A stretch of 64,000 bases of DNA from Clostridiales bacterium (GTDB taxonomy: Bacteria; Bacillota; Clostridia; Christensenellales; Aristaeellaceae): positions 2,790,001-2,854,000 of the forward strand of contig CP069419.1 of the NCBI GenBank assembly GCA_017569285.1, read 5' to 3'. The translations under genes were made by a program, and so were the position numbers. This document shows positions 1 through 64,000 of the stretch, piece by piece. Numbering within the stretch: the stretch's first letter is position 1; every line of letters begins with the position of its first letter. The notes under the pieces are model-generated. The model did not search any database, was not told the origin of the DNA, and worked only from the letters and a program-made list of their open reading frames with translations.

Positions 1-54
1 TTGGCCTGCGTGCTGCTGTGGAACATTTTTTCAGACAAGGAGAATGAAGTATGA
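1..54 (+). CDS. 3' end of an upstream gene (partial)
   Basis: The first reading frame is open from base 1 to a TGA at 52-54 and encodes LACVLLWNIFSDKENEV. The hydrophobic start and charged tail fit the C-terminus of a membrane protein. Its stop overlaps the next start codon (ATGA at 51-54), so it is probably the preceding gene of the polysaccharide operon. Too little is visible to name it. Confidence 0.55.
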   Translation: MACVLLWNIFSDKENEV

Positions 55-1934
55 GACAATTCAGCATTCTGCGCTATCTGAAGAAATTCAGCCTGCTGAT
101 CTTTCTTTTGTCCGCTATCGGCTCCCTGCTGATCTATTTCTACGCAAAATCCCAACAGCGGTATGTTGCATCTACGGTGATCCAGTATACAAACTCTGCG
201 GCCAAGGAAGGGTATACGCCGGACGGGAGTCCGCTGAATGTGGAGGAAATCTATTCTTCGACGGTGATTGACGCGGCCATGACGGATCTGGGATACCATT
301 CCAATATTGATTCCGTCCGTTCCAACTGCTATGTGGAAGAAGTGATTCCGGAAACCCGGCAGAAGCTGAATGAGGCACTGGTGGAAAAGGGAGAGGATCC
401 CTCCTATGTAACAGATACCTACCGGGTATATTTCGTCGGCGACAATGATACCGGTGAGGATTATGCCTGGAATATGCTGGATGCCATAATCAAGAATTAC
501 TACGAGTTCTATGCGGGCAAGTATGTGGAGGAACAGCTGCAGGGCAACGGCGTTTCCGTGCTGGCGGAGGGAAACTACGACTATATGGAAAGCACGCAGG
601 TGCTGGAGGATTCCATTTCGGAAATGCTGGATTACCTACTGAGCAAAAGAGAGGACTATCCGTATTTCCGGTCGGTGGAAACGGGATATACATACAATGA
701 CCTGTACCGGATCTACCGCCTGCTGTACAATTATGAGATTCCGGGCCTCTATGCAGCGATCCTGTCCGATGCAGAGACGGATGATATCGACCTGCTGGTG
801 AGCCGGCTGACAAAAGACTGTGAGGATCTGCAGCTGAATATCGGGAACCGCCAGGAACGGGCTGATTTCCTGAAGAAACTGATTGACAATTACAGTGCCC
901 GCAACAAGGAAATGATGGATTATCATTACCAGAGTGCGGAGAACGGAACGGAGTCCATCCTGAAGGACGTGGAGTACAACCACGAACACAGCAGCAAGGA
1001 AACCACCTATGACGAGCTGATCCAGGAATACGTGAACCTGAACATCGATGTCCAGCAGAAAACAATCGAAAAGGCGCACAAGGAATACCTGCTGTCTGTA
1101 TTCGAAACCGTACACCGCACATCGGGACAGAAAACATTCAGCCCCGAAGAAATTCGTGAAAAGATCGCTCACTGTGCGGAACTGGCGACTAAATACTATC
1201 AGTATGTGGAAAACACAGGACGCGAACTGAACCGCCAGCTGAGCGCAAATTACCTGGCGATGATCAGCAGCATCAACGTCCAGCCAACGGTGAACATCAA
1301 GTTGTACCTTGCGCTGGCCATCGTACTGTTTGTGCTGGTGGGCGGCATCGGAGCTGTACTGCTGGGAAGAGCACTGGACTTTATCGACTATTTCCGGTAT
1401 GTGGACAAGACGGTTCAGATTCCGAACCGGGCCAGGTGCGACGCATATATCGGCGAACTGTCAGACAAGCTCCTGGATGAGAATTTTTCCTGTGTGGCCA
1501 TGAAGATGGATTCCCTGAGCAGCCTGTCCAATGAATACGGACGGGCAGCCGGCGATGAAGCCCTGAAGGACTTTGCGGCGATCCTGAAGAGCTACGGCGA
1601 CCTGTACGGATTTGTAGGGCATAACGGCAGCGGCGTTTTCTATGCTTTCTTCCCGAAGTGCCCGCCGGATAAGCTGGATGTGATCCTGAAAGCAATCGGA
1701 CGCCAGGTTGAGAAGTATAACAACATGAAACCGGGACATACGGTTCACTATATTTGCGGCAAAGCCGTTTCAAGCGCGGACCATATCTTTGAAATCCGGG
1801 ATCTGCTCCGGCTTGCCCTGCAAAGGATGCATTCCGGGCAGAATGGCTCTGATTCAGAGACCGCTTCCGGGAAGAACGTGCCGGAGGACGCACAAAGTTG
1901 CAGCAAAGACAGGAAAAACGGGGAGAAATCATGA
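51..1934 (+). CDS. Polysaccharide chain-length-type membrane protein with degenerate GGDEF domain
   Basis: A 627-residue protein with one membrane segment near residues 14-30, a long, mostly helical, charged extracytoplasmic region, and a second membrane segment near 418-440. This is the layout of Wzz/polysaccharide copolymerase proteins, which set polymer length. After the second segment comes about 170 residues resembling a GGDEF domain (for example the stretch SLSNEYGRAAGDEALKDFA). The signature loop reads GHNGSG near residues 523-528 instead of GGDEF, so diguanylate cyclase activity is unlikely; nucleotide binding or a structural role is possible. It overlaps the previous gene by ATGA and the next gene likewise, placing it inside the polysaccharide operon. 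The Wzz-like assignment rests on topology and context; the degenerate GGDEF call on sequence pattern. Confidence 0.72.
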   Translation: MRQFSILRYLKKFSLLIFLLSAIGSLLIYFYAKSQQRYVASTVIQYTNSAAKEGYTPDGSPLNVEEIYSSTVIDAAMTDLGYHSNIDSVRSNCYVEEVIPETRQKLNEALVEKGEDPSYVTDTYRVYFVGDNDTGEDYAWNMLDAIIKNYYEFYAGKYVEEQLQGNGVSVLAEGNYDYMESTQVLEDSISEMLDYLLSKREDYPYFRSVETGYTYNDLYRIYRLLYNYEIPGLYAAILSDAETDDIDLLVSRLTKDCEDLQLNIGNRQERADFLKKLIDNYSARNKEMMDYHYQSAENGTESILKDVEYNHEHSSKETTYDELIQEYVNLNIDVQQKTIEKAHKEYLLSVFETVHRTSGQKTFSPEEIREKIAHCAELATKYYQYVENTGRELNRQLSANYLAMISSINVQPTVNIKLYLALAIVLFVLVGGIGAVLLGRALDFIDYFRYVDKTVQIPNRARCDAYIGELSDKLLDENFSCVAMKMDSLSSLSNEYGRAAGDEALKDFAAILKSYGDLYGFVGHNGSGVFYAFFPKCPPDKLDVILKAIGRQVEKYNNMKPGHTVHYICGKAVSSADHIFEIRDLLRLALQRMHSGQNGSDSETASGKNVPEDAQSCSKDRKNGEKS

Positions 1935-3292
1935 CGAGCGATAAACTCCTGCTGAACGGTGACGGCAGCAGGATGCAGCAGACAGCGAGCGGGAAATGTC
2001 CTGTATTTGTGGCATTTCTCGCTGTTGCCTGCACCGTTCTTGCCGGCCTCGGAGACTGGAAAACCCTTAATGATACATACGGGGCGCTTCCGAAAGTCAT
2101 CGTGCTCGGAACGATTGTATGCGCTTTTCTGTATTTTCTTGTGACCGCTGATTTCGCGAAGCTCAGGAAGGCACTGGGGTATTTCCCGATATTCCTGCTG
2201 ATGATCGCTGTTTATACCCTGGTCAGCCTGTACATATGGATCACGGATCTGTCCCAGGCGGCATCCATCAGCCGGGCAGGGCAGAAGATCCTGTTCCAGA
2301 CGATTATCATCATCTACTGTGTTTTCATGTGTTACCTGTTTGAAGACAGGGCAGTCAATTACATGTTCTTCGGCATGTGCGCCGCAAACACGGCCATCAT
2401 CCTGCTGGAAATGCCCAAGTACGGTTTCGCGGAGAGCATTTCATCCGTAGTGACATGCCTTGTCACCTTCGGGGAAGCGGAAGGGTTTGTCCGCGCACTG
2501 GAAATCCATGATATCACTTTCCTGTTCGGGCAGTTTTTCATTTACTATATGATGTTTGCACCGAAAAGCTCGAAACCGGAGAGACGCATCCGGCGCTGGG
2601 GTGTGATCCTTTCCGTCTTCTTCATGCTGGTGGGACTGAAACGCAGCGTCCTGCCGGCGGTGATTCTTGTATGCGTGTTTGTAAAGCTGGTCCGAAAAGC
2701 CAGAAGACCGGGAAAGTGTGTGATGGCAACGGGAATCAGCCTGTTCCTGTTTTTCTATCTCTACCTCTATCTGACGCGGAACGGCATCCTGGTATCTTTT
2801 CTCGAATCGCTCGGTGTTGACATGATGGGCCGCGACGTCCTGTGGAAGCTGCCCAATGACTACTATGAGCTTTCCCTGTTCTGGAAGGGACTGGGCTTTG
2901 AGGGCGTGACCGACCTGGTGAATATATGGTACAGCAACGGACTGATCAATCATCCGTTTCCGCTTCACAATGATATCCTGAGGATCTTTATTGAACTCGG
3001 CGCGCTGGGATTCACCCTGTGGGCGGGTATCAATTACATCCTGTATCCTTCTTACTGGATGAAGCAGCATGATACGGAAACGGGATTGCTGTATATCGCG
3101 ATCCTGGCCTATATGTCCGTAACGTACCTGACGGATAATACCGCCTTCTATTTCTGGAGCTGTATCGGTCTGAAACTGATTCCAATGAGTTACAGCTACC
3201 AGATCCGCGAACCCCTGAAACAGGTGCAGTGGAAAGCGCCAACGCCGAATGAAGCGATGAATGAAATCCGGCTGATTGAGATGGGAGAATAA
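1931..3292 (+). CDS. O-antigen ligase/polymerase-like (Wzy-type) membrane protein
   Basis: A multi-spanning membrane protein of 453 residues. The ATG at 1931 overlaps the preceding stop (ATGA) and follows a purine-rich site, so it is preferred to the in-frame ATG at 1898. Hydrophobic segments run through most of the protein. Near the C-terminus is a large loop followed by HPFPLHNDILRIFIELG and further membrane segments; this His-containing loop with a following ELG is typical of Wzy/WaaL-type polymerases and ligases. The inferred role is joining lipid-linked repeat units at the outer face of the cytoplasmic membrane. The neighbours (chain-length protein before it, transferases and flippase after it) support a Wzy-dependent pathway. 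Low sequence conservation in this family limits certainty. Confidence 0.75.
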   Translation: MTSDKLLLNGDGSRMQQTASGKCPVFVAFLAVACTVLAGLGDWKTLNDTYGALPKVIVLGTIVCAFLYFLVTADFAKLRKALGYFPIFLLMIAVYTLVSLYIWITDLSQAASISRAGQKILFQTIIIIYCVFMCYLFEDRAVNYMFFGMCAANTAIILLEMPKYGFAESISSVVTCLVTFGEAEGFVRALEIHDITFLFGQFFIYYMMFAPKSSKPERRIRRWGVILSVFFMLVGLKRSVLPAVILVCVFVKLVRKARRPGKCVMATGISLFLFFYLYLYLTRNGILVSFLESLGVDMMGRDVLWKLPNDYYELSLFWKGLGFEGVTDLVNIWYSNGLINHPFPLHNDILRIFIELGALGFTLWAGINYILYPSYWMKQHDTETGLLYIAILAYMSVTYLTDNTAFYFWSCIGLKLIPMSYSYQIREPLKQVQWKAPTPNEAMNEIRLIEMGE

Positions 3293-3298
3293 TGGGAA

Positions 3299-4483
3299 AT
3301 GCTGCACATACTGAAGCGGCTGCCGGCTTATCTGAAGGGCGTGCTTCTCCTGACGCTGCTGCGGCCCGTCGCCGCGGTACTGAGGAAAACGAACAAAGCG
3401 TACCGCCAACTCTGGCTGGTAATGGAACGTGGGTATGACGCCCGGGATAACGGATACTGGTTCTTCCGCTACCTGCGGGAACAACAGCCGCAGGTCAACG
3501 CGTGCTTTGTCATCGATCCGGAAAGTCCGGATTACGGGAAGGTATCACAGCTCGGTCGGACTGTCCGGTGGAGATCGCTGAAGCACTACCTGATGTACCT
3601 GGCTGCTGATATGCTGATCGGTACTCATGTGCAGCCGGCTTCTCCGGACCTGGTTACGTTTTATCACCTGCGCCAGATCGGGATTCGGCCGCGGGGGAAA
3701 CAAGCTTTCCTGCAGCACGGAATCATCGGAAACAAAATGAAGATGATGACATATCCCGGCCTGAAGGTTGACTTTTTCGCCAGTGGGGGCAGGATGGAAT
3801 ATGATTACCTCGTATCCGAATACGGTTTTCCGGAAGGCGTGATTCAATACACGGGATTATGCCGCTATGACAACCTCATTCGGGGTAACAAGCCTTCCAA
3901 TGAAATCCTGGTTATGCCAACCTGGCGAGGGTCAGACTATCCCAGGGGAGAGCAGTTTTACGGAACGGAATTTTACCGGCATTTTCAGTCCCTGCTGAGA
4001 AATTCCCGCCTGATCCGTCTCCTGGAGGAGCGGGATCTCAGGCTGATTTTCTATCCCCACATTGAGCTTCAGAATGAACTGGACAAGTTCAAACCTGCGT
4101 CGGAACGGATCATTCTGGCCAGCTGGCGGGATTATGACGTCCAGACACTGCTGATGCGCTGCAGCCTGCTGATTACGGATTATTCCAGCGTGTTTTTCGA
4201 TGCGGGATATATGGAAAAACCGGTGATTTATTACCAGTTTGATCCGGAGGATTTCCGAAAATACCATTATCAGGAAGGTTACTTTTCCGCGGAAAAGCAC
4301 GGCTTCGGTCCTGTTTCCGGAACAGAGGAGGCACTGGTGGACGCCGTATATGAATGTGCCGGGAACGGTTTCCGGATGGAGGAAGAATACCGGAAACGCT
4401 TGGGAGCATTTTTCCCGGTCCGGGATGAGAAAAACTGCGAGCGGACGTACCGGATCCTCTGCCGTATGAGCGGGGAAAAATGA
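3299..4483 (+). CDS. CDP-glycerol glycerophosphotransferase family protein (TagB/TagF-like)
   Basis: A 394-residue protein without membrane segments apart from a moderately hydrophobic N-terminus. The family's conserved blocks are visible: QHGIIGNK near residue 138, MPTWRG near residue 202, FYPHIELQ near 252, and LLITDYSSVFFDAGYMEKPVIYY near 288-310. These enzymes transfer glycerol- or ribitol-phosphate from a CDP-activated donor in teichoic acid synthesis. Here the gene sits inside an exopolysaccharide operon and is single-domain, so decoration of the repeat unit with a polyol phosphate is more likely than synthesis of a full teichoic acid chain. The exact donor and acceptor cannot be read from the sequence. 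It starts 6 bases after the polymerase gene. Confidence 0.85.
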   Translation: MLHILKRLPAYLKGVLLLTLLRPVAAVLRKTNKAYRQLWLVMERGYDARDNGYWFFRYLREQQPQVNACFVIDPESPDYGKVSQLGRTVRWRSLKHYLMYLAADMLIGTHVQPASPDLVTFYHLRQIGIRPRGKQAFLQHGIIGNKMKMMTYPGLKVDFFASGGRMEYDYLVSEYGFPEGVIQYTGLCRYDNLIRGNKPSNEILVMPTWRGSDYPRGEQFYGTEFYRHFQSLLRNSRLIRLLEERDLRLIFYPHIELQNELDKFKPASERIILASWRDYDVQTLLMRCSLLITDYSSVFFDAGYMEKPVIYYQFDPEDFRKYHYQEGYFSAEKHGFGPVSGTEEALVDAVYECAGNGFRMEEEYRKRLGAFFPVRDEKNCERTYRILCRMSGEK

Positions 4484-4531
4484 CAGGAAATGGGCGCCGC
4501 GCCCCAAACAGCGGCAGGAGGAATCGGAAAG

Positions 4532-5668
4532 ATGCTTCGTGTGCTGCATTCCGTCAGCAATATGGCACGTGCAGGAATCGAAACCATGCTGATGAACTAT
4601 TACCGGGAGATCGATCGGAGCCGTATCCAGTTTGACTTCCTGGCCAATAAACCGGTGCCGGGAGAATATGATGAAGAGATCCGCAGCATGGGTGGACGGG
4701 TGTTTGTCAGCCCCGGCCTGAACCCGGTGCATTATCCCCGGTACAGGCGTTACGTGGCAGAGCTCCTGCATGAAAATCCCGATATCCGGATTGTTCATGC
4801 GCACAATGAAGCCATGGGGTATTACGCGCTCCAAAGCGCAAAAGACGCCGGGATCCGGGTCCGGATTGCGCATGCGCACAACACGCAGATTATCCGCGAT
4901 TACAAGTATCCGCTGAAGATGGTCTGCAAGCAGCTGCTTCCCGGTGCGGCAACGGATTACTGGAGCTGCGGCAGGGACGCGGGGATATATTATTACGGGG
5001 AAAAACGGTGGAATGAATCCGGTGTGATCCTGCATAACGCGATCGACGTGGAAAGGTTCGGGTTTCGGCCGGACGTCCGTGAACGGCAGCGGCAGAAGTA
5101 TGGACTGCAGGACTGTTTTGTGATTGGGCATGTGGGAAGGTTCAACGTCCAGAAGAACCACAGCCGGCTGCTGGATATTTTTGCGGCCGTGGCCAGGGAC
5201 GTTCCGGAAGCCCGTCTCGTGCTGATCGGCACCGGCGAGCTGGAACAGGCCATGAAGGAAAAGGCGAACAGCCTTGGAATCATGGACAAAACGATCTTTG
5301 CGGGACAGATGGCGGATGTCAGCGAATGGTATCAGGCAATGGACTGCTTCATACTTCCTTCGCTGTTTGAAGGACTTCCGGTGGTCGGCATCGAGGCGCA
5401 GGCAGCCGGGCTTCCGTGCGTGTTCTCGGACCGGGTGACCGACGAGGTCCTGCTCTCCCCGGAAGCGTGCAGGATTTCCCTCGGCACGGATGACGCGGAA
5501 TGGGCTGGGCGGATTGCCGCGGCAAGGCACCCGGAAACGAACCGGGCGCAGGGAATGGAAACTGTCCGCCGGGCAGGGTACGATATCCATACGGAAGCGC
5601 GGAAGCTTCAGGAGACCTACCTGGAGATGGAAGCTCGCGCGTATTCCGCAGCACAGCCGGAAGCCTGA
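4532..5668 (+). CDS. Glycosyltransferase family 4 (GT-B fold)
   Basis: A 378-residue glycosyltransferase. The ATG at 4532 is chosen because AGGAGGAA lies about 8 bases upstream and the protein then begins MLRVLHSVSNMARAGIETML, the usual GT4 N-terminus; the frame extends further upstream to 4490 without a good site. The C-terminal half has the nucleotide-sugar-binding features of GT4: GHVGRFNVQKNH, FAGQMADVSEWYQAMDCFILPS and the E-x7-E motif in FEGLPVVGIEAQ. It probably adds one sugar to the lipid-linked repeat unit on the cytoplasmic side of the membrane. Donor and acceptor specificity are not predictable. It lies 48 bases downstream of the CDP-glycerol-type transferase. Confidence 0.88.
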   Translation: MLRVLHSVSNMARAGIETMLMNYYREIDRSRIQFDFLANKPVPGEYDEEIRSMGGRVFVSPGLNPVHYPRYRRYVAELLHENPDIRIVHAHNEAMGYYALQSAKDAGIRVRIAHAHNTQIIRDYKYPLKMVCKQLLPGAATDYWSCGRDAGIYYYGEKRWNESGVILHNAIDVERFGFRPDVRERQRQKYGLQDCFVIGHVGRFNVQKNHSRLLDIFAAVARDVPEARLVLIGTGELEQAMKEKANSLGIMDKTIFAGQMADVSEWYQAMDCFILPSLFEGLPVVGIEAQAAGLPCVFSDRVTDEVLLSPEACRISLGTDDAEWAGRIAAARHPETNRAQGMETVRRAGYDIHTEARKLQETYLEMEARAYSAAQPEA

Positions 5669-5711
5669 CGGACCGGCCGCCCGTCTGCTGTGAAAGGACG
5701 GAGTGATCAGA

Positions 5712-6854
5712 ATGCAAAAGACAGCCAAACGGATCGCGATTATCGGGCACAAATTCATCCCTTCCCGGGACGGCGGGGTGGAGGTTGTCGTGAGCAACCT
5801 TGCGCCGCATCTCGCAGAGATCGGATATGACGTGACCTGCTATAACAGAACCGACCGGCAGCACAGGGAGCTCCGGAAACAAGGGGCGCTGCCGCGGGAA
5901 TACCGGGGGGTGCGCCTGATCTGGACGCCGACGGTGGACCGCCGCGGGCTGGCTGCCGTCACTTCCTCGGCCCTTGCGACGGTAAGGGCGGCATTCGGCC
6001 GGTATGACCTGGTGCATTTCCATGCGGAAGGGCCGTGCGTTTTCTGCGGACTACCGAGGCTGACGGGCAGGAAGGTTGTGGTGACGGTCCACGGGCTGGA
6101 CCATATGCGCGAGAAATGGGGAAAGTTCGCTTCCGCGTATATCCTGCTGGGAGAGAAAGCGGCGGTCCGCCATGCGCACCGCATCATCGTGCTGAACAGC
6201 AGCATGCAGGAATACTTCCTCCGGGAATACGGACGGGAAACGGTGCTGATTCCCAATGGCGTTGAACCGGCGGAGATCCGGCCGGCCTGCGAAATCACCG
6301 GGCAGTACGGGCTGGCCTCCCGGGAATATATCCTTTACCTGGGCCGACTGGATCCGGGGAAGGGAATCCACTACCTCATTGAAGCATACCGGAAGCTCCG
6401 GACGGACAAAAAGCTGGTGATCGTCGGCGGTTCGTCGGATACGGATGATTATGTGCGGCAGCTGCATGAAATGGCCGGGGACACATCCTCCATCATCTTC
6501 ACCGGTTTCCTGCAGGGAACCGTCCTGGAGGAACTGTACAGCAACGCCTACCTGTATGTGCTGCCCAGCGACCACGAGGGCATGCCGCTTGGCCTGCTGG
6601 AGGCCATGAATTACGGATGCTGCTGTGTGACCTCCGATATCCGGGAGTGTACGGCCATTATGGACGGAAGCGGCTTCACCTTTCCCCGCGGGAACGCGGA
6701 AGCCCTGCGGGAAACGCTGCAGGACCTGTGCGATGATCCCGTCAAGGCGGAGGCACAGCGCAGCGAAGCACGGAAAGTGATTGCATCGAAATACACGTGG
6801 GAAGATATCACGAAGCAGACAGACAAACTCTACAGGGAACTCCTGGACGGCTGA
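5712..6854 (+). CDS. Glycosyltransferase family 4 (GT-B fold)
   Basis: A 380-residue retaining-type glycosyltransferase. The ATG at 5712 has GGACGGAG about 8 bases upstream; a GTG at 5703 is the alternative start. The N-terminus has the glycine-rich acceptor-domain loop (FIPSRDGGVEVVVSNLA). The C-terminal domain shows YLGRLDPGKGIHYLIEAY, VIVGGSSDTDDY, FTGFLQG and the E-x7-E signature in HEGMPLGLLEAMNYG. It is predicted to be a cytoplasmic enzyme in repeat-unit assembly. It is followed by a 74-base gap with a GC-rich hairpin (arms 6867-6874 and 6877-6884) but no T-run, so transcription probably continues into the flippase gene. Confidence 0.88.
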   Translation: MQKTAKRIAIIGHKFIPSRDGGVEVVVSNLAPHLAEIGYDVTCYNRTDRQHRELRKQGALPREYRGVRLIWTPTVDRRGLAAVTSSALATVRAAFGRYDLVHFHAEGPCVFCGLPRLTGRKVVVTVHGLDHMREKWGKFASAYILLGEKAAVRHAHRIIVLNSSMQEYFLREYGRETVLIPNGVEPAEIRPACEITGQYGLASREYILYLGRLDPGKGIHYLIEAYRKLRTDKKLVIVGGSSDTDDYVRQLHEMAGDTSSIIFTGFLQGTVLEELYSNAYLYVLPSDHEGMPLGLLEAMNYGCCCVTSDIRECTAIMDGSGFTFPRGNAEALRETLQDLCDDPVKAEAQRSEARKVIASKYTWEDITKQTDKLYRELLDG

Positions 6855-6928
6855 GGCCGGGCACACGGCAGGAGAGCTCCTGCCCGGAAATCCCCTGAAA
6901 TCCAACGGAAAGGACCGCGGCAACCGGC

Positions 6929-8509
6929 ATGAAGCTTGAACGCACCCGAAACGCGACAAGGAATGTGGTGTTTGACGGAACGCTGGAAATGGCGAACCTG
7001 CTGTTTCCGTTCATCATCCGCTCTGTCATGCTGCACTGCCTGGGGACTGAATACCTGGGGCTGAACGGCCTGTTCAAGTCGCTCCTGACCTTCCTGAACC
7101 TGGCGGAGCTGGGTGTGGGCAGCGCAATGGTGTACAGCATGTACAAGCCCATTGCCGAAGACGATACCGGGGCCATCTGCGCCCTGCTGCGGCTGTACCG
7201 CACCCTCTACCGGATCATCGGCCTGGTGATTGGGGCAGCGGGGCTGCTCCTGATCCCCATCCTGCCGAATCTCATCAAGGGCGACGTGCCTGCCGGCATG
7301 AACCTGTACGTCCTGTACCTGATGAACCTGGGGAATACGGTGGTGACGTACTGGCTGTTCGCTTACAAAAGCAGCCTCCTCCAGGCGCACCAGCGCCGGG
7401 ATGTGATCAGCAAGGTCAGCCTGGCAGTGCGGATTACGGAATATACCCTGAAGATCCTGATCCTTGTTTTCGCACGGAACTATTATCTCTATCTTGCGGT
7501 CCAGCTGCTGTGCCAGATCGCCGTGAACGTGCTGACCGCAGTATACGCATCCAGGATGTATCCCCGGTATGTGCCCGAAGGGAACCTGCCGAAGGAAAAA
7601 CGACTGGATATCTTCCGCAGGGTGCGGGACCTTTTCACTTCCAAGCTTTCTGCCACGGTTTTTGATTCCGCGGATACCCTGGTGATTTCCGCCTTTATGG
7701 GGCTGACTGTCCTGGCGGTTTACCAGAATTACTATTTTGTAATTACCGCACTGCGGATTATGCTGGTTGTACTCCTCAACGCCTGTATGGCCGGGGTGGG
7801 CAACAAGATGGTCATGGAGAGCCGGGAAGCGAATTACCGGGACCTGGAAAAGATCAGCCTCCTGTTCAGCTGGGTACTGGGTGTAAGCAGCTCCGTGCTG
7901 CTGTGCGTTTTCCAGCCGTTTATGAATATCTGGATGGGCGAAGAGAATATGCTCCCCATCGGGCAGGTGCTCTGTTTCGTCGTATATTACTACTCCATGG
8001 GCGCCAACAAGCTGGTCAATATGTTCAAGGACGCGGCGGGCATCTGGCGGATCGACCGCTGGAGACCCCTGACGGCGGCACTGGTGAACCTGGGCCTGAA
8101 CCTTGCCACGGTCCGGTGGCTGGGACTGTACGGCGTACTGCTTTCCTCAGTCGTCTCCATCGTGGTAATCCAGATTCCCTGGCTGTTCCGCAACCTGTTC
8201 CGGGAAGTGTTCCCCCGGGAACGGATGGGCCGGTATATCCGGCTCTTCTGCGGGATGACGGCGGTGGCCCTGGTATCCTGCATGGCATCATGGTTTGCCT
8301 GCCGGCTGTTTACGCTGGACGTATGGCCGGCTTTGATCCTGAATGCAGCAGTGAGCTTCCTGGTGCCGAACCTGTTCTACTTTGCCGTTTACGGGCGGAA
8401 TCCCGTGTTCCGGGAGAGCCTTTCGCAGCTGAAACGAAGCTTCCTGCCGGGGAACCGGAAGGCACAGGACACGGATGCTCCGGCGCGGGAAGGGGGAACG
8501 GAAGAATGA
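6929..8509 (+). CDS. Polysaccharide flippase (Wzx-like, MOP superfamily)
   Basis: A 526-residue protein with about 12-14 hydrophobic segments and short charged loops, as in the oligosaccharidyl-lipid flippase branch of the MOP superfamily. The N-terminus (NVVFDGTLEMANLLFPFIIRSVMLHCLGTEYLGLNGLFKSLLTFLNLAELGVGSAMVYSMYKPIAE, quoted here only as the block at residues 12-77 by position) has the G-x-G-x-L-F and ELG features seen in gut Firmicute capsule flippases. Its predicted job is to move undecaprenyl-diphosphate-linked repeat units across the membrane to the Wzy-like polymerase encoded at 1931. Its stop overlaps the next start (ATGA at 8506-8509), which argues for translational coupling with the GT2 gene. 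Confidence 0.88.
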   Translation: MKLERTRNATRNVVFDGTLEMANLLFPFIIRSVMLHCLGTEYLGLNGLFKSLLTFLNLAELGVGSAMVYSMYKPIAEDDTGAICALLRLYRTLYRIIGLVIGAAGLLLIPILPNLIKGDVPAGMNLYVLYLMNLGNTVVTYWLFAYKSSLLQAHQRRDVISKVSLAVRITEYTLKILILVFARNYYLYLAVQLLCQIAVNVLTAVYASRMYPRYVPEGNLPKEKRLDIFRRVRDLFTSKLSATVFDSADTLVISAFMGLTVLAVYQNYYFVITALRIMLVVLLNACMAGVGNKMVMESREANYRDLEKISLLFSWVLGVSSSVLLCVFQPFMNIWMGEENMLPIGQVLCFVVYYYSMGANKLVNMFKDAAGIWRIDRWRPLTAALVNLGLNLATVRWLGLYGVLLSSVVSIVVIQIPWLFRNLFREVFPRERMGRYIRLFCGMTAVALVSCMASWFACRLFTLDVWPALILNAAVSFLVPNLFYFAVYGRNPVFRESLSQLKRSFLPGNRKAQDTDAPAREGGTEE

Positions 8510-9534
8510 TCAGTGTCATCGTTCCGGTGTATAATGTGGAAAAATACCTGAGGAAATGCGTGGACAGCATCCTGAACCAGACCTATCCCGATTTTGAACT
8601 GCTGCTGGTGGATGACGGTTCGCCGGACGGGTGTCCGCAGATCTGTGACGATTATGCGGCCCGGGATCCGCGCGTTCGGGTAATCCATAAGCCCAACGGC
8701 GGCCTGATTTCCGCCCGGAACGAGGGAATCCGAGCTGCCCGGGGAAGCTACGTCTGCATCCTGGACGGGGATGACTGGGCCCTTGAAAACATGCTGCAGT
8801 TTATTCACGATACCGTGTCCCGGCTGCCCGAGTCCCCCGATATGGTTCTTTTTGCCGCGCATAACGTATATGCGGATCACATGGACGATACACTGAACAA
8901 TGTTCCGGAAGGATACTACAACCGGGAACGCCTGGAAAAAGAAATCTTCCCGTATCTGATTATGGATACGCGGACCGGTCTTCATCCGGGGAAGATCCAG
9001 GCCCACACCTGGGACAAGGCATTCCGGCGGGAACTGCTGGCCGGGCATTATACGCGTGATGAGAGAATCCGCGTTTTTACTGACGTGCCCATGACGTATG
9101 AGTGCCTCCTGCACTGCCGGAACGTCTACATATGCAACGAACCTTTGTATATGTACAACAGGGCCAATGAAGACTCCATCCGCGCCAGGAGCCGGGAAAA
9201 CCTCCTCACAAAGAGCTTCGGCTACCTGGCTGCGTATATGCGGGAACATATGGGCGGCCTGGCGCCGTCCATTGACCGCCAGCTCAACGAATATGCGGCA
9301 ATGCTGATCATCCGTACCGGGAAGTGGCGCGCCGCGACGGAACCTTCCCTGCGGGAAGCGGCGAAGCGCCTGAAGGAAGGACTCCGCGAATCGGGTATGC
9401 TGTCCTTCGTATCTGCCGGACAGCTGCCGCGAAAAGCGGGAATCGTAATCCTGCTGCTGAAAATGCACCTGGTGATGCCGGCCGTGCTGCTGTGCGCCGC
9501 CCGGGTCAGGCAGGAGAAAAAACAAGACGGATAA
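8506..9534 (+). CDS. Glycosyltransferase family 2 (GT-A fold)
   Basis: A 342-residue family 2 glycosyltransferase. The start at 8506 overlaps the flippase stop and has AGGGGGAACGG just upstream; the reading frame is open much further upstream, but that part lies over the flippase gene and is not coding. The N-terminus MISVIVPVYNVEKYLRKCVD, the LLVDDGSPDGCPQICDDYA segment and the DxD-like ILDGDDW (about residue 86) are the GT2 donor-binding and metal-binding features. The remaining 200 residues form a family-specific C-terminal region. It probably extends the repeat unit. Confidence 0.9.
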   Translation: MISVIVPVYNVEKYLRKCVDSILNQTYPDFELLLVDDGSPDGCPQICDDYAARDPRVRVIHKPNGGLISARNEGIRAARGSYVCILDGDDWALENMLQFIHDTVSRLPESPDMVLFAAHNVYADHMDDTLNNVPEGYYNRERLEKEIFPYLIMDTRTGLHPGKIQAHTWDKAFRRELLAGHYTRDERIRVFTDVPMTYECLLHCRNVYICNEPLYMYNRANEDSIRARSRENLLTKSFGYLAAYMREHMGGLAPSIDRQLNEYAAMLIIRTGKWRAATEPSLREAAKRLKEGLRESGMLSFVSAGQLPRKAGIVILLLKMHLVMPAVLLCAARVRQEKKQDG

Positions 9535-9559
9535 TTATCACGGAAAGCAAGGTGGAAGC

Positions 9560-11050
9560 ATGTACAAACGAAGGGTACGCGGATGGTCTCAGCATATCGA
9601 TTTTATGCTTCTGGACATCCTCTGCGCTTTTGCCAGTCTCCTGGCCGCATTCCTGATTGTTGAAAAAGGCGGAGTGCTGAACTCCCTCTTCTTCTGGTGG
9701 CTGGCCTTGGAAACCGCGCTGGTGAATACGGTTGTGATGATCGTCATGGACACTTATCACAGTGTGCTGCATCATTCACCGTGGGATGAGATGGTCCGCC
9801 TCCTGGGCCAGACGGGGAATGTGGTTTTCATCCTGGTGGTCCTCCGGCTGCTGGATCAGTCCGCGGAAGCCGACCTGCCAAAGATTGCGCTGCATGCCGT
9901 ACCGCTGTACCTGGTGTCCTGCTATATCATGCGCCAGGTATACAAGAGCTTCCTGAAGAAAAAACACCATATCCATAACCGGCATTCCATGCTGATCGCA
10001 CTGGAAGTATCCCAGATTCCGACGGTTATCCCGCGGATCCTCCGTTCGAATTACGGGATCTACCGGTTCTCCGGTATCGCAATCATGGGAACCAATACTT
10101 CCGAAGAGCAGGTGCGGCACGCACTGAACCAGGTACGGGAGGAGTATCCGGAGGTGGACACGATTCCGGTTGTGGCCACAGCGGATACCCTGGAGCAGTA
10201 CCTGACCAACAACTGGGTGGATGAAGTGTACCTGGACGTGCCTCCCAAAACCGACATGCCCGTGGAACTGATCAACAGCCTGATGCGTATGGGCATCACT
10301 ATCCATACCGCCCTGACATCCCTGGATGATATTGAATCCCGGCACAAGAACGTGGAATGGATATGCGGGCACCTGACCATTACCACATCCCTGGGATACA
10401 TCACCGGCCGAGACCTGTTCCTGAAACGGCTCATGGATATTGCGGGCGGACTGATCGGTTCCCTGATCACCGTGCTCCTGATTCCGCCGGTGGGGCTGGC
10501 GATCCTGCTGTCGGATCCGGGACCGATCTTTTTCACCCAGACCCGGATCGGGGAGAACGGGAAGAAGTTCCAGATGTATAAGTTCCGCAGTATGTATATG
10601 GACGCGGAAGAACGGAAGAAGCAGGTGGCGCAGGAGAATGGCCAGGAAGACTACCTCATGTTCAAGATGGAACATGATCCGCGAATTATCGGAAAGAGAC
10701 AAGGCCCTGATGGAAAATGGAAGAAGGGTGTCGGCGGATGGATCCGCGACCTGTCCCTGGATGAGTTTCCCCAGTTTTTCAATGTCCTGAAGGGGGATAT
10801 GTCCCTGGTCGGCACCCGCCCGCCCACGGTGGATGAATGGCATCGGTACGAGCCCTATCACCGGTCCAGGATGTCCACGCGGCCGGGAATCACAGGGCTC
10901 TGGCAGGTCAGCGGCCGCAGCAATATCCGTGACTTTGATACCGTGGTCCGGATGGACCGGGAATACATCGAGAACTGGTCCCTCAAACAGGACATCCATA
11001 TCCTGTTCAAAACCGTATGGGTTGTGTTCAGGCGGAATGGGACGATGTAA
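9560..11050 (+). CDS. Polyprenyl-phosphate sugar-1-phosphate transferase (priming enzyme)
   Basis: A 496-residue protein of the WbaP/WcaJ/CpsE type. Four to five N-terminal membrane segments and a central CoA-binding-like region precede a C-terminal catalytic domain with the family landmarks: KRLMDIAGGLIGSL (membrane re-entrant helix, near residue 290), DPGPIFFTQTRIGENG, KFRSMYMDAE, LDEFPQFFNVLKGDMSLVGTRPP and PGITGLWQVSGRS. It transfers a sugar-1-phosphate from a nucleotide sugar to undecaprenyl phosphate, the first step of repeat-unit synthesis. Placed last in the operon, it completes a Wzx/Wzy-type set: priming enzyme, transferases, flippase, polymerase and length regulator. A hairpin terminator follows about 70 bases downstream. 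Confidence 0.93.
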   Translation: MYKRRVRGWSQHIDFMLLDILCAFASLLAAFLIVEKGGVLNSLFFWWLALETALVNTVVMIVMDTYHSVLHHSPWDEMVRLLGQTGNVVFILVVLRLLDQSAEADLPKIALHAVPLYLVSCYIMRQVYKSFLKKKHHIHNRHSMLIALEVSQIPTVIPRILRSNYGIYRFSGIAIMGTNTSEEQVRHALNQVREEYPEVDTIPVVATADTLEQYLTNNWVDEVYLDVPPKTDMPVELINSLMRMGITIHTALTSLDDIESRHKNVEWICGHLTITTSLGYITGRDLFLKRLMDIAGGLIGSLITVLLIPPVGLAILLSDPGPIFFTQTRIGENGKKFQMYKFRSMYMDAEERKKQVAQENGQEDYLMFKMEHDPRIIGKRQGPDGKWKKGVGGWIRDLSLDEFPQFFNVLKGDMSLVGTRPPTVDEWHRYEPYHRSRMSTRPGITGLWQVSGRSNIRDFDTVVRMDREYIENWSLKQDIHILFKTVWVVFRRNGTM

Positions 11051-11120
11051 TCTTCCAGCAAATGAGTCAGGCGGACTGTATATCCGGAATCCTGCAGGCG
11101 GCTTGTTTTCCGGATGTAAA

Positions 11121-11157
11121 GAAACCCTGCAGCTTCAATGGCTGCAGGGTTTCTTTC
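11121..11157 (+). terminator. Rho-independent terminator of the polysaccharide operon
   Basis: Perfect 12-bp arms (11121-11132 and 11142-11153) with a 9-base loop, followed by a T-rich stretch TTTC-TTT. It is the first strong hairpin after the priming transferase gene. Confidence 0.8.
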
Positions 11158-11254
11158 TTGACAATGAATTACTGAATCATTCTGGCTGTTATATCCTGTA
11201 AGTGCGATTCATTCCCGGCTGCTTGTTTTCACGGTTTCTGACGGAATGGTATAG

Positions 11255-11422
11255 ATGCATTTACGGATTGGCAGACAACAATGTGAACGGGACATTACGA
11301 TTTGCAGGAATACTACTGTCGGCACGCCGGAAAACGTATGCCATGTTATCTGCGAAGGCGGACACCGCTTCTACGCCGCGGACGCCTGGCCGGTTTTTGA
11401 TGAAGTGACCGGATGGAGATAA
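11255..11422 (+). CDS. Possible small Cys-containing ORF (55 residues), unassigned
   Basis: An ATG at 11255 opens a 55-residue frame ending in TAA at 11420-11422, between the polysaccharide terminator and the convergent leuD-like gene. The product contains four cysteines spaced C-x6-C-x11-C-x3-C (positions 10, 17, 29 and 33) and ends WPVFDEVTGWR. Its second half has G/C-rich third positions like neighbouring genes. The ribosome binding site is weak (GGAATGG). It may be a real small protein, or the remnant of a longer gene. The rest of the 390-base gap (11051-11440) shows only the terminator. Confidence 0.25.
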   Translation: MHLRIGRQQCERDITICRNTTVGTPENVCHVICEGGHRFYAADAWPVFDEVTGWR

Positions 11423-11440
11423 GATAATAAAGACAACAGA

Positions 11441-11944
11441 TCAGTTCTTGCCGAACCGCGCCCGCATCATGGGCTTGATTCCGCCTGCTTCCAGGATTTT
11501 CATGGCCTGGTCTCCCAGCTGCTCACAGGGAAGCACTTCGCCGGTTTCATGGACGGTGACCGTACCGGCCTCCAGGTCCAGCGTGAGGGTCTGCCCGTCC
11601 TGCACATGCCGGCTGATGCCTTTGCAGATGACGGGAAGCAGCCCCAGGTTGACAGCATTGCGGAAGAAAATGCGGGCAAAGGAGTCCGCCAGCACGGCGG
11701 AGGCTCCCATATTCAGGAGGGCAATCGGTGCATGCTCCCGGCTGGAGCCGCAGCCGAAATTGCGCCCGGCCACCACGATTCCGCCCCGGGGAAAATTGGG
11801 GGCGATCTCTTCGCTGACCCCGCACAGGCAATGACTGCCGATTTCCTTTGGATCGGTAATGGCAAGGAAACGGCCGGGATAGATCTGATCGGTGTCGATG
11901 TTGTCGCCCACCACGATGATTTTGCCGGTGATCCTGGTATTCAT
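11441..11944 (-). CDS. leuD: 3-isopropylmalate dehydratase small subunit-like (LeuD family)
   Basis: A 167-residue swivel-domain subunit of the aconitase superfamily. The block DTDQIYPGRFLAI near the N-terminus and GRNFGCGSSREHAP near residues 60-73 are diagnostic for the small subunit of isopropylmalate isomerase and related dehydratases. It would pair with the large subunit encoded 18 bases upstream and act in the cytoplasm, shifting a hydroxyl group on a 2- or 3-hydroxy dicarboxylate. AGGAGG precedes the ATG at 11944. No leuA or leuB gene lies nearby, so leucine synthesis is the default but not the only possible pathway; citraconate, homoaconitate or dimethylmalate-type substrates remain possible. 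Confidence 0.85.
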   Translation of the reverse strand: MNTRITGKIIVVGDNIDTDQIYPGRFLAITDPKEIGSHCLCGVSEEIAPNFPRGGIVVAGRNFGCGSSREHAPIALLNMGASAVLADSFARIFFRNAVNLGLLPVICKGISRHVQDGQTLTLDLEAGTVTVHETGEVLPCEQLGDQAMKILEAGGIKPMMRARFGKN

Positions 11945-11962
11945 ATTCGCTTCCTCCTTCTG

Positions 11963-13225
11963 TCAGTCAAGGTAAGGCCGGGGATCCGTGATGACGCCGT
12001 TCAGCAGGCTGGCCGCCACAGTGGCCGGGCTGGCCAGGTACATGAGCGCTTCGGTGGATCCCATGCGCCCGGGGAAATTGCGGTTGGTGCTGGTGATGCA
12101 TACTTCACCGGGGGCCAGGATTCCTTCATGGGCGCCCAGGCATGCCCCGCAGCCGGGCGTTGTGATGGTGGCGCCCGCATCCATCAGGTCCTGGATATAC
12201 CCCTTTGCCAGGCATTCCTGCATCACATCCCGGGAAGCGGGAACGATGATGAGCCGGGTATAGGCCGGAATATGCTTTCCCTTCAGGATTTTCGCGGCAA
12301 CGGCGATATCCTCGGTGCGGCCGCCGGTGCAGGAACCGATATAGCCCTGGTCCAGCTTTACAGGACCGTTTGCCGTCACTTCGGAGAGGGGATGCACATT
12401 TTCCACGCTGCTGGGGCAGGCCAGCTCCGGCTCCAGGGCGGACACATCAAAGACATATGTTTCAGCATATTGGTATCCCGGATCGGTGTACTGGACCTCA
12501 TAGGGCCGTACCGCCCGCCTGGAAACATAGTCCAGCACATCCTGGTTGGGCTGCATATAAGCCGTCTTGGCGCCCATTTCCACTGCCATATTGCAGATGG
12601 TCATGCGGCCGGCGACGTTGAGGCCTTCCACATAGCTGCCGGTAAAGTCAATTGCCTTGTATACCGCGCCGTCCGCCCGGATCCGGCCCAGTACCGCCAG
12701 GACCACGTCCTTGGGGTACACGCCCCGAGGCGCTTCTCCTTCCAGGCGCACTTCGATGATTTCCGGGACCCGGAACCACAGCTCACCCGTCATCAGGATG
12801 GTTGCCATGTCCGTGGCGCCGCAGCCCGTGCCCATGGCGCCGAAAGCACCGTGGGTGGTGGTGTGGCTGTCCGTGGCGACCACGATCATACCCGGATAGA
12901 TGACCCCCGCTTCCGGCATCACCTGGTGGCAGACGCCGCAGTTGGTATCAAAGTGGTATTTCAGGTTGTTCTTCCGGGCAAACTCCCGCATTTCCCTGTG
13001 ATTGGATGCGCTCTTAATGTCCGGGCAGGGAGCGTAATGGTCAAAGACGAAGGCGCAGCGGGTATTGTCCCACACTTTTTCGCCGCCCATCTCGTAGAAA
13101 GAGTACACCGTCTGCAGGTACAGGTCATTGATTTCGGCAAAGTCCACCCGGGCGGTTACGATCTCCCCGGTACGCACTTCGGTGCGCCCGCTGTTCCGGG
13201 CCAGGATCTTTTCGATGGCGTGCAT
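11963..13225 (-). CDS. leuC: 3-isopropylmalate dehydratase large subunit-like (LeuC family)
   Basis: A 420-residue protein of the short (LeuC2/homoaconitase-type) aconitase branch. The [4Fe-4S] cluster cysteines are visible: one in YIGSCTGGRTED and two in TTPGCGACLGAHEG. The substrate-loop sequence ATDSHTTTHGAFGAMGTG and the closing NRNFPGRMG are also present, so the enzyme looks intact. It forms a heterodimer with the small subunit downstream. AAGGAGGAAGG precedes the ATG at 13225. The upstream promoter region carries a 24-bp perfect palindrome shared in part with the divergent GntR gene, so expression is probably controlled by that repressor. GntR/FCD control is more usual for catabolic than for leucine genes, which leaves the true substrate open. 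Confidence 0.88.
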   Translation of the reverse strand: MHAIEKILARNSGRTEVRTGEIVTARVDFAEINDLYLQTVYSFYEMGGEKVWDNTRCAFVFDHYAPCPDIKSASNHREMREFARKNNLKYHFDTNCGVCHQVMPEAGVIYPGMIVVATDSHTTTHGAFGAMGTGCGATDMATILMTGELWFRVPEIIEVRLEGEAPRGVYPKDVVLAVLGRIRADGAVYKAIDFTGSYVEGLNVAGRMTICNMAVEMGAKTAYMQPNQDVLDYVSRRAVRPYEVQYTDPGYQYAETYVFDVSALEPELACPSSVENVHPLSEVTANGPVKLDQGYIGSCTGGRTEDIAVAAKILKGKHIPAYTRLIIVPASRDVMQECLAKGYIQDLMDAGATITTPGCGACLGAHEGILAPGEVCITSTNRNFPGRMGSTEALMYLASPATVAASLLNGVITDPRPYLD

Positions 13226-13266
13226 AATAAGCCTTCCTCCTTGCTGTGTCGTTCAGAAAACGTATA

Positions 13267-13290
13267 TTGAATATCGTATACGATATTCAA
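13267..13290. promoter_or_regulatory. Palindromic GntR operator over the leuC-like promoter
   Basis: A perfect 24-bp inverted repeat centred on ATCGTATACGAT. It covers the predicted -10 of the leuC-like promoter on the minus strand. It shares the 11-mer GTATACGATAT with the second site at 13406-13420, next to the divergent GntR gene. Binding by that regulator is inferred. Confidence 0.65.
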
Positions 13291-13301
13291 TCTGAAACCA
13301 A
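13273..13301 (-). promoter_or_regulatory. Predicted promoter of leuC-leuD-like operon
   Basis: Minus-strand TTGGTT (13301-13296) and TACGAT (13278-13273) separated by 17 bp. The -10 lies inside the palindromic operator, so repressor binding would block RNA polymerase. Confidence 0.45.
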
Positions 13302-13372
13302 AATACCATAACATCCGGAAAGATGCAAGCCTTTTTTGGAAATGAGGTTTTTTTCGTGCCCGGCCTTCCGGA

Positions 13373-13401
13373 TTGTTTTTTCATTTTCAATCCGATATAA
13401 T
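13373..13401 (+). promoter_or_regulatory. Predicted promoter of the GntR gene
   Basis: TTGTTT (13373-13378), 17-bp spacer, TATAAT (13396-13401), a close match to the sigma-A consensus. The second operator starts 5 bp downstream, which suggests autoregulation. Confidence 0.65.
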
Positions 13402-13405
13402 ATGA

Positions 13406-13420
13406 TGTATACGATATACA
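13406..13420. promoter_or_regulatory. Second GntR operator (autoregulatory)
   Basis: TGTATA-CGA-TATACA: two perfect 6-bp arms around a 3-base centre, just downstream of the gntR -10 box and sharing GTATACGATAT with the site at 13267-13290. Confidence 0.6.
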
Positions 13421-13436
13421 AAAAGCGGGTGATCAT

Positions 13437-14090
13437 TTGGAAACACTGGAACTGCTGCCGATCCGGGTCCGGATTACTTCCATATTACGTAAAGCAATTT
13501 ATGCCGGTGAATACAGGAGCGGGGATGAACTGAGCCTCACGGACGTTGCCGCACAATTGGGGGTCAGCCGCACGCCGGTCCGGGAAGCCTTTCAGGAGCT
13601 GGAGAGTGAAGGGCTCATTACCCTGCGGATGAACAAGGGAGCGATTGTCAACACCATCAACCGGAAGTTTGTCCGGGACATTTTTGAGATGCGCATTCTC
13701 CTGGAATCGGAAGCGGCCCGGAAGGCTGCCGAAAACGGAATGGAGGATGAAAAGACCGGCGGGCTGCTGGACAGGCTCCATTCCCTGCAGGACCATTTTG
13801 AGGGACTGGACGTTTCCGAATATGTGTCGCTCAACCAGGCCATTCATCAATCCATCTGGCAGGCGGCAGACAATCATCAGCTGACGAATTACCTGCTGGA
13901 GCTGTGGAACGGTCCCAGTGTGGGGAACGGGAAGAACGCGGCGGAACACCATTACAGGCAGTCAACGGTTGAACATATCGAAATCCTGCAGGCCATCCGG
14001 GACGGCCGGCAGGAGGAAGCCCGAAGGGCCATGGTCCGGCATATTTCCAGAAGCATGGAGAATATGCTGGAGCATTACGCGGAGGAATAA
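13437..14090 (+). CDS. GntR family transcriptional regulator (FadR/FCD type)
   Basis: A 217-residue regulator with an N-terminal winged helix (residues about 8-72; SLTDVAAQLGVSRTPVREAFQELESEGLI is the recognition region, positions 29-57) and a C-terminal all-helical FCD ligand-binding domain (about 80-210; metal-binding-type His residues occur in the last helices). Translation starts at TTG 13437, the only in-frame start before the HTH, preceded by GCGGGTGAT. It is divergent from the leuC/leuD-like pair, and palindromes lie at both promoters. It is therefore the probable repressor of that pair, responding to a small organic acid, and of itself. The effector is unknown. Confidence 0.88.
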   Translation: METLELLPIRVRITSILRKAIYAGEYRSGDELSLTDVAAQLGVSRTPVREAFQELESEGLITLRMNKGAIVNTINRKFVRDIFEMRILLESEAARKAAENGMEDEKTGGLLDRLHSLQDHFEGLDVSEYVSLNQAIHQSIWQAADNHQLTNYLLELWNGPSVGNGKNAAEHHYRQSTVEHIEILQAIRDGRQEEARRAMVRHISRSMENMLEHYAEE

Positions 14091-14158
14091 GCGGAAAGGA
14101 CTGCGTGCCGGATGCCTTCCTGTACCATGGGGTTACAGGAGACTGAAGGGAGAAGAAA

Positions 14159-15127
14159 ATGGACAGACAGGTGACAGCGGGCGGAAAGACATATCAGATT
14201 ATCCGGCTGCTTGGACATGGAAAAGGCGGATACTCCTGGCTGGCGGAATGTGAAGGACAGCAGGCGGTAGTGAAACAGATCCACCATGAGCCGTGTGACT
14301 ACTACACCTTCGGCAACAAGATCGAAGCGGAGCAGCGGGATTATGAACGCCTGCGGACGGCCGGTATCCGGATTCCGGGAATGCTGGCTGTCGACCCGGA
14401 GGCCGAACGAATTGTGAAGGAGTATATCGAAGGCCCGACTGTTTTTGACCTGGTAAAGGACGGCGCGCCTGCAGAGCCATATCTTGCGCAGGTGCGTGAA
14501 ATGGCGGCGCAGGCAAAGAATGCCGGCCTGAACATCGACTATTTTCCCACCAATTTTGTGGTGCGGGACGGGCTGATCTGGTATGTGGATTATGAATGCA
14601 ATGAATATATGGACGAATGGAACTTTGAGAACTGGGGGATCCGCTACTGGAGCCGGACACCGGAATTTGAGGCATATCTGAAAGAACACAAACCTGCGGT
14701 CATGATCCGGGAGGAACGGGTTACGGCGGAGGAATATATCGATTTCCTCCGGCGGACCGACCTGGGTTCCCAGTACCCGAAGGAACGGTTTGAAGAGCGC
14801 ATCGCACGGCTGGTACAGACCGTATCCATCAGCCTGACCGCCCGGAATGAGCAGGGCCTGCTGGTGGGCGTGCTGTTCGGGCTGACGGATTTTGCCTACT
14901 GGCTGTATATCACCGACCTGGGAGTGGACCGGGAGTATACCCACCGGGGAATCGGCCGGCGCCTGATGAAGACCGCCCATGAGCTGGCCGGCGGGGAAAA
15001 GGACATCGCGGTGTACCTGATCGCCAATGAGGACGCTGTGCCTTTCTATGAAAAATGCGGCCTGAAAAGGGCCGATGACGTCATGAAGTACAACCATATT
15101 GAATGGACGGAATTTACGGTGACCTGA
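14159..15127 (+). CDS. Protein kinase-like domain fused to GNAT acetyltransferase
   Basis: A 322-residue two-domain protein. Residues 12-145 look like a compact kinase: a glycine-rich loop LLGHGKGGYSWLAE (17-30), a Lys in AVVKQI (39), a Glu in NKIEAEQ (about 55), then LNIDYFPTNFVVRDG and WYVDYE, in the places of the catalytic loop and the DFG motif. From about residue 200 to the end is a GNAT fold with the acetyl-CoA loop HRGIGRRLM and FYEKCGL near the end. Kinase and acetyltransferase domains together recall bifunctional aminoglycoside-modifying enzymes, but the order and motifs differ and resistance should not be assumed. Substrates are unknown. It starts 68 bases after the GntR gene, with GGGAGAAGAAA as ribosome binding site. 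Confidence 0.7.
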   Translation: MDRQVTAGGKTYQIIRLLGHGKGGYSWLAECEGQQAVVKQIHHEPCDYYTFGNKIEAEQRDYERLRTAGIRIPGMLAVDPEAERIVKEYIEGPTVFDLVKDGAPAEPYLAQVREMAAQAKNAGLNIDYFPTNFVVRDGLIWYVDYECNEYMDEWNFENWGIRYWSRTPEFEAYLKEHKPAVMIREERVTAEEYIDFLRRTDLGSQYPKERFEERIARLVQTVSISLTARNEQGLLVGVLFGLTDFAYWLYITDLGVDREYTHRGIGRRLMKTAHELAGGEKDIAVYLIANEDAVPFYEKCGLKRADDVMKYNHIEWTEFTVT

Positions 15128-15148
15128 AGCGGCACCATGATGATTTCC

Positions 15149-15181
15149 CGGAGACCGGCAGAGGACCGGCCTCCGTTTTTT
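15149..15181 (+). terminator. Terminator after the kinase-GNAT gene
   Basis: CGGAG-A-CCGG paired with CCGG-C-CTCCG around a 7-base loop, followed by six T residues (15176-15181). Confidence 0.75.
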
Positions 15182-15325
15182 CTGCCGGCGCAGTCCGGTA
15201 CTGTCCGGATATCCGTCCGGAAACAGGAAAAGGCGCCCTCTGTGTCAAAAACAGTTACAGGCAAACGCGGTATATCTTCCCGGTCCGGGACGGTATATGA
15301 TTCTTTGCGGAAGGAGGGCGAAACC

Positions 15326-16072
15326 ATGGGTTACCGAAACGCACAGGAGATTTTTCCGGAAAACCTCCTGAAACAGATCCAGCGGTATGTATCGGGCGAA
15401 ACGATCTATATTCCGGCCCGGGACGAACGAAAGGCCTGGGGCGAAACATCCGGATACCAGCGCTATATCCGGGAGCGGAATGAAGAGATCCGCGCCTCAT
15501 TCGCTGTCGGGGACACCATTGAGGCCCTGATGGACCGGTATTCGCTCTCCTATGATTCCATCAAACGAATCGTATACAACAGGAGGGAAACCGCAATGCT
15601 GAAATACAACGCAACACTTTCGTCCGCGAAGGCGTATGCTGAAGCGGGCAAGCTGGACGCCTGGATTCACCTGTACCTGAATTCGGACGGGCACAATATT
15701 CCGTTTTCGGACGGCCTGAAGAAATTCGACCGGCACTATATCAGCCCGGCCCTGTTCCCGGTGAGCCTGTTCACCCGGTGCACCGGCCCGGAGGAGGGAA
15801 TGAAATACCGGCACGACCCGGAATGGTGGGAATACCGGGTGAAGGAAACGGAAAAGCGCGTGCAGGCGGACGATGACATGCCGCCGCTCATCGTGCACTA
15901 CGCGGACGGGGAATTCGAACTGAACGACGGAAACCACCGCCACAAGGCGTACGAGAACCTGGGCATCGATAAGGCCTGGGCGGTCATCTGGATTACGGAA
16001 GACGCCGAGCTGGAAGACTTTATGGCGAAATACGGCGAATATGTGAAGAACTGCCGGATCATCCGCCGGTAG
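15326..16072 (+). CDS. CD3324-type HTH domain fused to ParB-like domain
   Basis: A 248-residue protein. AGGAGG at 15312-15317 selects the ATG at 15326; the open frame further upstream crosses the terminator. Residues 1-88 match the small CD3324-type Firmicute proteins (NAQEIFPENLLKQIQRYVSGE, IYIPARDERKAWGE, then a helix-turn-helix-like MDRYSLSYDSIKRIVYN). Residues 91-248 resemble ParB/Srx-fold proteins, with LIVHYADGEFELNDGNHRHKAYENLG as the core. An internal AGGAGGG at 15581-15587 sits 8 bases before an in-frame ATG at 15596, exactly at the domain border, so the ParB-like part may also be made alone (158 residues). It probably forms an operon with the P-loop kinase 18 bases downstream. The cellular role is unknown. 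Confidence 0.78.
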   Translation: MGYRNAQEIFPENLLKQIQRYVSGETIYIPARDERKAWGETSGYQRYIRERNEEIRASFAVGDTIEALMDRYSLSYDSIKRIVYNRRETAMLKYNATLSSAKAYAEAGKLDAWIHLYLNSDGHNIPFSDGLKKFDRHYISPALFPVSLFTRCTGPEEGMKYRHDPEWWEYRVKETEKRVQADDDMPPLIVHYADGEFELNDGNHRHKAYENLGIDKAWAVIWITEDAELEDFMAKYGEYVKNCRIIRR

Positions 16073-16090
16073 GAAGGGAAGGAAAAGAAA

Positions 16091-16609
16091 ATGAGACTGT
16101 TTATCATCACCGGGACCAGCGGCGCCGGCAAATCCACGATGAAGGATATGCTGGAAAAGATCCTGGACCCGGAAAAGTATGCCTGCATCGATTCGGATGA
16201 GACCGGACTGAACTGGTGGGATTACGCGGGGACCGACCATCCGGAGAAGTACGCGGAGGACGGGCTGAACGTGGCGGTGAAGCGCGCGGCGGGAAAGGAC
16301 CTGGTGTTCATCTCCTGCATGGCGCCCCATGATTACTGGACGAAGGTCAACGTATCCGCGGAGGTGAAAACCACGTATTTCATCGGCATGTGGGCACCGG
16401 ACGAAACGATCCGGGCGAGGCTGCGCGCACGGCCGGAGGAGCGGGGATTCACTTCCGACGAGGTGATCCGCCCCCACATCGAATACAACCAGTGGATCGG
16501 AAAGAACCGCGGCAAGTACCAGCTGTTTATCGACAATGACAGCCAGACGGAGGAAGAGACCGCGGAAATCATCAAAGGATTCATCACCGGGCTGCCGGAG
16601 CAGGAATAA
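16091..16609 (+). CDS. P-loop kinase of unknown substrate
   Basis: A 172-residue cytoplasmic P-loop protein starting with FIITGTSGAGKSTMKDML, a clear Walker A motif (residues 8-15), followed by an acidic CIDSDETG and the YIEYNQW-like C-terminal helix. Size and layout are those of small nucleoside-, shikimate- or gluconate-kinase relatives, in which the lid Arg residues occur in RARLRARPEERGF (about 115-127). The substrate cannot be determined. It follows the ParB-like gene by 18 bases, and GGAAGGAAAAG precedes its ATG. A hairpin separates it from the convergent LacI gene. Confidence 0.75.
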   Translation: MRLFIITGTSGAGKSTMKDMLEKILDPEKYACIDSDETGLNWWDYAGTDHPEKYAEDGLNVAVKRAAGKDLVFISCMAPHDYWTKVNVSAEVKTTYFIGMWAPDETIRARLRARPEERGFTSDEVIRPHIEYNQWIGKNRGKYQLFIDNDSQTEEETAEIIKGFITGLPEQE

Positions 16610-16628
16610 ACCGAACGGCAAAAACGAA

Positions 16629-16653
16629 GGCGGGAAGCTGAGCGCTTCCCGCC
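16629..16653 (-). terminator. Hairpin between convergent genes; terminator for the LacI gene
   Basis: Perfect 10-bp arms (16629-16638 and 16644-16653) with a 5-base loop. On the minus strand the stem is followed by TTCGTTTTT, so it terminates the LacI gene; the plus-strand side lacks a T-run. Confidence 0.65.
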
Positions 16654-16669
16654 GTTGTCATTTGGAGGG

Positions 16670-17701
16670 TTATACGTTCCGGGTGCTTTCCCGCCAGACC
16701 GGGGTGGAGCGGACCCGGGACCAGGTGAAGGGAATGGATGGATCCGCGATCCGGAACAGGAGTACATCGGCCGCGATGCGGCCGATTTCCTCGCTGCGGA
16801 TCTGTACCGTGGTCAGCGGCGGATCGGAAAAGGTGGACTGGTCCGCACCGTCAAAGCCGGTGACCATGACCTCTTCCGGAACCGCGATTTTCCGCTTCTT
16901 CAGGGCCCGCAGGAGATGGAACGCCAGGTAATCATTGGCGCAGACGAAGGCATCCGGCAGGGAAGGCATCCGGTCGATGCGGGAGAGCAGCCAGTCGGGA
17001 TCATCATAGGGGGAGGAATCGGGATCCCGGATGCAGATCTCCTCATCAAAACGGAGTCCGTATTTCCGCAGGGAATCCCGGAAACCGAGATAGCGCTCCC
17101 GGAAGGAGACGCAATGGCGGTAATCCCCGACAAACCCGATCTTCCGGGCCCCCGCGTCGATCAGGCGTTTGATGACGATCATGATCGCGGCCAGGTTTTC
17201 CATGGTGACATAGTCGCATTCCATCAGGGTGATTCCGGCATCCTCGGGACCGTCCGCCATGACCACCGGAATGCCCAGGTGGCAGATCATGTTGATATAA
17301 TCCTTGTCAAAAAGCTCGATGCCGACAATTCCGGCGATCTGATCCGGGACAAAATGGGGCGGAAGCCGCCGGGCTTTCAGCTCTTCCGGGGATATTTCGT
17401 ACATTTTCAGCGTATAGCCGGCCCGGCTGATCTGGTCGGTAAAGGCGGACTTGAAGGCGGAACCGAAATGGAGGCTGCTGGGCATGGACTGCGTCAGGAG
17501 CGCAATGTTCCCGGCAGGGACCGGCAGTTCCTGCACCTCATCCACAGGAGTCCCGTAGCCCAGCTCCCGGGCTTTCTGCAGGACCAGGTCCCGGGTGTTC
17601 CGCGGAACCGATCCGCGGCCGTTGAACACCTTGGAAACCGTATTCCGGGAAAGCCCGCAGGCATCCGCGATATCCTGCATGGTGATCCGTCTGGACGGCA
17701 T
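16670..17701 (-). CDS. LacI family transcriptional regulator of the fructan operon
   Basis: A 343-residue regulator. The start is placed at ATG 17701 because GAGAGG lies about 8 bases upstream; the frame can be extended to a TTG at 17710. The N-terminus has the LacI helix-turn-helix and hinge (ITMQDIADACGLSRNTVSKVFNGRGSV), followed by a periplasmic-binding-protein fold with typical segments such as GIVGIELFDKDYI and PDAFVCANDYLAFHLLRAL. It is divergent from an ABC sugar transport and GH32 operon. Two related 15-17-bp sites lie in the intergenic region, one over the operon's -35 box. It is therefore the predicted repressor of that operon, with a fructo-oligosaccharide or phosphorylated derivative as the likely but unproven inducer. 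Confidence 0.9.
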   Translation of the reverse strand: MPSRRITMQDIADACGLSRNTVSKVFNGRGSVPRNTRDLVLQKARELGYGTPVDEVQELPVPAGNIALLTQSMPSSLHFGSAFKSAFTDQISRAGYTLKMYEISPEELKARRLPPHFVPDQIAGIVGIELFDKDYINMICHLGIPVVMADGPEDAGITLMECDYVTMENLAAIMIVIKRLIDAGARKIGFVGDYRHCVSFRERYLGFRDSLRKYGLRFDEEICIRDPDSSPYDDPDWLLSRIDRMPSLPDAFVCANDYLAFHLLRALKKRKIAVPEEVMVTGFDGADQSTFSDPPLTTVQIRSEEIGRIAADVLLFRIADPSIPFTWSRVRSTPVWRESTRNV

Positions 17702-17777
17702 GGGGATCAACCTCTCTTTTTACATTATGCACAAAATTCTCCTTCCATACTGTAACATGTCTTTTCCAAAAAGACAA

Positions 17778-17794
17778 GTTTACAAAATGTAAAC
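17778..17794. promoter_or_regulatory. LacI operator O1
   Basis: GTTTACA-AAA-TGTAAAC, a perfect inverted repeat with 7-bp arms, about 30-45 bp downstream of the predicted start of lacI transcription. It resembles the site at 17895-17909 (13 of 15 central positions agree). Confidence 0.6.
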
Positions 17795-17827
17795 TTTTAA
17801 AGCGTGAGATGTCGAAAAACAGGCAAA

Positions 17828-17857
17828 AGTATACCGAAAACCGGGTGGTGAAGTAAA
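17828..17857 (-). promoter_or_regulatory. Predicted promoter of the LacI gene
   Basis: Minus-strand TTTACT (17857-17852), 18-bp spacer, TATACT (17833-17828). Operator O1 lies downstream, suggesting autoregulation. Confidence 0.4.
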
Positions 17858-17894
17858 TAATTTGTATGGGTTGCACAAAATATTGGACATTATG

Positions 17895-17923
17895 TTGACA
17901 AAGTGTAAAAACGCGTGTAAGAT
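17895..17923 (+). promoter_or_regulatory. Promoter of the fructan operon, overlapped by operator O2
   Basis: TTGACA (17895-17900), 17-bp spacer, TAAGAT (17918-17923). The sequence TTGACAAAGTGTAAA at 17895-17909 covers the -35 box and resembles the perfect palindrome O1. Repressor bound there would exclude RNA polymerase. The leader to the first gene is about 75 bases. Confidence 0.7.
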
Positions 17924-18003
17924 AAAGCCAGATCCCGGAAACGGGAATAACGTTTCTTACAACTGAATCCGACGAGCACTGTCAACAGGCGAGGAGGGGA
18001 AAA

Positions 18004-18969
18004 ATGCAAGGCGTCAAGTCAATGCCTGCCGTTGCAAAACGGCAGAAAAAGCCGACCGTGGAGTACAGGCTTCGGAATTTCCGGGAGAATTTTCCGTACC
18101 TGACCATGATTCTCCCGGCGGTCCTGGTGGTCTTCCTGTTCAACTATCTCCCGATTTACGGCGTGCTGATCGCGTTCCAGGACTTCATGCCCGGGGACAA
18201 GATCCTGTCCGACACCACGATCTGGGTCGGCTTTGAGAACTTCACGCGGTTCTTCAGTGATCCGCAGTTTTGGCCGCTGATGAAGAACACCTTCATCCTT
18301 TGTATTGTAGGCTTCATCATCGGTTTCCCGCTGCCCATCCTGGTATCCCTGGCGCTGAACGCCCTGAAGCGGAAAAAGGCCGGCAAGGTATTTCAGACCA
18401 TCTATACCGCCCCCCACTTCATCTCCCTGGTCGTGCTGGTCGGTATGCTGCAGCTGTTCTTCGGACGCTACGGCCTGGTCAACAACATTGCGGCCCACCT
18501 GGGCGGGGAACGGGTCTCCTACTTCCTGGAGAGCTCCGCGTTCCGCCCGATGTACATCCTGTCGAGCAACTGGCAGGACTTCGGCTGGAGCGCTGTGATC
18601 TACATCGCCGCGCTGAGCAACGTCGACCCGGTGCAGCATGAAGCGGCCATGATCGACGGCGCGAGCCGGTTCCAGCGGGTCCTGCACGTGGACATCCCCG
18701 CAATCATGCCGATGATCAGCGTGATGCTGATCATGTCCATCGGCGGACTGATGGGTGTCGGCTATGAAAAGGCCCTGCTGATGCAGACAGACGGCAACCT
18801 GGAGGTCAGCGAACTGATCGCAACCTATGTGTATAAGCGCGGTCTGACCGGTGTTCCGGACCAGGCGTACGCGACGGCCATCGGCCTGTTCAACTCCATC
18901 ATCAACGTCGTCCTGCTGATCATCGCCAACACGACGTCCAAACGGTTCTCCGAGAACTCGCTGTGGTAA
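18004..18969 (+). CDS. Sugar ABC transporter permease (LplB/YteP type)
   Basis: A 321-residue inner membrane permease with six predicted membrane segments. It has the binding-protein-dependent transport signature: the EAA loop reads EAAMIDGASRFQRVLHVDIPAI near residues 214-235, where the ATPase docks. The N-terminus has a basic cytoplasmic stretch before the first membrane segment (YLTMILPAVLVVFLFNYLP), as in LplB/YtcP-type permeases of Firmicutes. GAGGAGGGG precedes the ATG. It should pair with the next permease and the binding protein downstream. No ATP-binding subunit is encoded in the operon, as is common for this class, which uses a shared MsmX-type ATPase. Confidence 0.92.
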   Translation: MQGVKSMPAVAKRQKKPTVEYRLRNFRENFPYLTMILPAVLVVFLFNYLPIYGVLIAFQDFMPGDKILSDTTIWVGFENFTRFFSDPQFWPLMKNTFILCIVGFIIGFPLPILVSLALNALKRKKAGKVFQTIYTAPHFISLVVLVGMLQLFFGRYGLVNNIAAHLGGERVSYFLESSAFRPMYILSSNWQDFGWSAVIYIAALSNVDPVQHEAAMIDGASRFQRVLHVDIPAIMPMISVMLIMSIGGLMGVGYEKALLMQTDGNLEVSELIATYVYKRGLTGVPDQAYATAIGLFNSIINVVLLIIANTTSKRFSENSLW

Positions 18970-18983
18970 GGAGGGGAACGAAG

Positions 18984-19901
18984 ATGACACAGAAAGCACC
19001 TGCAATCAAAGTGAAGAATATGGCGCTCAAGGACACCAAGGGCGATAAAGTATTCTTCGCGATCAACGCGTTTTTCCTCGGACTCCTCGCGCTGATCATC
19101 CTGTATCCCCTCTACTTTATCGTGATTGCCTCCATCTCGGACCCGGACGCGGTGCTGGGCGGCCAGGTGGTGCTGGCCCCGGTGAACATCACCTTCGAAG
19201 GATTTGAGAAGGTGTTCCAGCGGGCCGATATCTGGAGGGGCTACCTCAATACGATCATCTATACGGTGGTCACGGTGATCCTCTCCCTGGTGGTAACCAT
19301 TCCCGCCGGCTGGGGACTGAGCCGGAAGACCACGCCGGGCAAGAAGTTCTGGATGATCTACTTCATCATCCCGATGTTCTTCGGCGGCGGCCTGATCCCG
19401 TTCTACAACGTGATGAGCAGCCTGAAGCTTATCAACTCCGCCTGGTCTGTGATCCTGCCCGCGATCCTGAGCGTGTGGAACCTCTTCATGAGCAAGACGT
19501 TCTTCGAATCCTCCATCCCGGAGGGCATGCTGGAAGCGGCCCGGATCGACGGCGCCGGCAAGTACCGGACGTTCTTCTCGATCGTGCTTCCGCTTTCCAA
19601 GGCGATCATCGCCGTTATGGCGCTGTATTACGCCGTCGGCCAGTGGAACAGCTACTTCAACGCCATGATCTTCCTGCAGGATGCTGAGAAGTATCCGCTG
19701 CAGCTGGTGCTGAAGGAAATCCTGATCGCGAGCGAGAGCACGGTGGGCGGCAGCGGCGAGACGATCCTGCAGCAGTACCGGCTGGCCAACCAGCTGAAGT
19801 ACGTCTCCGTGATCGTCAGCAGCCTGCCGGTGCTGTGCCTGTACCCGTTCGTCCAGAAGTATTTCGCACAGGGCGTCATGATCGGCTCCCTGAAGGGATA
19901 A
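18984..19901 (+). CDS. Sugar ABC transporter permease (LplC/YtcP type)
   Basis: A 305-residue second permease. The ATG at 18984 has AAGGAGGGG about 9 bases upstream, overlapping the end of the first permease gene. Six membrane segments are visible. The EAA-type loop reads EAARIDGAGKYRTFFSIVLPL (about residues 197-217). The segment FIIPMFFGGGLIPFYNVM is characteristic of the LplC/YtcP group. It acts with the LplB-type permease to import an oligosaccharide, probably of fructose, given the two GH32 enzymes and the fructokinase further down the operon. Confidence 0.92.
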   Translation: MTQKAPAIKVKNMALKDTKGDKVFFAINAFFLGLLALIILYPLYFIVIASISDPDAVLGGQVVLAPVNITFEGFEKVFQRADIWRGYLNTIIYTVVTVILSLVVTIPAGWGLSRKTTPGKKFWMIYFIIPMFFGGGLIPFYNVMSSLKLINSAWSVILPAILSVWNLFMSKTFFESSIPEGMLEAARIDGAGKYRTFFSIVLPLSKAIIAVMALYYAVGQWNSYFNAMIFLQDAEKYPLQLVLKEILIASESTVGGSGETILQQYRLANQLKYVSVIVSSLPVLCLYPFVQKYFAQGVMIGSLKG

Positions 19902-19939
19902 TGACTGCAACCTGCTAATTTGAAGGAGGTAAACAATCC

Positions 19940-21679
19940 ATGAAGCAAATGAAGAAATGGCTGCTGATCCTGCTGGCAATCGCCGCGGCGGTTACGCTGA
20001 CGGCCTGCAGCGGCGGCGGAAACAACAACACGGCGACTGCCCCCGCGGCGGAAAAGAAGGATACCGCGGCTGCGCCTGCGGCCAGCGGAAATGCGCTGAC
20101 CGACACCTATGGCTTCCAGTGGAAAGACCCGGCCGCCCCGATCCTGAACGCTGAGGGCGCGAAGAATATCTCCTTCCGGGTATATTCCTCCAAGAACGCC
20201 AGCGCGCTGGACTACAACGACATGAAGATCATGAGCGACCTGTTCGCCCAGACCAACGTTCAGGTGAACTGGGAGAACGTTTCCGAATCCGTGTACTCCC
20301 AGCAGAAGAACCTGATCTTCGGCAACGCGGACAACCGGCCCGACGCGATCTACCACGCGGGCATGGGCGCCGGCGAAATCATCAAGTACGCCAAGCGCAA
20401 GGTGCTGGTTCCGATCAGCGATTACCTCGACTATATGCCGAACTTCTCCAAGCTGCTGAGCGAGCGGCCGGACATCAAGAACCAGCTGCTGAACGTGGAA
20501 GACGGCAAAATCTACTCCCTGCCCCGCATCGAGGAAATGGGCCTGCTGCAGAGCCCGAACCTGCTGTTCCTGAACGTCGCGTGGACCAAGGCCGCCATCG
20601 AAGCCGGCGCGGTGAGCGACCTGACGGCGGACCAGCTGGTGGACGGCCTTGCGCTGAAGAGCACCCAGCTGGAAGAACTCCTGAAGTACTTCCACGACAA
20701 TGACATGAACGGCAACGGCAAGACGGATGACGAACGGCCGCTGAGCTTCGTTTACAACAACTGGCAGGGCAACCAGTGCGACCTGTACGGGATGTTCGGC
20801 CTGAACGACAACCTGGAGCACCGGGTGATCATCGACGGCAAAGTGACCTACACCATCCAGGACGAGCGCTTCAAGGAAGCGACCAATTTCCTGGCCAAAT
20901 GGATAGATGCCGGTCTGATCGACAAGGTCAGCTTCGAGCAGAGTCAGGACAACTTCCTGGCCAACGGCAAGGGCATGGAGCTCTACGGCGCCTTCTACTG
21001 GTGGGAGAGCGAGACCGTGGTTTCCAACCCGGATAACTACATCGTGTGCAGCCCGCTGATCGGACCGAACGGCGACCAGACCATCTGCGTCTCCAACAAC
21101 CCCGAAGTCAGCACCGGCGAACTGATCCTGTTCTCCACCTGCAAGTATCCGGAAGTGCTGCTGGCCTACTTTGACCGGTACTACGATCCCATGGTCTCCG
21201 CGCAGATCAACTACGGCCCCATCGGCATCGTGTATGAGGAAACGCTGGATGAGAAGGGCATGCTGGTGCAGAAGCCCCTGCCGGAAGGCGTGACCACGGA
21301 CGAACTGCGGCTGCAGAACGCACCGCTGGGCATCATCTACCTGGGCGAATATGCCTGGAACAACGTGGTGCATATGGAACCCCGCGCCCAGCTGCGCCTG
21401 GAACGCCTGCAGAAGTGCGCGAAGCCCTTCGTGCCCGCGAACGTGATCCCGTTCCCGAACCTGCAGTTCACCCTGGAAGAGCTGAACACCCTGAGCAACT
21501 ATGAAACCAACCTGAACGACTACGTCCGGACCAACCTGATCAAGTGGCTGCTGAAGGGCGGCGTGAGCGATGACGCCTGGACCGCCTTCCAGAACGACCT
21601 GAACGGCAAGGTGAACCTGGCCGGCATCCAGAAGGTTTACCAGGATGCCTATGACCGTTACGCAAATGCCAACAAGTAA
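19940..21679 (+). CDS. Extracellular solute-binding lipoprotein (LplA-like, family 1)
   Basis: A 579-residue lipoprotein. The signal peptide ends at the lipobox LTAC (Cys about residue 23), followed by a Gly/Asn/Ala-rich linker. The rest is a large periplasmic-binding-type fold of the size (about 550 residues) seen for LplA-like proteins that partner LplB/LplC permeases. EGGTAAAC-type spacing (GAAGGAGGTAAAC) precedes the ATG. It would be anchored in the outer leaflet of the cytoplasmic membrane and deliver an oligosaccharide to the two permeases. The segment DNDMNGNGKTDDERPLSF (about residues 253-270) resembles a calcium-binding loop often found in this family. Ligand identity is inferred only from context. 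Confidence 0.92.
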   Translation: MKQMKKWLLILLAIAAAVTLTACSGGGNNNTATAPAAEKKDTAAAPAASGNALTDTYGFQWKDPAAPILNAEGAKNISFRVYSSKNASALDYNDMKIMSDLFAQTNVQVNWENVSESVYSQQKNLIFGNADNRPDAIYHAGMGAGEIIKYAKRKVLVPISDYLDYMPNFSKLLSERPDIKNQLLNVEDGKIYSLPRIEEMGLLQSPNLLFLNVAWTKAAIEAGAVSDLTADQLVDGLALKSTQLEELLKYFHDNDMNGNGKTDDERPLSFVYNNWQGNQCDLYGMFGLNDNLEHRVIIDGKVTYTIQDERFKEATNFLAKWIDAGLIDKVSFEQSQDNFLANGKGMELYGAFYWWESETVVSNPDNYIVCSPLIGPNGDQTICVSNNPEVSTGELILFSTCKYPEVLLAYFDRYYDPMVSAQINYGPIGIVYEETLDEKGMLVQKPLPEGVTTDELRLQNAPLGIIYLGEYAWNNVVHMEPRAQLRLERLQKCAKPFVPANVIPFPNLQFTLEELNTLSNYETNLNDYVRTNLIKWLLKGGVSDDAWTAFQNDLNGKVNLAGIQKVYQDAYDRYANANK

Positions 21680-21700
21680 GACAGGACGGAGGACAAGATT

Positions 21701-23563
21701 ATGAAGAAAAGGATCGGACTGATCATTCTTTCCATGCTGCTGGTATTTGCCCTGGCATCCTGCAGCAACGCTCCCGCTCCGGCTCCCGCGCCCACCGAGG
21801 CTCCCGCCCCGGCGGAAAACGCGGCGCCCGTGATCAGTGGCGCGCAGGACCTGACCGTTGCGGCGGGGGATGAAATCGACCTGCTGGCCGGCCTCACCGC
21901 CACCGACGCGGAAGACGGCGACCTGACCGGCATGATTGCCATCGATTCCACTCCGGCCCTGGCCATCAAGAACGGCAAAGCCACCCCGGAAAACGCCGGT
22001 GATTATGAGCTGGTGTTCTCGGTAACCGACAAGGGCGAAAAGACGGCGGAAGCCTACGCCACCCTGACGGTGACCAAGAAGACAAGCGAGGAAAAGGTTT
22101 ACAAGGAATTTGACTTCAGCACCGCGGCCGTGACCGACAACCGCGGATGGGAAGCCAAGATCGGCGAAGCGGCCGACGCGACGGCGGAGCTGAAGGAAGG
22201 CTCCTACGTCATTACCATCAAGAACCCCGGCAACGGCGACGGCGACGTGCAGCTGGCCAAGGCGGGCTACGCCCTGAAGGCCGCGGATTACAAAATCCTG
22301 ATCTGGGCCAAGTCCACCAAGAACACCTATGCCCACATCCTCGCCAGGAATGAACAGGCGGAGGGATGGGAAACCTTCGGCGGCGCCTTCAACGTGGTCA
22401 TCGGACCCGAAGTCGCGCCCCTGGAACTGAACTTTGCCTCTCCCGGCGAGGGAAGCGCGGAGCTGCTGTTCAACCTCGGCAAGATTACGCCGAATCCGGA
22501 CAACGCGGCGGACACCACGCCGGAAGACTTCGTGGTGACCATCGACAAGATCGAGCTGTTTGAGATCTCCGGTGAAGAGCACGAGGTTCCGACCTACACC
22601 GCGGACTTCACGGCCAATGCGGGCGTGAAGGCGGATGCCGGAGACGGCGCGGCGGCCAGCGCGTCCTTCGCGGACGGCAAGGCGGTCGTGACCATCGACA
22701 ATTATCCCACCGAGGGCGGCGTATGGAGCATCAAGGCCGACATCCTCCTGGGCGACACGAAGATCGAAAAGGGCAAGAAGTACTACTACAGCTTCAAGCT
22801 GAAGGCCGCCAACGGCCAGGGCGGTGAAGCCCTGGTGGAAAGCGACGGACGCGGCTGGGAATGCCGCGCGAACTTCAACGGCTTCAGCGCCGGCGCCGGC
22901 GAAGAAGCTGTGATCTCCTCCACGTTCACCGCGGAAGCGGACGTGGATGATCCCGTGATCCGCCTGCAGATCGGCAACCCGCCGGAAGGCGCGGCCAACA
23001 ACACCATCGAGATCAGCGACGTGGTGTTCGGCAATGTGGAAGGCGACAAGGAAACCCAGAAGACCACCGATTCCTTCATGCCCTTCGGCGGAAATACCGC
23101 CAACGCGGAAAACCCCGCCACCCCGTGGGCGACCTTCAACGGAACGGATGAAGGCAACGAGCGCGGCGTCGGCGTCATCTGGGCGCAGGACGGCAGCTTC
23201 TTCTACCGCATTGACAACGGCGGCACCGTGGACTGGCACAACAAGCTGATCTGCGGTATCGGCGGCAACCCGCTGACCCTGGCCTCCGACAGCTACTACA
23301 CGGTGGAAATCACCGCAAGGGCAACCCAGCCCGTATCCTGCGGCGTGTTCCTGAACCCGATGGGCGGATGGGATCCCCGGTTCTCCGAGGGCATGGACCT
23401 GACCACTGAGTTCCAGACCTTCCGCTTCTCCACCACCGATACCTTCATCACCGATATGGATTTCGAACTGCTGTTCCAGTTTGGTTCGGAAGCCCTGTCC
23501 AAGATGGGTGAAGTGACCGTGGAATTCCAGAACTTGACGATCTACCAGATGACCGTCCAGTAA
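21701..23563 (+). CDS. Secreted lipoprotein with Ig-like and carbohydrate-binding-like domains
   Basis: A 620-residue lipoprotein. The signal peptide ends at LASC, followed by a Pro/Ala-rich linker. Residues about 45-128 form an Ig-like domain of the DUF5011 kind (APVISGAQDLTVAAGDEIDL and ATDAEDGDLTGMI are typical). Three beta-rich modules follow, near residues 130-290, 300-445 and 450-620, each starting with an aromatic/acidic pattern and resembling CBM4/9-type carbohydrate-binding modules; no catalytic motif is seen. It probably binds polysaccharide (fructan) at the cell surface and passes it to the GH32 enzyme or the binding protein. A hairpin follows it, suggesting lower expression of the downstream genes. 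Confidence 0.72.
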   Translation: MKKRIGLIILSMLLVFALASCSNAPAPAPAPTEAPAPAENAAPVISGAQDLTVAAGDEIDLLAGLTATDAEDGDLTGMIAIDSTPALAIKNGKATPENAGDYELVFSVTDKGEKTAEAYATLTVTKKTSEEKVYKEFDFSTAAVTDNRGWEAKIGEAADATAELKEGSYVITIKNPGNGDGDVQLAKAGYALKAADYKILIWAKSTKNTYAHILARNEQAEGWETFGGAFNVVIGPEVAPLELNFASPGEGSAELLFNLGKITPNPDNAADTTPEDFVVTIDKIELFEISGEEHEVPTYTADFTANAGVKADAGDGAAASASFADGKAVVTIDNYPTEGGVWSIKADILLGDTKIEKGKKYYYSFKLKAANGQGGEALVESDGRGWECRANFNGFSAGAGEEAVISSTFTAEADVDDPVIRLQIGNPPEGAANNTIEISDVVFGNVEGDKETQKTTDSFMPFGGNTANAENPATPWATFNGTDEGNERGVGVIWAQDGSFFYRIDNGGTVDWHNKLICGIGGNPLTLASDSYYTVEITARATQPVSCGVFLNPMGGWDPRFSEGMDLTTEFQTFRFSTTDTFITDMDFELLFQFGSEALSKMGEVTVEFQNLTIYQMTVQ

Positions 23564-23579
23564 CAGGTAACGAACATCG

Positions 23580-23609
23580 GGGAGGATGGGTTGTCTCATC
23601 CTCCCTGCT
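23580..23609 (+). terminator. Intra-operon hairpin, partial terminator
   Basis: Perfect 9-bp arms (23580-23588 and 23597-23605) with an 8-base loop, then TGCTTTT. It lies between the carbohydrate-binding lipoprotein and the secreted GH32 gene and may reduce read-through or protect the upstream mRNA from decay. Confidence 0.55.
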
Positions 23610-23627
23610 TTTCGTCAGGAGGTAAAC

Positions 23628-25205
23628 ATGAACAAGAAATGGACCGCGCTGCTGTTTGCGCTTGTCCTGGCCTGCGCCGTGCTGGCCGGATGCCAGGGAA
23701 ACCAGACCGCACAGCCTGCGGCTCCCGCAGCTGCCCCGGAAGCGGCTCCCGCCGCCCCGGCGGACAACGGGGAACCGTTTGCCGTGGTAGACAATGACAA
23801 GGATTTTTCAGCCCTGCGGACCCCGGGAAGCCAGGAGGCGGCATATGAGTACGGAATCTTTTTCAGGCCGGCGGTAGACGGAATCAACCAGCCGTATGTC
23901 GGCGACACGATGCCCTACTATGAGGACGGGACGTATTACGTCTATTACCTGAAGGAGGGCGGGGATTCCTACAACCACTCCATTTACCTGGCAACCACGA
24001 AGGACTTTGTGACCTATACGGAATATGACGATCCCATCCTGGAAAGCAACCGCAGCGGCGGGCAGGACGGATGGATCGGCACCGGATCGGTGGTCAAGGT
24101 CCAGGATACCTACTACCTGTTCTACACCGGACACGCCTCTTCCGACGCCTATGAGTACATGGAAAAGGTCATGGTGGCGAAGGGAACCAGCCCGGACAAG
24201 TTCGAGAAGGTCGAAGGCTGGGAGATCACCCCGCCGTCTGAGATCGGCCAGAAGCGCGACTTCCGCGACCCGCAGGCCTATTACGACGCGGAAAGCAATA
24301 CCATCGTGATGACGATCACCGCCTCCCAGGGCGGCATCGCCCGGATCCTGAAGTATACCGTGAGCGCGGACCTGAAGAACGCTGCTTATGACGGAATCAT
24401 CTTCACGAACAAGGTGGACAACTTCTGGAACCTGGAATGCAGCGACACCTTCAAGCTGGGTGACAAATACTATTTGACTTATTCCGCCCAGGATGATACG
24501 CTCTGGTACGCTGTTTCCGACACGCCCTACGGCCCGTACGGGGATGCGAAGCGCCTGGATGCCAAGCTGTTCTATGCCGCGAAGCATGCCGAAGGACCGG
24601 AAGGCTCCTTCATGATCGGCTGGGCCCGCCGCAGTGAATCCCCGTCGTCCACGTCGGATGTGTCCGGCTGGGCCGGGAACCTGGCCGTGCAGCAGCTGAA
24701 GCAGAAAGAGAACGGCGACCTGGCGCTGGTGCCGGTTTCCTCCATCGAGGCGCAGTTCACCAAGCGCCGCGAGCTGCGGATTCCGGAGGACAAAATCAAG
24801 ATCCAGGCCGGCGCGCGCTATAACTACACGGATGTTTTCACCGCGTATGAAAGCTTCATGCTGAAGGGCAAATTCTCCTACAGCGGCAAGGGAACCTTCG
24901 GGCTCGCGTTTGACTTCAACGGCCAGGACGACAAGCAGAAGACCATCTGCCTGGAGCCGGCCACCCAGACGCTGCAGCTGCTGTTCAACGAGGGCAGCAC
25001 GAAGATCACCGAGACCGCCGCGGTCCTTGAGGCCGGACGGGAATACAGCTTCACCTACATCCAGGAAGGCTCCGTCGGAATCTTCTGGCTGGAGGACGAA
25101 GCCGCCCTGACGGTCCGCGTTTACGGCGCCAGCGGGAAGCCCATCCGCCTGTTTGCGGAAAACAATACCATCGAGTTCACTGAACTGAGGGAATACACGA
25201 GGTAA
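23628..25205 (+). CDS. Secreted GH32-type fructan hydrolase lipoprotein
   Basis: A 525-residue lipoprotein; the ATG at 23628 follows CAGGAGGTAAAC. The signal peptide ends at the lipobox LAGC. The mature part has a five-bladed propeller with the GH32/GH68 acidic residues: the nucleophile motif appears as VGDTMPYYEDG rather than the usual NDPNG, RDFRDPQAYY carries the transition-state stabiliser, and NLECSDTF the acid/base Glu. A C-terminal beta-sandwich (from about residue 390) matches the GH32 C domain. It probably cleaves fructan or fructo-oligosaccharides outside the cell. The GD-x-MP variant of the first motif occurs in a subset of GH32 and is closer to GH68, so transfructosylation cannot be excluded. 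Confidence 0.85.
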   Translation: MNKKWTALLFALVLACAVLAGCQGNQTAQPAAPAAAPEAAPAAPADNGEPFAVVDNDKDFSALRTPGSQEAAYEYGIFFRPAVDGINQPYVGDTMPYYEDGTYYVYYLKEGGDSYNHSIYLATTKDFVTYTEYDDPILESNRSGGQDGWIGTGSVVKVQDTYYLFYTGHASSDAYEYMEKVMVAKGTSPDKFEKVEGWEITPPSEIGQKRDFRDPQAYYDAESNTIVMTITASQGGIARILKYTVSADLKNAAYDGIIFTNKVDNFWNLECSDTFKLGDKYYLTYSAQDDTLWYAVSDTPYGPYGDAKRLDAKLFYAAKHAEGPEGSFMIGWARRSESPSSTSDVSGWAGNLAVQQLKQKENGDLALVPVSSIEAQFTKRRELRIPEDKIKIQAGARYNYTDVFTAYESFMLKGKFSYSGKGTFGLAFDFNGQDDKQKTICLEPATQTLQLLFNEGSTKITETAAVLEAGREYSFTYIQEGSVGIFWLEDEAALTVRVYGASGKPIRLFAENNTIEFTELREYTR

Positions 25206-25208
25206 ACG

Positions 25209-26702
25209 ATGAAAAAGACAGTTGAGCACAGCCTGTTGTTTGCAAGGGTATATGAACAGGTCGCCGGGGGAGATATTCCGAGGGAAAGCCGCCCGGTGTT
25301 CCACCTGACCCCGCTGACCGGATGGATGAACGATCCGAACGGTTTCTCCTATTATCACGGGCAGTATCATCTGTTCTACCAGTATAACCCGTATGACACC
25401 GAATGGGACGCCATGCACTGGGGCCACGCGGTGAGCCATGACCTGCTTCACTGGACGTACCTGCCGGCCGCGCTGGCCCCGGACGCGCCCTATGATTCCT
25501 TCGGCTGTTTCTCCGGCAGCGCGATGGAACTGCCCAACGGGAAACAGCTGCTGATGTACACCGGCGTGCGCCAGGAAGGCGGCGACAAGGGATACGAATA
25601 CCAGACGCAGTGCCTGGCTGTGGGCGACGGAAAGGACTACACCAAGTATGAGAAGAACCCGGTGCTGGATACCGGCGACATTCCGGAAGGGCTGAGCCCG
25701 TACGATTTCCGGGACCCCAAAATGTGGCGGAAGCCGGAAGGCGGATTCCGCTGCGTGGTGGGCGCCCGCCGGAAGGACAAGCGCGGCGTGCTGCTGCTGT
25801 TTGACAGCGAAACCGGATTCGACTGGAAGTATGCCGGCATCCTCGCGGAAAACGACGGCCGCTTCGGCCTGATGTGGGAATGCCCGGATTTCTTCCCGCT
25901 GGACGGAAAGGACCTGATCTTTGTCAGCCCGCAGGATATGCTTCCGGAAGGGTTTGAATACCACAACGGAAACGGAACGGTCTGCCTGGTCGGGAAATTC
26001 GACGGAAAGCAGTTCACCGAGGAACACAACCAGGCGATCGACTACGGAATCGACTTCTACGCCCCGCAGACCATCCAGACCCCGGATGGACGGCGCGTGA
26101 TGATCGGCTGGATGCAGAACTGGGATACCTGTAAAACCACCGGCTATGAGGAGCGCCCCTGGATCGGCCAGATGAGCATTCCGAGGGAGCTGTTCCTGAA
26201 AAACGGCCGGCTGTACCAGCAGCCGATCCGGGAACTGGCGCAGTACCGGGGCCGGAAGATCGAGTATAAGGACGTTTTGCTGGACGGGAAGAAGGAACTG
26301 AAGGGGATCGAGGGCCGCGTGGTGGAAATGGATATCACACTCCGCCCCGCGGACACGGAGAATCCCTTCCGGAAATTCACGATGCGCTTTGCGCAGAACG
26401 AGAAGTATCATTCCGACCTCAGCTTCTGGCCGTATGAATCCTGGCTGCAGATTGACCGCAAGTTCTCCGGCTCCCGCCGGGCCTACATCCACCAGCGCCG
26501 CTGCCTGGTTTCCGACCGGCAGGGCGAGATCCACCTGCATGTGGTGATGGACCGCTTCAGCGTGGAGGTGTTCATCAACGACGGGGAACAGGTGATGACG
26601 GCCACCATCCTGACCGATTCGGACGCCCGGGGAATCTCCTTCGAGACTGACGGAAAGGTCCTCATGGATATCACAAAATACACACTGTTTGATGAGGAAT
26701 GA
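25209..26702 (+). CDS. Cytoplasmic GH32 enzyme (sucrose/fructo-oligosaccharide hydrolase)
   Basis: A 497-residue GH32 enzyme without a signal peptide. All three acidic motifs are intact: WMNDPNG (nucleophile Asp about residue 42), YDFRDPKMW (about 165) and LMWECPDFF (Glu about 224). The C-terminal beta-sandwich begins near residue 340. It starts 3 bases after the secreted GH32 gene. The family hydrolyses terminal beta-fructosyl bonds in sucrose, sucrose-6-phosphate, levan or inulin oligosaccharides. As there is no PTS transporter here, the substrate is more likely an unphosphorylated oligosaccharide brought in by the ABC transporter. Fructose released would be phosphorylated by the next gene's product. 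Confidence 0.93.
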   Translation: MKKTVEHSLLFARVYEQVAGGDIPRESRPVFHLTPLTGWMNDPNGFSYYHGQYHLFYQYNPYDTEWDAMHWGHAVSHDLLHWTYLPAALAPDAPYDSFGCFSGSAMELPNGKQLLMYTGVRQEGGDKGYEYQTQCLAVGDGKDYTKYEKNPVLDTGDIPEGLSPYDFRDPKMWRKPEGGFRCVVGARRKDKRGVLLLFDSETGFDWKYAGILAENDGRFGLMWECPDFFPLDGKDLIFVSPQDMLPEGFEYHNGNGTVCLVGKFDGKQFTEEHNQAIDYGIDFYAPQTIQTPDGRRVMIGWMQNWDTCKTTGYEERPWIGQMSIPRELFLKNGRLYQQPIRELAQYRGRKIEYKDVLLDGKKELKGIEGRVVEMDITLRPADTENPFRKFTMRFAQNEKYHSDLSFWPYESWLQIDRKFSGSRRAYIHQRRCLVSDRQGEIHLHVVMDRFSVEVFINDGEQVMTATILTDSDARGISFETDGKVLMDITKYTLFDEE

Positions 26703-26707
26703 AACGG

Positions 26708-27670
26708 ATGAAGCATTATGACGTAGCGGCTCTCGGGGAGCTGCTGATTGACTTTGCCCCGCATTCCACCAACCCCGCGGGTTATCCGGTCCTGTCCGCC
26801 AATCCCGGCGGCGCGCCGGGCAACTTCCTGGCCGCGCTGACGAAGTACGGCTGCCGGACGGCCATGGTCGGCAAGGTGGGGGATGATACCTTCGGGCGGA
26901 TGCTGGTGAATACCCTGCAGGAAGCGGGAATCGACACCCGGGGGATCCGGATCGATCCGGATGTGTTTACCACGCTGGCTTTTGTTTCCCTGGATGAAAG
27001 CGGAAACCGGGACTTCAGCTTCGCGCGGAAGCCGGGGGCGGATACCTGCCTGAAACCGGAGGAAGTGGATGAGGAACTGATTGCGGACGCGAAGGTGTTC
27101 CACTTCGGAACGCTTTCCCTGACGGATGAGCCCGCGGCCTCAGCCACCCGCCGGGCCATTGAACTGGCCAAAGCCCACGGGCTGCTGATCAGCCTGGACC
27201 CGAACCTGCGCAAGCCGCTGTGGAAACGGGAAGAGGACGCAAAGGCCGCCATCGAGTGGAGCCTGAAGCAAGCGGACATCATCAAGATCAGCGATGAGGA
27301 AATCGCGTGGCTGTGGGGAATCTCCCCCGAGGAAGGCGCCGAAAAGCTGCTGAAGGAATACGGCGCTTCGCTGGTATATGCCACGCTGGGACCGAAGGGC
27401 TGCTATGCCGCGACCGCGAAGCACCGCGTAACGGTGCAGAGCCCCTCCGGCATCCGGGTGGTGGATACCACCGGCGCCGGGGATATCTTCGGCGGCAGCG
27501 CGATGAGCCAGTTCATCCGCCTGGGGAAGGCCCCCGCGGACCTGACGGAAGACGAGCTGCGGCAGATTGTCCGCTTTGCCTGCACGGCGGCGAGCCTTTC
27601 CACGCAGGTGCACGGCGGCATCACCAGCGTCCCGGACCCTGCGGCCGTGAAAGGAAAAATGAACGAATAA
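26708..27670 (+). CDS. Fructokinase (PfkB/ribokinase family)
   Basis: A 320-residue carbohydrate kinase. GAGG at 26694-26697 fits the ATG at 26708 better than the overlapping ATG at 26699. The PfkB signatures are visible: GELLIDFAP near the N-terminus, NPGGAPGNFLAAL (residues about 32-44) and the catalytic DTTGAGDIFGGSAMSQFI (about 256-273) with the anion hole and the base Asp. The NPGGAPGN motif is characteristic of bacterial fructokinases. It phosphorylates fructose in the cytoplasm, feeding glycolysis, and closes the fructan operon. A strong terminator follows. Confidence 0.92.
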   Translation: MKHYDVAALGELLIDFAPHSTNPAGYPVLSANPGGAPGNFLAALTKYGCRTAMVGKVGDDTFGRMLVNTLQEAGIDTRGIRIDPDVFTTLAFVSLDESGNRDFSFARKPGADTCLKPEEVDEELIADAKVFHFGTLSLTDEPAASATRRAIELAKAHGLLISLDPNLRKPLWKREEDAKAAIEWSLKQADIIKISDEEIAWLWGISPEEGAEKLLKEYGASLVYATLGPKGCYAATAKHRVTVQSPSGIRVVDTTGAGDIFGGSAMSQFIRLGKAPADLTEDELRQIVRFACTAASLSTQVHGGITSVPDPAAVKGKMNE

Positions 27671-27691
27671 TCGCCCGAAAGGGTAATAAGG

Positions 27692-27720
27692 AAGGGCACC
27701 TGAAGCCAGGTGCCCTTTCT
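27692..27720 (+). terminator. Terminator of the fructan operon
   Basis: Perfect 11-bp arms (27692-27702 and 27707-27717) around AAGC, ending in CTTTCT. The T-run is short. It lies between convergent genes and may serve both. Confidence 0.75.
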
Positions 27721-27738
27721 GCAGCCTATGAACAAAGA

Positions 27739-28290
27739 TTATTTCCACTGAACCGCTGCAACCAGTTCATCGGTGGCTTCCTCCAGGGATTTCCGGGAGA
27801 AAGCGGACAGGGAGAAGATGTAGGTTCCGCAGCTGCCGGTGATCCGGATGCTGCGCTGGAAGACGGTGATGCTGGAATTGGTGAGGCCCACCAGCATTTC
27901 CGCATCGCAGACGAGCACGGGAACGCCCCAGAGCTCCGTTTCAGCGGCTTCCGAGACCTCATAGCTTTTCATGGTGTTTCCCTTGGCCGCCTGCTGGGAA
28001 CTCATAGCCGCCTCGGCATTCCGGAGCATGGTCGTGAATTCTTCCGCCGCAACCGGTTCCGTCGACGGAAGCCAGATCGCGCTGACGGCGGAGGTGGAAA
28101 CTTCGCCGGTGACGGTCCGGTAGTAGACAAACAGCGGCTGCCCGACCACCTTGAAGCTGGAGTAGTCCAGCGGGACCGTCGTCTGCAGGGTGAAGTCCTC
28201 AAACTCCGAGGTAACCACGCGGTCCGCCGCGGCCGCGGCGCAGCCGAGGAGCATCACAGCGGACAGGAAAAGGGCGAGCAGGCGCTTCAT
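27739..28290 (-). CDS. Secreted protein of unknown function
   Basis: A 183-residue protein with a classical signal peptide (MKRLLALFLSAVMLLGCAAAAA); the LLGC could be a lipobox, although the residues after it are Ala-rich. AAGGAGGG precedes the ATG. The mature part is a small alpha/beta domain (FEDFTLQTTVPLDY at its start, a hydrophobic LWGVPVLVCDAEML core), with no catalytic motif I recognise. It resembles the small secreted proteins of Clostridia that are usually left unnamed. It is convergent with the fructan operon and divergent from the ArsR operon. Confidence 0.6.
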   Translation of the reverse strand: MKRLLALFLSAVMLLGCAAAAADRVVTSEFEDFTLQTTVPLDYSSFKVVGQPLFVYYRTVTGEVSTSAVSAIWLPSTEPVAAEEFTTMLRNAEAAMSSQQAAKGNTMKSYEVSEAAETELWGVPVLVCDAEMLVGLTNSSITVFQRSIRITGSCGTYIFSLSAFSRKSLEEATDELVAAVQWK

Positions 28291-28432
28291 GGCGTTCCCT
28301 CCTTCCGGTCAGGCAGATGAAAAGCATATCTTTGAACCAATCCATTCTTTGATGTATTGATTCGCCTCCGGGCCCCAAATTCCTTTTTGCCTGACAGGGA
28401 TCCAAATCAATTAGATAATTATCAAATTGGTA

Positions 28433-28461
28433 TTGCAAATCCGATTTGAATATGATATTAT
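28433..28461 (+). promoter_or_regulatory. Promoter of the ArsR operon with internal inverted repeat
   Basis: TTGCAA (28433-28438), 17-bp spacer, TATTAT (28456-28461). The perfect repeat CAAATC-C-GATTTG (28436-28448) lies in the spacer, a usual place for an ArsR-type repressor site. The rest of the 235-base gap from 28291 shows nothing else clear. Confidence 0.55.
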
Positions 28462-28525
28462 GACGACGATCGAAGGAAATGCCATGGAATTCGAAACAGA
28501 TTGGACTGATGGAGGACAGAACCGG

Positions 28526-28894
28526 ATGGAACAGAAAATGGAAAAGCTGAACCGGTATTTTGAGGAGAAGATTGCCGGATGCGGACAGCGGGACAGGGAA
28601 CTGAGCGCGGATGGCCGCGGGGATGAAGCGGTGTTTGAGAAAGTGCGCGGGAACATCTATGACGCGATGCGCACGTGGCTGGCTGTGGCGGCCCGGATCA
28701 ATCCGGGAAACGCGGACGGAGCAAAGGACTTCTTCATCCAGCGGGTGGAACAGATTCCGGCCTCCTGGGCAGCTGCCTATGACAAGGCAAAGGAGCATGG
28801 GGACACGGTGCGGATGCAGACGGAACAGGTGAAGCTGGACGTGGTCCGGGAGGTCCGCGCGAAATTCGATGAGATCTGGGAGGGAGTGGAATGA
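28526..28894 (+). CDS. Small cytoplasmic protein cotranscribed with an ArsR regulator
   Basis: A 122-residue, strongly helical, charged protein beginning MEQKMEKLNRYFEEKIAGC. GGAGG at 28511-28515 supports this ATG over upstream in-frame starts that fall inside the promoter. No membrane segment or known motif is seen; regular charged heptads suggest a helical bundle. Its stop overlaps the start of the ArsR/DUF2087 gene (ATGA at 28891-28894), so the two are translationally coupled and the protein probably works with, or is regulated by, that regulator. I do not recognise a family with a known function. Confidence 0.65.
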   Translation: MEQKMEKLNRYFEEKIAGCGQRDRELSADGRGDEAVFEKVRGNIYDAMRTWLAVAARINPGNADGAKDFFIQRVEQIPASWAAAYDKAKEHGDTVRMQTEQVKLDVVREVRAKFDEIWEGVE

Positions 28895-29445
28895 CAGAGA
28901 CGGAAGCAATCAGCCTGTTCAAATGCCTGGCGGACAAATCCCGGCTGCAGATCCTGAAATCCCTGGCGATGGAGGACATGTATGTGGAGCGCCTGGCTGA
29001 ACGGCTGGGCATCTCCGCGCCGACGGTATCCTTCCACCTGAAGAAGCTGGCGGACGCCGGGGCAGTGACCTCCTACAAAAGCCAGTACTATATGATGTAC
29101 TCGCTGAACAAGGACATTTTTGAGACCAGCATGCTGGAAATCATCCGGGAAAAATCCGATGAGGCGGAGATCCAGGCCCAGCGGGACGCGGAATACCGGA
29201 AAAAGGTGATTGACGCTTTCTTCGAATACGGAAAGCTGAAATCCATTCCGTCCCAGCGGAAAAAGGAGCGCATTGTCCTGGAGGTCATCGCGGACGCCTT
29301 CGAGTATGACCGGGTCTATACGGAGCGGGAAGTCAATGTCATTATTGCAGACTTTTTTGATGATTTCTGCACAATCCGCCGGGATATGGTCGCGGAAAAC
29401 CTCCTGGACCGGGATGCCGGCAGATACTGGCGCGTTCGGACGTAA
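28891..29445 (+). CDS. ArsR-type regulator with C-terminal DUF2087 domain
   Basis: A 184-residue protein. Residues 1-80 form an ArsR winged helix (LFKCLADKSRLQILKSLAMEDMYVERLAERLGISAPTVSFHLKKLADAG, positions about 9-58). The usual metal-binding CVC motif of the ArsR/SmtB metalloregulators is absent. Residues about 108-180 match DUF2087 (KLKSIPSQRKKERIVLEVI, then FFDDFCTIRRDMVAENLLDRD and YWRV at the end), a basic domain often joined to ArsR or GNAT domains. It likely represses its own operon through the repeat in the promoter. The signal sensed is unknown, and metal sensing is not indicated. Confidence 0.88.
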   Translation: MTETEAISLFKCLADKSRLQILKSLAMEDMYVERLAERLGISAPTVSFHLKKLADAGAVTSYKSQYYMMYSLNKDIFETSMLEIIREKSDEAEIQAQRDAEYRKKVIDAFFEYGKLKSIPSQRKKERIVLEVIADAFEYDRVYTEREVNVIIADFFDDFCTIRRDMVAENLLDRDAGRYWRVRT

Positions 29446-29467
29446 AAAACTGCATATTGAAAATCAG

Positions 29468-29496
29468 GCGTTCCTGAGGAATCGGGAACGCTTTTT
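29468..29496 (+). terminator. Rho-independent terminator of the ArsR operon
   Basis: GCGTTCC (29468-29474) pairs with GGAACGC (29485-29491), followed by TTTTT. It separates the ArsR operon from the radical SAM locus. Confidence 0.8.
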
Positions 29497-29570
29497 GCTT
29501 GCAATATCGGGACGGAAACCGATTCCCCCCAAAGACAGGGAGAACGCGCATTGAGACTCAGACATGTGTT

Positions 29571-29591
29571 TTTTGGTACAAACAACCAAAA
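29571..29591. promoter_or_regulatory. Inverted repeat upstream of the RiPP locus
   Basis: TTTTGGT (29571-29577) and ACCAAAA (29585-29591), 7-base loop, about 35 bp upstream of the -35 box of the maturase promoter. It could be a regulator binding site; there is no direct evidence. Confidence 0.3.
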
Positions 29592-29626
29592 GTGATCAAT
29601 AACAACAAAATAAGTACTTGTTTTCC

Positions 29627-29655
29627 TTTACAAATAAAAGTATTTTTTATACAAT
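29627..29655 (+). promoter_or_regulatory. Predicted promoter of the radical SAM/peptide locus
   Basis: TTTACA (29627-29632), 17-bp spacer, TACAAT (29650-29655), within an AT-rich stretch (about 29560-29660) that contrasts with the GC-rich surroundings. Confidence 0.6.
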
Positions 29656-29690
29656 GTGATTATCCGGAACATGGATGAAGGAGCGTGGCA

Positions 29691-30836
29691 ATGGAAGGAC
29701 CGGTAAAGGGAGTTGAATTCCTGGCTCAGTTGCGGGAACAGGGTGGCAGGAAAAAACCCAATTTCCGGGATCTTGCCGGGCTGCTTGACCAGAAGGCCAG
29801 GCAGAAAGGGATTCCCATCAGCGGCCAGTTTGAACTGACACCGTTGTGCAACCTGGATTGCAAAATGTGCTATGTCCACCTGAATCCGGACCAGCTCCGG
29901 GGACACTCCGTACTTTCAGTTGCAGAATGGAAAGACATCATGCACCAGGCCTTTGAGGCGGGAATGTTCCAGGCCTCCCTGACCGGCGGCGAATGCCTGG
30001 CATATTCCGGATTTGACGAGCTCTATCTTTATCTGCATGGTCTTGGATGCGAGGTTAATATCCTTAGCAACGGTGTGTTGCTCGACGAGAAGCGGATTCA
30101 GTTCTTCCGGGATCACAGGCCGGCTGATATCCAGATTACGCTGTATGGCTGGAACGATGATGTGTATGAGCGGGTAACTGGGAAGCGCACTTTCGAAACA
30201 GTTGTGCGGAATATCCAGATGGCGCAGAAAGCAAAATTATCTATTACGCTCTCTGTAACACCAAGTATCTACTTAGGGGAAGATGCACTGGAAACAGTTC
30301 GGGTTGCAAAGTCTCTATGTAGGGATGTAATTATTAATCCGATGATTTTTACTCCCCGAGAGGAAACTGGACGCTCAGGACAGATGGATGATCCCAGCTT
30401 GGATCTATATGTGCGGCTTTATCGGCTCGTAAATGAGATAAATGGGCAGGAATCTCGAGAAATATCTCCGGAACTGCTTCCAGCTCCTGGCGGGCCGTGC
30501 CACACCTGTACGGACTGCGGAATTAGGTGCGGTGGTGGCCGATCATCATTCACAGTGGATTGGAAGGGAATTTTAAGAGGTTGCAGTCGTTTGGACGGAG
30601 AACAGGGGTATCTGTTGGAGGAGAGCTTCAGTACAGTCTGGGCACGGATCAATGAGTGGTCGAACAGAATACCAAGGGTTCCTGAGTGCAAAGGCTGTCC
30701 TTATGAAGAAGTCTGTAACAACTGCGCGGCGAATGTGGCAATATTTGCTGAGCTTGGAAAGCAACCAATCGAGTTATGCAAACGGACGATGTATCTGGTT
30801 CAGAATGGTGTAATGCAGATTCCTGAATGCGACTGA
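29691..30836 (+). CDS. Radical SAM/SPASM peptide maturase
   Basis: A 381-residue radical SAM enzyme; AAGGAG 7 bases upstream supports ATG 29691 over GTG 29685. The [4Fe-4S]-SAM motif C-x3-C-x2-C is seen in LTPLCNLDCKMCYVH (Cys about 53, 57 and 60), followed by SLTGGECLAY. The C-terminal third carries a SPASM-type set of cysteines (CHTCTDCGIRCGGG, then GCSRL, then ECKGCPYEEVCNNCAAN) for auxiliary clusters. Such enzymes modify ribosomal peptides, for example by thioether or C-C crosslinks. A 64-residue Cys- and aromatic-rich peptide gene lies 85 bases downstream and is the likely substrate. From about base 30230 the codons become more AT-rich (TTA, ATA, AGA-type choices) than in the first half, suggesting a transferred or recombined gene. 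Confidence 0.88.
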   Translation: MEGPVKGVEFLAQLREQGGRKKPNFRDLAGLLDQKARQKGIPISGQFELTPLCNLDCKMCYVHLNPDQLRGHSVLSVAEWKDIMHQAFEAGMFQASLTGGECLAYSGFDELYLYLHGLGCEVNILSNGVLLDEKRIQFFRDHRPADIQITLYGWNDDVYERVTGKRTFETVVRNIQMAQKAKLSITLSVTPSIYLGEDALETVRVAKSLCRDVIINPMIFTPREETGRSGQMDDPSLDLYVRLYRLVNEINGQESREISPELLPAPGGPCHTCTDCGIRCGGGRSSFTVDWKGILRGCSRLDGEQGYLLEESFSTVWARINEWSNRIPRVPECKGCPYEEVCNNCAANVAIFAELGKQPIELCKRTMYLVQNGVMQIPECD

Positions 30837-30921
30837 TCCATCTCGGAATAGTTGGAATAACAAAGACACTCACCGGCATTTTCCGGTTTGTGAATAGAAA
30901 TCGAAAGAAAGGAGCAAAAAA

Positions 30922-31116
30922 ATGAAGAAGGCATATGAAAGCCCGGTAGTTGAAAAGGTTGATTTTGATTATGAAGACAATGTGGTTGCTTCTGGTTCAA
31001 TAGTTGAGACCAAAGATGGAGTAAAAAATTGTTGGTGCTGCAATGTAAACCCTAATCCCAAGCCCACTGTTTACACTTGGTGGCCTTTTATTTTCTTCTG
31101 CTGCCGCCGGTATTAA
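30922..31116 (+). CDS. Candidate RiPP precursor peptide
   Basis: A 64-residue peptide preceded by AGAAAGGAG. The leader part MKKAYESPVVEKVDFDYED is the K-x-Y-x-x-P-x-x-E type of N-terminus common in putative modified-peptide precursors of gut Clostridia. The C-terminal part holds five cysteines in two groups (NCWCC at about 36-40 and FCC near 60-61), Asn/Pro repeats (NPNPKP) and an aromatic run (WWPFIFF), and ends RRY. It has no signal peptide and no enzyme motif. It lies directly after a radical SAM/SPASM maturase and before a strong terminator, so it is best read as its substrate. Alanine-Ser-Gly-Ser near residues 25-28 may be where the leader ends, but no protease or exporter gene is adjacent. 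Confidence 0.7.
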   Translation: MKKAYESPVVEKVDFDYEDNVVASGSIVETKDGVKNCWCCNVNPNPKPTVYTWWPFIFFCCRRY

Positions 31117-31157
31117 TTTCTGAAACAAAACGAGATAATGGTTGTATAACCTGAATG

Positions 31158-31207
31158 GCCCCCCCTAGAAGAGAACCTCAAAGGGTTCGAATTCGGGGGG
31201 CTTTTTT
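31158..31207 (+). terminator. Strong terminator of the RiPP locus
   Basis: A C-rich arm (31158-31165) pairs with a G-rich arm (31195-31201), enclosing a smaller hairpin GAACC/GGTTC. Six T residues follow (31202-31207). Confidence 0.8.
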
Positions 31208-31237
31208 GCAATTTTTCAGACGAACCAGCAGCCAGCT

Positions 31238-31267
31238 TTAGTATTGGTACCAGAACCATGGTATAAT
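31238..31267 (+). promoter_or_regulatory. Predicted promoter of the transpeptidase-like gene
   Basis: TATAAT at 31262-31267 with a weak TTTAGT 18 bp upstream (31238-31243). Confidence 0.45.
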
Positions 31268-31352
31268 GACCGCAGAAGGACAACTGAAAACAGGGACAGG
31301 ACCTGCGGCAGAACAAGCCCTGTGATTGCAGAAGAAAAGGAGATGCGGAAGA

Positions 31353-32081
31353 ATGAAGAAACGGGTATGGATTTCACTGATCCTGGCGGTGGCGATGGCC
31401 CTGGCCTGTACTGCAGCGCTGGCTGAGGACGGCCTGTATGCCGGCAACCAGCCGGAAACGGATTCCCCGGAATGGGTGGTGAACCTGCCGCCGGCGCAGG
31501 ACGCGGAGCAGCTGCTGATTGTGGCCGGGATGGGCATGGACAAAACCGCCGCGACGATCTCCATGCACCGGAAGGACGCAGACGGAAACTGGAAGCAGAT
31601 CCTGTCAACGCCCGGGTTTGTCGGAAAGAACGGCCTGTGCGCGGACGCAGATCACAAGGAAGGCTGCGCGCAGACGCCTGTCGGGATTTACCGCTTCAAC
31701 AAAGCCTTCGGAATCGCTCCGGATCCCGGCTGCGCAATCCCGTATATCCAGGTGGATGAGAATACCTACTGGAGCGGGGACCCGGACCGGCAGTACAACC
31801 AGATGGTGGATATCCGCGACGTGCCGGAGCTGGTGATGGATGACAGCGAGCACATTGTGGACTATGACTATCAGTACCAGTACTGCCTGAACATCAGCTT
31901 CAACGAAGACGGAACGCCCGGACGGGGATCCGCGATCTTCCTCCACTGCTTCGGCCCCTGGAAGCCCTGGACCGGCGGATGCGTATCCGTTCCGGAAAAC
32001 ATCATGAAGAAGATCATGCAGAACGTCCGAGAGGACTGTGTGGTTGTGATTGATACCTTTGAGAGCCTGGGCGTGGAATAA
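31353..32081 (+). CDS. Secreted L,D-transpeptidase (YkuD-like) family protein
   Basis: A 242-residue secreted protein with a signal peptide (MKKRVWISLILAVAMALACTAALA). The core has features of the YkuD-like catalytic domain: QTPVGIYRFNKAFG (about residues 109-122) and SAIFLHCFGPWKPWTGGCVSVPENIM (about 196-221), where the His and the Cys of TGGCVSVP would be the catalytic pair. These enzymes crosslink or modify peptidoglycan outside the membrane. GAAAAGGAGATG lies upstream. The protein is small, without LysM or other wall-binding repeats. Because the spacing of His and Cys differs somewhat from standard ErfK/YbiS proteins, an amidase-like or regulatory activity is possible. Confidence 0.78.
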   Translation: MKKRVWISLILAVAMALACTAALAEDGLYAGNQPETDSPEWVVNLPPAQDAEQLLIVAGMGMDKTAATISMHRKDADGNWKQILSTPGFVGKNGLCADADHKEGCAQTPVGIYRFNKAFGIAPDPGCAIPYIQVDENTYWSGDPDRQYNQMVDIRDVPELVMDDSEHIVDYDYQYQYCLNISFNEDGTPGRGSAIFLHCFGPWKPWTGGCVSVPENIMKKIMQNVREDCVVVIDTFESLGVE

Positions 32082-32265
32082 GAACAGACGAATCATACCG
32101 GCATCCGGACAGGAAACCCGCTGCGGGTTTCCCGTTTTTCTGCCCGGAAAGAAAAATAACGGGCTGTATATTTCCGCAGCGGTCCTGTATTCCGCCCTCT
32201 TCCGGTGGTATCCTGTAATCACGGTGAGAGGATCACCGGAAACGATGAAAAGGAGGGCACGAAAA

Positions 32266-32475
32266 ATGTTTGCCATGATCGTTGGAATTATCGCTGTTGT
32301 GTATGTGGGAGCTGCGCTGCTGAGCGTGCTCGGCCTGATTTTCGGCACGCTGTTCTCCGTCACGATTTCCGTGGCCGGCTGGGTATTCTCCGGCAAGGGA
32401 ATTCTCCTCGGCATCATTATCGGATTCCTCGCGGTGAAGGCGCTCCGCGGACGGAACACCATCAACGAGGGATAA
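32266..32475 (+). CDS. Small two-helix membrane protein
   Basis: A 69-residue protein with two hydrophobic segments (residues about 2-28 and 33-60) separated by a short turn and ending in a basic, hydrophilic tail. AGGAGGG at 32251-32257 points to this ATG; an in-frame ATG at 32245 lies before the site. No known family is evident. It stands alone between the transpeptidase-like gene and a strong terminator. It may be a small stress or envelope-associated protein; nothing in the sequence decides this. Confidence 0.55.
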   Translation: MFAMIVGIIAVVYVGAALLSVLGLIFGTLFSVTISVAGWVFSGKGILLGIIIGFLAVKALRGRNTINEG

Positions 32476-32515
32476 CGGACAAACTGAAGCCGCAGTAACA
32501 GACGCGGCCCAACCC

Positions 32516-32550
32516 CCGGCGGCGGAGCAATCCGCCGCCGGTTTTCTTCT
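32516..32550 (+). terminator. Rho-independent terminator after the small membrane protein
   Basis: Perfect 11-bp GC-rich arms (32516-32526 and 32531-32541) around a GCAA tetraloop, followed by TTTTCTTCT. Confidence 0.85.
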
Positions 32551-32566
32551 GCCCTGAAAATTCCGG

Positions 32567-32596
32567 TTGAACTGCTTCTATGTTCTATGATATAGT
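32567..32596 (+). promoter_or_regulatory. Predicted promoter of the GNAT-GNAT-methyltransferase gene
   Basis: TTGAAC (32567-32572), 18-bp spacer, TATAGT (32591-32596). Confidence 0.5.
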
Positions 32597-32635
32597 ATCG
32601 GAAAATTATCCGGCGGGGACAGGAGGCGGCGGCAG

Positions 32636-34348
32636 ATGGCCTGTATTATCCGGAGGCGGGAGAGGAAGGACTGCGGGGAGATTGCCCGGGTGGTCACGGA
32701 ATCCTGGCAGGACGCGTACCGGGGAATCATCGCGGACGACGTGCTGGACCGCCTGTCCGCCAGCGAGGAGGAACGGGCCCGGAAGGCGCTGGAGTGCTTT
32801 GACGACAACGACAACCACCAGTTTGTGCTGGAGGCAGACGGAGAAACTGCCGGGTTTGTCAGTGTCGGGATGACAGATGATCCGGAATTCCCGGGGCAGG
32901 GCGAGGTGTTTGCCCTGTACCTGCGGAAGGAAGTCCAGGGAAACGGATACGGCCGGAAGCTGATGGAGGCCGGGATGGAGGAACTGCAGCGGATGGGCTG
33001 CGGCCGGATCTTTGTCGGCTGCCTGGACGGGAACCCGTCCAACGGGTTTTACATCCACCTGGGCGGCCGGAAGGTAAAGACCCGCCTGTACCACGGGGAA
33101 CTGCCGGAGAATGTGTACGAGATGGAAGGAAAGAAGGGAACGGGAATGACCGAGCTGAGGAAGTTGTCCGCGGAGGACGGACGCGATGTCTATGAGATGC
33201 TGCAGGCGATGCCGAAGGATGAGAACGGACTCATCAACAACGTGTATGGCATGACCTTTGACGAATACAAAGGATGGCTTACCAAAAAGGTGGCGGAATC
33301 CGAACAGGAGGGCCTCGTGGACGGATGGAAGGTTCCCTCCACCACATACTGGCTGTATGTGGACGGAACCCCGGTGGGCTTCGGCAATGTGCGGAGCTTC
33401 CTGACCGAAGCGCTGAAAAAGCAGGGCGGGAATATCGGCTACGGCATCGCGCCGGCATACCGGCGCAAGGGATACGGCAAGGAGCTCCTTCGGCTGCTGC
33501 TGCGGAAAGCGAACGAGACGGGAATCGGCAAAGCCCTGCTGACCATCCACGCGGACAACATTCCGTCCCGGAAGGTGGCGCTGGCCAACGGCGGCGTGAT
33601 CACCGAGCAGACGGAAGAACGGATCTGGGTGTGGATCGATACGAAGGAACAGCTGGACAACCAGGCGCTGGTGGATTTCTGGAGCGGGGCGCTGGACCTG
33701 TCCGAGGAGGACCGGGAAGAGCTTGGCAAATGCAGCGCGGAGGACTGGAAGGAACTGGCTGTTTCGGAAAAGCTGTTTGCCGCGGCGGCATCCCTGGGAA
33801 ACCGGAAGAAGGTGCTGGACTATGGCTGCGGCAACGGCTGGGCCAGCATTATCGCCGCGAAGAGCGGCTGCCCGGACGTGACCGCGGCGGATATGGCGCC
33901 CGGCGCGGTCCGGACGGCGGCGGCCTATGCGGAAGCCTTCGGCACAGGCGGGCAGGTGCATGCGCAGTGCATCGGCGCGGACTGGCTGCAGGGAGTTCCG
34001 GACGGCGCATATGACGGGGTATTCTGCTCCAACGTGCTGGACGTGGTGCCGCCGGAAACCGCGGAAGGTATCCTGAAGGAACTGGCGCGGACCGCGGCGG
34101 GGGACGCTTCGGTCATCATCGGGCTGAACTTCCGGCTGGATCCGGAGAAGGCAAAGGCCCGGGGGCAGGAGCTGGTGAACGGAAACATGCTGTATGTGGA
34201 CGGCGTGCTGCGGCTGGTGACCCGGACGGATGAAGAGTGGGAGAGCATCTTCGCCCCGTACTTCACGGTGGAAAAGCTGGAGCACTTCGCGTGGCCCGGT
34301 GAGCCGGCGGAAACCCGGCGGCTGTTCTTCCTGCGGAAAAAAGCCTGA
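32636..34348 (+). CDS. Fusion of two GNAT acetyltransferase domains and a SAM methyltransferase
   Basis: A 570-residue three-domain protein. Residues 1-168 form a GNAT domain (ALYLRKEVQGNGYGRKLMEAG is the acetyl-CoA-binding block). Residues about 175-340 form a second GNAT domain (IGYGIAPAYRRKGYGKELLRLLL). Residues about 345-570 form a class I methyltransferase with motif I VLDYGCGNGWASIIAAKSG and later VFCSNVLDVVP. Each domain keeps its cofactor-binding motif, so all three may be active. The domain order suggests serial gene fusion. The substrates are unknown; small-molecule or antibiotic modification is possible but unsupported. GGAGGCGGCGGCAG precedes the ATG; a terminator follows. Confidence 0.85.
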   Translation: MACIIRRRERKDCGEIARVVTESWQDAYRGIIADDVLDRLSASEEERARKALECFDDNDNHQFVLEADGETAGFVSVGMTDDPEFPGQGEVFALYLRKEVQGNGYGRKLMEAGMEELQRMGCGRIFVGCLDGNPSNGFYIHLGGRKVKTRLYHGELPENVYEMEGKKGTGMTELRKLSAEDGRDVYEMLQAMPKDENGLINNVYGMTFDEYKGWLTKKVAESEQEGLVDGWKVPSTTYWLYVDGTPVGFGNVRSFLTEALKKQGGNIGYGIAPAYRRKGYGKELLRLLLRKANETGIGKALLTIHADNIPSRKVALANGGVITEQTEERIWVWIDTKEQLDNQALVDFWSGALDLSEEDREELGKCSAEDWKELAVSEKLFAAAASLGNRKKVLDYGCGNGWASIIAAKSGCPDVTAADMAPGAVRTAAAYAEAFGTGGQVHAQCIGADWLQGVPDGAYDGVFCSNVLDVVPPETAEGILKELARTAAGDASVIIGLNFRLDPEKAKARGQELVNGNMLYVDGVLRLVTRTDEEWESIFAPYFTVEKLEHFAWPGEPAETRRLFFLRKKA

Positions 34349-34361
34349 TCATATGACGGGA

Positions 34362-34392
34362 CCTGTCCCCGGAAACGGGGACAGGCCTTTTT
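34362..34392 (+). terminator. Terminator after the GNAT-methyltransferase gene
   Basis: CCTGTCCCC (34362-34370) pairs with GGGGACAGG (34377-34385), followed by CCTTTTTG. Confidence 0.8.
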
Positions 34393-34470
34393 GTTTTTTG
34401 GCTGGTGTTCCATATAACGGGGTGATATAATACGGGAAAAGACACAACCATATCCGGAAAGGAACGATCC

Positions 34471-35391
34471 ATGATGAGACAGCCGGAGGCCTACCTGTTC
34501 GGCCAGGTACTGGGCACCCATTCCTTTTTGCTGAAGGACGGATTCCTGCAGCCGGATGAATACGCGGAGATCGGGGAACAGTATTTCCTGCCCGGCGGGG
34601 AAACCGGGACAGCCGCCACCGTGCTGGATTCGCTGGGCGTTTCCGTGCGGATGGACGGCACGTGGATCGGCACCGAGGTCGCGCCGATGCTGGTTTCCTT
34701 TTACCGGGACAAGCAGGTGGACCTTTCGCCCCTGCGCCTGATGGAGGACGATCCCGGGGTGATGGACTATGTGGTGATCGCCGGGCTGGTGCGTTCGCCC
34801 ATGGGCCGCTTCCAGAAGCTGTTTTCCACCGGGAAGCGGTGGTGGAGCATTCCGCGGGAGGAGGATATCATTGGCTGCAGAGCGGCGGCCATCGATCCCT
34901 TCTTCCGGGAGGAAAGCCTGCTGGCCGCAGAGATCTGCCGGCGGCACGGGATTCCGTATGTGACGATCGATTCCCCGCACGATTCGGAACTGCACCGGCA
35001 CGCGGCTGTGAACGTGGTGTCGAAGGAATGCACGGGCGAGCATTACAAAGGCATGGCGCCTGAGAGCATCATGGAAAAGCTGACGGCGGAGGCGGAAGGG
35101 CTGACGATCCTGACACAGGGCGGCGGCGAAATGCTGTACGGCCGGAAGGGCGGACCGCTGAAACGGATGAAGCCCTTTGACGTGGAGGTAAAGAGCACGC
35201 TGGGCGCAGGGGATACCTTCAAGGCAGGATGTGTATACGGCCTGCTGCATGGAATGAACGACGATGAGCTGGTGCGCTTTGCCAGCGCATGCTCGGCCAT
35301 CGCGATTTCCCGGTTCCCGCTGCCGAAGCATCCGCCGCGGATTACGGAAGTACAGGAACTGATCGACCGGCAGGGGAGGACGAAAGCATGA
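34471..35391 (+). CDS. PfkB family carbohydrate kinase
   Basis: A 306-residue kinase of the ribokinase superfamily. The N-terminal substrate loop reads LPGGETGTAATVLDSLG (residues about 40-56), and the catalytic motif STLGAGDTFKAGCVYGLL is near residue 250, with the GAGD anion hole and base. The substrate loop differs from the fructokinase at 26708, so another sugar or nucleoside is expected. A TATAAT lies at 34426-34431 with only weak -35 matches, and AAGGAACG precedes the ATG. Its stop overlaps the start of the DUF3795 gene (ATGA at 35388-35391). Confidence 0.85.
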   Translation: MMRQPEAYLFGQVLGTHSFLLKDGFLQPDEYAEIGEQYFLPGGETGTAATVLDSLGVSVRMDGTWIGTEVAPMLVSFYRDKQVDLSPLRLMEDDPGVMDYVVIAGLVRSPMGRFQKLFSTGKRWWSIPREEDIIGCRAAAIDPFFREESLLAAEICRRHGIPYVTIDSPHDSELHRHAAVNVVSKECTGEHYKGMAPESIMEKLTAEAEGLTILTQGGGEMLYGRKGGPLKRMKPFDVEVKSTLGAGDTFKAGCVYGLLHGMNDDELVRFASACSAIAISRFPLPKHPPRITEVQELIDRQGRTKA

Positions 35392-35720
35392 AGCAGATGA
35401 TCGGATACTGCGGACTGGACTGTGAAAAGTGCGACGCAAAACTGGCTACGGTCCACAATGACCAGGCGCTGCGGGAGAAAACCGCGAAACTGTGGTCGGA
35501 GCTGAACGGCGTGGAGATCACGCCGGAGATGATCTGCTGCGACGGCTGCCGCGTGGACGGGCGAAAGACGCCCTTCTGCGAAACGTTCTGCCAGGTGCGG
35601 CAGTGCGCCCTGGGAAAGGGCGTGGAAACCTGCGGGGACTGTGCGGAAATGGATAACTGCGAAAAGGTGGGCATGATCCACCGGAACAGCCCGGAGGCGC
35701 GGGCCAACCTGAAAGCCTGA
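35388..35720 (+). CDS. DUF3795 Cys-rich protein
   Basis: A 110-residue cytoplasmic protein of the DUF3795 type: it begins MIGYCGLDCEKCDA (the conserved C-x3-C-x2-C) and continues with CCDGC, FCETFCQVRQCA and CGDCAEMDNCEK, about a dozen cysteines in all, implying bound metal, probably zinc. The family is widespread in anaerobes and has no assigned role. The gene overlaps the preceding kinase gene by ATGA, so the two are co-expressed. A terminator follows. Confidence 0.85.
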   Translation: MKQMIGYCGLDCEKCDAKLATVHNDQALREKTAKLWSELNGVEITPEMICCDGCRVDGRKTPFCETFCQVRQCALGKGVETCGDCAEMDNCEKVGMIHRNSPEARANLKA

Positions 35721-35741
35721 TCAGACAACAGAATCGGAGAC

Positions 35742-35772
35742 GCGGCTGTGAGCTTTTCACAGCCGCTTTTTT
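35742..35772 (+). terminator. Terminator after the PfkB-DUF3795 pair
   Basis: Perfect 10-bp arms (35742-35751 and 35757-35766), 5-base loop, then six T residues. Confidence 0.88.
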
Positions 35773-35788
35773 ATGGGCATAGAAAAAA

Positions 35789-35818
35789 TTCGCATTCTTC
35801 CGGAAATTTCTGTATAAT
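35789..35818 (+). promoter_or_regulatory. Possible promoter of the ECF sigma operon
   Basis: TATAAT at 35813-35818 with a poor -35 candidate TTCGCA 18 bp upstream. Confidence 0.35.
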
Positions 35819-35872
35819 TTTCTGTAACGTTTGGATATGCCCGTGCGTCTTAATGGTGAGGAGGTGAGAAAG

Positions 35873-36364
35873 ATGAACTTTGAGGAGATATACAACCGGT
35901 ATTTCCGCAAGGTTTATGCTTTTGCCTACTCGCTTTCCCAGGACGCCCACCTGGCGGAGGAGATCACCCAGGATACTTTCTTCCGGGCGCTGCAGCACCC
36001 GGACCAGTTCGAGGGCCGGTCCTCCGTGGATTCCTACCTGTGCTCCATCGCGCACAACCGGTACATCTCCATCCTGCGGTCGCGGAAGAAGAACGCACCG
36101 GAGGAAGAACTGGAAACCGTTCCGTCCGGCGAGGACATCGAGGCGGACTACGAGCGGAAGGATGTGACGAAGCGGCTGCACGTGCGGCTGCACAGCCTGG
36201 AGGAACCTTACAAGGAAGTATTCACCCTGCGGGTGTTCGGGGAACTGCCCTTTGCGGAAATCGGTTCTTTGTTCGGCAAAGGGGAAGGCTGGGCCCGGGT
36301 AACCTATTTCCGGGCCAAGCAGAAGCTACAGGAAAAGACGAAGGAGGAATTCACCCATGAGTGA
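35873..36364 (+). CDS. ECF-type RNA polymerase sigma factor
   Basis: A 163-residue sigma-70 family factor of the ECF group. AGGAGGTGAG precedes ATG 35873. Region 2 is at residues about 8-75 (YFRKVYAFAYSLSQDAHLAEEITQDTFFRAL, including the -10 recognition helix), and region 4 at about 105-155 (RLHSLEEPYKEVFTLRVFGELPFAEIGSLF followed by ARVTYFRAKQKL). It directs RNA polymerase to a small regulon, probably for envelope stress. It overlaps by 8 bases the gene for its likely anti-sigma factor. The regulon cannot be deduced here. Confidence 0.92.
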   Translation: MNFEEIYNRYFRKVYAFAYSLSQDAHLAEEITQDTFFRALQHPDQFEGRSSVDSYLCSIAHNRYISILRSRKKNAPEEELETVPSGEDIEADYERKDVTKRLHVRLHSLEEPYKEVFTLRVFGELPFAEIGSLFGKGEGWARVTYFRAKQKLQEKTKEEFTHE

Positions 36365-37274
36365 AAAGATATCCTGCGGAATCGCCCGGGACCTGATGCC
36401 CCTGGTGATCGATGACGCCTGCGGCGAGGAGAGCCGCCTGGCGGTGGAAGGCCATATTGCCGGATGCGAGGAATGCGCGAAGGTTTATGAGGCCATGAAG
36501 ACGGAAATCCCGAGGCCCGCGGCGGATGAAAAGGAAAACGCCCACTTTGCGCAGTCCATGAAGAAAACCCGCCGGAAGAGCCGGTGGATCAAGATTGCCT
36601 GCGGTATTCTGGCGGCGATCCTGCTGCTGGTGACCGGCTGGAATGTGACCCATCCCGGATCGCTGTTTGCGGAAAAAACAACGGTGCCGGTTTCCTGGAT
36701 TCATGACGCGCAACTGGTCCGGACGTCGGACGGATATATCCTGCTGCAGTTCACGCCGGATGAGAAATACCGGATGTACATGGGCGCCTTTCCATCACGC
36801 ACTGAGCTTGTGGACGGGATACAGCTGAACGTTTCATTCCAATACTCCGACATGGCCAGGAAGCTGAACGTCCGTCCGCCGGTTACGGAAGAGAATGAGG
36901 TATGGAACCAGTTTGACGCGGAGATTCGCCACAACGGGAACATGATTATTCCGATCCGGTTCTTCTATGAGGACTGGCGGTACGAGAACGGCGAGGTCCG
37001 CCAGGCTGACTGGCGGGAAGCGACGGAAACAGAACTGGCCAGCATGAACCTGCCGGAAAGACGGGACGGGAAATCATACTATGTTTATGACTATCTGCCG
37101 GCAGAAGAAACCGGCGACCGGCTGGAGCTGGTGATCAGCGGCGGGGAGGAAATCCTCCCGGTATATGCCTCCGGTGATGTGATCCCGCTGATCGATCCGG
37201 AACTGGAGAAGGCGGTTCGCAGGATCCTCAACTATCCGGACATCGGCGAAGTGAGCAACGGCATGGGTCCGTAA
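36357..37274 (+). CDS. Zinc-finger anti-sigma factor, membrane-anchored
   Basis: A 305-residue protein. The N-terminal 55 residues contain a zinc-finger anti-sigma motif (CGIARDLMPLVIDDACGEESR followed by HIAGCEEC, i.e. H-x3-C-x2-C). A single membrane segment lies near residues 82-100 (IACGILAAILLLVTGW). About 200 extracytoplasmic residues follow, forming a beta-rich sensor-like domain. This is the standard layout of a transmembrane anti-sigma factor that holds its ECF partner inactive until an envelope signal arrives. The 8-base overlap with the sigma gene fits co-translation. Confidence 0.88.
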   Translation: MSEKISCGIARDLMPLVIDDACGEESRLAVEGHIAGCEECAKVYEAMKTEIPRPAADEKENAHFAQSMKKTRRKSRWIKIACGILAAILLLVTGWNVTHPGSLFAEKTTVPVSWIHDAQLVRTSDGYILLQFTPDEKYRMYMGAFPSRTELVDGIQLNVSFQYSDMARKLNVRPPVTEENEVWNQFDAEIRHNGNMIIPIRFFYEDWRYENGEVRQADWREATETELASMNLPERRDGKSYYVYDYLPAEETGDRLELVISGGEEILPVYASGDVIPLIDPELEKAVRRILNYPDIGEVSNGMGP

Positions 37275-37295
37275 CCCGCCTCGGCATCCAATGAA

Positions 37296-37330
37296 AACAA
37301 CCCCGCGCAGACTGCGCGGGGTTGTTTTTG
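37296..37330 (+). terminator. Terminator of the ECF operon
   Basis: Long complementary arms (37296-37310 and 37312-37326, the innermost pairs forming the loop), ending in GTTTTTG. Confidence 0.85.
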
Positions 37331-37429
37331 TGCTCATCGGATGCTCCGGAAGGCCGGATCTGTGGTATAATCATTTTTAATGAAAGCGGACGGGAAGTCC
37401 GCAGGGGTCTGAAAAAAGGAGAACGTCCT

Positions 37430-39184
37430 ATGATTCGCAAGCTGGTGCGGCAGATGCTGGCAGCGCAGGTTTTTTCCGCGCTGACGGTTTCCCTCTGCCT
37501 GCTGATTGACAATGTGATGATCAGCCGTTTCCTGGGGGAAACCGGCATGGCGGCCTACAGCCTGGCAAACCCGGTGCTGCTGGCCATCGGTGCGGTCGGA
37601 AGCCTGCTGGCCGCGGGCGTCCAGGTGGCGTGCAGCAAATCCCTGGGGCGCGGATCCCAGGAGGAAACGAACGCGGGGTTCTCCTCGGCGGTGGCCCTGG
37701 GCGGGGTTATTTCGATCCTGTTTGCGGTCGCGGTCGTTGTATTTCGCGCTCCGCTGGCCTCGGCGATGGGCGCCGGGCAGCAGGGGGAACTGTTTGAGCA
37801 GACCCGGGATTACCTGGCCGGCTTCTGCATCGGCGCGCCGGGCTCCATGGGGGCGCTGGTGCTGGTGCCGTTTATGCAGATGGCGGGGCAGAGCACCCTG
37901 CTGATCCTGGCGGTGCTGGGCATGACGGTGACGGACGTGGCGCTGGACCTGCTGAACGTGCTGGTGTTCCACGGCGGGATGTTCGGGATGGGCCTGGCGT
38001 CCTCCATCAGTTATTACGTCGCGATGGCCGTTGCGGCGGTGTATTTCCTTTCCCGGCGGAGCGTGTTCCGGTTCAGCCGGAAGCTGGTGACGGGAAGGAA
38101 GATGTCGGAGCTTTTCCGCGGCGGCGTGCCCGCCGGGTTCAATATGGCGTCCTCGGTGATCCTTGTGTACGCGATGAACCGGATCCTGCAGGGAACCGGC
38201 GGGGAGACGGCCGTGGCGGCATATGCCGTGATCACGGGCATCGGGAACGCGGCCAACTGCATTACCACGGGAATCGGCGGCGTGTCGCTGACGCTGAGCG
38301 GGATCCTGTTCAACGAGGAGGACCGGAACGGCCTGAAGGAGCTGACCGGCCGCCTGTGCCGGTACGGCGTGGTGCTGGGCCTGGGAATGGGCGTCCTGCT
38401 GGTGGTGTTCGCCCCGGCGTTCATCTCCCTGTTTATCCCGGAAGCCGGTATCATGAAGGAAATGGCGATTATTGGCCTGCGGCTGTTCGCAGCCGGCCTG
38501 GTGCCGTGCTGCATCAACAACGCGCTGAAATATATGTACCAGGGTACCGGGAAGATCGCCCTGACGGAGATCATCTCCGTGGCGGAGGGCGCGGTTTTCC
38601 CGGCGCTGGCGGCGCTGATCCTGAGCCGCCTGTTCGGCACCACCGGGGCCTGGCTGTTCTTTGCGGTGGGTGAAGTGATTACCCTGCTGGGCATCGGCCT
38701 GCTGATCCGCCGGAAGACCGGGAAGCAGCCCTGGAAGGATGGGGCGTTCCTGCTGGAGGAGAAGAATGCTGGAGCGCCGGGACACCTGCTGGAAACGGAA
38801 ATCCGCACCCTGGAGCAGACCCAGGCGTTTGTACAGGCGGCGGAGCAGTTCTGCCGGATGCTGGGAGAGGACGCCGCCACGGCCAACCATATTGCGCTGT
38901 GTATTGAAGAGATTGCCGTGAACGTCGTGCAGCACGGGTTTACGGCGGATGAAAAGCCGCACCACCTGGCGGTGCGCCTGCTGGGCAAGGAGGACGCGTG
39001 GATCCTGCGCTTCCGGGACGACTGCACCGCCTTTGACCCGGTGCACTATGTGCCGGCCGGGGACGGGGAAGCCATCGGGCTCCGCCTGGTGCTGGCGATT
39101 GCCGAAAAGGCGTTCTATACCTATTCGCTGAACATGAACAACCTGACGCTCCGGCTGCGGAAGGGAAGCGCCGGGGAAGGATAA
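37430..39184 (+). CDS. MATE-family transporter fused to an RsbW-like ATPase domain
   Basis: A 584-residue protein. AAAGGAGAACG precedes ATG 37430. Residues 1-440 have 12 hydrophobic segments of a MATE/MOP exporter (LLIDNVMISRFLGETGMAAYSLANP near the N-terminus is typical). Residues about 450-584 form a cytoplasmic HATPase domain of the RsbW/anti-sigma type, with the N-box CIEEIAVNVVQHGF and the G1-like RFRDDCTAFDP, followed by IGLRLVLAIAEKAFY. MATE proteins use ion gradients, so the ATP-binding domain may serve a regulatory or kinase role rather than energise transport. TATAAT at 37366-37371 may be its -10 box. Substrate unknown. Confidence 0.85.
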   Translation: MIRKLVRQMLAAQVFSALTVSLCLLIDNVMISRFLGETGMAAYSLANPVLLAIGAVGSLLAAGVQVACSKSLGRGSQEETNAGFSSAVALGGVISILFAVAVVVFRAPLASAMGAGQQGELFEQTRDYLAGFCIGAPGSMGALVLVPFMQMAGQSTLLILAVLGMTVTDVALDLLNVLVFHGGMFGMGLASSISYYVAMAVAAVYFLSRRSVFRFSRKLVTGRKMSELFRGGVPAGFNMASSVILVYAMNRILQGTGGETAVAAYAVITGIGNAANCITTGIGGVSLTLSGILFNEEDRNGLKELTGRLCRYGVVLGLGMGVLLVVFAPAFISLFIPEAGIMKEMAIIGLRLFAAGLVPCCINNALKYMYQGTGKIALTEIISVAEGAVFPALAALILSRLFGTTGAWLFFAVGEVITLLGIGLLIRRKTGKQPWKDGAFLLEEKNAGAPGHLLETEIRTLEQTQAFVQAAEQFCRMLGEDAATANHIALCIEEIAVNVVQHGFTADEKPHHLAVRLLGKEDAWILRFRDDCTAFDPVHYVPAGDGEAIGLRLVLAIAEKAFYTYSLNMNNLTLRLRKGSAGEG

Positions 39185-39202
39185 ATCTGCCAAAAAAGGA
39201 AA

Positions 39203-39236
39203 CGGAATGCCGGTACGCAGCGGCATTCCGCCCCTT
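39203..39236 (+). terminator. Hairpin after the MATE fusion gene, probable terminator
   Basis: Perfect 10-bp arms (39203-39212 and 39221-39230) with an 8-base loop; only a short CCCCTTT follows. The remaining gap to 39477 holds a promoter and no gene I can support. Confidence 0.55.
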
Positions 39237-39414
39237 TGGAGGTAACAAGGTGGTATATCATCCGGGTGGCTTACTCCCGGTTGATATCCGGGCAAGAGTT
39301 AGCAGTAACTAACCATATGCATCATACCAGAAGATGATCCATCCGTCAACCGGGGCGGATTGTTTTCTCTCTGTTTTTCGGCAAAATGGAGTTGTCCGTA
39401 CCGGAAAGCAGGAT

Positions 39415-39442
39415 TTGCATCCTGTCCGGTTTATGATATACT
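39415..39442 (+). promoter_or_regulatory. Predicted promoter of the esterase gene
   Basis: TTGCAT (39415-39420), 16-bp spacer, TATACT (39437-39442). Confidence 0.5.
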
Positions 39443-39477
39443 TAACAAAAATGACAATCCAACAGGAGGAATATCCA

Positions 39478-41076
39478 ATGGCCATGATGGAACGTCCGCT
39501 GGTGCGGGAAACCGCTGGCGGCAGGTGCTGGGAGCATGAATTTGAACAGTTTTTCCTGAAGGTGTTTGTACCGGACAACGAAATCGACGGACAGGTGAAC
39601 AACTACGGGTTCCGGGCGCCGTGCCTGCTGGTGTTCGAGGAAGAGAAGCAGGAGATGGACCAGGCGGTTTTCTTCGCGAAGGAAAGCGGCCTGGCGGAGA
39701 TCGCCGCGAACGTGGACTCCAGCGTGCTGTTTGTATACCCGAAGGCGGAGGGCGGCTGGGCCGGTGCGGATGAAAGCCTGTACGCGGCCGTGATCGCCGA
39801 GATCAAGATGATCCAGGTGTACAAAGACGGCATCGTGGAGAACTACGACTTCTTCGCCCGGGTATTCAAGGGCTATTTCGTCCGCGGCGCGATCTTCCGC
39901 GCGGACATCTACAGCTTCGGAAAGTCCGCGGACTACGCGGCAAAGCACCTGCTGAAGACGCTGCAGGGAGAGTACCTGTGGGGCCCCGGAGAGATCACCC
40001 CGGCCATGGTTTCCATGCAGGGGCTGAGCGTAACCCCGGACGTGCAGCGGAAGGATATTGCGGTGCTCAGCGTGGGCAACAGCGCGGAAATCAATAAGGC
40101 GTTTGACGGCTGTGAGAACCTGCTGGTGAAAGAGAAGGCAGACTATATCGCGGATTTCAAGGGGTTTGTGAAGAAGTTCAAGATGTGGTGCGGCAAGATT
40201 GAGCTGGAGCCGGATTTCGCGGAGCTCGGCATGACCGAGGACGCGGGCTGCGTCGAAGTGAAGACCTCCCCGGACAACTGGCAGATCAAGGACCAGGCAG
40301 CTCATAAGGTTGGCTATTTCGCCTATTACAACAACGGCCTGTTCGACAACGGCCCGGTGCCGCTGGTGCTCGGCTTCCACGGCGGCGGCGACTCCTCCAT
40401 GTACCTGACGTATGTGGCGGGCTGGTGGGAAATCTGCCACCGGTACGGCTTCCTGTACGTCGCGGTGGAAAACCACCAGTTTGTGACAGCCACCGAGGCG
40501 GTGGAGATTGTGGAAGCGCTGAAGAAGCGCTACCCGATTGATGAAAAGCGCATCTACGCCACCGGCTTCTCCATGGGCAGCGGCAAGACCTGGGACTGCT
40601 TCCAGGAATACCCGGATGTATTCGCCGGCCTGATGCCCTGCAGCGCGCTCTTCCCGGTGTACAAGACCTTCTACGGCGCGCCGGTGACGGACAGGCTGAA
40701 CAAGACCGTTCCCGTGCCGGTGTTCTACTCCGGCGGCGAGGAATCCCACCTGCCTGAGCTGGCCTGCCAGGCGGATTCCGCGCTGGAGCGGATCCAGTAC
40801 CTGGCCGAGGTGAACAAACTGGCGAAGAAGGATGAGTTTGACAAGCTCGCCTTTGACAAGAAGGATGAATGGGCCAGCCCGATCTGGGGTGTGGAGGGCG
40901 ACCGCGTGGAGAGGATCCCGGATCCGTCCCGCGGCAGCGTGCTGACGGTCCACTACTACAACAGCACGGACGGCGTGTGCCGCACGGCGCTGGCCAGTGT
41001 CAGCGGCCAGATTCATGAGTGCCGGCACCACAGCATTGAGAACGCCTGGAAGTTCATCTCGCAGTTCAGCCGGTAA
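39478..41076 (+). CDS. Alpha/beta-hydrolase esterase (PHB depolymerase/feruloyl esterase-like), cytoplasmic
   Basis: A 532-residue protein without a signal peptide; CAGGAGGAA precedes ATG 39478. The C-terminal 250 residues are an alpha/beta hydrolase of the esterase_phb type: VLGFHGGGDSSMY (oxyanion region, about residue 300) and YATGFSMGSGKTW (G-x-S-x-G nucleophile, about residue 363), with a late His in HECRHHSIENAW. The N-terminal 260 residues are a separate alpha/beta-hydrolase-like part beginning HEFEQFFLKVFVP that lacks a clear nucleophile. The fold is common among rumen esterases acting on acylated oligosaccharides, but here the product should be intracellular. A bidirectional hairpin follows. 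Confidence 0.78.
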   Translation: MAMMERPLVRETAGGRCWEHEFEQFFLKVFVPDNEIDGQVNNYGFRAPCLLVFEEEKQEMDQAVFFAKESGLAEIAANVDSSVLFVYPKAEGGWAGADESLYAAVIAEIKMIQVYKDGIVENYDFFARVFKGYFVRGAIFRADIYSFGKSADYAAKHLLKTLQGEYLWGPGEITPAMVSMQGLSVTPDVQRKDIAVLSVGNSAEINKAFDGCENLLVKEKADYIADFKGFVKKFKMWCGKIELEPDFAELGMTEDAGCVEVKTSPDNWQIKDQAAHKVGYFAYYNNGLFDNGPVPLVLGFHGGGDSSMYLTYVAGWWEICHRYGFLYVAVENHQFVTATEAVEIVEALKKRYPIDEKRIYATGFSMGSGKTWDCFQEYPDVFAGLMPCSALFPVYKTFYGAPVTDRLNKTVPVPVFYSGGEESHLPELACQADSALERIQYLAEVNKLAKKDEFDKLAFDKKDEWASPIWGVEGDRVERIPDPSRGSVLTVHYYNSTDGVCRTALASVSGQIHECRHHSIENAWKFISQFSR

Positions 41077-41094
41077 AAAACAGAATATGAAACA

Positions 41095-41122
41095 GGGCCG
41101 CCGGGGAAATCCGGCGGCCCTT
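41095..41122. terminator. Bidirectional terminator between convergent genes
   Basis: Perfect 10-bp arms (41095-41104 and 41111-41120) with a 6-base loop. T residues follow in both directions (TTCC on plus; TGTTTCATATTCTGTTTTTT further out on minus). Confidence 0.7.
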
Positions 41123-41127
41123 CCTGG

Positions 41128-41670
41128 TTATCCGTTGGAATCATCCGGTGAGGCAGCCTCCAGGAGGGAGTTCGACTGGATGAATGCCAGGATCGCCTGA
41201 TAGACGTCCTGTGAAATGACACCTTTTTCCAGCAGCAGATCCAGTGTTACGGTGAGGCTGCCCGCAGATACGGAGGCTTTGCCTTTCTTCGCCGTACGGG
41301 CAGTGTTCCCGCTGCTTTTTTTCACCTGCTTACCGGAAGAGGCGGAAGGAGCGCTCTCTGAACTATCGGGCGCGTTGCTTTCGGCCGGCTGTTCAGGCGC
41401 GGCAGGAAGTTCGGGTTCGGCCGGCAGTTCAGGAGCTGCAGGCGGTTCTGCCTGCGGGGCTGCGGTATCGGAAGGAGTTCTGTTCCGGCCATGCTGTCCG
41501 GAAGGCATCTGCCGGCCGGGTGCTGCGTTCCTGCCGTTCCGGCCGCCCTTCATTACGCTGGCGGAAGTGACCGCATCCGTACCGCCGGCGGGTTCTTCCG
41601 CCATGGCCGGGATGACTGCTGCACTGAGCAGCAGGCTCAGCGCCAGGGCCAGGGAAATCCATTTCTTCAT
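41128..41670 (-). CDS. Secreted Pro/Ala/Glu-rich protein of unknown function
   Basis: A 180-residue secreted protein. Signal peptide MKKWISLALALSLLLSAAVIPAMA; AAGGAGG lies upstream. The middle (about residues 65-115) is a low-complexity spacer rich in Pro, Ala and Glu, with repeated P-E-L-P-A and P-E-Q-P-A units. The last 50 residues form a small folded domain (VTLDLLLEKGVISQDVYQAILAFIQ). This looks like a short surface or wall-associated protein with a flexible stalk. It lacks an LPXTG-type sorting signal, despite a sortase gene upstream. Function unknown. Confidence 0.6.
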   Translation of the reverse strand: MKKWISLALALSLLLSAAVIPAMAEEPAGGTDAVTSASVMKGGRNGRNAAPGRQMPSGQHGRNRTPSDTAAPQAEPPAAPELPAEPELPAAPEQPAESNAPDSSESAPSASSGKQVKKSSGNTARTAKKGKASVSAGSLTVTLDLLLEKGVISQDVYQAILAFIQSNSLLEAASPDDSNG

Positions 41671-41779
41671 TGCTTTTATACCTCCTTAGTGATCATCTGT
41701 CAGGATACATAGAATGTTTTTTGCCATCGGCGCCTTTTGATGACAGGATGATCATAGCGGAGAAGCCTAAAACAAAGCT

Positions 41780-41809
41780 AAAAAAGAAAGCCGGGGAAAT
41801 ATTCCCGGC
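41780..41809 (-). terminator. Terminator of the sortase gene
   Basis: GCCGGG (41790-41795) and CCCGGC (41804-41809) form the stem; on the minus strand it is followed by TTTCTTTTTT. Confidence 0.7.
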
Positions 41810-41881
41810 GGAAGGTGAAGAGTTGGGGGAAGACAGAAGAACTGTTCCTCTGTCTTCCTCTGTCTTGCTGTCTTGCTGGTT

Positions 41882-42826
41882 TCACTTGCGGTAGGTGAGA
41901 GTAGACTCGGTTTCTCCGTCGCGGAGACGGCGGGCAGCGACGACCAGGCGGTAGTCGTCATCCTCCACGCAGGTGACGAGGAGGAGGATCTGGTCCTCCG
42001 GCTGCACATCGACGGCATTTCCGCTGATGGCCCGGGATTCCAGTTTGCGGATGGCAGCCTCCCGACCGGCGCGGGTGTGGTCGTCCAGGGACCAGATGTC
42101 GAAGTATCCGGAGGTGCCGGGCACGACGTTGATCTCCGCCGCAGCGAAGACGGCGTAGCGGCCGTCCTCATACATCGTGTCGAAGGTGATGAACCGGTTT
42201 TTGCGGAGGTAATCCCCGTCCCGGTATTTGCGGAGGCGGCCGAACATGCTGCCGGATTTCATGTTGTGCCCGTACAGGATGACAGTGTAGGGACGGGTTT
42301 CCAGGCGGGTGCCGGCATCCATGAAGATGGCGCCGTTGACGTTCTTTTTGCCGGTGGCGTCCCGGGTGAGGAAATAGCTGTTGTCCTTCAGGACCACGGG
42401 TTCGTCCACGCTGTCCATGCGGAGCCAGCCGGTGATATATTTGCCCTTCCTCCGCAGGTCCGTGAAACGGTCTGAAATGCGGAGGGAAGAATTGTACGGA
42501 TAGGGAACGGCCGGCAGGAGGCCGTAATCCGCAGGAACTTCGGTGGCCGGAACCGCCGTGGGCGGCACAGGAACGGCAGTCAGATCTGCAGCCGGCGCTT
42601 CGGTGACCGGGACCGGCTGGTCATAGATGCTCCGGAGCTCCGCCGCGGTCTGCCGGGAAGCGGAAAGATCCGAGAAGTAGCGGATGAGCCCCGCGGCACC
42701 CCAGACGACCAGGGCGCAGGCAAGGACAGCCAGGAACAGGCACAGGAGCTTTTTCCGCTGCTGTGCCGGACGGGGATTCTGCTGCGCCGGAACCAGGTCC
42801 GGCCGTCTTTCCGGGTAATAAGGCAT
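41882..42826 (-). CDS. srtB: Class B sortase
   Basis: A 314-residue membrane-anchored transpeptidase. A single membrane segment (residues about 26-45) follows a Pro/Gln-rich cytoplasmic tail, then a Pro/Ala/Val-rich spacer and the catalytic domain from about residue 105. The sortase B landmarks are visible: ILYGHNMKSGSMFGRL (catalytic His about residue 186), LLLVTCVEDDDYRLVVAARR (catalytic Cys about 278 and Arg about 286-292). Class B enzymes attach proteins with NPXTN-like signals to peptidoglycan or build pili. No substrate with a recognisable sorting signal is encoded nearby. GGAGGAACAATATC precedes the start. Confidence 0.92.
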   Translation of the reverse strand: MPYYPERRPDLVPAQQNPRPAQQRKKLLCLFLAVLACALVVWGAAGLIRYFSDLSASRQTAAELRSIYDQPVPVTEAPAADLTAVPVPPTAVPATEVPADYGLLPAVPYPYNSSLRISDRFTDLRRKGKYITGWLRMDSVDEPVVLKDNSYFLTRDATGKKNVNGAIFMDAGTRLETRPYTVILYGHNMKSGSMFGRLRKYRDGDYLRKNRFITFDTMYEDGRYAVFAAAEINVVPGTSGYFDIWSLDDHTRAGREAAIRKLESRAISGNAVDVQPEDQILLLVTCVEDDDYRLVVAARRLRDGETESTLTYRK

Positions 42827-42893
42827 GATATTGTTCCTCCGTCAGATCAGGACACCGGTATTGTATCCTGTTCCGGCACGGCGGGCAATATGC

Positions 42894-42922
42894 AAAAACT
42901 AAGCGCATCCCGAAGGATGCGC
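42894..42922 (-). terminator. Terminator of the chromate transporter operon
   Basis: GCGCATCC (42903-42910) and GGATGCGC (42915-42922) around a four-base loop; the minus strand continues TTAGTTTTT. Confidence 0.8.
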
Positions 42923-42930
42923 CGGAGAAA

Positions 42931-43497
42931 TCAGAATTTCAGGACGATGCCGACCACAGCGGAAAGGGCGATGAAAATCACCGGGTGCCATTTCAGCTTT
43001 TTCTGGGCGATGAAGATGACCGCGCCGAGGATGATTGCCTTCCAGATGAAGAACTCCCCGAGACCGGCGCCGGAGGTAAGCGCATCCAGGCGGACCAGGG
43101 CGACTTTCGCGACGTTGAGGAAGGCCACGGAGATCATGGCGATGGACGCCGGGCGGAGGCCATAGAACGCGCCCTCTACGATTTTGCTCTGGCGGAACTT
43201 CGCCAGGAACCGGGCGATGATCAGCGTGATGATGATGCTCGGAAGCGCCAGGGCGAGGCTGGCCAGGATGCCGCCGGGGATGCCCGCCACGCTGTATCCG
43301 GCGTAGGTGGACATGTTGATGCCGATGGGTCCGGGAGTGGACTCCGAGATCGCGATCATGTCGGCGATGTCGCTGTGGGTGAACCAGTCGGGGTGGTTGG
43401 TGCTCATCTCATAGAGGAAGGGGAGCGTGGCCAGGCCGCCGCCGATAGAGAACAGGCCGGTTTTGAAGAACTCGAACATCAGCGTGAGGATCGTCAT
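42931..43497 (-). CDS. chrA: Chromate transporter (CHR family), second half-size subunit
   Basis: A 188-residue membrane protein with about six hydrophobic segments. The CHR-family N-terminus is clear: FFKTGLFSIGGGLATLPFLYEM, then the amphipathic ESTPGPIGINMSTYAGYSVAG block. It is a half-size (single CHR domain) protein; such proteins occur as two-gene pairs that together make the transporter. It overlaps the other half by ATGA (43494-43497), and AAGGAGGGTG precedes it. The family exports chromate or takes part in anion transport; the physiological ion in this organism is unknown. Confidence 0.88.
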   Translation of the reverse strand: MTILTLMFEFFKTGLFSIGGGLATLPFLYEMSTNHPDWFTHSDIADMIAISESTPGPIGINMSTYAGYSVAGIPGGILASLALALPSIIITLIIARFLAKFRQSKIVEGAFYGLRPASIAMISVAFLNVAKVALVRLDALTSGAGLGEFFIWKAIILGAVIFIAQKKLKWHPVIFIALSAVVGIVLKF

Positions 43498-44072
43498 TTC
43501 GCGTCACCCTCCTTCCGGGCGGCCCGGTTTCTCCGGTCCGAGATGATGACGCCGGCGACACCGGCCAGGATGACCAGCACGGCCGCCGGGATTTTCACCG
43601 GCAGGACGCCGGAGAAGGCGTGCAGCGCGAACACGATGATGTAGATCACGAGAGCAACCGGATCCACCACGGAGGATTTCCACAGGCGGAGCACCGCCTG
43701 CAGGATCAGGACGCAGACGCAGACACGGATGCCGGCGAATGCGTGCTGGACCACCTCCAGGTGGGCGAAGTTGCTGATGAACATGGCGATGAGCAGGATG
43801 AGGATGACCGGCCCGGTGAGGAAACCGACCGAGGCGACGAGTGCTCCTTTGACGCCGTTTCTCTTTTCACCGATAAAGGTGGATACGTTCATGGCGATGA
43901 TGCCGGGAGTGCACTGCCCGATGGAGAAATAATCGCGCAGCTCGTCCATGGTGGTCCAGTGCCGTTTGTCCACAAGCTCCCGCTCCAGGATCGGCAGCAT
44001 GGCATAGCCGCCGCCGAAGGTGACCAGGCCGATGCGGACGAAGGTCCAGTACAGTTCCAGCAGTTCCTTCAT
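43494..44072 (-). CDS. chrA: Chromate transporter (CHR family), first half-size subunit
   Basis: A 192-residue membrane protein with the family motif FVRIGLVTFGGGYAMLPILERELV and, later, FSIGQCTPGIIAMNVSTFIG. The start at 44072 is chosen because ACGGAGG lies 6 bases upstream; the frame is open to 44099, overlapping the end of the nuclease gene. With the next gene it forms the usual pair of opposite-topology half transporters. Both are downstream of the Cas4-like nuclease gene on the same strand, probably by chance of operon structure. Confidence 0.88.
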   Translation of the reverse strand: MKELLELYWTFVRIGLVTFGGGYAMLPILERELVDKRHWTTMDELRDYFSIGQCTPGIIAMNVSTFIGEKRNGVKGALVASVGFLTGPVILILLIAMFISNFAHLEVVQHAFAGIRVCVCVLILQAVLRLWKSSVVDPVALVIYIIVFALHAFSGVLPVKIPAAVLVILAGVAGVIISDRRNRAARKEGDAK

Positions 44073-44091
44073 GGGATGCCTCCGTTCTGTG

Positions 44092-44802
44092 TTATTCATG
44101 ATCCGGGGCGGGCGGGAGATCGTCCAGCAGGCTCAGCTGCTGCCCGCCGCCGCATCCGCGGCAGTAATGGATATACCAGCATTCATACGGCTCGGTGCAC
44201 TGGGGCCCGGGCTCCATGGCCACCTCTTCCGCCTGTTTGCCGATGCGATTGAGGTTCCAGATATGGTCGTTGACCCAGGAATACAGGGCCTTGGCCTTTT
44301 CGGTGATCTCCACCGGCAGGAAGGGGTTTTCCTCGTCCGGCCCGTGGGTGACGATGAAGATCCGGTTGATCTTCAGGCCGCTGCGGGTGATGATGTAGTA
44401 CTGGAAGCCGGCGTCGCGGATGAACTGCTCGTGGACCTCCGGCGCGTTCTTGACCTCATAGAAGTCGTATCCTGTTTCCGTTTTGCGGAGGATGTCCACC
44501 GCGCAGTAGTTGTTGTAGTGGCTGAAGGCCGCCTCGCAGATGACGGGCGTGCCCAGGGCCAGGTGCTCCTTCGTGCGCTCCAGCATGGCTTTCTTGTCCG
44601 GAATGAGGGTGCCGGGACGGTACACCGTCATTTCCTCATAGGGACCGAACATCGCCATGGCGCGGTCGCCGAAGTCGTTGCCGGCGTCGAGGCGGGCCTG
44701 CGTTTCCGGCGGAATGACGCGGAGATTGGGCTTGTGCCGGTCCAGCCAGAGCATTTTCGGGCACTGCATTCCGCGCATAAAATCGGTTTTGGTGATGGCC
44801 AT
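44092..44802 (-). CDS. Stand-alone Cas4/DUF2779-like PD-(D/E)XK nuclease
   Basis: A 236-residue protein. It begins ITKTDFMRGMQCPKMLWLDRHKP, the opening of DUF2779 and Cas4-type proteins. The nuclease motif elements are ICEAAF (about residues 88-93), AVDILRKT and FYEVKNA (Asp and Glu-x-Lys), and the C-terminus has CTEPYECWYIHYC, so together with the N-terminal Cys there are four candidate cluster cysteines. Full DUF2779 proteins are usually longer, with a second RNase H-like half that is absent here. No cas genes or CRISPR repeats are nearby. It is likely a DNA repair or unknown exonuclease. GGGAGGAAG precedes the ATG. Confidence 0.72.
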   Translation of the reverse strand: MAITKTDFMRGMQCPKMLWLDRHKPNLRVIPPETQARLDAGNDFGDRAMAMFGPYEEMTVYRPGTLIPDKKAMLERTKEHLALGTPVICEAAFSHYNNYCAVDILRKTETGYDFYEVKNAPEVHEQFIRDAGFQYYIITRSGLKINRIFIVTHGPDEENPFLPVEITEKAKALYSWVNDHIWNLNRIGKQAEEVAMEPGPQCTEPYECWYIHYCRGCGGGQQLSLLDDLPPAPDHE

Positions 44803-44850
44803 TGAAGCTTCCTCCCGGGGACAGGGTATCCCCTGGGAAATTTTATCACG

Positions 44851-44867
44851 GAAAACGACATGTTTTC
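44851..44867. promoter_or_regulatory. Inverted repeat in a divergent promoter region
   Basis: GAAAAC-GACAT-GTTTTC, a 6-bp-arm palindrome between the nuclease gene and the membrane zinc-ribbon gene. It might be an operator. Confidence 0.25.
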
Positions 44868-44878
44868 AATGATTTCTT

Positions 44879-44907
44879 TTGACATTGAACCATGCATATG
44901 ATACTAT
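44879..44907 (+). promoter_or_regulatory. Promoter of the membrane zinc-ribbon gene
   Basis: TTGACA (44879-44884), 17-bp spacer, TACTAT (44902-44907). Confidence 0.65.
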
Positions 44908-44960
44908 ATTTTGTGGCAATACACATTGAAACAACCGGATATGGAAAGGAACGGGGAGAC

Positions 44961-45371
44961 ATGTACTATCATATCGGCAAGAAGGTCCGTTATTTTGCGG
45001 TTGCGCTCTGCATTATCGGCGTGCTGGCTTCCATCGGGACAGGCGTATACCTGTATGCTGAAGAGAAACTGGACGTGGTGCCGGCCCTGGCCATCTGCAT
45101 CGGCGGATCCATCCTGTTCTGGCTGCTCTCCTGGGTGACCTACTGCATCGGCGATACGAACGTGCGGATTGAACGCCTGGAGGACAAGCTGATTCCGAAG
45201 CCGGTTTACACCCAGTATCTTGCGGGCAACAATCCGCTGCGCGGGCAGTGCGAAATCTGTGGCAAGACGACGGACCTGGTGAACGCGAAGATCGAGGACA
45301 AGCTCGGCACGCGTTACCGGAAGCTCTGCCGGGAATGCTACATGACCAACAACTGCAAGCCGGCTGACTGA
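44961..45371 (+). CDS. Membrane protein with C-terminal zinc ribbon
   Basis: A 136-residue protein; ATG 44961 follows GGAAAGGAACGGGGAG. Two membrane segments (residues about 12-30 and 42-62) are joined by a short loop, followed by a cytoplasmic tail with a zinc-ribbon-like pair of cysteine knuckles: CEICGKTTDL and, 20 residues on, CRECYMTNNC. Similar small proteins are frequent in Clostridia and have no assigned role. It lies 23 bases before a LysR gene on the same strand and is probably co-transcribed with it. Confidence 0.65.
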   Translation: MYYHIGKKVRYFAVALCIIGVLASIGTGVYLYAEEKLDVVPALAICIGGSILFWLLSWVTYCIGDTNVRIERLEDKLIPKPVYTQYLAGNNPLRGQCEICGKTTDLVNAKIEDKLGTRYRKLCRECYMTNNCKPAD

Positions 45372-45394
45372 CCCGGGAGAGGAATTTTATTCCC

Positions 45395-46357
45395 ATGACG
45401 ATTCAACAACTGAAATACGCAATCACCATCTCGGAGGTCGGTTCCCTGAACCGGGCCTCCGAGGTGCTCTATGTTTCCCAGCCGTCGCTGAGCAGCGCGG
45501 TGCGGAGCCTGGAGGAGGACCTGGGCATCACGATCTTCTCCCGCGGGGGGAAGGGCGTCGCGCTGACGAACGACGGCGCGGAGTTCATCCGCTATGCCCG
45601 CCAGGTGGTGGCCCAGTACGAGCGGCTGCTGGACAAGTATGGCCAGGGCGGCACGCTGAAGAAGAAATTCGGCATCTCCACGCAGCACTATTCCTTCGCG
45701 GTAAAGAGCTTTGTGGAAATGGTGAAGCAGTTTGACACGCAGGAATACGAGTTCGCGATCCGGGAAACGACGACCCGGGACGTGATTGAGGACGTGAGCA
45801 CCGCCAAGAGCGAGATCGGCATCCTGTACCTAAGCGATTTCAACCGCAAGGCGATTGAGCGCATCCTGCGCGGGAACCAGCTGGAGTTCCACCCGCTGAT
45901 CCAGTGCGACACTTACGCCTACCTGTGGAAGGGACACCCGCTGGCCGGGGAGAAATCCATCCGCCCGGAACAGCTGGCGGAATACCCCTGCCTGACCTTT
46001 GAACAGGGCGGAAGCGAGTCCTTCTACTTCAATGAGGAAACCCTGGCCAACGCGGAAAACCTGCGGATCATCAAGGCAACGGACCGGGCGTCCATGCTGA
46101 ACCTGATGGTGGGCCTGAACGGGTACACCGTGTGCTCCGGCATCATCTGCGAGGAGCTGAACGGATCCGACTATGTGGCGGTGCCTTTCCGCGGCGGGGA
46201 GGAGACGGCCGGCAGCCGGATGGAGATCGGCTACATCATCAAGCAGAACATGATTATGAGCAACATGGCGCAGCTGTATATCGAGGAGCTGAAACGGTAC
46301 CTGGGGACCATTCCGGCGAACATCGGAAGCACCGTAAAAACCGAAAAACAAGGTTGA
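45395..46357 (+). CDS. LysR family transcriptional regulator
   Basis: A 320-residue regulator with an N-terminal winged helix (MTIQQLKYAITISEVGSLNRASEVLYVSQPSLSSAVRSLEEDLG, positions 1-44) and a C-terminal periplasmic-binding-type effector domain (about 90-300). The early helix QLKYAITISEVGSLNRAS is typical of CysB/CbbR-like members. No divergent target gene is adjacent: the upstream gene is on the same strand and downstream is MgtE with its own promoter. The regulated genes and inducer are unknown. Confidence 0.92.
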   Translation: MTIQQLKYAITISEVGSLNRASEVLYVSQPSLSSAVRSLEEDLGITIFSRGGKGVALTNDGAEFIRYARQVVAQYERLLDKYGQGGTLKKKFGISTQHYSFAVKSFVEMVKQFDTQEYEFAIRETTTRDVIEDVSTAKSEIGILYLSDFNRKAIERILRGNQLEFHPLIQCDTYAYLWKGHPLAGEKSIRPEQLAEYPCLTFEQGGSESFYFNEETLANAENLRIIKATDRASMLNLMVGLNGYTVCSGIICEELNGSDYVAVPFRGGEETAGSRMEIGYIIKQNMIMSNMAQLYIEELKRYLGTIPANIGSTVKTEKQG

Positions 46358-46383
46358 CTTTTCCGAGGGCGCAAGGGTATAAT
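46354..46383 (+). promoter_or_regulatory. Promoter of mgtE
   Basis: TTGACT (46354-46359), 18-bp spacer, TATAAT (46378-46383), overlapping the LysR stop codon. Transcription would start near 46390, leaving a leader of about 210 bases. Confidence 0.75.
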
Positions 46384-46389
46384 TATCAA

Positions 46390-46600
46390 GGTTTTTGAGC
46401 CGGATTCTTATCCGGCTGGACATGTGAAAAATAAGGAGGGAATGTCATGGACGCTGGGAGTAGCAGCGGCACAGCCGTTGGGCGAAGACGGCAGAGCGCG
46501 GGCGCCATGGCGTTCCCGCTCTGATATCTGAAATCGTCCGCCTGCGGGCGTCGTATGCTTACTGCTGGCTTCATCATCCTGTTAATGGGAGGGAGCAGGC
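46390..46600 (+). promoter_or_regulatory. Long structured leader of mgtE, possible metal-sensing element
   Basis: The 5' untranslated region contains a series of hairpins: AGCCGGAT/ATCCGGCT (46398-46417), CGCTG/CAGCG (46452-46468), GCCGT/ACGGC (46474-46492) and a long GC stem (about 46494-46522). Leaders of mgtE genes often hold Mg2+ riboswitches (M-box), but the conserved M-box sequences are not visible. A good SD (AAGGAGGG, 46433-46440) precedes an ATG at 46447 that opens a 25-codon frame ending at 46524, so a leader peptide is an alternative. Confidence 0.4.
46447..46524 (+). CDS. Possible 25-residue leader peptide upstream of mgtE
   Basis: The frame begins MDAGSSSGTAVGRRRQSAG and ends AMAFPL. 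It has a strong SD 6 bases upstream. Its codons run through the hairpins of the mgtE leader, so translation could influence folding. It may equally be an accidental frame in a structured RNA. Confidence 0.25.
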   Translation: MDAGSSSGTAVGRRRQSAGAMAFPL

Positions 46601-48067
46601 ATGGCGGAGCATTCTGTCACGGTAGAAAACACTTTACAGACACTTCTGGCTGACAAAAAGTACGCAACCATCCGGGACATCCTCGTAACCATGAACCCGG
46701 CGGATATTGCCGCGGTCTTTTCCGGTGTGGAGCAGGAAAAGCTGCCGCTGCTTTTTCGTCTGCTGCCGAAGGAACTGGCAGCGGAGAGCTTCGTGGAAAT
46801 GGAGAGCGAGGAGCAGGAAGCCCTGATCAAGGGTATCAGCGACAGCGAGCTGCGCGAGGTCATGGACGAGCTGTACGTCGACGACGCGGCGGACATCGTG
46901 GAAGAGATGCCCGCGAATGTCGTGCAGCGGATCCTGGCGCAGTCCGATCCGCAGATGCGCAAGGAGATCAACGAAATCCTGCAGTATCCGGAGAACTCGG
47001 CCGGTTCCGTGATGACCACGGAATACGTGAAGCTGAGCCCCGGCATGACGGTGGGGGACGCGATCCTGCGGATCCGCCGCACCGGCGTGGACAAGGAAAC
47101 CATTTACACCTGCTATGTGCTGGACAACCGGATCCTGGTGGGCACCGTATCGGTGAAGAGCCTGCTGCTCGCGCCGAACGACCTGCAGACGATTGACAGC
47201 GTCATGGATGAAAACGTCATCACGGTGACCACCCATACCGACCAGGAAGAAGTGGCCCGGATGATGAGCAAGTACAACCTGCTTGCGATCCCGGTTGTCG
47301 ACCGGGACAACCGGATGGTCGGTATCGTCACATTCGACGACGCCATGGACGTTATGGAAGACGAGGCCACCGAGGACATCGAGATCATGGCCGGTATGAC
47401 GCCGAGCGACAAGACCTACCTGCGGTCTTCGCCGTTCGACCTGTTCAAGCACCGGATTCCCTGGCTGAGCCTCCTGATGATTTCCGCCACGTTCACGGGC
47501 CTGATCATTTCCGGGTTCGAGGACCGGCTGGCCGCGCTGGTCTGCCTGACCGCGTTTATCCCGATGCTGATGGACACCGGCGGTAACTCCGGTTCCCAGT
47601 CGTCGGTTACGGTGATCCGTGCGCTGTCCCTGGGCGAACTGGAGTTCGCGGACCTGCCGAAGGTCATCTGGAAGGAATTCCGCACAGCCCTGATCTGCGG
47701 CGGCGTGCTGGCGCTGCTCTGTTTCGGCAAGGTGATGCTGATTGACCACCTGATGCTGAAGACCGATGGTGTGGATTTCATGGTGGCCCTGGTGATCGCC
47801 ATGACGATGGCGGTGACCGTGGTGTGCGCGAAGATGGTCGGCTGTACGCTGCCGATGCTGGCGAAGAAGCTGGGCTTTGACCCGGCGGTAATGGCCAGCC
47901 CGTTCATCACCACAATTGTGGACGCGCTGAGCCTGCTGGTTTACTTCGGAATCGCCAGCGCCCTGCTGCCTGCCCTGCGTGAAGCCGCGGCCGTACCGGC
48001 GGATGCCACCTCCATTGTGAAGCAGATCACAGACCACCTGGCGCTGGCCGCCCGGTCAATGCACTGA
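46601..48067 (+). CDS. mgtE: Magnesium transporter MgtE
   Basis: A 488-residue Mg2+ channel/transporter. Residues about 20-135 form the N domain (ADIAAVFSGVEQEKLPLLFRLLP, then DELYVDDAADIVEEMP), 140-265 a CBS-domain pair (TVGDAILRIRRTGVD, then NLLAIPVVDRDNRMVGIVTFDDAMDVMEDE), and about 285-488 five membrane helices with the pore signature FIPMLMDTGGNSGSQSSVTVIRAL. The cytoplasmic N and CBS domains close the pore when Mg2+ is abundant. GGGAGGGAGCAGGC precedes the ATG. The long leader may add control at the RNA level. Confidence 0.96.
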   Translation: MAEHSVTVENTLQTLLADKKYATIRDILVTMNPADIAAVFSGVEQEKLPLLFRLLPKELAAESFVEMESEEQEALIKGISDSELREVMDELYVDDAADIVEEMPANVVQRILAQSDPQMRKEINEILQYPENSAGSVMTTEYVKLSPGMTVGDAILRIRRTGVDKETIYTCYVLDNRILVGTVSVKSLLLAPNDLQTIDSVMDENVITVTTHTDQEEVARMMSKYNLLAIPVVDRDNRMVGIVTFDDAMDVMEDEATEDIEIMAGMTPSDKTYLRSSPFDLFKHRIPWLSLLMISATFTGLIISGFEDRLAALVCLTAFIPMLMDTGGNSGSQSSVTVIRALSLGELEFADLPKVIWKEFRTALICGGVLALLCFGKVMLIDHLMLKTDGVDFMVALVIAMTMAVTVVCAKMVGCTLPMLAKKLGFDPAVMASPFITTIVDALSLLVYFGIASALLPALREAAAVPADATSIVKQITDHLALAARSMH

Positions 48068-48106
48068 GCCGGATAATAAAACCGAAAAACAGGAGTGAAG
48101 GACGGA

Positions 48107-49522
48107 ATGAGTACCCGTAAGAACGCGGCCTACAACATCGCGTACCGGGTGTTCTCCGTCCTTCTTCCGCTTGTGACGATGCCGTACCTCACCCGTGTAT
48201 GCGGGCAGGACGGCGTCGGTTTATATTCCTACGCGTGGACGATCAGCGAATTCTTCTGCCTGGCGGCCATGCTGGGCCTGAACGATTACGGCGTGCGGGC
48301 GGTCGCCCAGGTGCGGGACGACCGGGCAAAACTGGACCGCACTTTCTCCGCCATCTGGCAGATGCAGCTGCTGACGGCGGGCTCGGCGCTGCTGGCCTGG
48401 TTCGGCTATGTGTTCCTGTTCGCCGGCGATGAAAAGTACATCGCCCTGCACCTGACGATGATGAGCGTGAGCTGCCTGTGCAGCTTTGACTGGGCCCTGA
48501 TGGGCCTGGACCAGTTCAAACCCGTGGCCCTGCGGAACACCTTTGTGAAGCTGGCCGCCGCGGCATGCGTGTTTATCTTTGTAAAAAGCAAGGCGGACCT
48601 GTGGGTGTACGCGCTGGTATGGAGCCTGGCCACGCTGCTGGGCAACCTGAGCTGCGTGACGGCCATGCGGGGCCGCGTGAAGTATACCCCGGTGCCGATG
48701 CGGGAAAGCCTGAAGCACCTGGGCCCCTGCGCGGTGCTGTTCATCTCCGTGCTGGCGGTGAGCATTTACCGGAAGATGGACAAGGTGATGGTAACGCTGA
48801 TTTCCGGCGAGGCCCAGAACGGGCTGTACGAGGCCGCTGAAAAGGTGATTTACTGCCTGAGCGGGTTCATCTCCGCCATCGGCACGGTGATGCTGCCGAA
48901 GGTGACGCATATGCGGGAAAAGGGCGAAACGGAAAAGATCGCCCGGCATATCGACCGGAGCATGGACCTGGTGATCTGCATGGTGAGTGCCATGGCCTTC
49001 GGCATCGCCGCAGTGGCGGACCGGCTGGCGCCGCTGTACTTCGGGGAAGATTTCCGCGCTTCCGGAATCCTGATGGCGCTGCTGGGCTTTACGCTGATCA
49101 TGATCGGCTTTGCCAACGTCATCCGCACCCAGGTGGTGCTTCCGTCGAAGCGGGACCATATCTTCGTGCGCAGCGTATGCTGCGGCGCGGCGGTGAACCT
49201 CACCGCCAACCTGTGCCTGATTCCGCGGATGGGCGCCATGGGCGCCGTCATCGGCACCCTGCTGGCGGAGATGACCGTGCCGGTGGTGCAGTTCATCCTC
49301 CTGCGGAAGGAGCTTCCGTACGGAAAGTATATGCGCCATGTACTGGCCTACGCGGTCATCGGCGGGATCATGCTGCTGTGCGTGCGGGGCATCGGAATGC
49401 TGCTGCCGACGGAAACCTGGGTGAACCTGGGAATCCAGATGGTGTCCGGCGCGGCGGTTTACGGGATCCTGTGCCTCATTTACTGGAAGCTGGCAAAGAA
49501 AGGCCTTTTCTGGAAAGACTGA
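48107..49522 (+). CDS. Oligosaccharide flippase (Wzx/RfbX family)
   Basis: A 471-residue membrane protein with 12-14 predicted helices; ATG 48107 follows AGGAGTGAAGGACGGA. The N-terminus NAAYNIAYRVFSVLLPLVTMPYLTRVCGQDGVGLYSYAWTI is characteristic of the RfbX/Wzx flippases (positions about 4-45; the G-x-G-x-Y-S motif is near 36-42). It would move a lipid-linked oligosaccharide across the membrane, as does the flippase of the cluster at 6929, but no glycosyltransferase genes surround it, so it is an orphan second flippase. It starts 39 bases after mgtE and could be read from the same promoter. Confidence 0.9.
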   Translation: MSTRKNAAYNIAYRVFSVLLPLVTMPYLTRVCGQDGVGLYSYAWTISEFFCLAAMLGLNDYGVRAVAQVRDDRAKLDRTFSAIWQMQLLTAGSALLAWFGYVFLFAGDEKYIALHLTMMSVSCLCSFDWALMGLDQFKPVALRNTFVKLAAAACVFIFVKSKADLWVYALVWSLATLLGNLSCVTAMRGRVKYTPVPMRESLKHLGPCAVLFISVLAVSIYRKMDKVMVTLISGEAQNGLYEAAEKVIYCLSGFISAIGTVMLPKVTHMREKGETEKIARHIDRSMDLVICMVSAMAFGIAAVADRLAPLYFGEDFRASGILMALLGFTLIMIGFANVIRTQVVLPSKRDHIFVRSVCCGAAVNLTANLCLIPRMGAMGAVIGTLLAEMTVPVVQFILLRKELPYGKYMRHVLAYAVIGGIMLLCVRGIGMLLPTETWVNLGIQMVSGAAVYGILCLIYWKLAKKGLFWKD

Positions 49523-49600
49523 AGATTTTACACCGCTGTTACACATCTTCTATGAAAATATGATAGAATTCTGACGAAGCCTTGGAGAGGGTGAGTTTTT

Positions 49601-50257
49601 TTGTATACGGTTTTTATGGTGGAGGATGACCCGAATATCCGGATGCTGACGGGAATGCACCTGCAGCTGGCCGGGTACGCCGTGCGGGAACTGGAGGACG
49701 CGGCCGCCGCGCGGGCGGCGCTGGCGGAGGAGAAACCGGCGCTGGTGCTGCTGGATATCATGATGCCCGGGGAGGACGGCTTCTCCCTCGGGGAATCCCT
49801 GATCCGGGAAGGGATTCCCGTGATTTTCCTGACGGCGAAGACGGCGGTGACCGACCGGGTGCGTGGGCTGCGGCTGGGCGCGCAGGACTATATCCTGAAG
49901 CCCTTTGAGCCGGCGGAGCTGCTGGCCCGGGTGGAGAATACCCTGAAGCGCACCCAGGCAAAGACCGACGTCTATGAGCGGGGAGACCTGAAGGTGAACT
50001 TCGAAACGCGTGAGGTGTGGCGCGGCGGGAAGCCTGTGACGCTGACGACGCTGGAATTCAACCTGCTGAAGACGCTGATTGAGTCCGGCCGGACGGCCAT
50101 GAGCCGGGATGAGCTGCTGAACGCCGTGTGGGGATACAACTACATCGGCGAGACCCGCACGGTGGACGTGCATATCCAGCGGCTGCGCGGGAAAATCGGC
50201 GCGGAACGGATTGAGACGATCATCCGGTACGGATACCGGTTCCGGGAGGACGTATGA
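49601..50257 (+). CDS. OmpR-family response regulator
   Basis: A 218-residue regulator starting at TTG 49601, with GGAGAGGGTGAG upstream. The receiver domain (residues 1-115) has the acidic pocket (MVEDD), the phospho-acceptor Asp in LVLLDIMMPGEDG (about residue 52), a Thr in FLTAKT and the Lys in ILKPFEP. The C-terminal winged helix (about 125-218) includes LTTLEFNLLKTLIES and TRTVDVHIQRLRGKI. It overlaps the histidine kinase gene by ATGA, giving a standard two-component operon. The downstream secreted repeat protein may be part of the same operon. Confidence 0.94.
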   Translation: MYTVFMVEDDPNIRMLTGMHLQLAGYAVRELEDAAAARAALAEEKPALVLLDIMMPGEDGFSLGESLIREGIPVIFLTAKTAVTDRVRGLRLGAQDYILKPFEPAELLARVENTLKRTQAKTDVYERGDLKVNFETREVWRGGKPVTLTTLEFNLLKTLIESGRTAMSRDELLNAVWGYNYIGETRTVDVHIQRLRGKIGAERIETIIRYGYRFREDV

Positions 50258-51624
50258 AAAAACGGGTATTTATCGGAATGCTGGCGCTGGTGCTGCTGAT
50301 CCTGCCGGTATCGCTGTACCTGCAGATTAACCAGGCCTTCCGGCAGAGCCTGGAAAGCGCCCGGAACAGCGCACTCCGGGAGGAAAGCGCCATCGCGCGG
50401 GCCCTTTCAATGGAACTGCAGCGGGAGGATGACCGGGCAGGATCCGATACCACCCTCCGGCGCATCGCGTATGACGCCCAGCGGAGGTACGGATCGGCGA
50501 ACGTGCAGGTGCTCCTGTACAGCGGCCGGAACCAGCTGAACGGGCAGCTGCCGGTCACGGCCCCGGAAATCCTGCTGGAGGCGGAGGAACGGTCCACTTA
50601 CCTGTCCTCCGCGGATCACAATATGTATATTGTCCATCCGCTGGATGCGGAAATCACGCTGATCACGGTGACGGACTTTTCACCTTTCTATGAGGCGCGG
50701 GCGGAACAGACCCGGTTTGCCCTGTGGATCTGCCTGGGCGGAACTGTGCTGGCCGCAGTGCTGGCACTGCTGATTTCCGGCGGACTGACCCGGTCGCTGC
50801 GGCGGCTGGCTCAGTCCGCGGACGCTGTGCGCAGCGGCGCGGGTCTGGAACTGAAGCCCAGCGGAAAGAAGGATGACATCGGGAAGCTGACGGACGCGTT
50901 TGCGGCGATGAACGACGCGGTGAAGAAGCGCGAGGAATCGCTGAGGGAACAGGCGGAACAGCGGCAGCGCCTGATTGACGCGCTGGCCCACGAGATGCGC
51001 ACACCGCTGACCTCCGTGGTAAGCGCGGCCCGCCTGATCCAGAACGGAAACGCGGACGCGGAAACGCGGGAACGGATGTGCGACCTGATCGTAAGGGAAT
51101 CCCGGCGCCTGGCGGAAATGGACGAAAACCTGATGAAGCTGACGCGCATGAACGGTGCGGAACCGGAACCGGAGACATTTTCCCTGAAGGAAATGGCCGA
51201 AGAAGCCCTGGCCGCGGTACCGGAAACGGAACTGGCCGGGGAGGACAGCACCGTGACAGCGGACCGCGCCCTGGTGATCCAGCTGCTGCGGAACCTGGTG
51301 AACAATGCCGCGAAGAGCGGAACGGAAACTCCGGTACGCGTGACGCTGCATGAAGGCGGATTTACCGTATCGGACGAGGGACGGGGCATGACGGAGGAGG
51401 AAGTGCGCCGGTGCACGGAGCCCTTCTGGAAAGCGGATCCGGCCCGGACAAGGGCGTCCGGCGGCGCCGGCCTGGGCCTCACGATCTGCCGCGAGATCGC
51501 CGAACTGCACGGGGCAAAGCTGGAAATCCGCAGCGAACCCGGCAGGGGAACCAACGTGGAATTTACACTGCCGTTACATCCCGGTGAAGACTCTGAAACA
51601 ACGGATCCGGTATCCTGTGACTGA
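50254..51624 (+). CDS. Sensor histidine kinase
   Basis: A 456-residue sensor kinase. Two membrane segments (about residues 6-25 and 152-172) flank an extracytoplasmic sensor of about 125 residues. A HAMP linker (about 173-225) leads to the HisKA domain, with the phospho-acceptor His in IDALAHEMRTPLTSVV (about residue 247), and a HATPase domain with LLRNLVNNAAKSG (N box), VSDEGRGMTEEE (G1) and GGAGLGLTICREIAELHG (G2). It phosphorylates the response regulator encoded just upstream. The signal is unknown. A secreted protein gene follows 15 bases later and could be an accessory or target. Confidence 0.95.
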   Translation: MKKRVFIGMLALVLLILPVSLYLQINQAFRQSLESARNSALREESAIARALSMELQREDDRAGSDTTLRRIAYDAQRRYGSANVQVLLYSGRNQLNGQLPVTAPEILLEAEERSTYLSSADHNMYIVHPLDAEITLITVTDFSPFYEARAEQTRFALWICLGGTVLAAVLALLISGGLTRSLRRLAQSADAVRSGAGLELKPSGKKDDIGKLTDAFAAMNDAVKKREESLREQAEQRQRLIDALAHEMRTPLTSVVSAARLIQNGNADAETRERMCDLIVRESRRLAEMDENLMKLTRMNGAEPEPETFSLKEMAEEALAAVPETELAGEDSTVTADRALVIQLLRNLVNNAAKSGTETPVRVTLHEGGFTVSDEGRGMTEEEVRRCTEPFWKADPARTRASGGAGLGLTICREIAELHGAKLEIRSEPGRGTNVEFTLPLHPGEDSETTDPVSCD

Positions 51625-51639
51625 AAGGAGTGATCATGA

Positions 51640-54171
51640 ATGATGAATCACAAAAACAGGAAGTCATGGAGAACAGTAATCATAATGCTGCTGGTGCTGG
51701 CGGTGCTGCCGCTGAACGCCCTGGCGCTGACGGAGGATACGCTGGAGCCTGCGCCGGAGAACGCGGAAACCGTAAAGGCGGCATCAGCCGGGCAGTACCT
51801 GCCGACAGCCAGGAAGCCCTGGAACCGGAAAGAAGTATCGGCAGATGAGACGGTGGATACCCAGTTTTCCGAAACATCCGGGTTTGACAGGCCGTGGCTG
51901 ACCGACCTGGAGCTGGCGCGGACACGGCGGCTGATGGAGCAGATGGCCGCGGGGGAAGCAGTCTATACCGGTCCGTCCGTGGTGAGCGCATCCGGGAATG
52001 CGTTCCGCGGCATCGGCGTCTATCCGCTGAATCCGGAGGATTATGACGGGGAAACATTTTATGTGCGGCTGCCGCAGTACCAGCCGCTGACCGATGAGCA
52101 GATCCGGTCCCTGATTTCTGCCTTCAACGAACTGGGAATTCCATTTGATCCGGATTCACTGGGGAGCCGGAACTGCAGCCGGCGGGATGAAGATTATGTG
52201 CAGGATTATGAATCCAGACCGATCAGCGAGGAAGAAGAACAGCGCCTGGAAATCATCCGGACACTGATCCGGCAGGGTGTGCTGACAAAAGACAGTATCC
52301 CGGCAGGAACAAAGGATTATTATATTCCGATCGGGTCAGGTACTCTCCGGCTCTATCCCTACCGGAGCATGACGGATGATGAGCTGGCCCTGCTGGCCCT
52401 GCATACGGACAGCCGGTGGGAGGATGACCCGCTGGAGATTGAACAGATGGCGAAGGACGCTGTCCGCAGCTTCTATCCGGAGGTCGACAGCCTGGAGAAT
52501 GAGGATATTTACATGTATATCCCGGAATCCTATATTGACAGCGGAAGGTATTATATCCGCTATCATGTGGGGATGAGTATGAGTATCGAATCCTGGGAAA
52601 ACGATGATATCCAGTATATCGACGTTGAGCTGATGAAGGAATACGGCGGGAAGCCGGAAATCAGCGACGTAGGAATTTTCCTGAGCTTTGACATGATGGC
52701 AGACCATGGGACCGGAACCCGGGAGGCGTGGATCGCGGCGGCCAGGGAATGGGCGGAATCCAGCCTGAAGGCACCGGACGGAAAGGTGCCGCAGAACTGG
52801 TTCCTTGAGAATGAACCGCAAACCTATTTTGAACCGTCCTATTATGTAAGGGGAGCATTTGTATCCGGTGAAACGCCGGAGTGGGAAGTGAATGTGCAGG
52901 TAGAACCGGACACCATGAAAGTAACAACCGTCTCGATGACCAGCAAGAAATGGCGGCATGTATATGAGGGAACAAAAATGCCGGAAGAAGCGGCATACAT
53001 GCCTTCGAACGCCCGGCCGGCAAACCGGGACGCGGTTTCGGCTGATGGGAAGACAGACCCGCAGATGGTAATCCGGCATGATGATTACCATGCGGAAGAG
53101 GACGGATTTTACCTGCCCTGGCTGACGGACCTGGAGCTGGCCCGGACCCGGAAACTGATGGAACAGGCGGCTGCAGGAGAAGTGACCTATACCGGCCCTT
53201 CCGCGGTCAACGCTTCCGGGAACATGGACGGCCGGGTCGGTGTTTATCCGCTGAACCCGGCGGATTTTGACGGTGAGGAGTTCTATGTGCTGCTGCCGCA
53301 GTACGACAGCCTGACAGATGAACAGATCCTTTCCCTGATCGCGGCCTTTGACGAGCTGGGTATTCCGTTTGATCCCGACTCGCTGTGCGGCCGGAACTGC
53401 GGACGGAACATGTGGTTCCGGCAGACCCGCTGCCTGACGGACGCGGAAGAGGAACGCCTGGAGAAAGCCAAGGATCTCGTACGGCGAGGAAAGGTGACCG
53501 CGGAGGATATCCCAGGAGGAACGCCGGACGGCTATATGGAAATGGAGTGGTACGGTGATGATGCCTGCTTCCACTTCTATCCGTACCGGGAAATGACGGA
53601 TGATGAAATCAACCGGCTGGCCCTGCATTACGAGGAAAAATGGGAAGACGAGCCGGAAAAGGTGGAACAGTTCGCGATGGATACCCTCCACGGCCTTTTC
53701 CGGAAACCGCAGCAGCTTGAGCTGGAAAATGAGGAAATCTTTTACGCACCGCTGGACAGGGAAGGCGTGATCTCCTACGTCCTGTATGTGGATGACACGG
53801 AAAACCGGTGGAAGGACTGGGATTACCTGGTGATCGAAAAGAAGGATCCCGGCAGTGAGCCGGAAATCGCCCGGATTTTCATTGATTATGAGCGCTATGT
53901 CCCCGAAGAACGATATGTTCCGGAAGCAGATGAGGAGGCCTGGATCGGAAGCGCGAAGGCCTGGGCTGCGGAAAATCTGCAGTACCCGGACGGGCAGGAG
54001 CCGGAGGAATGGACGGTTTCCTATGTGAATACCCAATCACCGGCCGGCTACAGCACGGCTACGATTCAGGGAAAAACACAGAGCTGGATTTACAGTATTA
54101 CCGTTAACCAGATCAACCTGGAAGTCTGGCAGTTCATGGCAGACAACCGCAGCTGGTACCCGGAAGAATAA
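51640..54171 (+). CDS. Large secreted protein made of two tandem repeats
   Basis: An 843-residue secreted protein. A basic N-terminus and hydrophobic stretch (RTVIIMLLVLAVLPLNALA) form the signal peptide. The rest is a duplication: residues about 51-447 and 450-840 align along their length. Matching blocks include PWLTDLELARTRRLMEQ and PWLTDLELARTRKLMEQ, VYPLNPEDYDGETFYVRLPQY and VYPLNPADFDGEEFYVLLPQY, and LGIPFDPDSL in both. The repeats have diverged mildly; the second has extra cysteines (LCGRNCGRNMW). No catalytic motif is recognised. AAGGAG precedes the ATG, 9 bases upstream. Its place after the two-component genes suggests co-expression with them. An N-terminal PepSY-like or adhesive role is conceivable but not shown. 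Confidence 0.8.
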   Translation: MMNHKNRKSWRTVIIMLLVLAVLPLNALALTEDTLEPAPENAETVKAASAGQYLPTARKPWNRKEVSADETVDTQFSETSGFDRPWLTDLELARTRRLMEQMAAGEAVYTGPSVVSASGNAFRGIGVYPLNPEDYDGETFYVRLPQYQPLTDEQIRSLISAFNELGIPFDPDSLGSRNCSRRDEDYVQDYESRPISEEEEQRLEIIRTLIRQGVLTKDSIPAGTKDYYIPIGSGTLRLYPYRSMTDDELALLALHTDSRWEDDPLEIEQMAKDAVRSFYPEVDSLENEDIYMYIPESYIDSGRYYIRYHVGMSMSIESWENDDIQYIDVELMKEYGGKPEISDVGIFLSFDMMADHGTGTREAWIAAAREWAESSLKAPDGKVPQNWFLENEPQTYFEPSYYVRGAFVSGETPEWEVNVQVEPDTMKVTTVSMTSKKWRHVYEGTKMPEEAAYMPSNARPANRDAVSADGKTDPQMVIRHDDYHAEEDGFYLPWLTDLELARTRKLMEQAAAGEVTYTGPSAVNASGNMDGRVGVYPLNPADFDGEEFYVLLPQYDSLTDEQILSLIAAFDELGIPFDPDSLCGRNCGRNMWFRQTRCLTDAEEERLEKAKDLVRRGKVTAEDIPGGTPDGYMEMEWYGDDACFHFYPYREMTDDEINRLALHYEEKWEDEPEKVEQFAMDTLHGLFRKPQQLELENEEIFYAPLDREGVISYVLYVDDTENRWKDWDYLVIEKKDPGSEPEIARIFIDYERYVPEERYVPEADEEAWIGSAKAWAAENLQYPDGQEPEEWTVSYVNTQSPAGYSTATIQGKTQSWIYSITVNQINLEVWQFMADNRSWYPEE

Positions 54172-54188
54172 ACCGGAGCAAAGCAAAA

Positions 54189-54222
54189 CCGGCAGGCATC
54201 GGAATGATGCCTGCCGGTTCTT
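54189..54222. terminator. Bidirectional terminator between the repeat protein and LCP genes
   Basis: Perfect 12-bp arms (54189-54200 and 54206-54217), 5-base loop, flanked by TTCTTC on plus and TTTTGC on minus. Confidence 0.8.
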
Positions 54223-54233
54223 CATATCCGGGA

Positions 54234-55529
54234 TTAGTTCGCCGGGATGTATTCGCCGTAGATGAAATCGTGCAGCGATTCGGTGGTCTTCTGCTTGTTC
54301 GTCATCACGGTGACGCTGGAGCCGTTGATCGTCTGGTAGCTGTAGGTCTTGTCCTCCGGAATGCGGAACTCCTGGATGACGCTGTCGACGGACTCCAGGA
54401 AGTCCAGGCTGAAGCTGCCCAGGACGCCCATGGCGACCTTCGCCATCTCATCCAGCGGCATGTTGGTGATCAGGTACTGGGTCCAGTCCACCACCAGGTT
54501 GAAGAAGTCCAGCTTTCCGCTCTTGATTTTCGCCATGGTGGGGCGGAGCAGGCTGTCCAGCAGGTGCCGGGTGCGCGCGGTGCGGACGAAGTCGTTGTCG
54601 ATCTCGCGGAGGCGGGCATACATCAGGGCCTGCAGGCCGTCCAGGTGCTGGACGCCGGCCTTCTCAGCCAGCTTCTGCCGGCCTTCGGAATGGTTGTCGT
54701 AGGTGGCGGCAATTTCCGCGCCGTGGTACTTCCGCTCGCGCTTTCCGTCCGAGCCAATCTTATAGCTGCCGTCCGGATTCTTCAGGTAGACCACCCGCAT
54801 ATCCAGGTATTTGTTGATCGCCTTGGCTTCTTCCTTCGTCAGGTCGATATCGGCGCCGCCCAGGGACTCGATGATCTCCTCCACGCCGAAGAAGTTGATC
54901 GCGACGTAGTGGCGGATGTTCAGCTGGAAGTTCTTGTTGACGGTGGCGATGCAGGTTTCGGGGGAGTCCACCCAGGAGTGGTACTTGCCGTTTTTGTAGA
55001 TCGCGCGGCCGAAGGAGTTGGCGATGATGGCCTTGTTCTTGCGGCCGGGGATTTCCACGTAGGTGTTGCGGGCGATGGAGGTCAGCTTGATCGTGCCTTC
55101 CTCCGTGTTGATGGACAGGATCATCAGCACGTCGGACCGCTTGGCGACGGAGTTGTCCGTCGGGTCTTCCTCCTTGTAGCGCATCTGCTCGCTGAGCTTC
55201 TGGATCTCCTTGGTTCCGCGGACGTCCACGCCGATCAGCAGGATGTTGATGACGTTGTCCGGCAGGTTCGGGTTGATGTACAGGTCGGCCGGATCGATGG
55301 AATCATCGATCTCCAGCTCCGCCGTCAGGTCCATCAGCTGGCTGATCTGCTCGGCGGTGAGGTGGTCCTCGCCGAGTATGATGTTGCCGTTTTCATCGAC
55401 TTCGTATTCATCTTCGGTGATTTCGACAATTTCGAATTCCTCGTCTTCACCCTCCGGTTCGCCTTCGGCAAAAGCCAGCACGGGCAGCAGCAGGGCCAGG
55501 ACCAGGAAAATGGAAAGCAAACGTTTCAT
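54234..55529 (-). CDS. LytR-CpsA-Psr (LCP) family protein
   Basis: A 431-residue protein. ATG 55529 follows GGAGGATAACCGA. The N-terminus MKRLLSIFLVLALLLPVLAFAEG reads as a cleavable signal peptide rather than the usual uncleaved anchor. An acidic stretch (EGEDEEFEIVEITEDEYE) leads into the LCP domain (about residues 85-320), with NILLIGVDVRG, AKRSDVLMILSIN, IKLTSIARNTYVEIPG and, later, VRTARTRHLLDSLL holding the conserved Arg and Asp residues for pyrophosphate-lipid binding. LCP enzymes attach wall teichoic acid or capsule polymers to peptidoglycan, so this could serve the polysaccharide made by the cluster at 51-11050. Confidence 0.9.
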   Translation of the reverse strand: MKRLLSIFLVLALLLPVLAFAEGEPEGEDEEFEIVEITEDEYEVDENGNIILGEDHLTAEQISQLMDLTAELEIDDSIDPADLYINPNLPDNVINILLIGVDVRGTKEIQKLSEQMRYKEEDPTDNSVAKRSDVLMILSINTEEGTIKLTSIARNTYVEIPGRKNKAIIANSFGRAIYKNGKYHSWVDSPETCIATVNKNFQLNIRHYVAINFFGVEEIIESLGGADIDLTKEEAKAINKYLDMRVVYLKNPDGSYKIGSDGKRERKYHGAEIAATYDNHSEGRQKLAEKAGVQHLDGLQALMYARLREIDNDFVRTARTRHLLDSLLRPTMAKIKSGKLDFFNLVVDWTQYLITNMPLDEMAKVAMGVLGSFSLDFLESVDSVIQEFRIPEDKTYSYQTINGSSVTVMTNKQKTTESLHDFIYGEYIPAN

Positions 55530-55573
55530 TCGGTTATCCTCCAAAAAACAGCAAAGTTCAGGCGCCGGAAAGG

Positions 55574-56158
55574 TCAGAGCGGATGGTTCAGCTCATCAAG
55601 TGTCATCTCAAAGGCCGGCAGGAAATCCCGCAGGAAGTCCTGCACCTCGGGCAGGGCGATCGCGTCGATGGCGGCTTTTACGTTCTCCGCGGCGTAATCG
55701 AACTCCCGGTTGCCGGCCCGTTTCTCCTCCAGGCACTTGATGTAAGCGGAAATCTTGTCCGCGGCCTTGACCACATCGTGGTCATACCCCTTTTCCTGCT
55801 TGAGGTAGGGGGTGAAGGCGGGGCGCATATCCTCCGGCAGGAGGGACAGCAGCCGGTCGGCTGAAACGTCCTCCAGGCGGCGGTAGGCGCCGCGCAGCTC
55901 CTCGTTATGGTACTTGACAGGCGTGGGCAGGTCCCCGGTCATGACTTCAGTCGCGTCGTGGTACACCGCCAGGGAGAGCACATGCTCCGGATCGACGGTG
56001 CGGCCGTAGCGGTCCCGCCCGATGACGGCGATCGCGTGCGCGATCATGGCGACCTGCAGGGAATGCTCCGCGTCGTTTTCCGGCTGGGTGTTGCGCATCA
56101 GGCTCCAGCGGGAGATGAGCTTCAGCCGGGAAAGACAGGCAAAAAATGCGTGCGTCAT
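55574..56158 (-). CDS. yfbR: YfbR-like HD-domain 5'-nucleotidase
   Basis: A 194-residue HD-domain metal-dependent phosphohydrolase. The metal ligands are seen in RWSLMRNTQPENDAEHSLQVAMIAHAIA (His about 33), AVYHDATEVMTGDLPTPVKY (His-Asp about 67-68 and the substrate-specific TEVMTGDLPTPVKY segment typical of YfbR) and the late Asp in VVKAADKISAYIK. The family dephosphorylates deoxyribonucleoside 5'-monophosphates in the cytoplasm. GGAAAGGAGCC precedes the ATG. It is 45 bases upstream of the LCP gene on the same strand. Confidence 0.9.
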   Translation of the reverse strand: MTHAFFACLSRLKLISRWSLMRNTQPENDAEHSLQVAMIAHAIAVIGRDRYGRTVDPEHVLSLAVYHDATEVMTGDLPTPVKYHNEELRGAYRRLEDVSADRLLSLLPEDMRPAFTPYLKQEKGYDHDVVKAADKISAYIKCLEEKRAGNREFDYAAENVKAAIDAIALPEVQDFLRDFLPAFEMTLDELNHPL

Positions 56159-56233
56159 AAAGGCTCCTTTCCAACAAGGGCATTATACAATACGAAAACA
56201 GGATGTTTCAAGGGCAAAAACCGGCTGAAAAGA

Positions 56234-56262
56234 TTGAGAAAACAGGCGAAAGCGTGTATAAT
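56234..56262 (+). promoter_or_regulatory. Promoter of the cmk operon
   Basis: TTGAGA (56234-56239), 17-bp spacer, TATAAT (56257-56262), 32 bp before the cmk start. Confidence 0.75.
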
Positions 56263-56293
56263 GCATGCCAGAAACGTACAGGAGGATACAGAC

Positions 56294-56965
56294 ATGCGGC
56301 TGAATGTGGGAATCGACGGACCGGTAAGCGCCGGCAAATCTTCTGTTGCGGACGCGGTGGCGGCCCGCCTGGGAATCCTGCACCTGGACACCGGCGCGAT
56401 GTACCGCGCCCTGGGGCTGACCGCGATCCGCCGGGGCATCGACGTACAGGATGAGGAAGCCATCGTCCGGCTGTGCCGGGAGCTGAAGGTTTCCGTGAGC
56501 CACGAGGCGGACGGGCAGCATACATTTGTGGAAGGCGAGGACGTGACCGGCCTGATCCGGACGCCCGAGGTGAGCATGGCGGCATCCACCGTGAGCCGGT
56601 ATGCCGACGTGCGGCGGAACATGGTGAAAATCCAGCAGCAGCTGGCCGCGGAAACGGACATGGTGCTGGACGGCCGGGATATCTGCACGACGGTGCTGCC
56701 GAACGCGACGGCCAAGATTTTCCTGACCGCGTCCCAGGAGGAGCGCGCGCGGCGCCGGTTCCTGGAGATGCAGGCCAAGGGCATGAACGACACCTTCGAG
56801 CAGGTGCTCGAGGACCTGAAGAAACGTGACGACCAGGACATGAACCGCCCGGTGGAGCCCCTGCGGCAGGCGCCGGACGCCGTGCTGGTGGATACGACGA
56901 ACCTGACCTTTGACGAGGCCGTGGACGCCATCCTGAAGATTGTAGAGGCAAACCGCCATGGCTAA
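56294..56965 (+). CDS. cmk: Cytidylate kinase
   Basis: A 223-residue CMP/dCMP kinase; AGGAGGA precedes ATG 56294. The P-loop GPVSAGKSSVAD (about residues 9-20), LDTGAMYRALGLTAI (CMP-binding), DGRDICTTVLPNATAKIFLTA and the lid RARRRFLEMQ are all in place, as is RDDQDMNRPVEPLRQAPDAV near the C-terminus. It converts (d)CMP to (d)CDP in the cytoplasm. The order cmk-plsC-ispH/rpsA is the common clostridial arrangement. It overlaps plsC by 8 bases. Confidence 0.97.
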   Translation: MRLNVGIDGPVSAGKSSVADAVAARLGILHLDTGAMYRALGLTAIRRGIDVQDEEAIVRLCRELKVSVSHEADGQHTFVEGEDVTGLIRTPEVSMAASTVSRYADVRRNMVKIQQQLAAETDMVLDGRDICTTVLPNATAKIFLTASQEERARRRFLEMQAKGMNDTFEQVLEDLKKRDDQDMNRPVEPLRQAPDAVLVDTTNLTFDEAVDAILKIVEANRHG

Positions 56966-57602
56966 GACACCCCTGGATCCCGTAACCGAAAAACGCAGTA
57001 TCCTGTATGAAATCGCCCGCGTGCTGGCCGCGGTGGTGTTCAACACGTTCCTGCCGGCCCGGTGCATCCACCGGGAGAAGCTGGACGCGGAGGCTCCGTA
57101 TGTGGTGATCGCGAACCACCGGCACGCGCTGGACCCGGTGGCGATGGCCTATTTCATCCGGAAGCGCCAGATCGTCTTCCTCGGCAAGAAAGAGCTGGGG
57201 AAGGGGAAACTTGCGACAAATATCCTGACGCGCATGCACTGCATTCTGGTGGACCGGCACAACACGGACATGAACGCCATGCGCAGCTGCATGAAGGCTG
57301 TGAAAATGAAGAAGATCCTGCTGATCTTCCCGGAGGGCACCCGCCATCACGAGGGACAGATGGAGCAGATTGAAAGCGGCACCGCGATGATCGCCCTGCG
57401 CAGCAAGTGCCCGATCATTCCGATCTATTTCGACCGGAAGCTGAGCCTGTTCCACCGCACGAACCTGATCGTCGGCGACCCGATTCCCACGGAGGACCTG
57501 CTGGCGGAAGGCATCAATACCGAGACCTGCGAAAAGATGAACGAGCGGCTCCGGGAGACCTTCCGGGGAATGGTACGGGAATACGGAGACAAAAAAAGTT
57601 AA
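56958..57602 (+). CDS. plsC: 1-acyl-sn-glycerol-3-phosphate acyltransferase
   Basis: A 214-residue PlsC-type acyltransferase. The H-x4-D motif is in IANHRHALDPVAMAYF (about residues 50-65), and FPEGTRHHEGQM follows near 123. A hydrophobic stretch near residues 15-30 would hold it to the membrane. It acylates lysophosphatidic acid to phosphatidic acid in phospholipid synthesis. It overlaps cmk by 8 bases and is followed by a short gap carrying the ispH-rpsA promoter. Confidence 0.93.
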   Translation: MAKTPLDPVTEKRSILYEIARVLAAVVFNTFLPARCIHREKLDAEAPYVVIANHRHALDPVAMAYFIRKRQIVFLGKKELGKGKLATNILTRMHCILVDRHNTDMNAMRSCMKAVKMKKILLIFPEGTRHHEGQMEQIESGTAMIALRSKCPIIPIYFDRKLSLFHRTNLIVGDPIPTEDLLAEGINTETCEKMNERLRETFRGMVREYGDKKS

Positions 57603-57631
57603 AAATATTTTCAGTTTTTATGCAGGAATTC

Positions 57632-57660
57632 TTGCAATAGAAGCGAAAAAATATTAGAAT
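57632..57660 (+). promoter_or_regulatory. Predicted promoter of ispH-rpsA
   Basis: TTGCAA (57632-57637), 17-bp spacer, TAGAAT (57655-57660), in an AT-rich gap after plsC. Confidence 0.6.
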
Positions 57661-57692
57661 GAAGATAAATCTCACACGTGAGGATAATGGTC

Positions 57693-59744
57693 ATGCCTGT
57701 TGAGGTGGCGACACATGCCGGCTTCTGTATGGGAGTCCGGCGGGCCGTAGAGATGGCAGAGTCCGCAGCGGAAGACGGAATTCCGTCCTGTACGCTGGGG
57801 GATCTGATCCATAATCCGGAAGTGGTCCGCCGCCTGGCAGGCAAAGGCCTTGCTCCCGTTTCCGCTCCGGAAGAGGCGGCCGGGCGCAGGGTACTGATCC
57901 GCAGCCACGGCGTCAGCGCGGAAGTGATGGAGCGGCTGACCGCGGCCGGCTGTGAAATACTGGACCTGACATGTCCTTTTGTGGAACGGCTTCACCGCAT
58001 CGTGGAGGAATCCTCCCGCAGCGGCAGGCCGGTCATCCTGGTGGGCGAACGCGATCATCCCGAGGTTCAGGGAACCGCCGGATGGGCCCACGGCCCGGTG
58101 TGGTTCGTGGCCTCCGCGGAAGACGCGGAACAGCTGCCGGAAATGGACGAAGCGGTCATCGTTTCCCAGACCACCTATCCCCCGGAAGCCTGGCCGGGCA
58201 CCCTGAAAGCCATCGAGCGGAAGGTAAAACACCCGGACAGCCACTGCACCATCTGCAACGCAACGGAGATCCGCCAGCAGGAAGCCTGCGAGCTGGCCTC
58301 CCGGGCGGACGCGATGATCGTCGTCGGCGGAAGGAACAGCGCGAATACGCGCAAGCTGTTCCGGACCTGCGCGGAGCGGTGCAAAAGGACCATTTTGGTA
58401 GAGAGCGCGGCGGAGATTCCGCCAGCCTTTGCAAATACAGATTCCGAACTGATTGGAATCACCGCCGGTGCTTCCACACCGTCGGACTTACTTAAGGAGG
58501 TTGTCTCACACATGAGCGAACTGGAAACCAAGGACCTGACTCCCGCCGTGGAGGAAGAAAATCACAATGACTTCATGGCTGAAGTCGAATCGACGCTGGT
58601 AAGGATCCGCCCCGGACAGACGCTGACCGGCAAAGTCGTCCAGATTACTGATGATGAGGTTTGCGTCAGCATCGGCTACAAGGCGGACGGCCTGATCAAG
58701 CGCGCGGATCTGGTGGACCAGGATGTCAAACTGGATGACGAGATTGAAGTCGAAGTCGTGAAGGTAAACGACGGCGAAGGCAATGTGCTGCTAAGCCAGC
58801 GCAACATCGTCAACCGGAAGGCGTGGGACGCCCTGATGGAAAAGAACGAAGCCGGTGAATACGTGGACGCCGTCGGCAAGGAAGCCGTCAAGGGCGGCCT
58901 AATCGCCGACATCGGCGGCGTGCGCGCGTTCGTGCCCGCCAGCCAGCTGAGCCAGCGTTATGTAGAAAAGATTTCCGATTTCGTCGGCAAGGAAATGAAG
59001 CTGAAGATCATCGAAGTCGACCAGCAGAAGAAGCGCGTTGTCGCGAGCCGCAAGGCCGTTGTGGCGGAAGAAGCCGCTGCGAAGAAGAAGGAAGTATGGG
59101 ACAAGCTGGAAGAGGGCGTCGTGATCCACGGTATCGTCCGCCGGCTGACCGACTTCGGCGCGTTTGTTGACCTGGGCGGCGTGGACGGCCTGATCCACAT
59201 CACCGACCTGAGCTGGGGCCGCATCAAGCATCCGAGCGAAGTCGTGAAGCCCAACCAGGAAGTGGACGTGAAGGTCCTGAGCCTGGATCCCGAACGGGAA
59301 CGCATCCAGCTGGGTTACAAGCAGCTGCAGCCCCATCCGTGGGACAACGCCATCGAGAAGTATCCCGAAGGCGCCATCGTGGATGGTAAGGTTGTCCGCA
59401 TCACCGACTTCGGCGCGTTCGTCGAACTGGAGCCCGGCCTGGACGGCCTGGTCCACATCAGCCAGTGCGCGACGACCCGCGTGGCCAAGGTGGAAGACGC
59501 CGTGAAGGTCGGCGAAGAAGTGAAGGTCAAGGTGCTGGGCGTGGATCCCGAGAAGAAGCGCATCAGCCTGAGCATCCGCCAGGTGCTGGAGCCCGAAGCT
59601 CCCGCTGCCGCTGAGGAAGAAGCTGCTCCCGAAGCCGAGTACGAAGTGGTCGCGACCGACGATAAGGTTGCCGAACAGTTCGTGGAAGCGGTGGAAGAAG
59701 TGACCGAAGCAGCCGCCGAGCAGGCCGAGGAAGCGAAGGAATAA
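57693..59744 (+). CDS. ispH-rpsA: IspH fused to ribosomal protein S1
   Basis: A 683-residue bifunctional protein, as known from many Clostridia. GTGAGGA fits ATG 57693 (MPVEVATHAGFCMGVRRAVE); GTG 57678 is the far alternative. Residues 1-275 are IspH, the last enzyme of the MEP isoprenoid pathway, with cluster cysteines in GFCMGV, LDLTCPFVERLH and SHCTICNATEIRQQEA. Residues about 290-645 carry four S1 RNA-binding repeats (for example RLTDFGAFVDLGGVDGLIH and RITDFGAFVELEPGLDGLVH), then an acidic Ala/Glu tail. An AAGGAGG at 58494-58500 lies 11 bases before ATG 58512, at the domain border, so an S1-only product of 410 residues may also be made. Confidence 0.95.
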   Translation: MPVEVATHAGFCMGVRRAVEMAESAAEDGIPSCTLGDLIHNPEVVRRLAGKGLAPVSAPEEAAGRRVLIRSHGVSAEVMERLTAAGCEILDLTCPFVERLHRIVEESSRSGRPVILVGERDHPEVQGTAGWAHGPVWFVASAEDAEQLPEMDEAVIVSQTTYPPEAWPGTLKAIERKVKHPDSHCTICNATEIRQQEACELASRADAMIVVGGRNSANTRKLFRTCAERCKRTILVESAAEIPPAFANTDSELIGITAGASTPSDLLKEVVSHMSELETKDLTPAVEEENHNDFMAEVESTLVRIRPGQTLTGKVVQITDDEVCVSIGYKADGLIKRADLVDQDVKLDDEIEVEVVKVNDGEGNVLLSQRNIVNRKAWDALMEKNEAGEYVDAVGKEAVKGGLIADIGGVRAFVPASQLSQRYVEKISDFVGKEMKLKIIEVDQQKKRVVASRKAVVAEEAAAKKKEVWDKLEEGVVIHGIVRRLTDFGAFVDLGGVDGLIHITDLSWGRIKHPSEVVKPNQEVDVKVLSLDPERERIQLGYKQLQPHPWDNAIEKYPEGAIVDGKVVRITDFGAFVELEPGLDGLVHISQCATTRVAKVEDAVKVGEEVKVKVLGVDPEKKRISLSIRQVLEPEAPAAAEEEAAPEAEYEVVATDDKVAEQFVEAVEEVTEAAAEQAEEAKE

Positions 59745-59756
59745 TTCCGCTGGACC

Positions 59757-59790
59757 GGGGGACTGTGAAATGAATCACAGTCCCCCTTTT
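59757..59790 (+). terminator. Terminator of ispH-rpsA
   Basis: Perfect 12-bp arms (59757-59768 and 59775-59786), 6-base loop, then TTTT and ATTTTG. Confidence 0.88.
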
Positions 59791-59818
59791 ATTTTGATCC
59801 CGGAGAGGGAAGTCCTGT

Positions 59819-61156
59819 ATGAAGAAACGACTGTTCGTGCTCTGCTGCGCGGTGCTGCTGGCCCTGGGCGCCTGCCTTCCGGCCGGTGCGGAACGGGAAA
59901 TTCCGCCGTGCCTGCGCTTCAGGCAGAAGATGACCACCACGAAGATGCGGAATAACCGCAACAGCTTTGTCACGGTTCCGGAAACGGCGCTGCCGGAGGT
60001 GGACCGGGAGATTGCTGAAGCCGTGAACCGCCTGTATGCTGCCGCGGAGCCTTTCCTGGCGGAAAAGGGAGCCATTGCCAGCTGCCAGGACCGGATCGAC
60101 GCTGGCCCGTATATCACCCGGGTTGGGGACCGCTGGATGAGCTTCCTGACGGTTGGCCGGGTGACCCATGGAATTGAACAGGTATTCGTGGCCTTTGACG
60201 CCCGCGTGTACAACATGGAGACCGGGGAACGCGTGACCCTGGACCGCATTATCGACGCGGAAAAGGGCGGATGGGAATTCCTGTCCGCCGAGGTCCGCCG
60301 GCAGCTGGATGCCCACTTTCCGCTGCTGGAAGCGGATGAGGCGGCGCTGGATGCCCTCTGCGCGCCGGACGCGCTGAAGAATACCGCGTTTACCCTGTCC
60401 CCGGGACACATCACGCTGCACTGGCACGCGCATGACCTCTATCCGGACGCGCCGGAAGGCCTGCTGCGTGTGACAATCTATTATCCGGAACTGAAGCCTT
60501 ACATGACTGAAACCGCCATCGCGGAAACGGACTGCACCGGATACCCGCTGGCTGCGCTTACTTATGACGACGGGCCGGGCCGGGGTACCTCCGATGCATT
60601 GATGAACCAGCTGCGGCTGTACGGCGCGGAGGCCACGTTTTTCAATATCGGGGAACGGATGCACCTGTTTCCCTCTGTGCTGCACCGGGAGTACGACGTA
60701 GGTTACAGCGTGCAGAGCCATAACTGGATCCATGACGTGAAGGCATACCCGAAGCCCGAACAGCTGGCGGAATGGATCCGCCGGTCGGACGAGGAGCTCA
60801 GCTCCATCATCGGGATCGGGCCGACGCTGCTGCGTCCGCCGGGCGGCAATGAGGTGAGCTTCCGCAAGGCAGGATGCCCGCTGCCCCTGATCCACTGGTC
60901 CGCCATCTCCGGAGATGCCGATGCATCGCAGATGGAAGATATAGAAGGGGTGGCCCACCGGGTATTCGGCTGCCGGGACGGGGACATCATCCTCTGCCAT
61001 GACATCAACAACCGGGCGCCGGCCTATGCCTCGACTTACCTGCCGAGGCTGACGGAAAAACGGGGATTCCTGCTGGTGACGGTGGAGGACCTGTGCGTGC
61101 TGCGCGGGGTGGAACTCCTTCCCGGACAGGTATATACAAACTGCCCGCCCGAATAA
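59819..61156 (+). CDS. Secreted polysaccharide deacetylase with N-terminal PdaC-like domain
   Basis: A 445-residue secreted protein; GGAGAGGGAAG precedes the ATG. Signal peptide MKKRLFVLCCAVLLALGACLPAGA. Residues about 35-225 resemble the DUF4163/DUF3298 region found in PdaC and RsiV (GRVTHGIEQVFVAFDARVYNMETGERVTL). Residues about 240-440 form a NodB domain with ALTYDDGPG (Asp pair), a His motif at SVQSHNWIHD (H-x3-H), LLRPPGGN and ILCHDINN. Such enzymes remove N-acetyl groups from peptidoglycan or chitin-like chains outside the cell. The domain order matches Bacillus PdaC. It follows the ispH-rpsA terminator and has no obvious promoter. Confidence 0.88.
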   Translation: MKKRLFVLCCAVLLALGACLPAGAEREIPPCLRFRQKMTTTKMRNNRNSFVTVPETALPEVDREIAEAVNRLYAAAEPFLAEKGAIASCQDRIDAGPYITRVGDRWMSFLTVGRVTHGIEQVFVAFDARVYNMETGERVTLDRIIDAEKGGWEFLSAEVRRQLDAHFPLLEADEAALDALCAPDALKNTAFTLSPGHITLHWHAHDLYPDAPEGLLRVTIYYPELKPYMTETAIAETDCTGYPLAALTYDDGPGRGTSDALMNQLRLYGAEATFFNIGERMHLFPSVLHREYDVGYSVQSHNWIHDVKAYPKPEQLAEWIRRSDEELSSIIGIGPTLLRPPGGNEVSFRKAGCPLPLIHWSAISGDADASQMEDIEGVAHRVFGCRDGDIILCHDINNRAPAYASTYLPRLTEKRGFLLVTVEDLCVLRGVELLPGQVYTNCPPE

Positions 61157-61168
61157 CGCGAAAGAATA

Positions 61169-61218
61169 CAAAAAAGCCGTGAAAACCGGGGCTCCGGCCC
61201 GGGGATCACGGCTTTTTT
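61169..61218. terminator. Bidirectional terminator between deacetylase and XRE genes
   Basis: AAAAAGCCGTGA and TCACGGCTTTTTT form the outer stem, with an inner GC-rich stem between. T-runs lie on both strands. Confidence 0.85.
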
Positions 61219-61241
61219 CTGCCCGTATGAACGGGGGAGGA

Positions 61242-61739
61242 TTACTGTTCTTCTACCGGCGGCTTCATTTTGCCGATGGCAATCTGCTCGTCCACCCAGA
61301 GCTGCAGGCTGGAGACGCTCAGGGCGATCCGGTCCAGGTTGGCTTTGATCTCAACAAAATCCGCGTATTCATCCGTACGGACCTGTCCGTCCTCCACGAT
61401 CTCCAGGAGGCGGTCCCGGTTCTTGCTGATGCGGTTGACTGCGTTGAGCGTTTCCACCGCAATCTGTGCAAGCTCTTTGGATTCGGTCGGCAGGTTCCGC
61501 TGGCGGCCGATGGGGCATTCGTTGGCGCAGTAGTAGTTCCGCAGGGCGGGAGCCTTGTAGGAATCCGCCATCAAAACTACATCCTCCGGCTGGATCTGTG
61601 TCCGGCCGTTTTCGATCTTCTCAATCCGTTCCGGGGAGAAGCCGGGGATCAGGTCTGCCGCCCGTTCACGGGTCAGGTCCAGGCTTTCCCGGGTGGTCTG
61701 CCAGATGGATTTGTTCTCCTTAGTCGATCGTCTGCCCAA
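61242..61739 (-). CDS. XRE-type HTH regulator
   Basis: A 165-residue protein read from TTG 61739, with GGAAGGAAG upstream. The N-terminal 65 residues form an XRE helix-turn-helix (IWQTTRESLDLTRERAADLIPGFSPERIEKIENGRTQIQPEDVVLMADSY). The middle contains YYCANECPIGRQ, and the C-terminal half is helical and may oligomerise (ESKELAQIAVETLNAVNRIS). Similar short XRE proteins are common in rumen Clostridia; targets are not known. It is downstream of the C39-like gene on the same strand. Confidence 0.82.
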   Translation of the reverse strand: MGRRSTKENKSIWQTTRESLDLTRERAADLIPGFSPERIEKIENGRTQIQPEDVVLMADSYKAPALRNYYCANECPIGRQRNLPTESKELAQIAVETLNAVNRISKNRDRLLEIVEDGQVRTDEYADFVEIKANLDRIALSVSSLQLWVDEQIAIGKMKPPVEEQ

Positions 61740-61760
61740 AGCTATCGCTTCCTTCCAGTG

Positions 61761-63290
61761 TTATTCCGGCTGATCCGGTGTGTAATATTTCTGGTGTACC
61801 CAGCCCCTGTAACCCTTGCCCTCCAGCAGGAGGAACTCCTCCGATTCCTCCACAACGGCGACAGGCGTTCCGGGTTTCCATTTGGTGACAGCGACACTGC
61901 TGGCCTTCGGGTTCTTGTGCGCGGTGATTTCCGTGGAGCCGGACGTCTTTCCGTTCACGGAGATCATCCCGGTGCGGAAGCCTTCCGCCGCGGGAGCGAG
62001 CACTTCGACATCCTCGGCCTTCACATAGCCGAAGGAGCCGTTTTTGTACCCGTAGAGGCTGCCGTCCTGCGAGGCGAGCAGCAGTATCATGGAACCGTAT
62101 TCGCAGCGGGAGACGCCCGACAGGGCCTTCCCGTTGGAATCGGTGAGCTTCGTACCCTTTTTGCCGGTGACCAGCGCAACGCGCGGGGCGGAGCCGTCCG
62201 CAAGCTTCAGGGACCGGGTATCCACCCGGGCGGACTGGTCATCCCGGCTGACCTTGGTGACCATGGCACCGGCGTATTCCACGGAAACACCCGCGGGGCC
62301 GTTCCCGAGATCGGCGAAGAGCCAGTGCGGCCGGATGAGCCGCATGTCTTTTTTGCCGATGTAGTCGGACGTCATCCAGTATTCCGCGCCGCCGTATTCC
62401 TGGGTCTCGAAGAACCAGCGGAGGCCGGGCAGCTGGTCGGGGGTGACGGCCTCGGTGAAGGAGCCGTCTTCGTTCCGGTAGTAGATGTGCCCGATGTTCG
62501 CCTTCCGGGAGGCCAGGCGCTCGTAGGTGGCGCTCAGGGCGCTGTCCACCACGTGCACGTATTTGCCGTCCTCGCTGACGCCGTTGAGCAGGGCGATGTG
62601 GCCCAGCACATGGCCGACGGACAGCAGGTCGCCCCGGCGCAGGCAGGAGACCACTTCCTTTTCCCCGGTGATGACATCCCCGGATGTGTTGAAATCAAAA
62701 TCCTTCCCGGCGGCCAGGATCAGGCCTTCATTGTTGGTGCCGCGCTCCTCCACATAGAAGCGGGCATAGGCTGTGGCGAGGGTTTCCGGCTGGCAGAGCT
62801 CCGGATCCACCCCGATGCGCTGCAGGGCATGGCTCAGCGTGAAGATCGCGCAGCCGGCCTTCTGCAGGGAACGGTGGTGCTTCTTGTTGTAAATCTTGTC
62901 CTTCCACCAGCCGTCGCGCTGGCTGTAGACCACGTCCGGTCCCATCTGGGCGGGCGCCTGCCCGGAGACGGGGATATCGACGGTGATGCTTTCCTTATCG
63001 CTCTTCCCGTAGCTGACGGTGACCTCCAGGGTGTAGTGCCCCTCCTGGCGGGGACGGAAGGAAGCGGTGAACTGCTTCACGGGCTTGCCCTCGGTAAAGA
63101 CGGGCTCGCCGTCCACCCGCAGGGTGTACGTCACGCCGGTGGCACCGTCGCGCCCGGGGGTGACGGTGACATCCACGTAGTCCCCCATGCGCGGGCTTTC
63201 CGGCACAAAGGTCACGGCAGGCTCAGCGGACGCGGCGCACACGCACAGCATCGCGCAGGCCAGCAGCAGGAAAAACAGGAACTTCTTCAT
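61761..63290 (-). CDS. Secreted C39-like peptidase with SH3-like C-terminal repeats
   Basis: A 509-residue secreted protein. The signal peptide MKKFLFFLLLACAMLCVCAASA makes ATG 63290 the likely start; an ATG at 63308 overlaps the upstream stop (ATGA). Residues about 25-110 form an Ig-like domain (VTFVPESPRMGDYVDVTVTPG). Residues about 120-265 resemble a C39/papain-like fold, with Cys in SLQKAGCAIFTLSHALQRIG, His in VLGHIALLNGV and Asp in VHVVDSA. The last 200 residues have bacterial SH3-like repeats (for example KWKPGTPVAVVEESEEFLLLEGKGYRGWVHQKYYT). It may process or bind cell wall. It overlaps or adjoins the GH27 gene and so could be co-expressed with it. Confidence 0.75.
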   Translation of the reverse strand: MKKFLFFLLLACAMLCVCAASAEPAVTFVPESPRMGDYVDVTVTPGRDGATGVTYTLRVDGEPVFTEGKPVKQFTASFRPRQEGHYTLEVTVSYGKSDKESITVDIPVSGQAPAQMGPDVVYSQRDGWWKDKIYNKKHHRSLQKAGCAIFTLSHALQRIGVDPELCQPETLATAYARFYVEERGTNNEGLILAAGKDFDFNTSGDVITGEKEVVSCLRRGDLLSVGHVLGHIALLNGVSEDGKYVHVVDSALSATYERLASRKANIGHIYYRNEDGSFTEAVTPDQLPGLRWFFETQEYGGAEYWMTSDYIGKKDMRLIRPHWLFADLGNGPAGVSVEYAGAMVTKVSRDDQSARVDTRSLKLADGSAPRVALVTGKKGTKLTDSNGKALSGVSRCEYGSMILLLASQDGSLYGYKNGSFGYVKAEDVEVLAPAAEGFRTGMISVNGKTSGSTEITAHKNPKASSVAVTKWKPGTPVAVVEESEEFLLLEGKGYRGWVHQKYYTPDQPE

Positions 63291-63304
63291 ATCGGCAGCA
63301 AACC

Positions 63305-64000
63305 TCATTTACGGGATCCGGCGGAGAACCGGTACAGGACGGTATCATGGGCGGGAACGGAGGCGCGGATGCCATCCGCGAAGCGGACGGACTTTCCGGT
63401 CCACAGTTCCTTCACCTTCATGCCTTCCGCGCATTCCGGCGCGGCGGAGACGGTCTTCTTTTTATCGCCCAGGTTGAACAGCGCCAGGTAGAACCCGTCC
63501 CCGTCCTTCCGGGGAGCGATCCAGGTGCTGGCTTCGTCGGTGGTGTACAGCGGGTGCGCGCACCAGCTTTCCTTCAGGATGTCCAGCACTTCCGCGTTGG
63601 TGAGCAGGGACAGCGTGAACGGATCGTTCTTGGTCATTTCCGCCCCGATCATCAGCGGGGAGCGCATCATGCACCACAGCGTCATCATCGTGCGCTGCTC
63701 GGCGGGAGTGAAGTGGGTGCGGTCATCCGGGTTTTCGCACTGGCGCAGGGCGCCCAGGGGCAGCATGTCCGCGTCCGGCCAGTGGCCGGGGGCCGCGTGG
63801 ATGCACCACTTTTCCGCCCGCTCGAACATTCCCTTCAGCAGGCGCCATTCATCCCAGAAGTCGTCCGTGATGCGCCACATGTTGGCATAGGTCTTCAGGT
63901 GCTCCGCTTCGGTGAGCGGGGCGGGGCCGGGGCTGAGGCTGAGCACGATGTCCCGGCCGCAGGAGCGGCAGGCTTCGGAGATCAGCTCGATCTCCCGGCG
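63305..64000 (-). CDS. GH27 alpha-galactosidase, 3' part (partial)
   Basis: The frame is open to the window edge on the minus strand and ends in TGA at 63307-63305, giving at least 231 residues. It begins RREIELISEACRSCGRDIVLSLSPGPAP and continues with WRITDDFWDEWRLLKGMF, WCIHAAPGHWPDADMLPLG and MMRSPLMIGAEM, all features of the GH27 barrel and the C-terminal beta domain (about the last 75 residues). The catalytic acid Asp would be in PDADML. It removes alpha-galactosyl groups from oligosaccharides. The start and any signal peptide lie outside the window. Confidence 0.9.
   Translation of the reverse strand, partial: RREIELISEACRSCGRDIVLSLSPGPAPLTEAEHLKTYANMWRITDDFWDEWRLLKGMFERAEKWCIHAAPGHWPDADMLPLGALRQCENPDDRTHFTPAEQRTMMTLWCMMRSPLMIGAEMTKNDPFTLSLLTNAEVLDILKESWCAHPLYTTDEASTWIAPRKDGDGFYLALFNLGDKKKTVSAAPECAEGMKVKELWTGKSVRFADGIRASVPAHDTVLYRFSAGSRK

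Follow-up and report, generated by a model that had tools for sequence, protein, structure and literature searches.

A radical SAM/SPASM maturase and its YxxP-leader precursor as a probable satellite of a dispersed RiPP system in a Clostridiales bacterium

Results and Discussion

A two-gene locus with its own flanking signals

We identified a two-gene locus in a 64,000-nt stretch of the genome of a Clostridiales bacterium (assembly GCA_017569285.1, contig CP069419.1, positions 2,790,001 to 2,854,000; hereafter the window). The locus encodes a radical SAM/SPASM peptide maturase and, after a gap of 85 nt, a Cys-rich precursor peptide (Table 1). An initial annotation had described both reading frames and their spacing, a CX3CX2C motif and SPASM cysteines in the maturase, and a 64-residue peptide with five Cys, an NPNPKP stretch and a WWPFIFF run. 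All of these are present, the motif at C53/C57/C60 together with seven SPASM-type Cys. The GC content is 50% for the maturase gene and 41% for the peptide gene, compared with 58% for the window.

Table 1. Features of the locus, in window coordinates
Feature	Position	Strand	Remarks
Conserved promoter box CAACCAAAAGTGATCAATAACAACAAAA, 17-nt spacing to TTTAC	29583..29631	+	Common to the hub and one satellite
Sigma-70-type promoter TTTACA-17-TACAAT	29627..29655	+	Aligned with the hub, a satellite and two related genomes
Radical SAM/SPASM peptide maturase, 381 aa	29691..30836	+	Likely start ATG 29691; GTG 29685 is an alternative
Precursor peptide, 64 aa	30922..31116	+	Leader spans residues 1-23 and is predicted to be cut at VVA|S
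Predicted core peptide, residues 24-64	30991..31113	+	Five Cys, aromatic WWPFIFF run; cut predicted from the -3/-1 pattern
Terminator-like hairpin, then T-run	about 31157..31207	+	Folding energy compared with shuffles

The locus was also proposed to have its own promoter and a strong terminator. As a sequence match alone, TTTACA-17-TACAAT does not exceed chance (one found against 2.5 expected in shuffled sequences). However, it sits at a fixed place behind the conserved promoter box. The hairpin at the 3' end folds at -29.5 kcal/mol (z -2.86, with equal folding in 2 of 200 shuffles) and is followed by a T-run, but it is absent from the output of a consensus scanner. No Rfam family matches at its gathering threshold between positions 28000 and 33000. 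By eye, an inverted repeat (TTTTGGT/ACCAAAA) lies just 5' of the box at 29571-29591.

The maturase

The CX3CX2C motif is kept in all 84 aligned members of the family, as are the SPASM-type Cys at 280, 298, 333, 336, 342 and 345; the seventh, C363, is found in 83 of the 84. CX3CX2C followed by a seven-Cys SPASM pattern is what is expected of a radical SAM/SPASM peptide maturase. The usual SPASM spacing is CX3C, and the window maturase has CX2C instead (C342-C345). Pfam Radical_SAM matches at 71.4 bits, and Pfam SPASM at 16.1 bits, under its 21.5 cut-off.

Among solved structures, SkfB and SuiB are the nearest to a structure model of the maturase (pLDDT 90.9), and SkfB also ranks first by profile; the structural matches include the epimerase EpeE as well as SuiB, which is the streptide synthase. 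Approximately 43 residues, modeled as two lower-confidence helices, precede the barrel, and no RRE-like winged helix is found there. The model suggests that the maturase has no RRE domain of its own and no room for one before the barrel.

We did not file the maturase under a named family, as none of the best 25 of its 65 NCBIfam matches reaches a curated cut-off. The sactisynthase models score far too low (SkfB 53 of 300 bits, AlbA 45.7 of 850), as does PapB (29.8 of 340 bits), and these best 25 do not include the SCIFF maturase model. PADLOC matches to viperin were set aside because they probably reflect the shared radical SAM core. Relatives on plasmids comprise 198 records, all below 60% identity and at 20-30% among the 20 matches listed. 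A locus on the C. difficile plasmid p_TW11 (L194), in which two radical SAM genes, a 59-aa hypothetical protein, an S8 peptidase and an ABC transporter lie in a row, was rejected as a relative since its genes are different; it is a separate RiPP-like cluster.

Leader and core of the precursors

The window peptide matches no family in NCBIfam or Pfam, in keeping with the suggestion of the initial annotation that its class does not obviously follow the SCIFF, thuricin or ruminococcin C patterns. A scan of 19 precursors gave three matches, two to the tryglysin model (best E 0.013) and one to an unrelated model (E 0.094), all of them too weak to accept. We also discarded a frame error in the window core, since by eye the other frames stop early.

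The leader consensus is KxYxxPx[AV]E..xFx[YF]...[VI].AS. In an alignment of 79 distinct precursors, where the P at Y+3 and the Y/F itself are present by selection, F occupies Y+10 in 78 and V, I or L occupies Y+16 in 76. A at Y+18 (61 of 79) and S at Y+19 (59 of 79) are less constant, the AS pair sometimes lying one residue later. Signal peptidases follow a -3/-1 rule, which here corresponds to a hydrophobic residue at -3 and Ala at -1, then Ser. Such a pattern predicts that the leader is cut at VVA|S. With a conserved leader, a variable core and an adjoining modifying enzyme, the precursors have the organization of RiPPs.

The window core ([M+H]+ 4858.27 if unmodified) has its Cys at peptide residues 37, 39, 40, 60 and 61. 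It is the only five-Cys core among those compared, and no close homologue of this core was found. Across 81 cores (2360 residues; the L016 and L068 precursors are counted here and lie outside the 79-precursor leader set), Cys makes up 7.0% of residues, with at least one in 78 cores and at least two in 67. In the 52 two-Cys cores the loop spans 6-19 residues. Ser at -2 and Gly at -1 of the Cys are enriched 2.7-fold and 2.3-fold, partly because the leader motif ends there. Tyr is enriched approximately 2.4-2.5-fold at -3 (14/139) and +4 (13/133), and no residue around the Cys is near-constant in the 81 cores. Some cores recur at several loci: NDPNGQY.KC in L014, L016 and L021 (as NEPNGQYFKC in L023), and GDVGRGRGRGGGCDGVPYHRN in L015, L029 and L102. 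The core of the window precursor is not among these recurring ones. A sub-branch (L060, L075, L082, L088 and L090) has KxFxxP leaders and cores with 0-1 Cys; its precursors are mostly upstream of the maturase, and no PqqD match was found nearby.

Pairing of maturase and precursor

The pairing of maturase and precursor is conserved. We retained the best 80 of 103 loci with maturase relatives, mainly from MAGs of rumen and gut Clostridia, with other representatives in Prevotella/Bacteroidales, Coriobacteria and one Synergistaceae. The initial annotation had named absence of the peptide beside homologous maturases as the result that would count against it. Instead, in 62 of these 80 loci a leader profile detects a leader-bearing peptide on the maturase strand within 1 kb, with 83 matches in such positions vs 7 elsewhere in 853 kb. 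These counts are partly circular because the profile was built from these loci themselves (58 picks by pattern, from which six were removed by hand along with duplicates, and to which four from the genome under study were added).

A search with the window peptide alone, with a check for CX3CX2C, is independent of that profile. Among 200 genomes at the family level it matched 11, including the source genome, and gave 13 loci outside the latter. An ORF with CX3CX2C lies within approximately 1.5 kb at 11 of the 13; of the remaining two, one is near a contig end and one is inside a 556-aa frame. In the genus (45 genomes), searched with 30 hand-picked leaders, a leader occurs in 10 of the 13 genomes that encode a family maturase scoring 180 bits or more vs 1 of the 32 that do not (Fisher P 9e-7), one of the ten, in G029, being weak (E 0.008).

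Two departures from the simple pair were observed. At G020:C6:120917 (L182, L187) a leader-bearing precursor has no family maturase within the surrounding 13 kb. The clusters L030 and L036 contain a second radical SAM gene (Pfam-checked for L030 only), and L036 also has a second leader type, MKKMYQTPKAHKVDYSFQEQ.

A hub cluster elsewhere in the genome

The genome encodes four family maturases (490-896 bits) and five leader peptides, each beside a family maturase. One of these loci, hereafter the hub (L014, C1:2149-2154 kb), lies 0.67 Mb from the window locus. Besides its maturase and two precursors, it encodes a PqqD/HPrK-like fusion, an S26-like protease and an ABC transporter. The C-terminal PqqD domain of the fusion (53.2 bits vs a cut-off of 23.4) is the only one above cut-off in the genome, where two further matches fall below it at 13-14 bits. 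The N-terminal P-loop part resembles HPrK-like proteins and was assigned by BLAST to a relative with an Hpr_kinase_C match of 20.1 bits, under the 33.3 cut-off. The labels HPrK-like and S26-like both derive from sub-threshold Pfam matches in relatives, the hub protease itself having none. That protease has a single match in the genome. Ser, His and Asp are invariant in 20 of 20 aligned relatives, and the profile of the hub-type protease matches SEC11A (E 3e-6). A model of one relative (pLDDT 87.8) gives a best Foldseek E of 1e-3, with signal peptidases mixed among LexA-type proteins.

The initial annotation was correct that neither a protease nor an exporter adjoins the pair, and no match to the processing genes of the hub was found in the window, but both functions are encoded elsewhere in the genome. 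Its reading of the locus is supported, but it missed the set of four loci, the promoter box described below, and the RRE, protease, kinase-like protein and exporter of the hub. At the 2254-kb locus the sole match to a hub gene is an unrelated ABC protein.

Hub genes are common near relatives of the maturase. Within 5 kb and on the same strand, the best 80 of 103 loci have PqqD in 60, HPrK-like in 55, S26-like in 45 and ABC in 25 cases, the last count including weak matches to other ABC proteins. PqqD is missing within 5 kb at 11 of the 62 leader-bearing loci, and nine loci have PqqD and no detected leader; many contigs end nearby. In the genus, no hub kinase-RRE match was found in 3 of the 13 genomes with a family maturase (G018, 89% complete; G026, 89%; G038, 60%), and 10 of the 32 genomes without one have at least a weak match. 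In a tree of the maturases, the hub enzyme clusters with its counterpart from L026, another hub (support 0.885), and the window enzyme is sister to that of the 2157-kb locus (support 0.969).

A common promoter box

The genome contains three exact matches to the pattern AATARCAACAAA-N17-TTTAC, one each at the hub, the window locus and the 2157-kb locus, and all three are equidistant from the start codon (-94 by script count). One match with two mismatches lies elsewhere in this genome. At the fourth locus the box is 7 nt instead of 17 nt from the -35 element, placing it 10 bp nearer, or approximately one helical turn less; the only other match to this 7-nt form in the 45 genomes is at a satellite in G018. 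Allowing at most one mismatch, the 17-nt form has nine matches in the 45 genomes, eight of which are beside family genes or leaders, and among these eight the one in G016 adjoins a weak maturase-like fragment only. The box at G019:C45 has no known family gene beside it. Reversed patterns under the same conditions gave 1 match (17-nt) and 5 matches (7-nt). The 17-nt pattern was written after seeing the window, the hub, one satellite and G006, and the 7-nt pattern after its two matches.

The box is not general to the family. With up to five mismatches it was not found in the 700 nt 5' of the maturase in L016, L017, L019, L021, L023, L024, L025, L028, L029 or the C5 locus of G018. In the same interval L020 has a box with five mismatches, L026 with three and L027 with two. 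L023 has a box-like site farther upstream, before the first of two maturases in G019. At G016:C6:26718-26930, a 182-aa frame behind the box includes what is apparently an N-terminal piece of a maturase (41% identity across 39 residues).

A gene divergent from the hub and next to the box (L014:2524-3990, minus strand) encodes a protein with an HTH-like N-terminal fusion, also seen in L022, L023 and L026. Its C-terminal part is presumably UDP-glucose-dehydrogenase-like, and a gene for such an HTH-Ugd protein is likewise divergent from the G016 box. Full-length copies occur in genomes of the genus that have no maturase (G001, G007, G022, G027 and G031). This fusion may be the regulator that reads the box; the peptides would then be tied to the metabolism of envelope sugars.

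The corresponding site in a sister species (G006, 79% complete; L186:6720-7050) contains the promoter and another precursor, ending in SWSWSWSWNFNFWDLLKKIFH, without a maturase. Its flanks are 90-96% identical to those of the window locus, and 63 nt of the promoter region are 89% identical. The precursor directly follows the promoter, and its leader DNA is identical to that of the window at 51 of 75 positions. No family maturase and no match to the hub kinase-RRE protein was found in this 79% complete genome. Since flanks and promoter are kept, the precursor differs and the maturase is missing, the site itself stayed in place and its interior turned over. By eye, the TTTTGGT/ACCAAAA repeat is present here as in the window, and is absent from the hub and the 2157-kb locus.

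Proposed pathway and alternatives

We consider it probable that the pair belongs, as a satellite, to a dispersed RiPP system in which the hub provides the RRE, protease and transporter, and that its product carries Cys-based crosslinks. The genus members that have a maturase and no kinase-RRE match, those with the converse, and the G006 site tell against this reading and lower its odds slightly. The window maturase would act on the core at the C terminus of its neighboring precursor and most likely install radical crosslinks through cysteine sulfur. Judged from the composition of the cores, this is the likeliest chemistry. By analogy with the RRE and protease of the system for linear polyphosphorylated peptides (LPP), the KxYxxP leader would be held by the one PqqD/RRE domain of the genome, fused to the HPrK-like kinase of the hub. 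The signal-peptidase-like serine protease would then remove the leader at VVA|S, and the hub ABC transporter would export the product. Hub and satellites would be switched on together through the common promoter box. Given the distance of the hub, we infer that it serves the window precursor in trans; co-regulation of hub and satellites and export of the product likewise follow from genomic context. A role as a bacteriocin or as a signal between gut bacteria seems most likely.

The maturase might instead perform other chemistry, such as epimerisation or a C-C or ether crosslink, leaving the Cys to form disulfides, and the kinase might phosphorylate the Ser at the cut site as in LPP. EpeE and SuiB among the structural matches, the typical pair of Cys at a distance compatible with a disulfide and the enrichment of Tyr at -3 and +4 of the Cys all accord with this, as does the Ser at Y+19, which is one residue from the LPP phosphoserine position when counted on the published motif. 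We nevertheless find this account rather unlikely: Cys is present in nearly every core, and there is no near-constant acceptor residue around it. Another explanation would be a self-sufficient pair resembling sactipeptide or ranthipeptide systems, making Cys-to-carbon crosslinks without an RRE and leaving the remaining steps to housekeeping proteases and transporters. The two-gene layout, the Cys-rich cores and SkfB as top structural match suit such a pair, as do the maturases of G018, G026 and G038, where the hub kinase-RRE protein was not detected. However, PqqD lies within 5 kb of three quarters of the best 80 of 103 relatives, the maturase model has no RRE-like winged helix before its barrel, the SkfB and PapB scores are a fraction of their cut-offs, and the promoter box is common to the hub and the window locus. 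We therefore regard this explanation as unlikely.

The turnover seen at the G006 site raises the further question of whether the window locus is a decaying or recently shuffled satellite, in which promoter and leader persist in a pair that is no longer productive. The unusual five-Cys, hydrophobic core, for which no close homologue was found, and the G016 box beside an apparent maturase fragment would fit this. However, the window maturase is full length with all its radical SAM and SPASM Cys, and box, spacing, leader and terminator are intact, which makes decay very unlikely.

A probable satellite of this kind leads to a broader and more tentative proposal, which we put at slightly below an even chance: a regulon with one hub of RRE, kinase, protease and exporter, and scattered, interchangeable cassettes of maturase and precursor behind a common promoter box. 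If so, new products could be added or swapped at fixed sites while the processing machinery stays unmoved. Because satellites lack such neighbors, mining of gene neighborhoods can miss them, and the promoter box offers a means of finding them. The varied cores around one hub would be a natural test set for leader-guided modularity.

Comparison with known RiPP systems

Ranthipeptides (SCIFF/PapB) combine a SPASM maturase with a short Cys-containing precursor, as is the case here. However, the PapB score is low and the window peptide belongs to no NCBIfam family. Sactipeptides are defined by S-to-C-alpha thioethers. The pair resembles sactipeptide systems (SkfB, AlbA) in its radical SAM/SPASM maturase and Cys-containing precursor, with SkfB as the nearest solved structure. 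In contrast to these, the model has no N-terminal RRE, the leader is different and the sactisynthase scores are far below cut-off.

The closest organization is that of the LPP and paeninodin machinery, which is the best reading of the family by analogy. In LPP systems an RRE binds a YxxP leader and directs the signal-peptidase-like enzyme that cuts it (PMC13381572, Nat Commun 2026). Common to both are a YxxP leader in which the second residue after the Pro is small and hydrophobic, conserved precursor N termini with variable cores, an ABC exporter, and a PqqD-type RRE and HprK-like kinase, which here occur in the hub only (PMC13381572). A signal-peptidase-I-like Ser/His/Asp protease is also common to both, here in the hub and not the window and with weak profile and fold matches. 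The published LPP leader, YxxPxVLxHQxIxFETxxS, is matched in part: YxxP and V/A/I at Y+5 are found here, and HQ and FET are absent. The family further differs in its radical SAM/SPASM maturase as partner, its mostly two-Cys cores, the fusion of RRE and kinase in the hub, and the outlying satellites of maturase and precursor. The main text of the LPP paper contains neither 'radical SAM' nor 'rSAM' (PMC13381572).

Paeninodin-type lasso peptides have a Y/WxxP leader read by an RRE, and an HprK-like tailoring kinase (PMC13381572). They resemble the present family in YxxP leader, RRE and HPrK-like kinase; unlike in those systems, the ORF lists for the surroundings of the window locus and the hub showed neither a lasso cyclase nor a B2 protease. 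We found no description of this leader together with a radical SAM enzyme in the titles, abstract openings and text passages searched (including PMC13289728, PMC10352776, PMC12710340 and PMC9062424), which come largely from open-access papers. Within that literature, the family is an undescribed radical SAM variant of the RiPPs that use YxxP leaders, RREs, kinases and signal peptidases. It spans rumen and gut Clostridia and Bacteroidales, and it would join these RiPPs with radical SAM maturases, two subjects so far studied separately.
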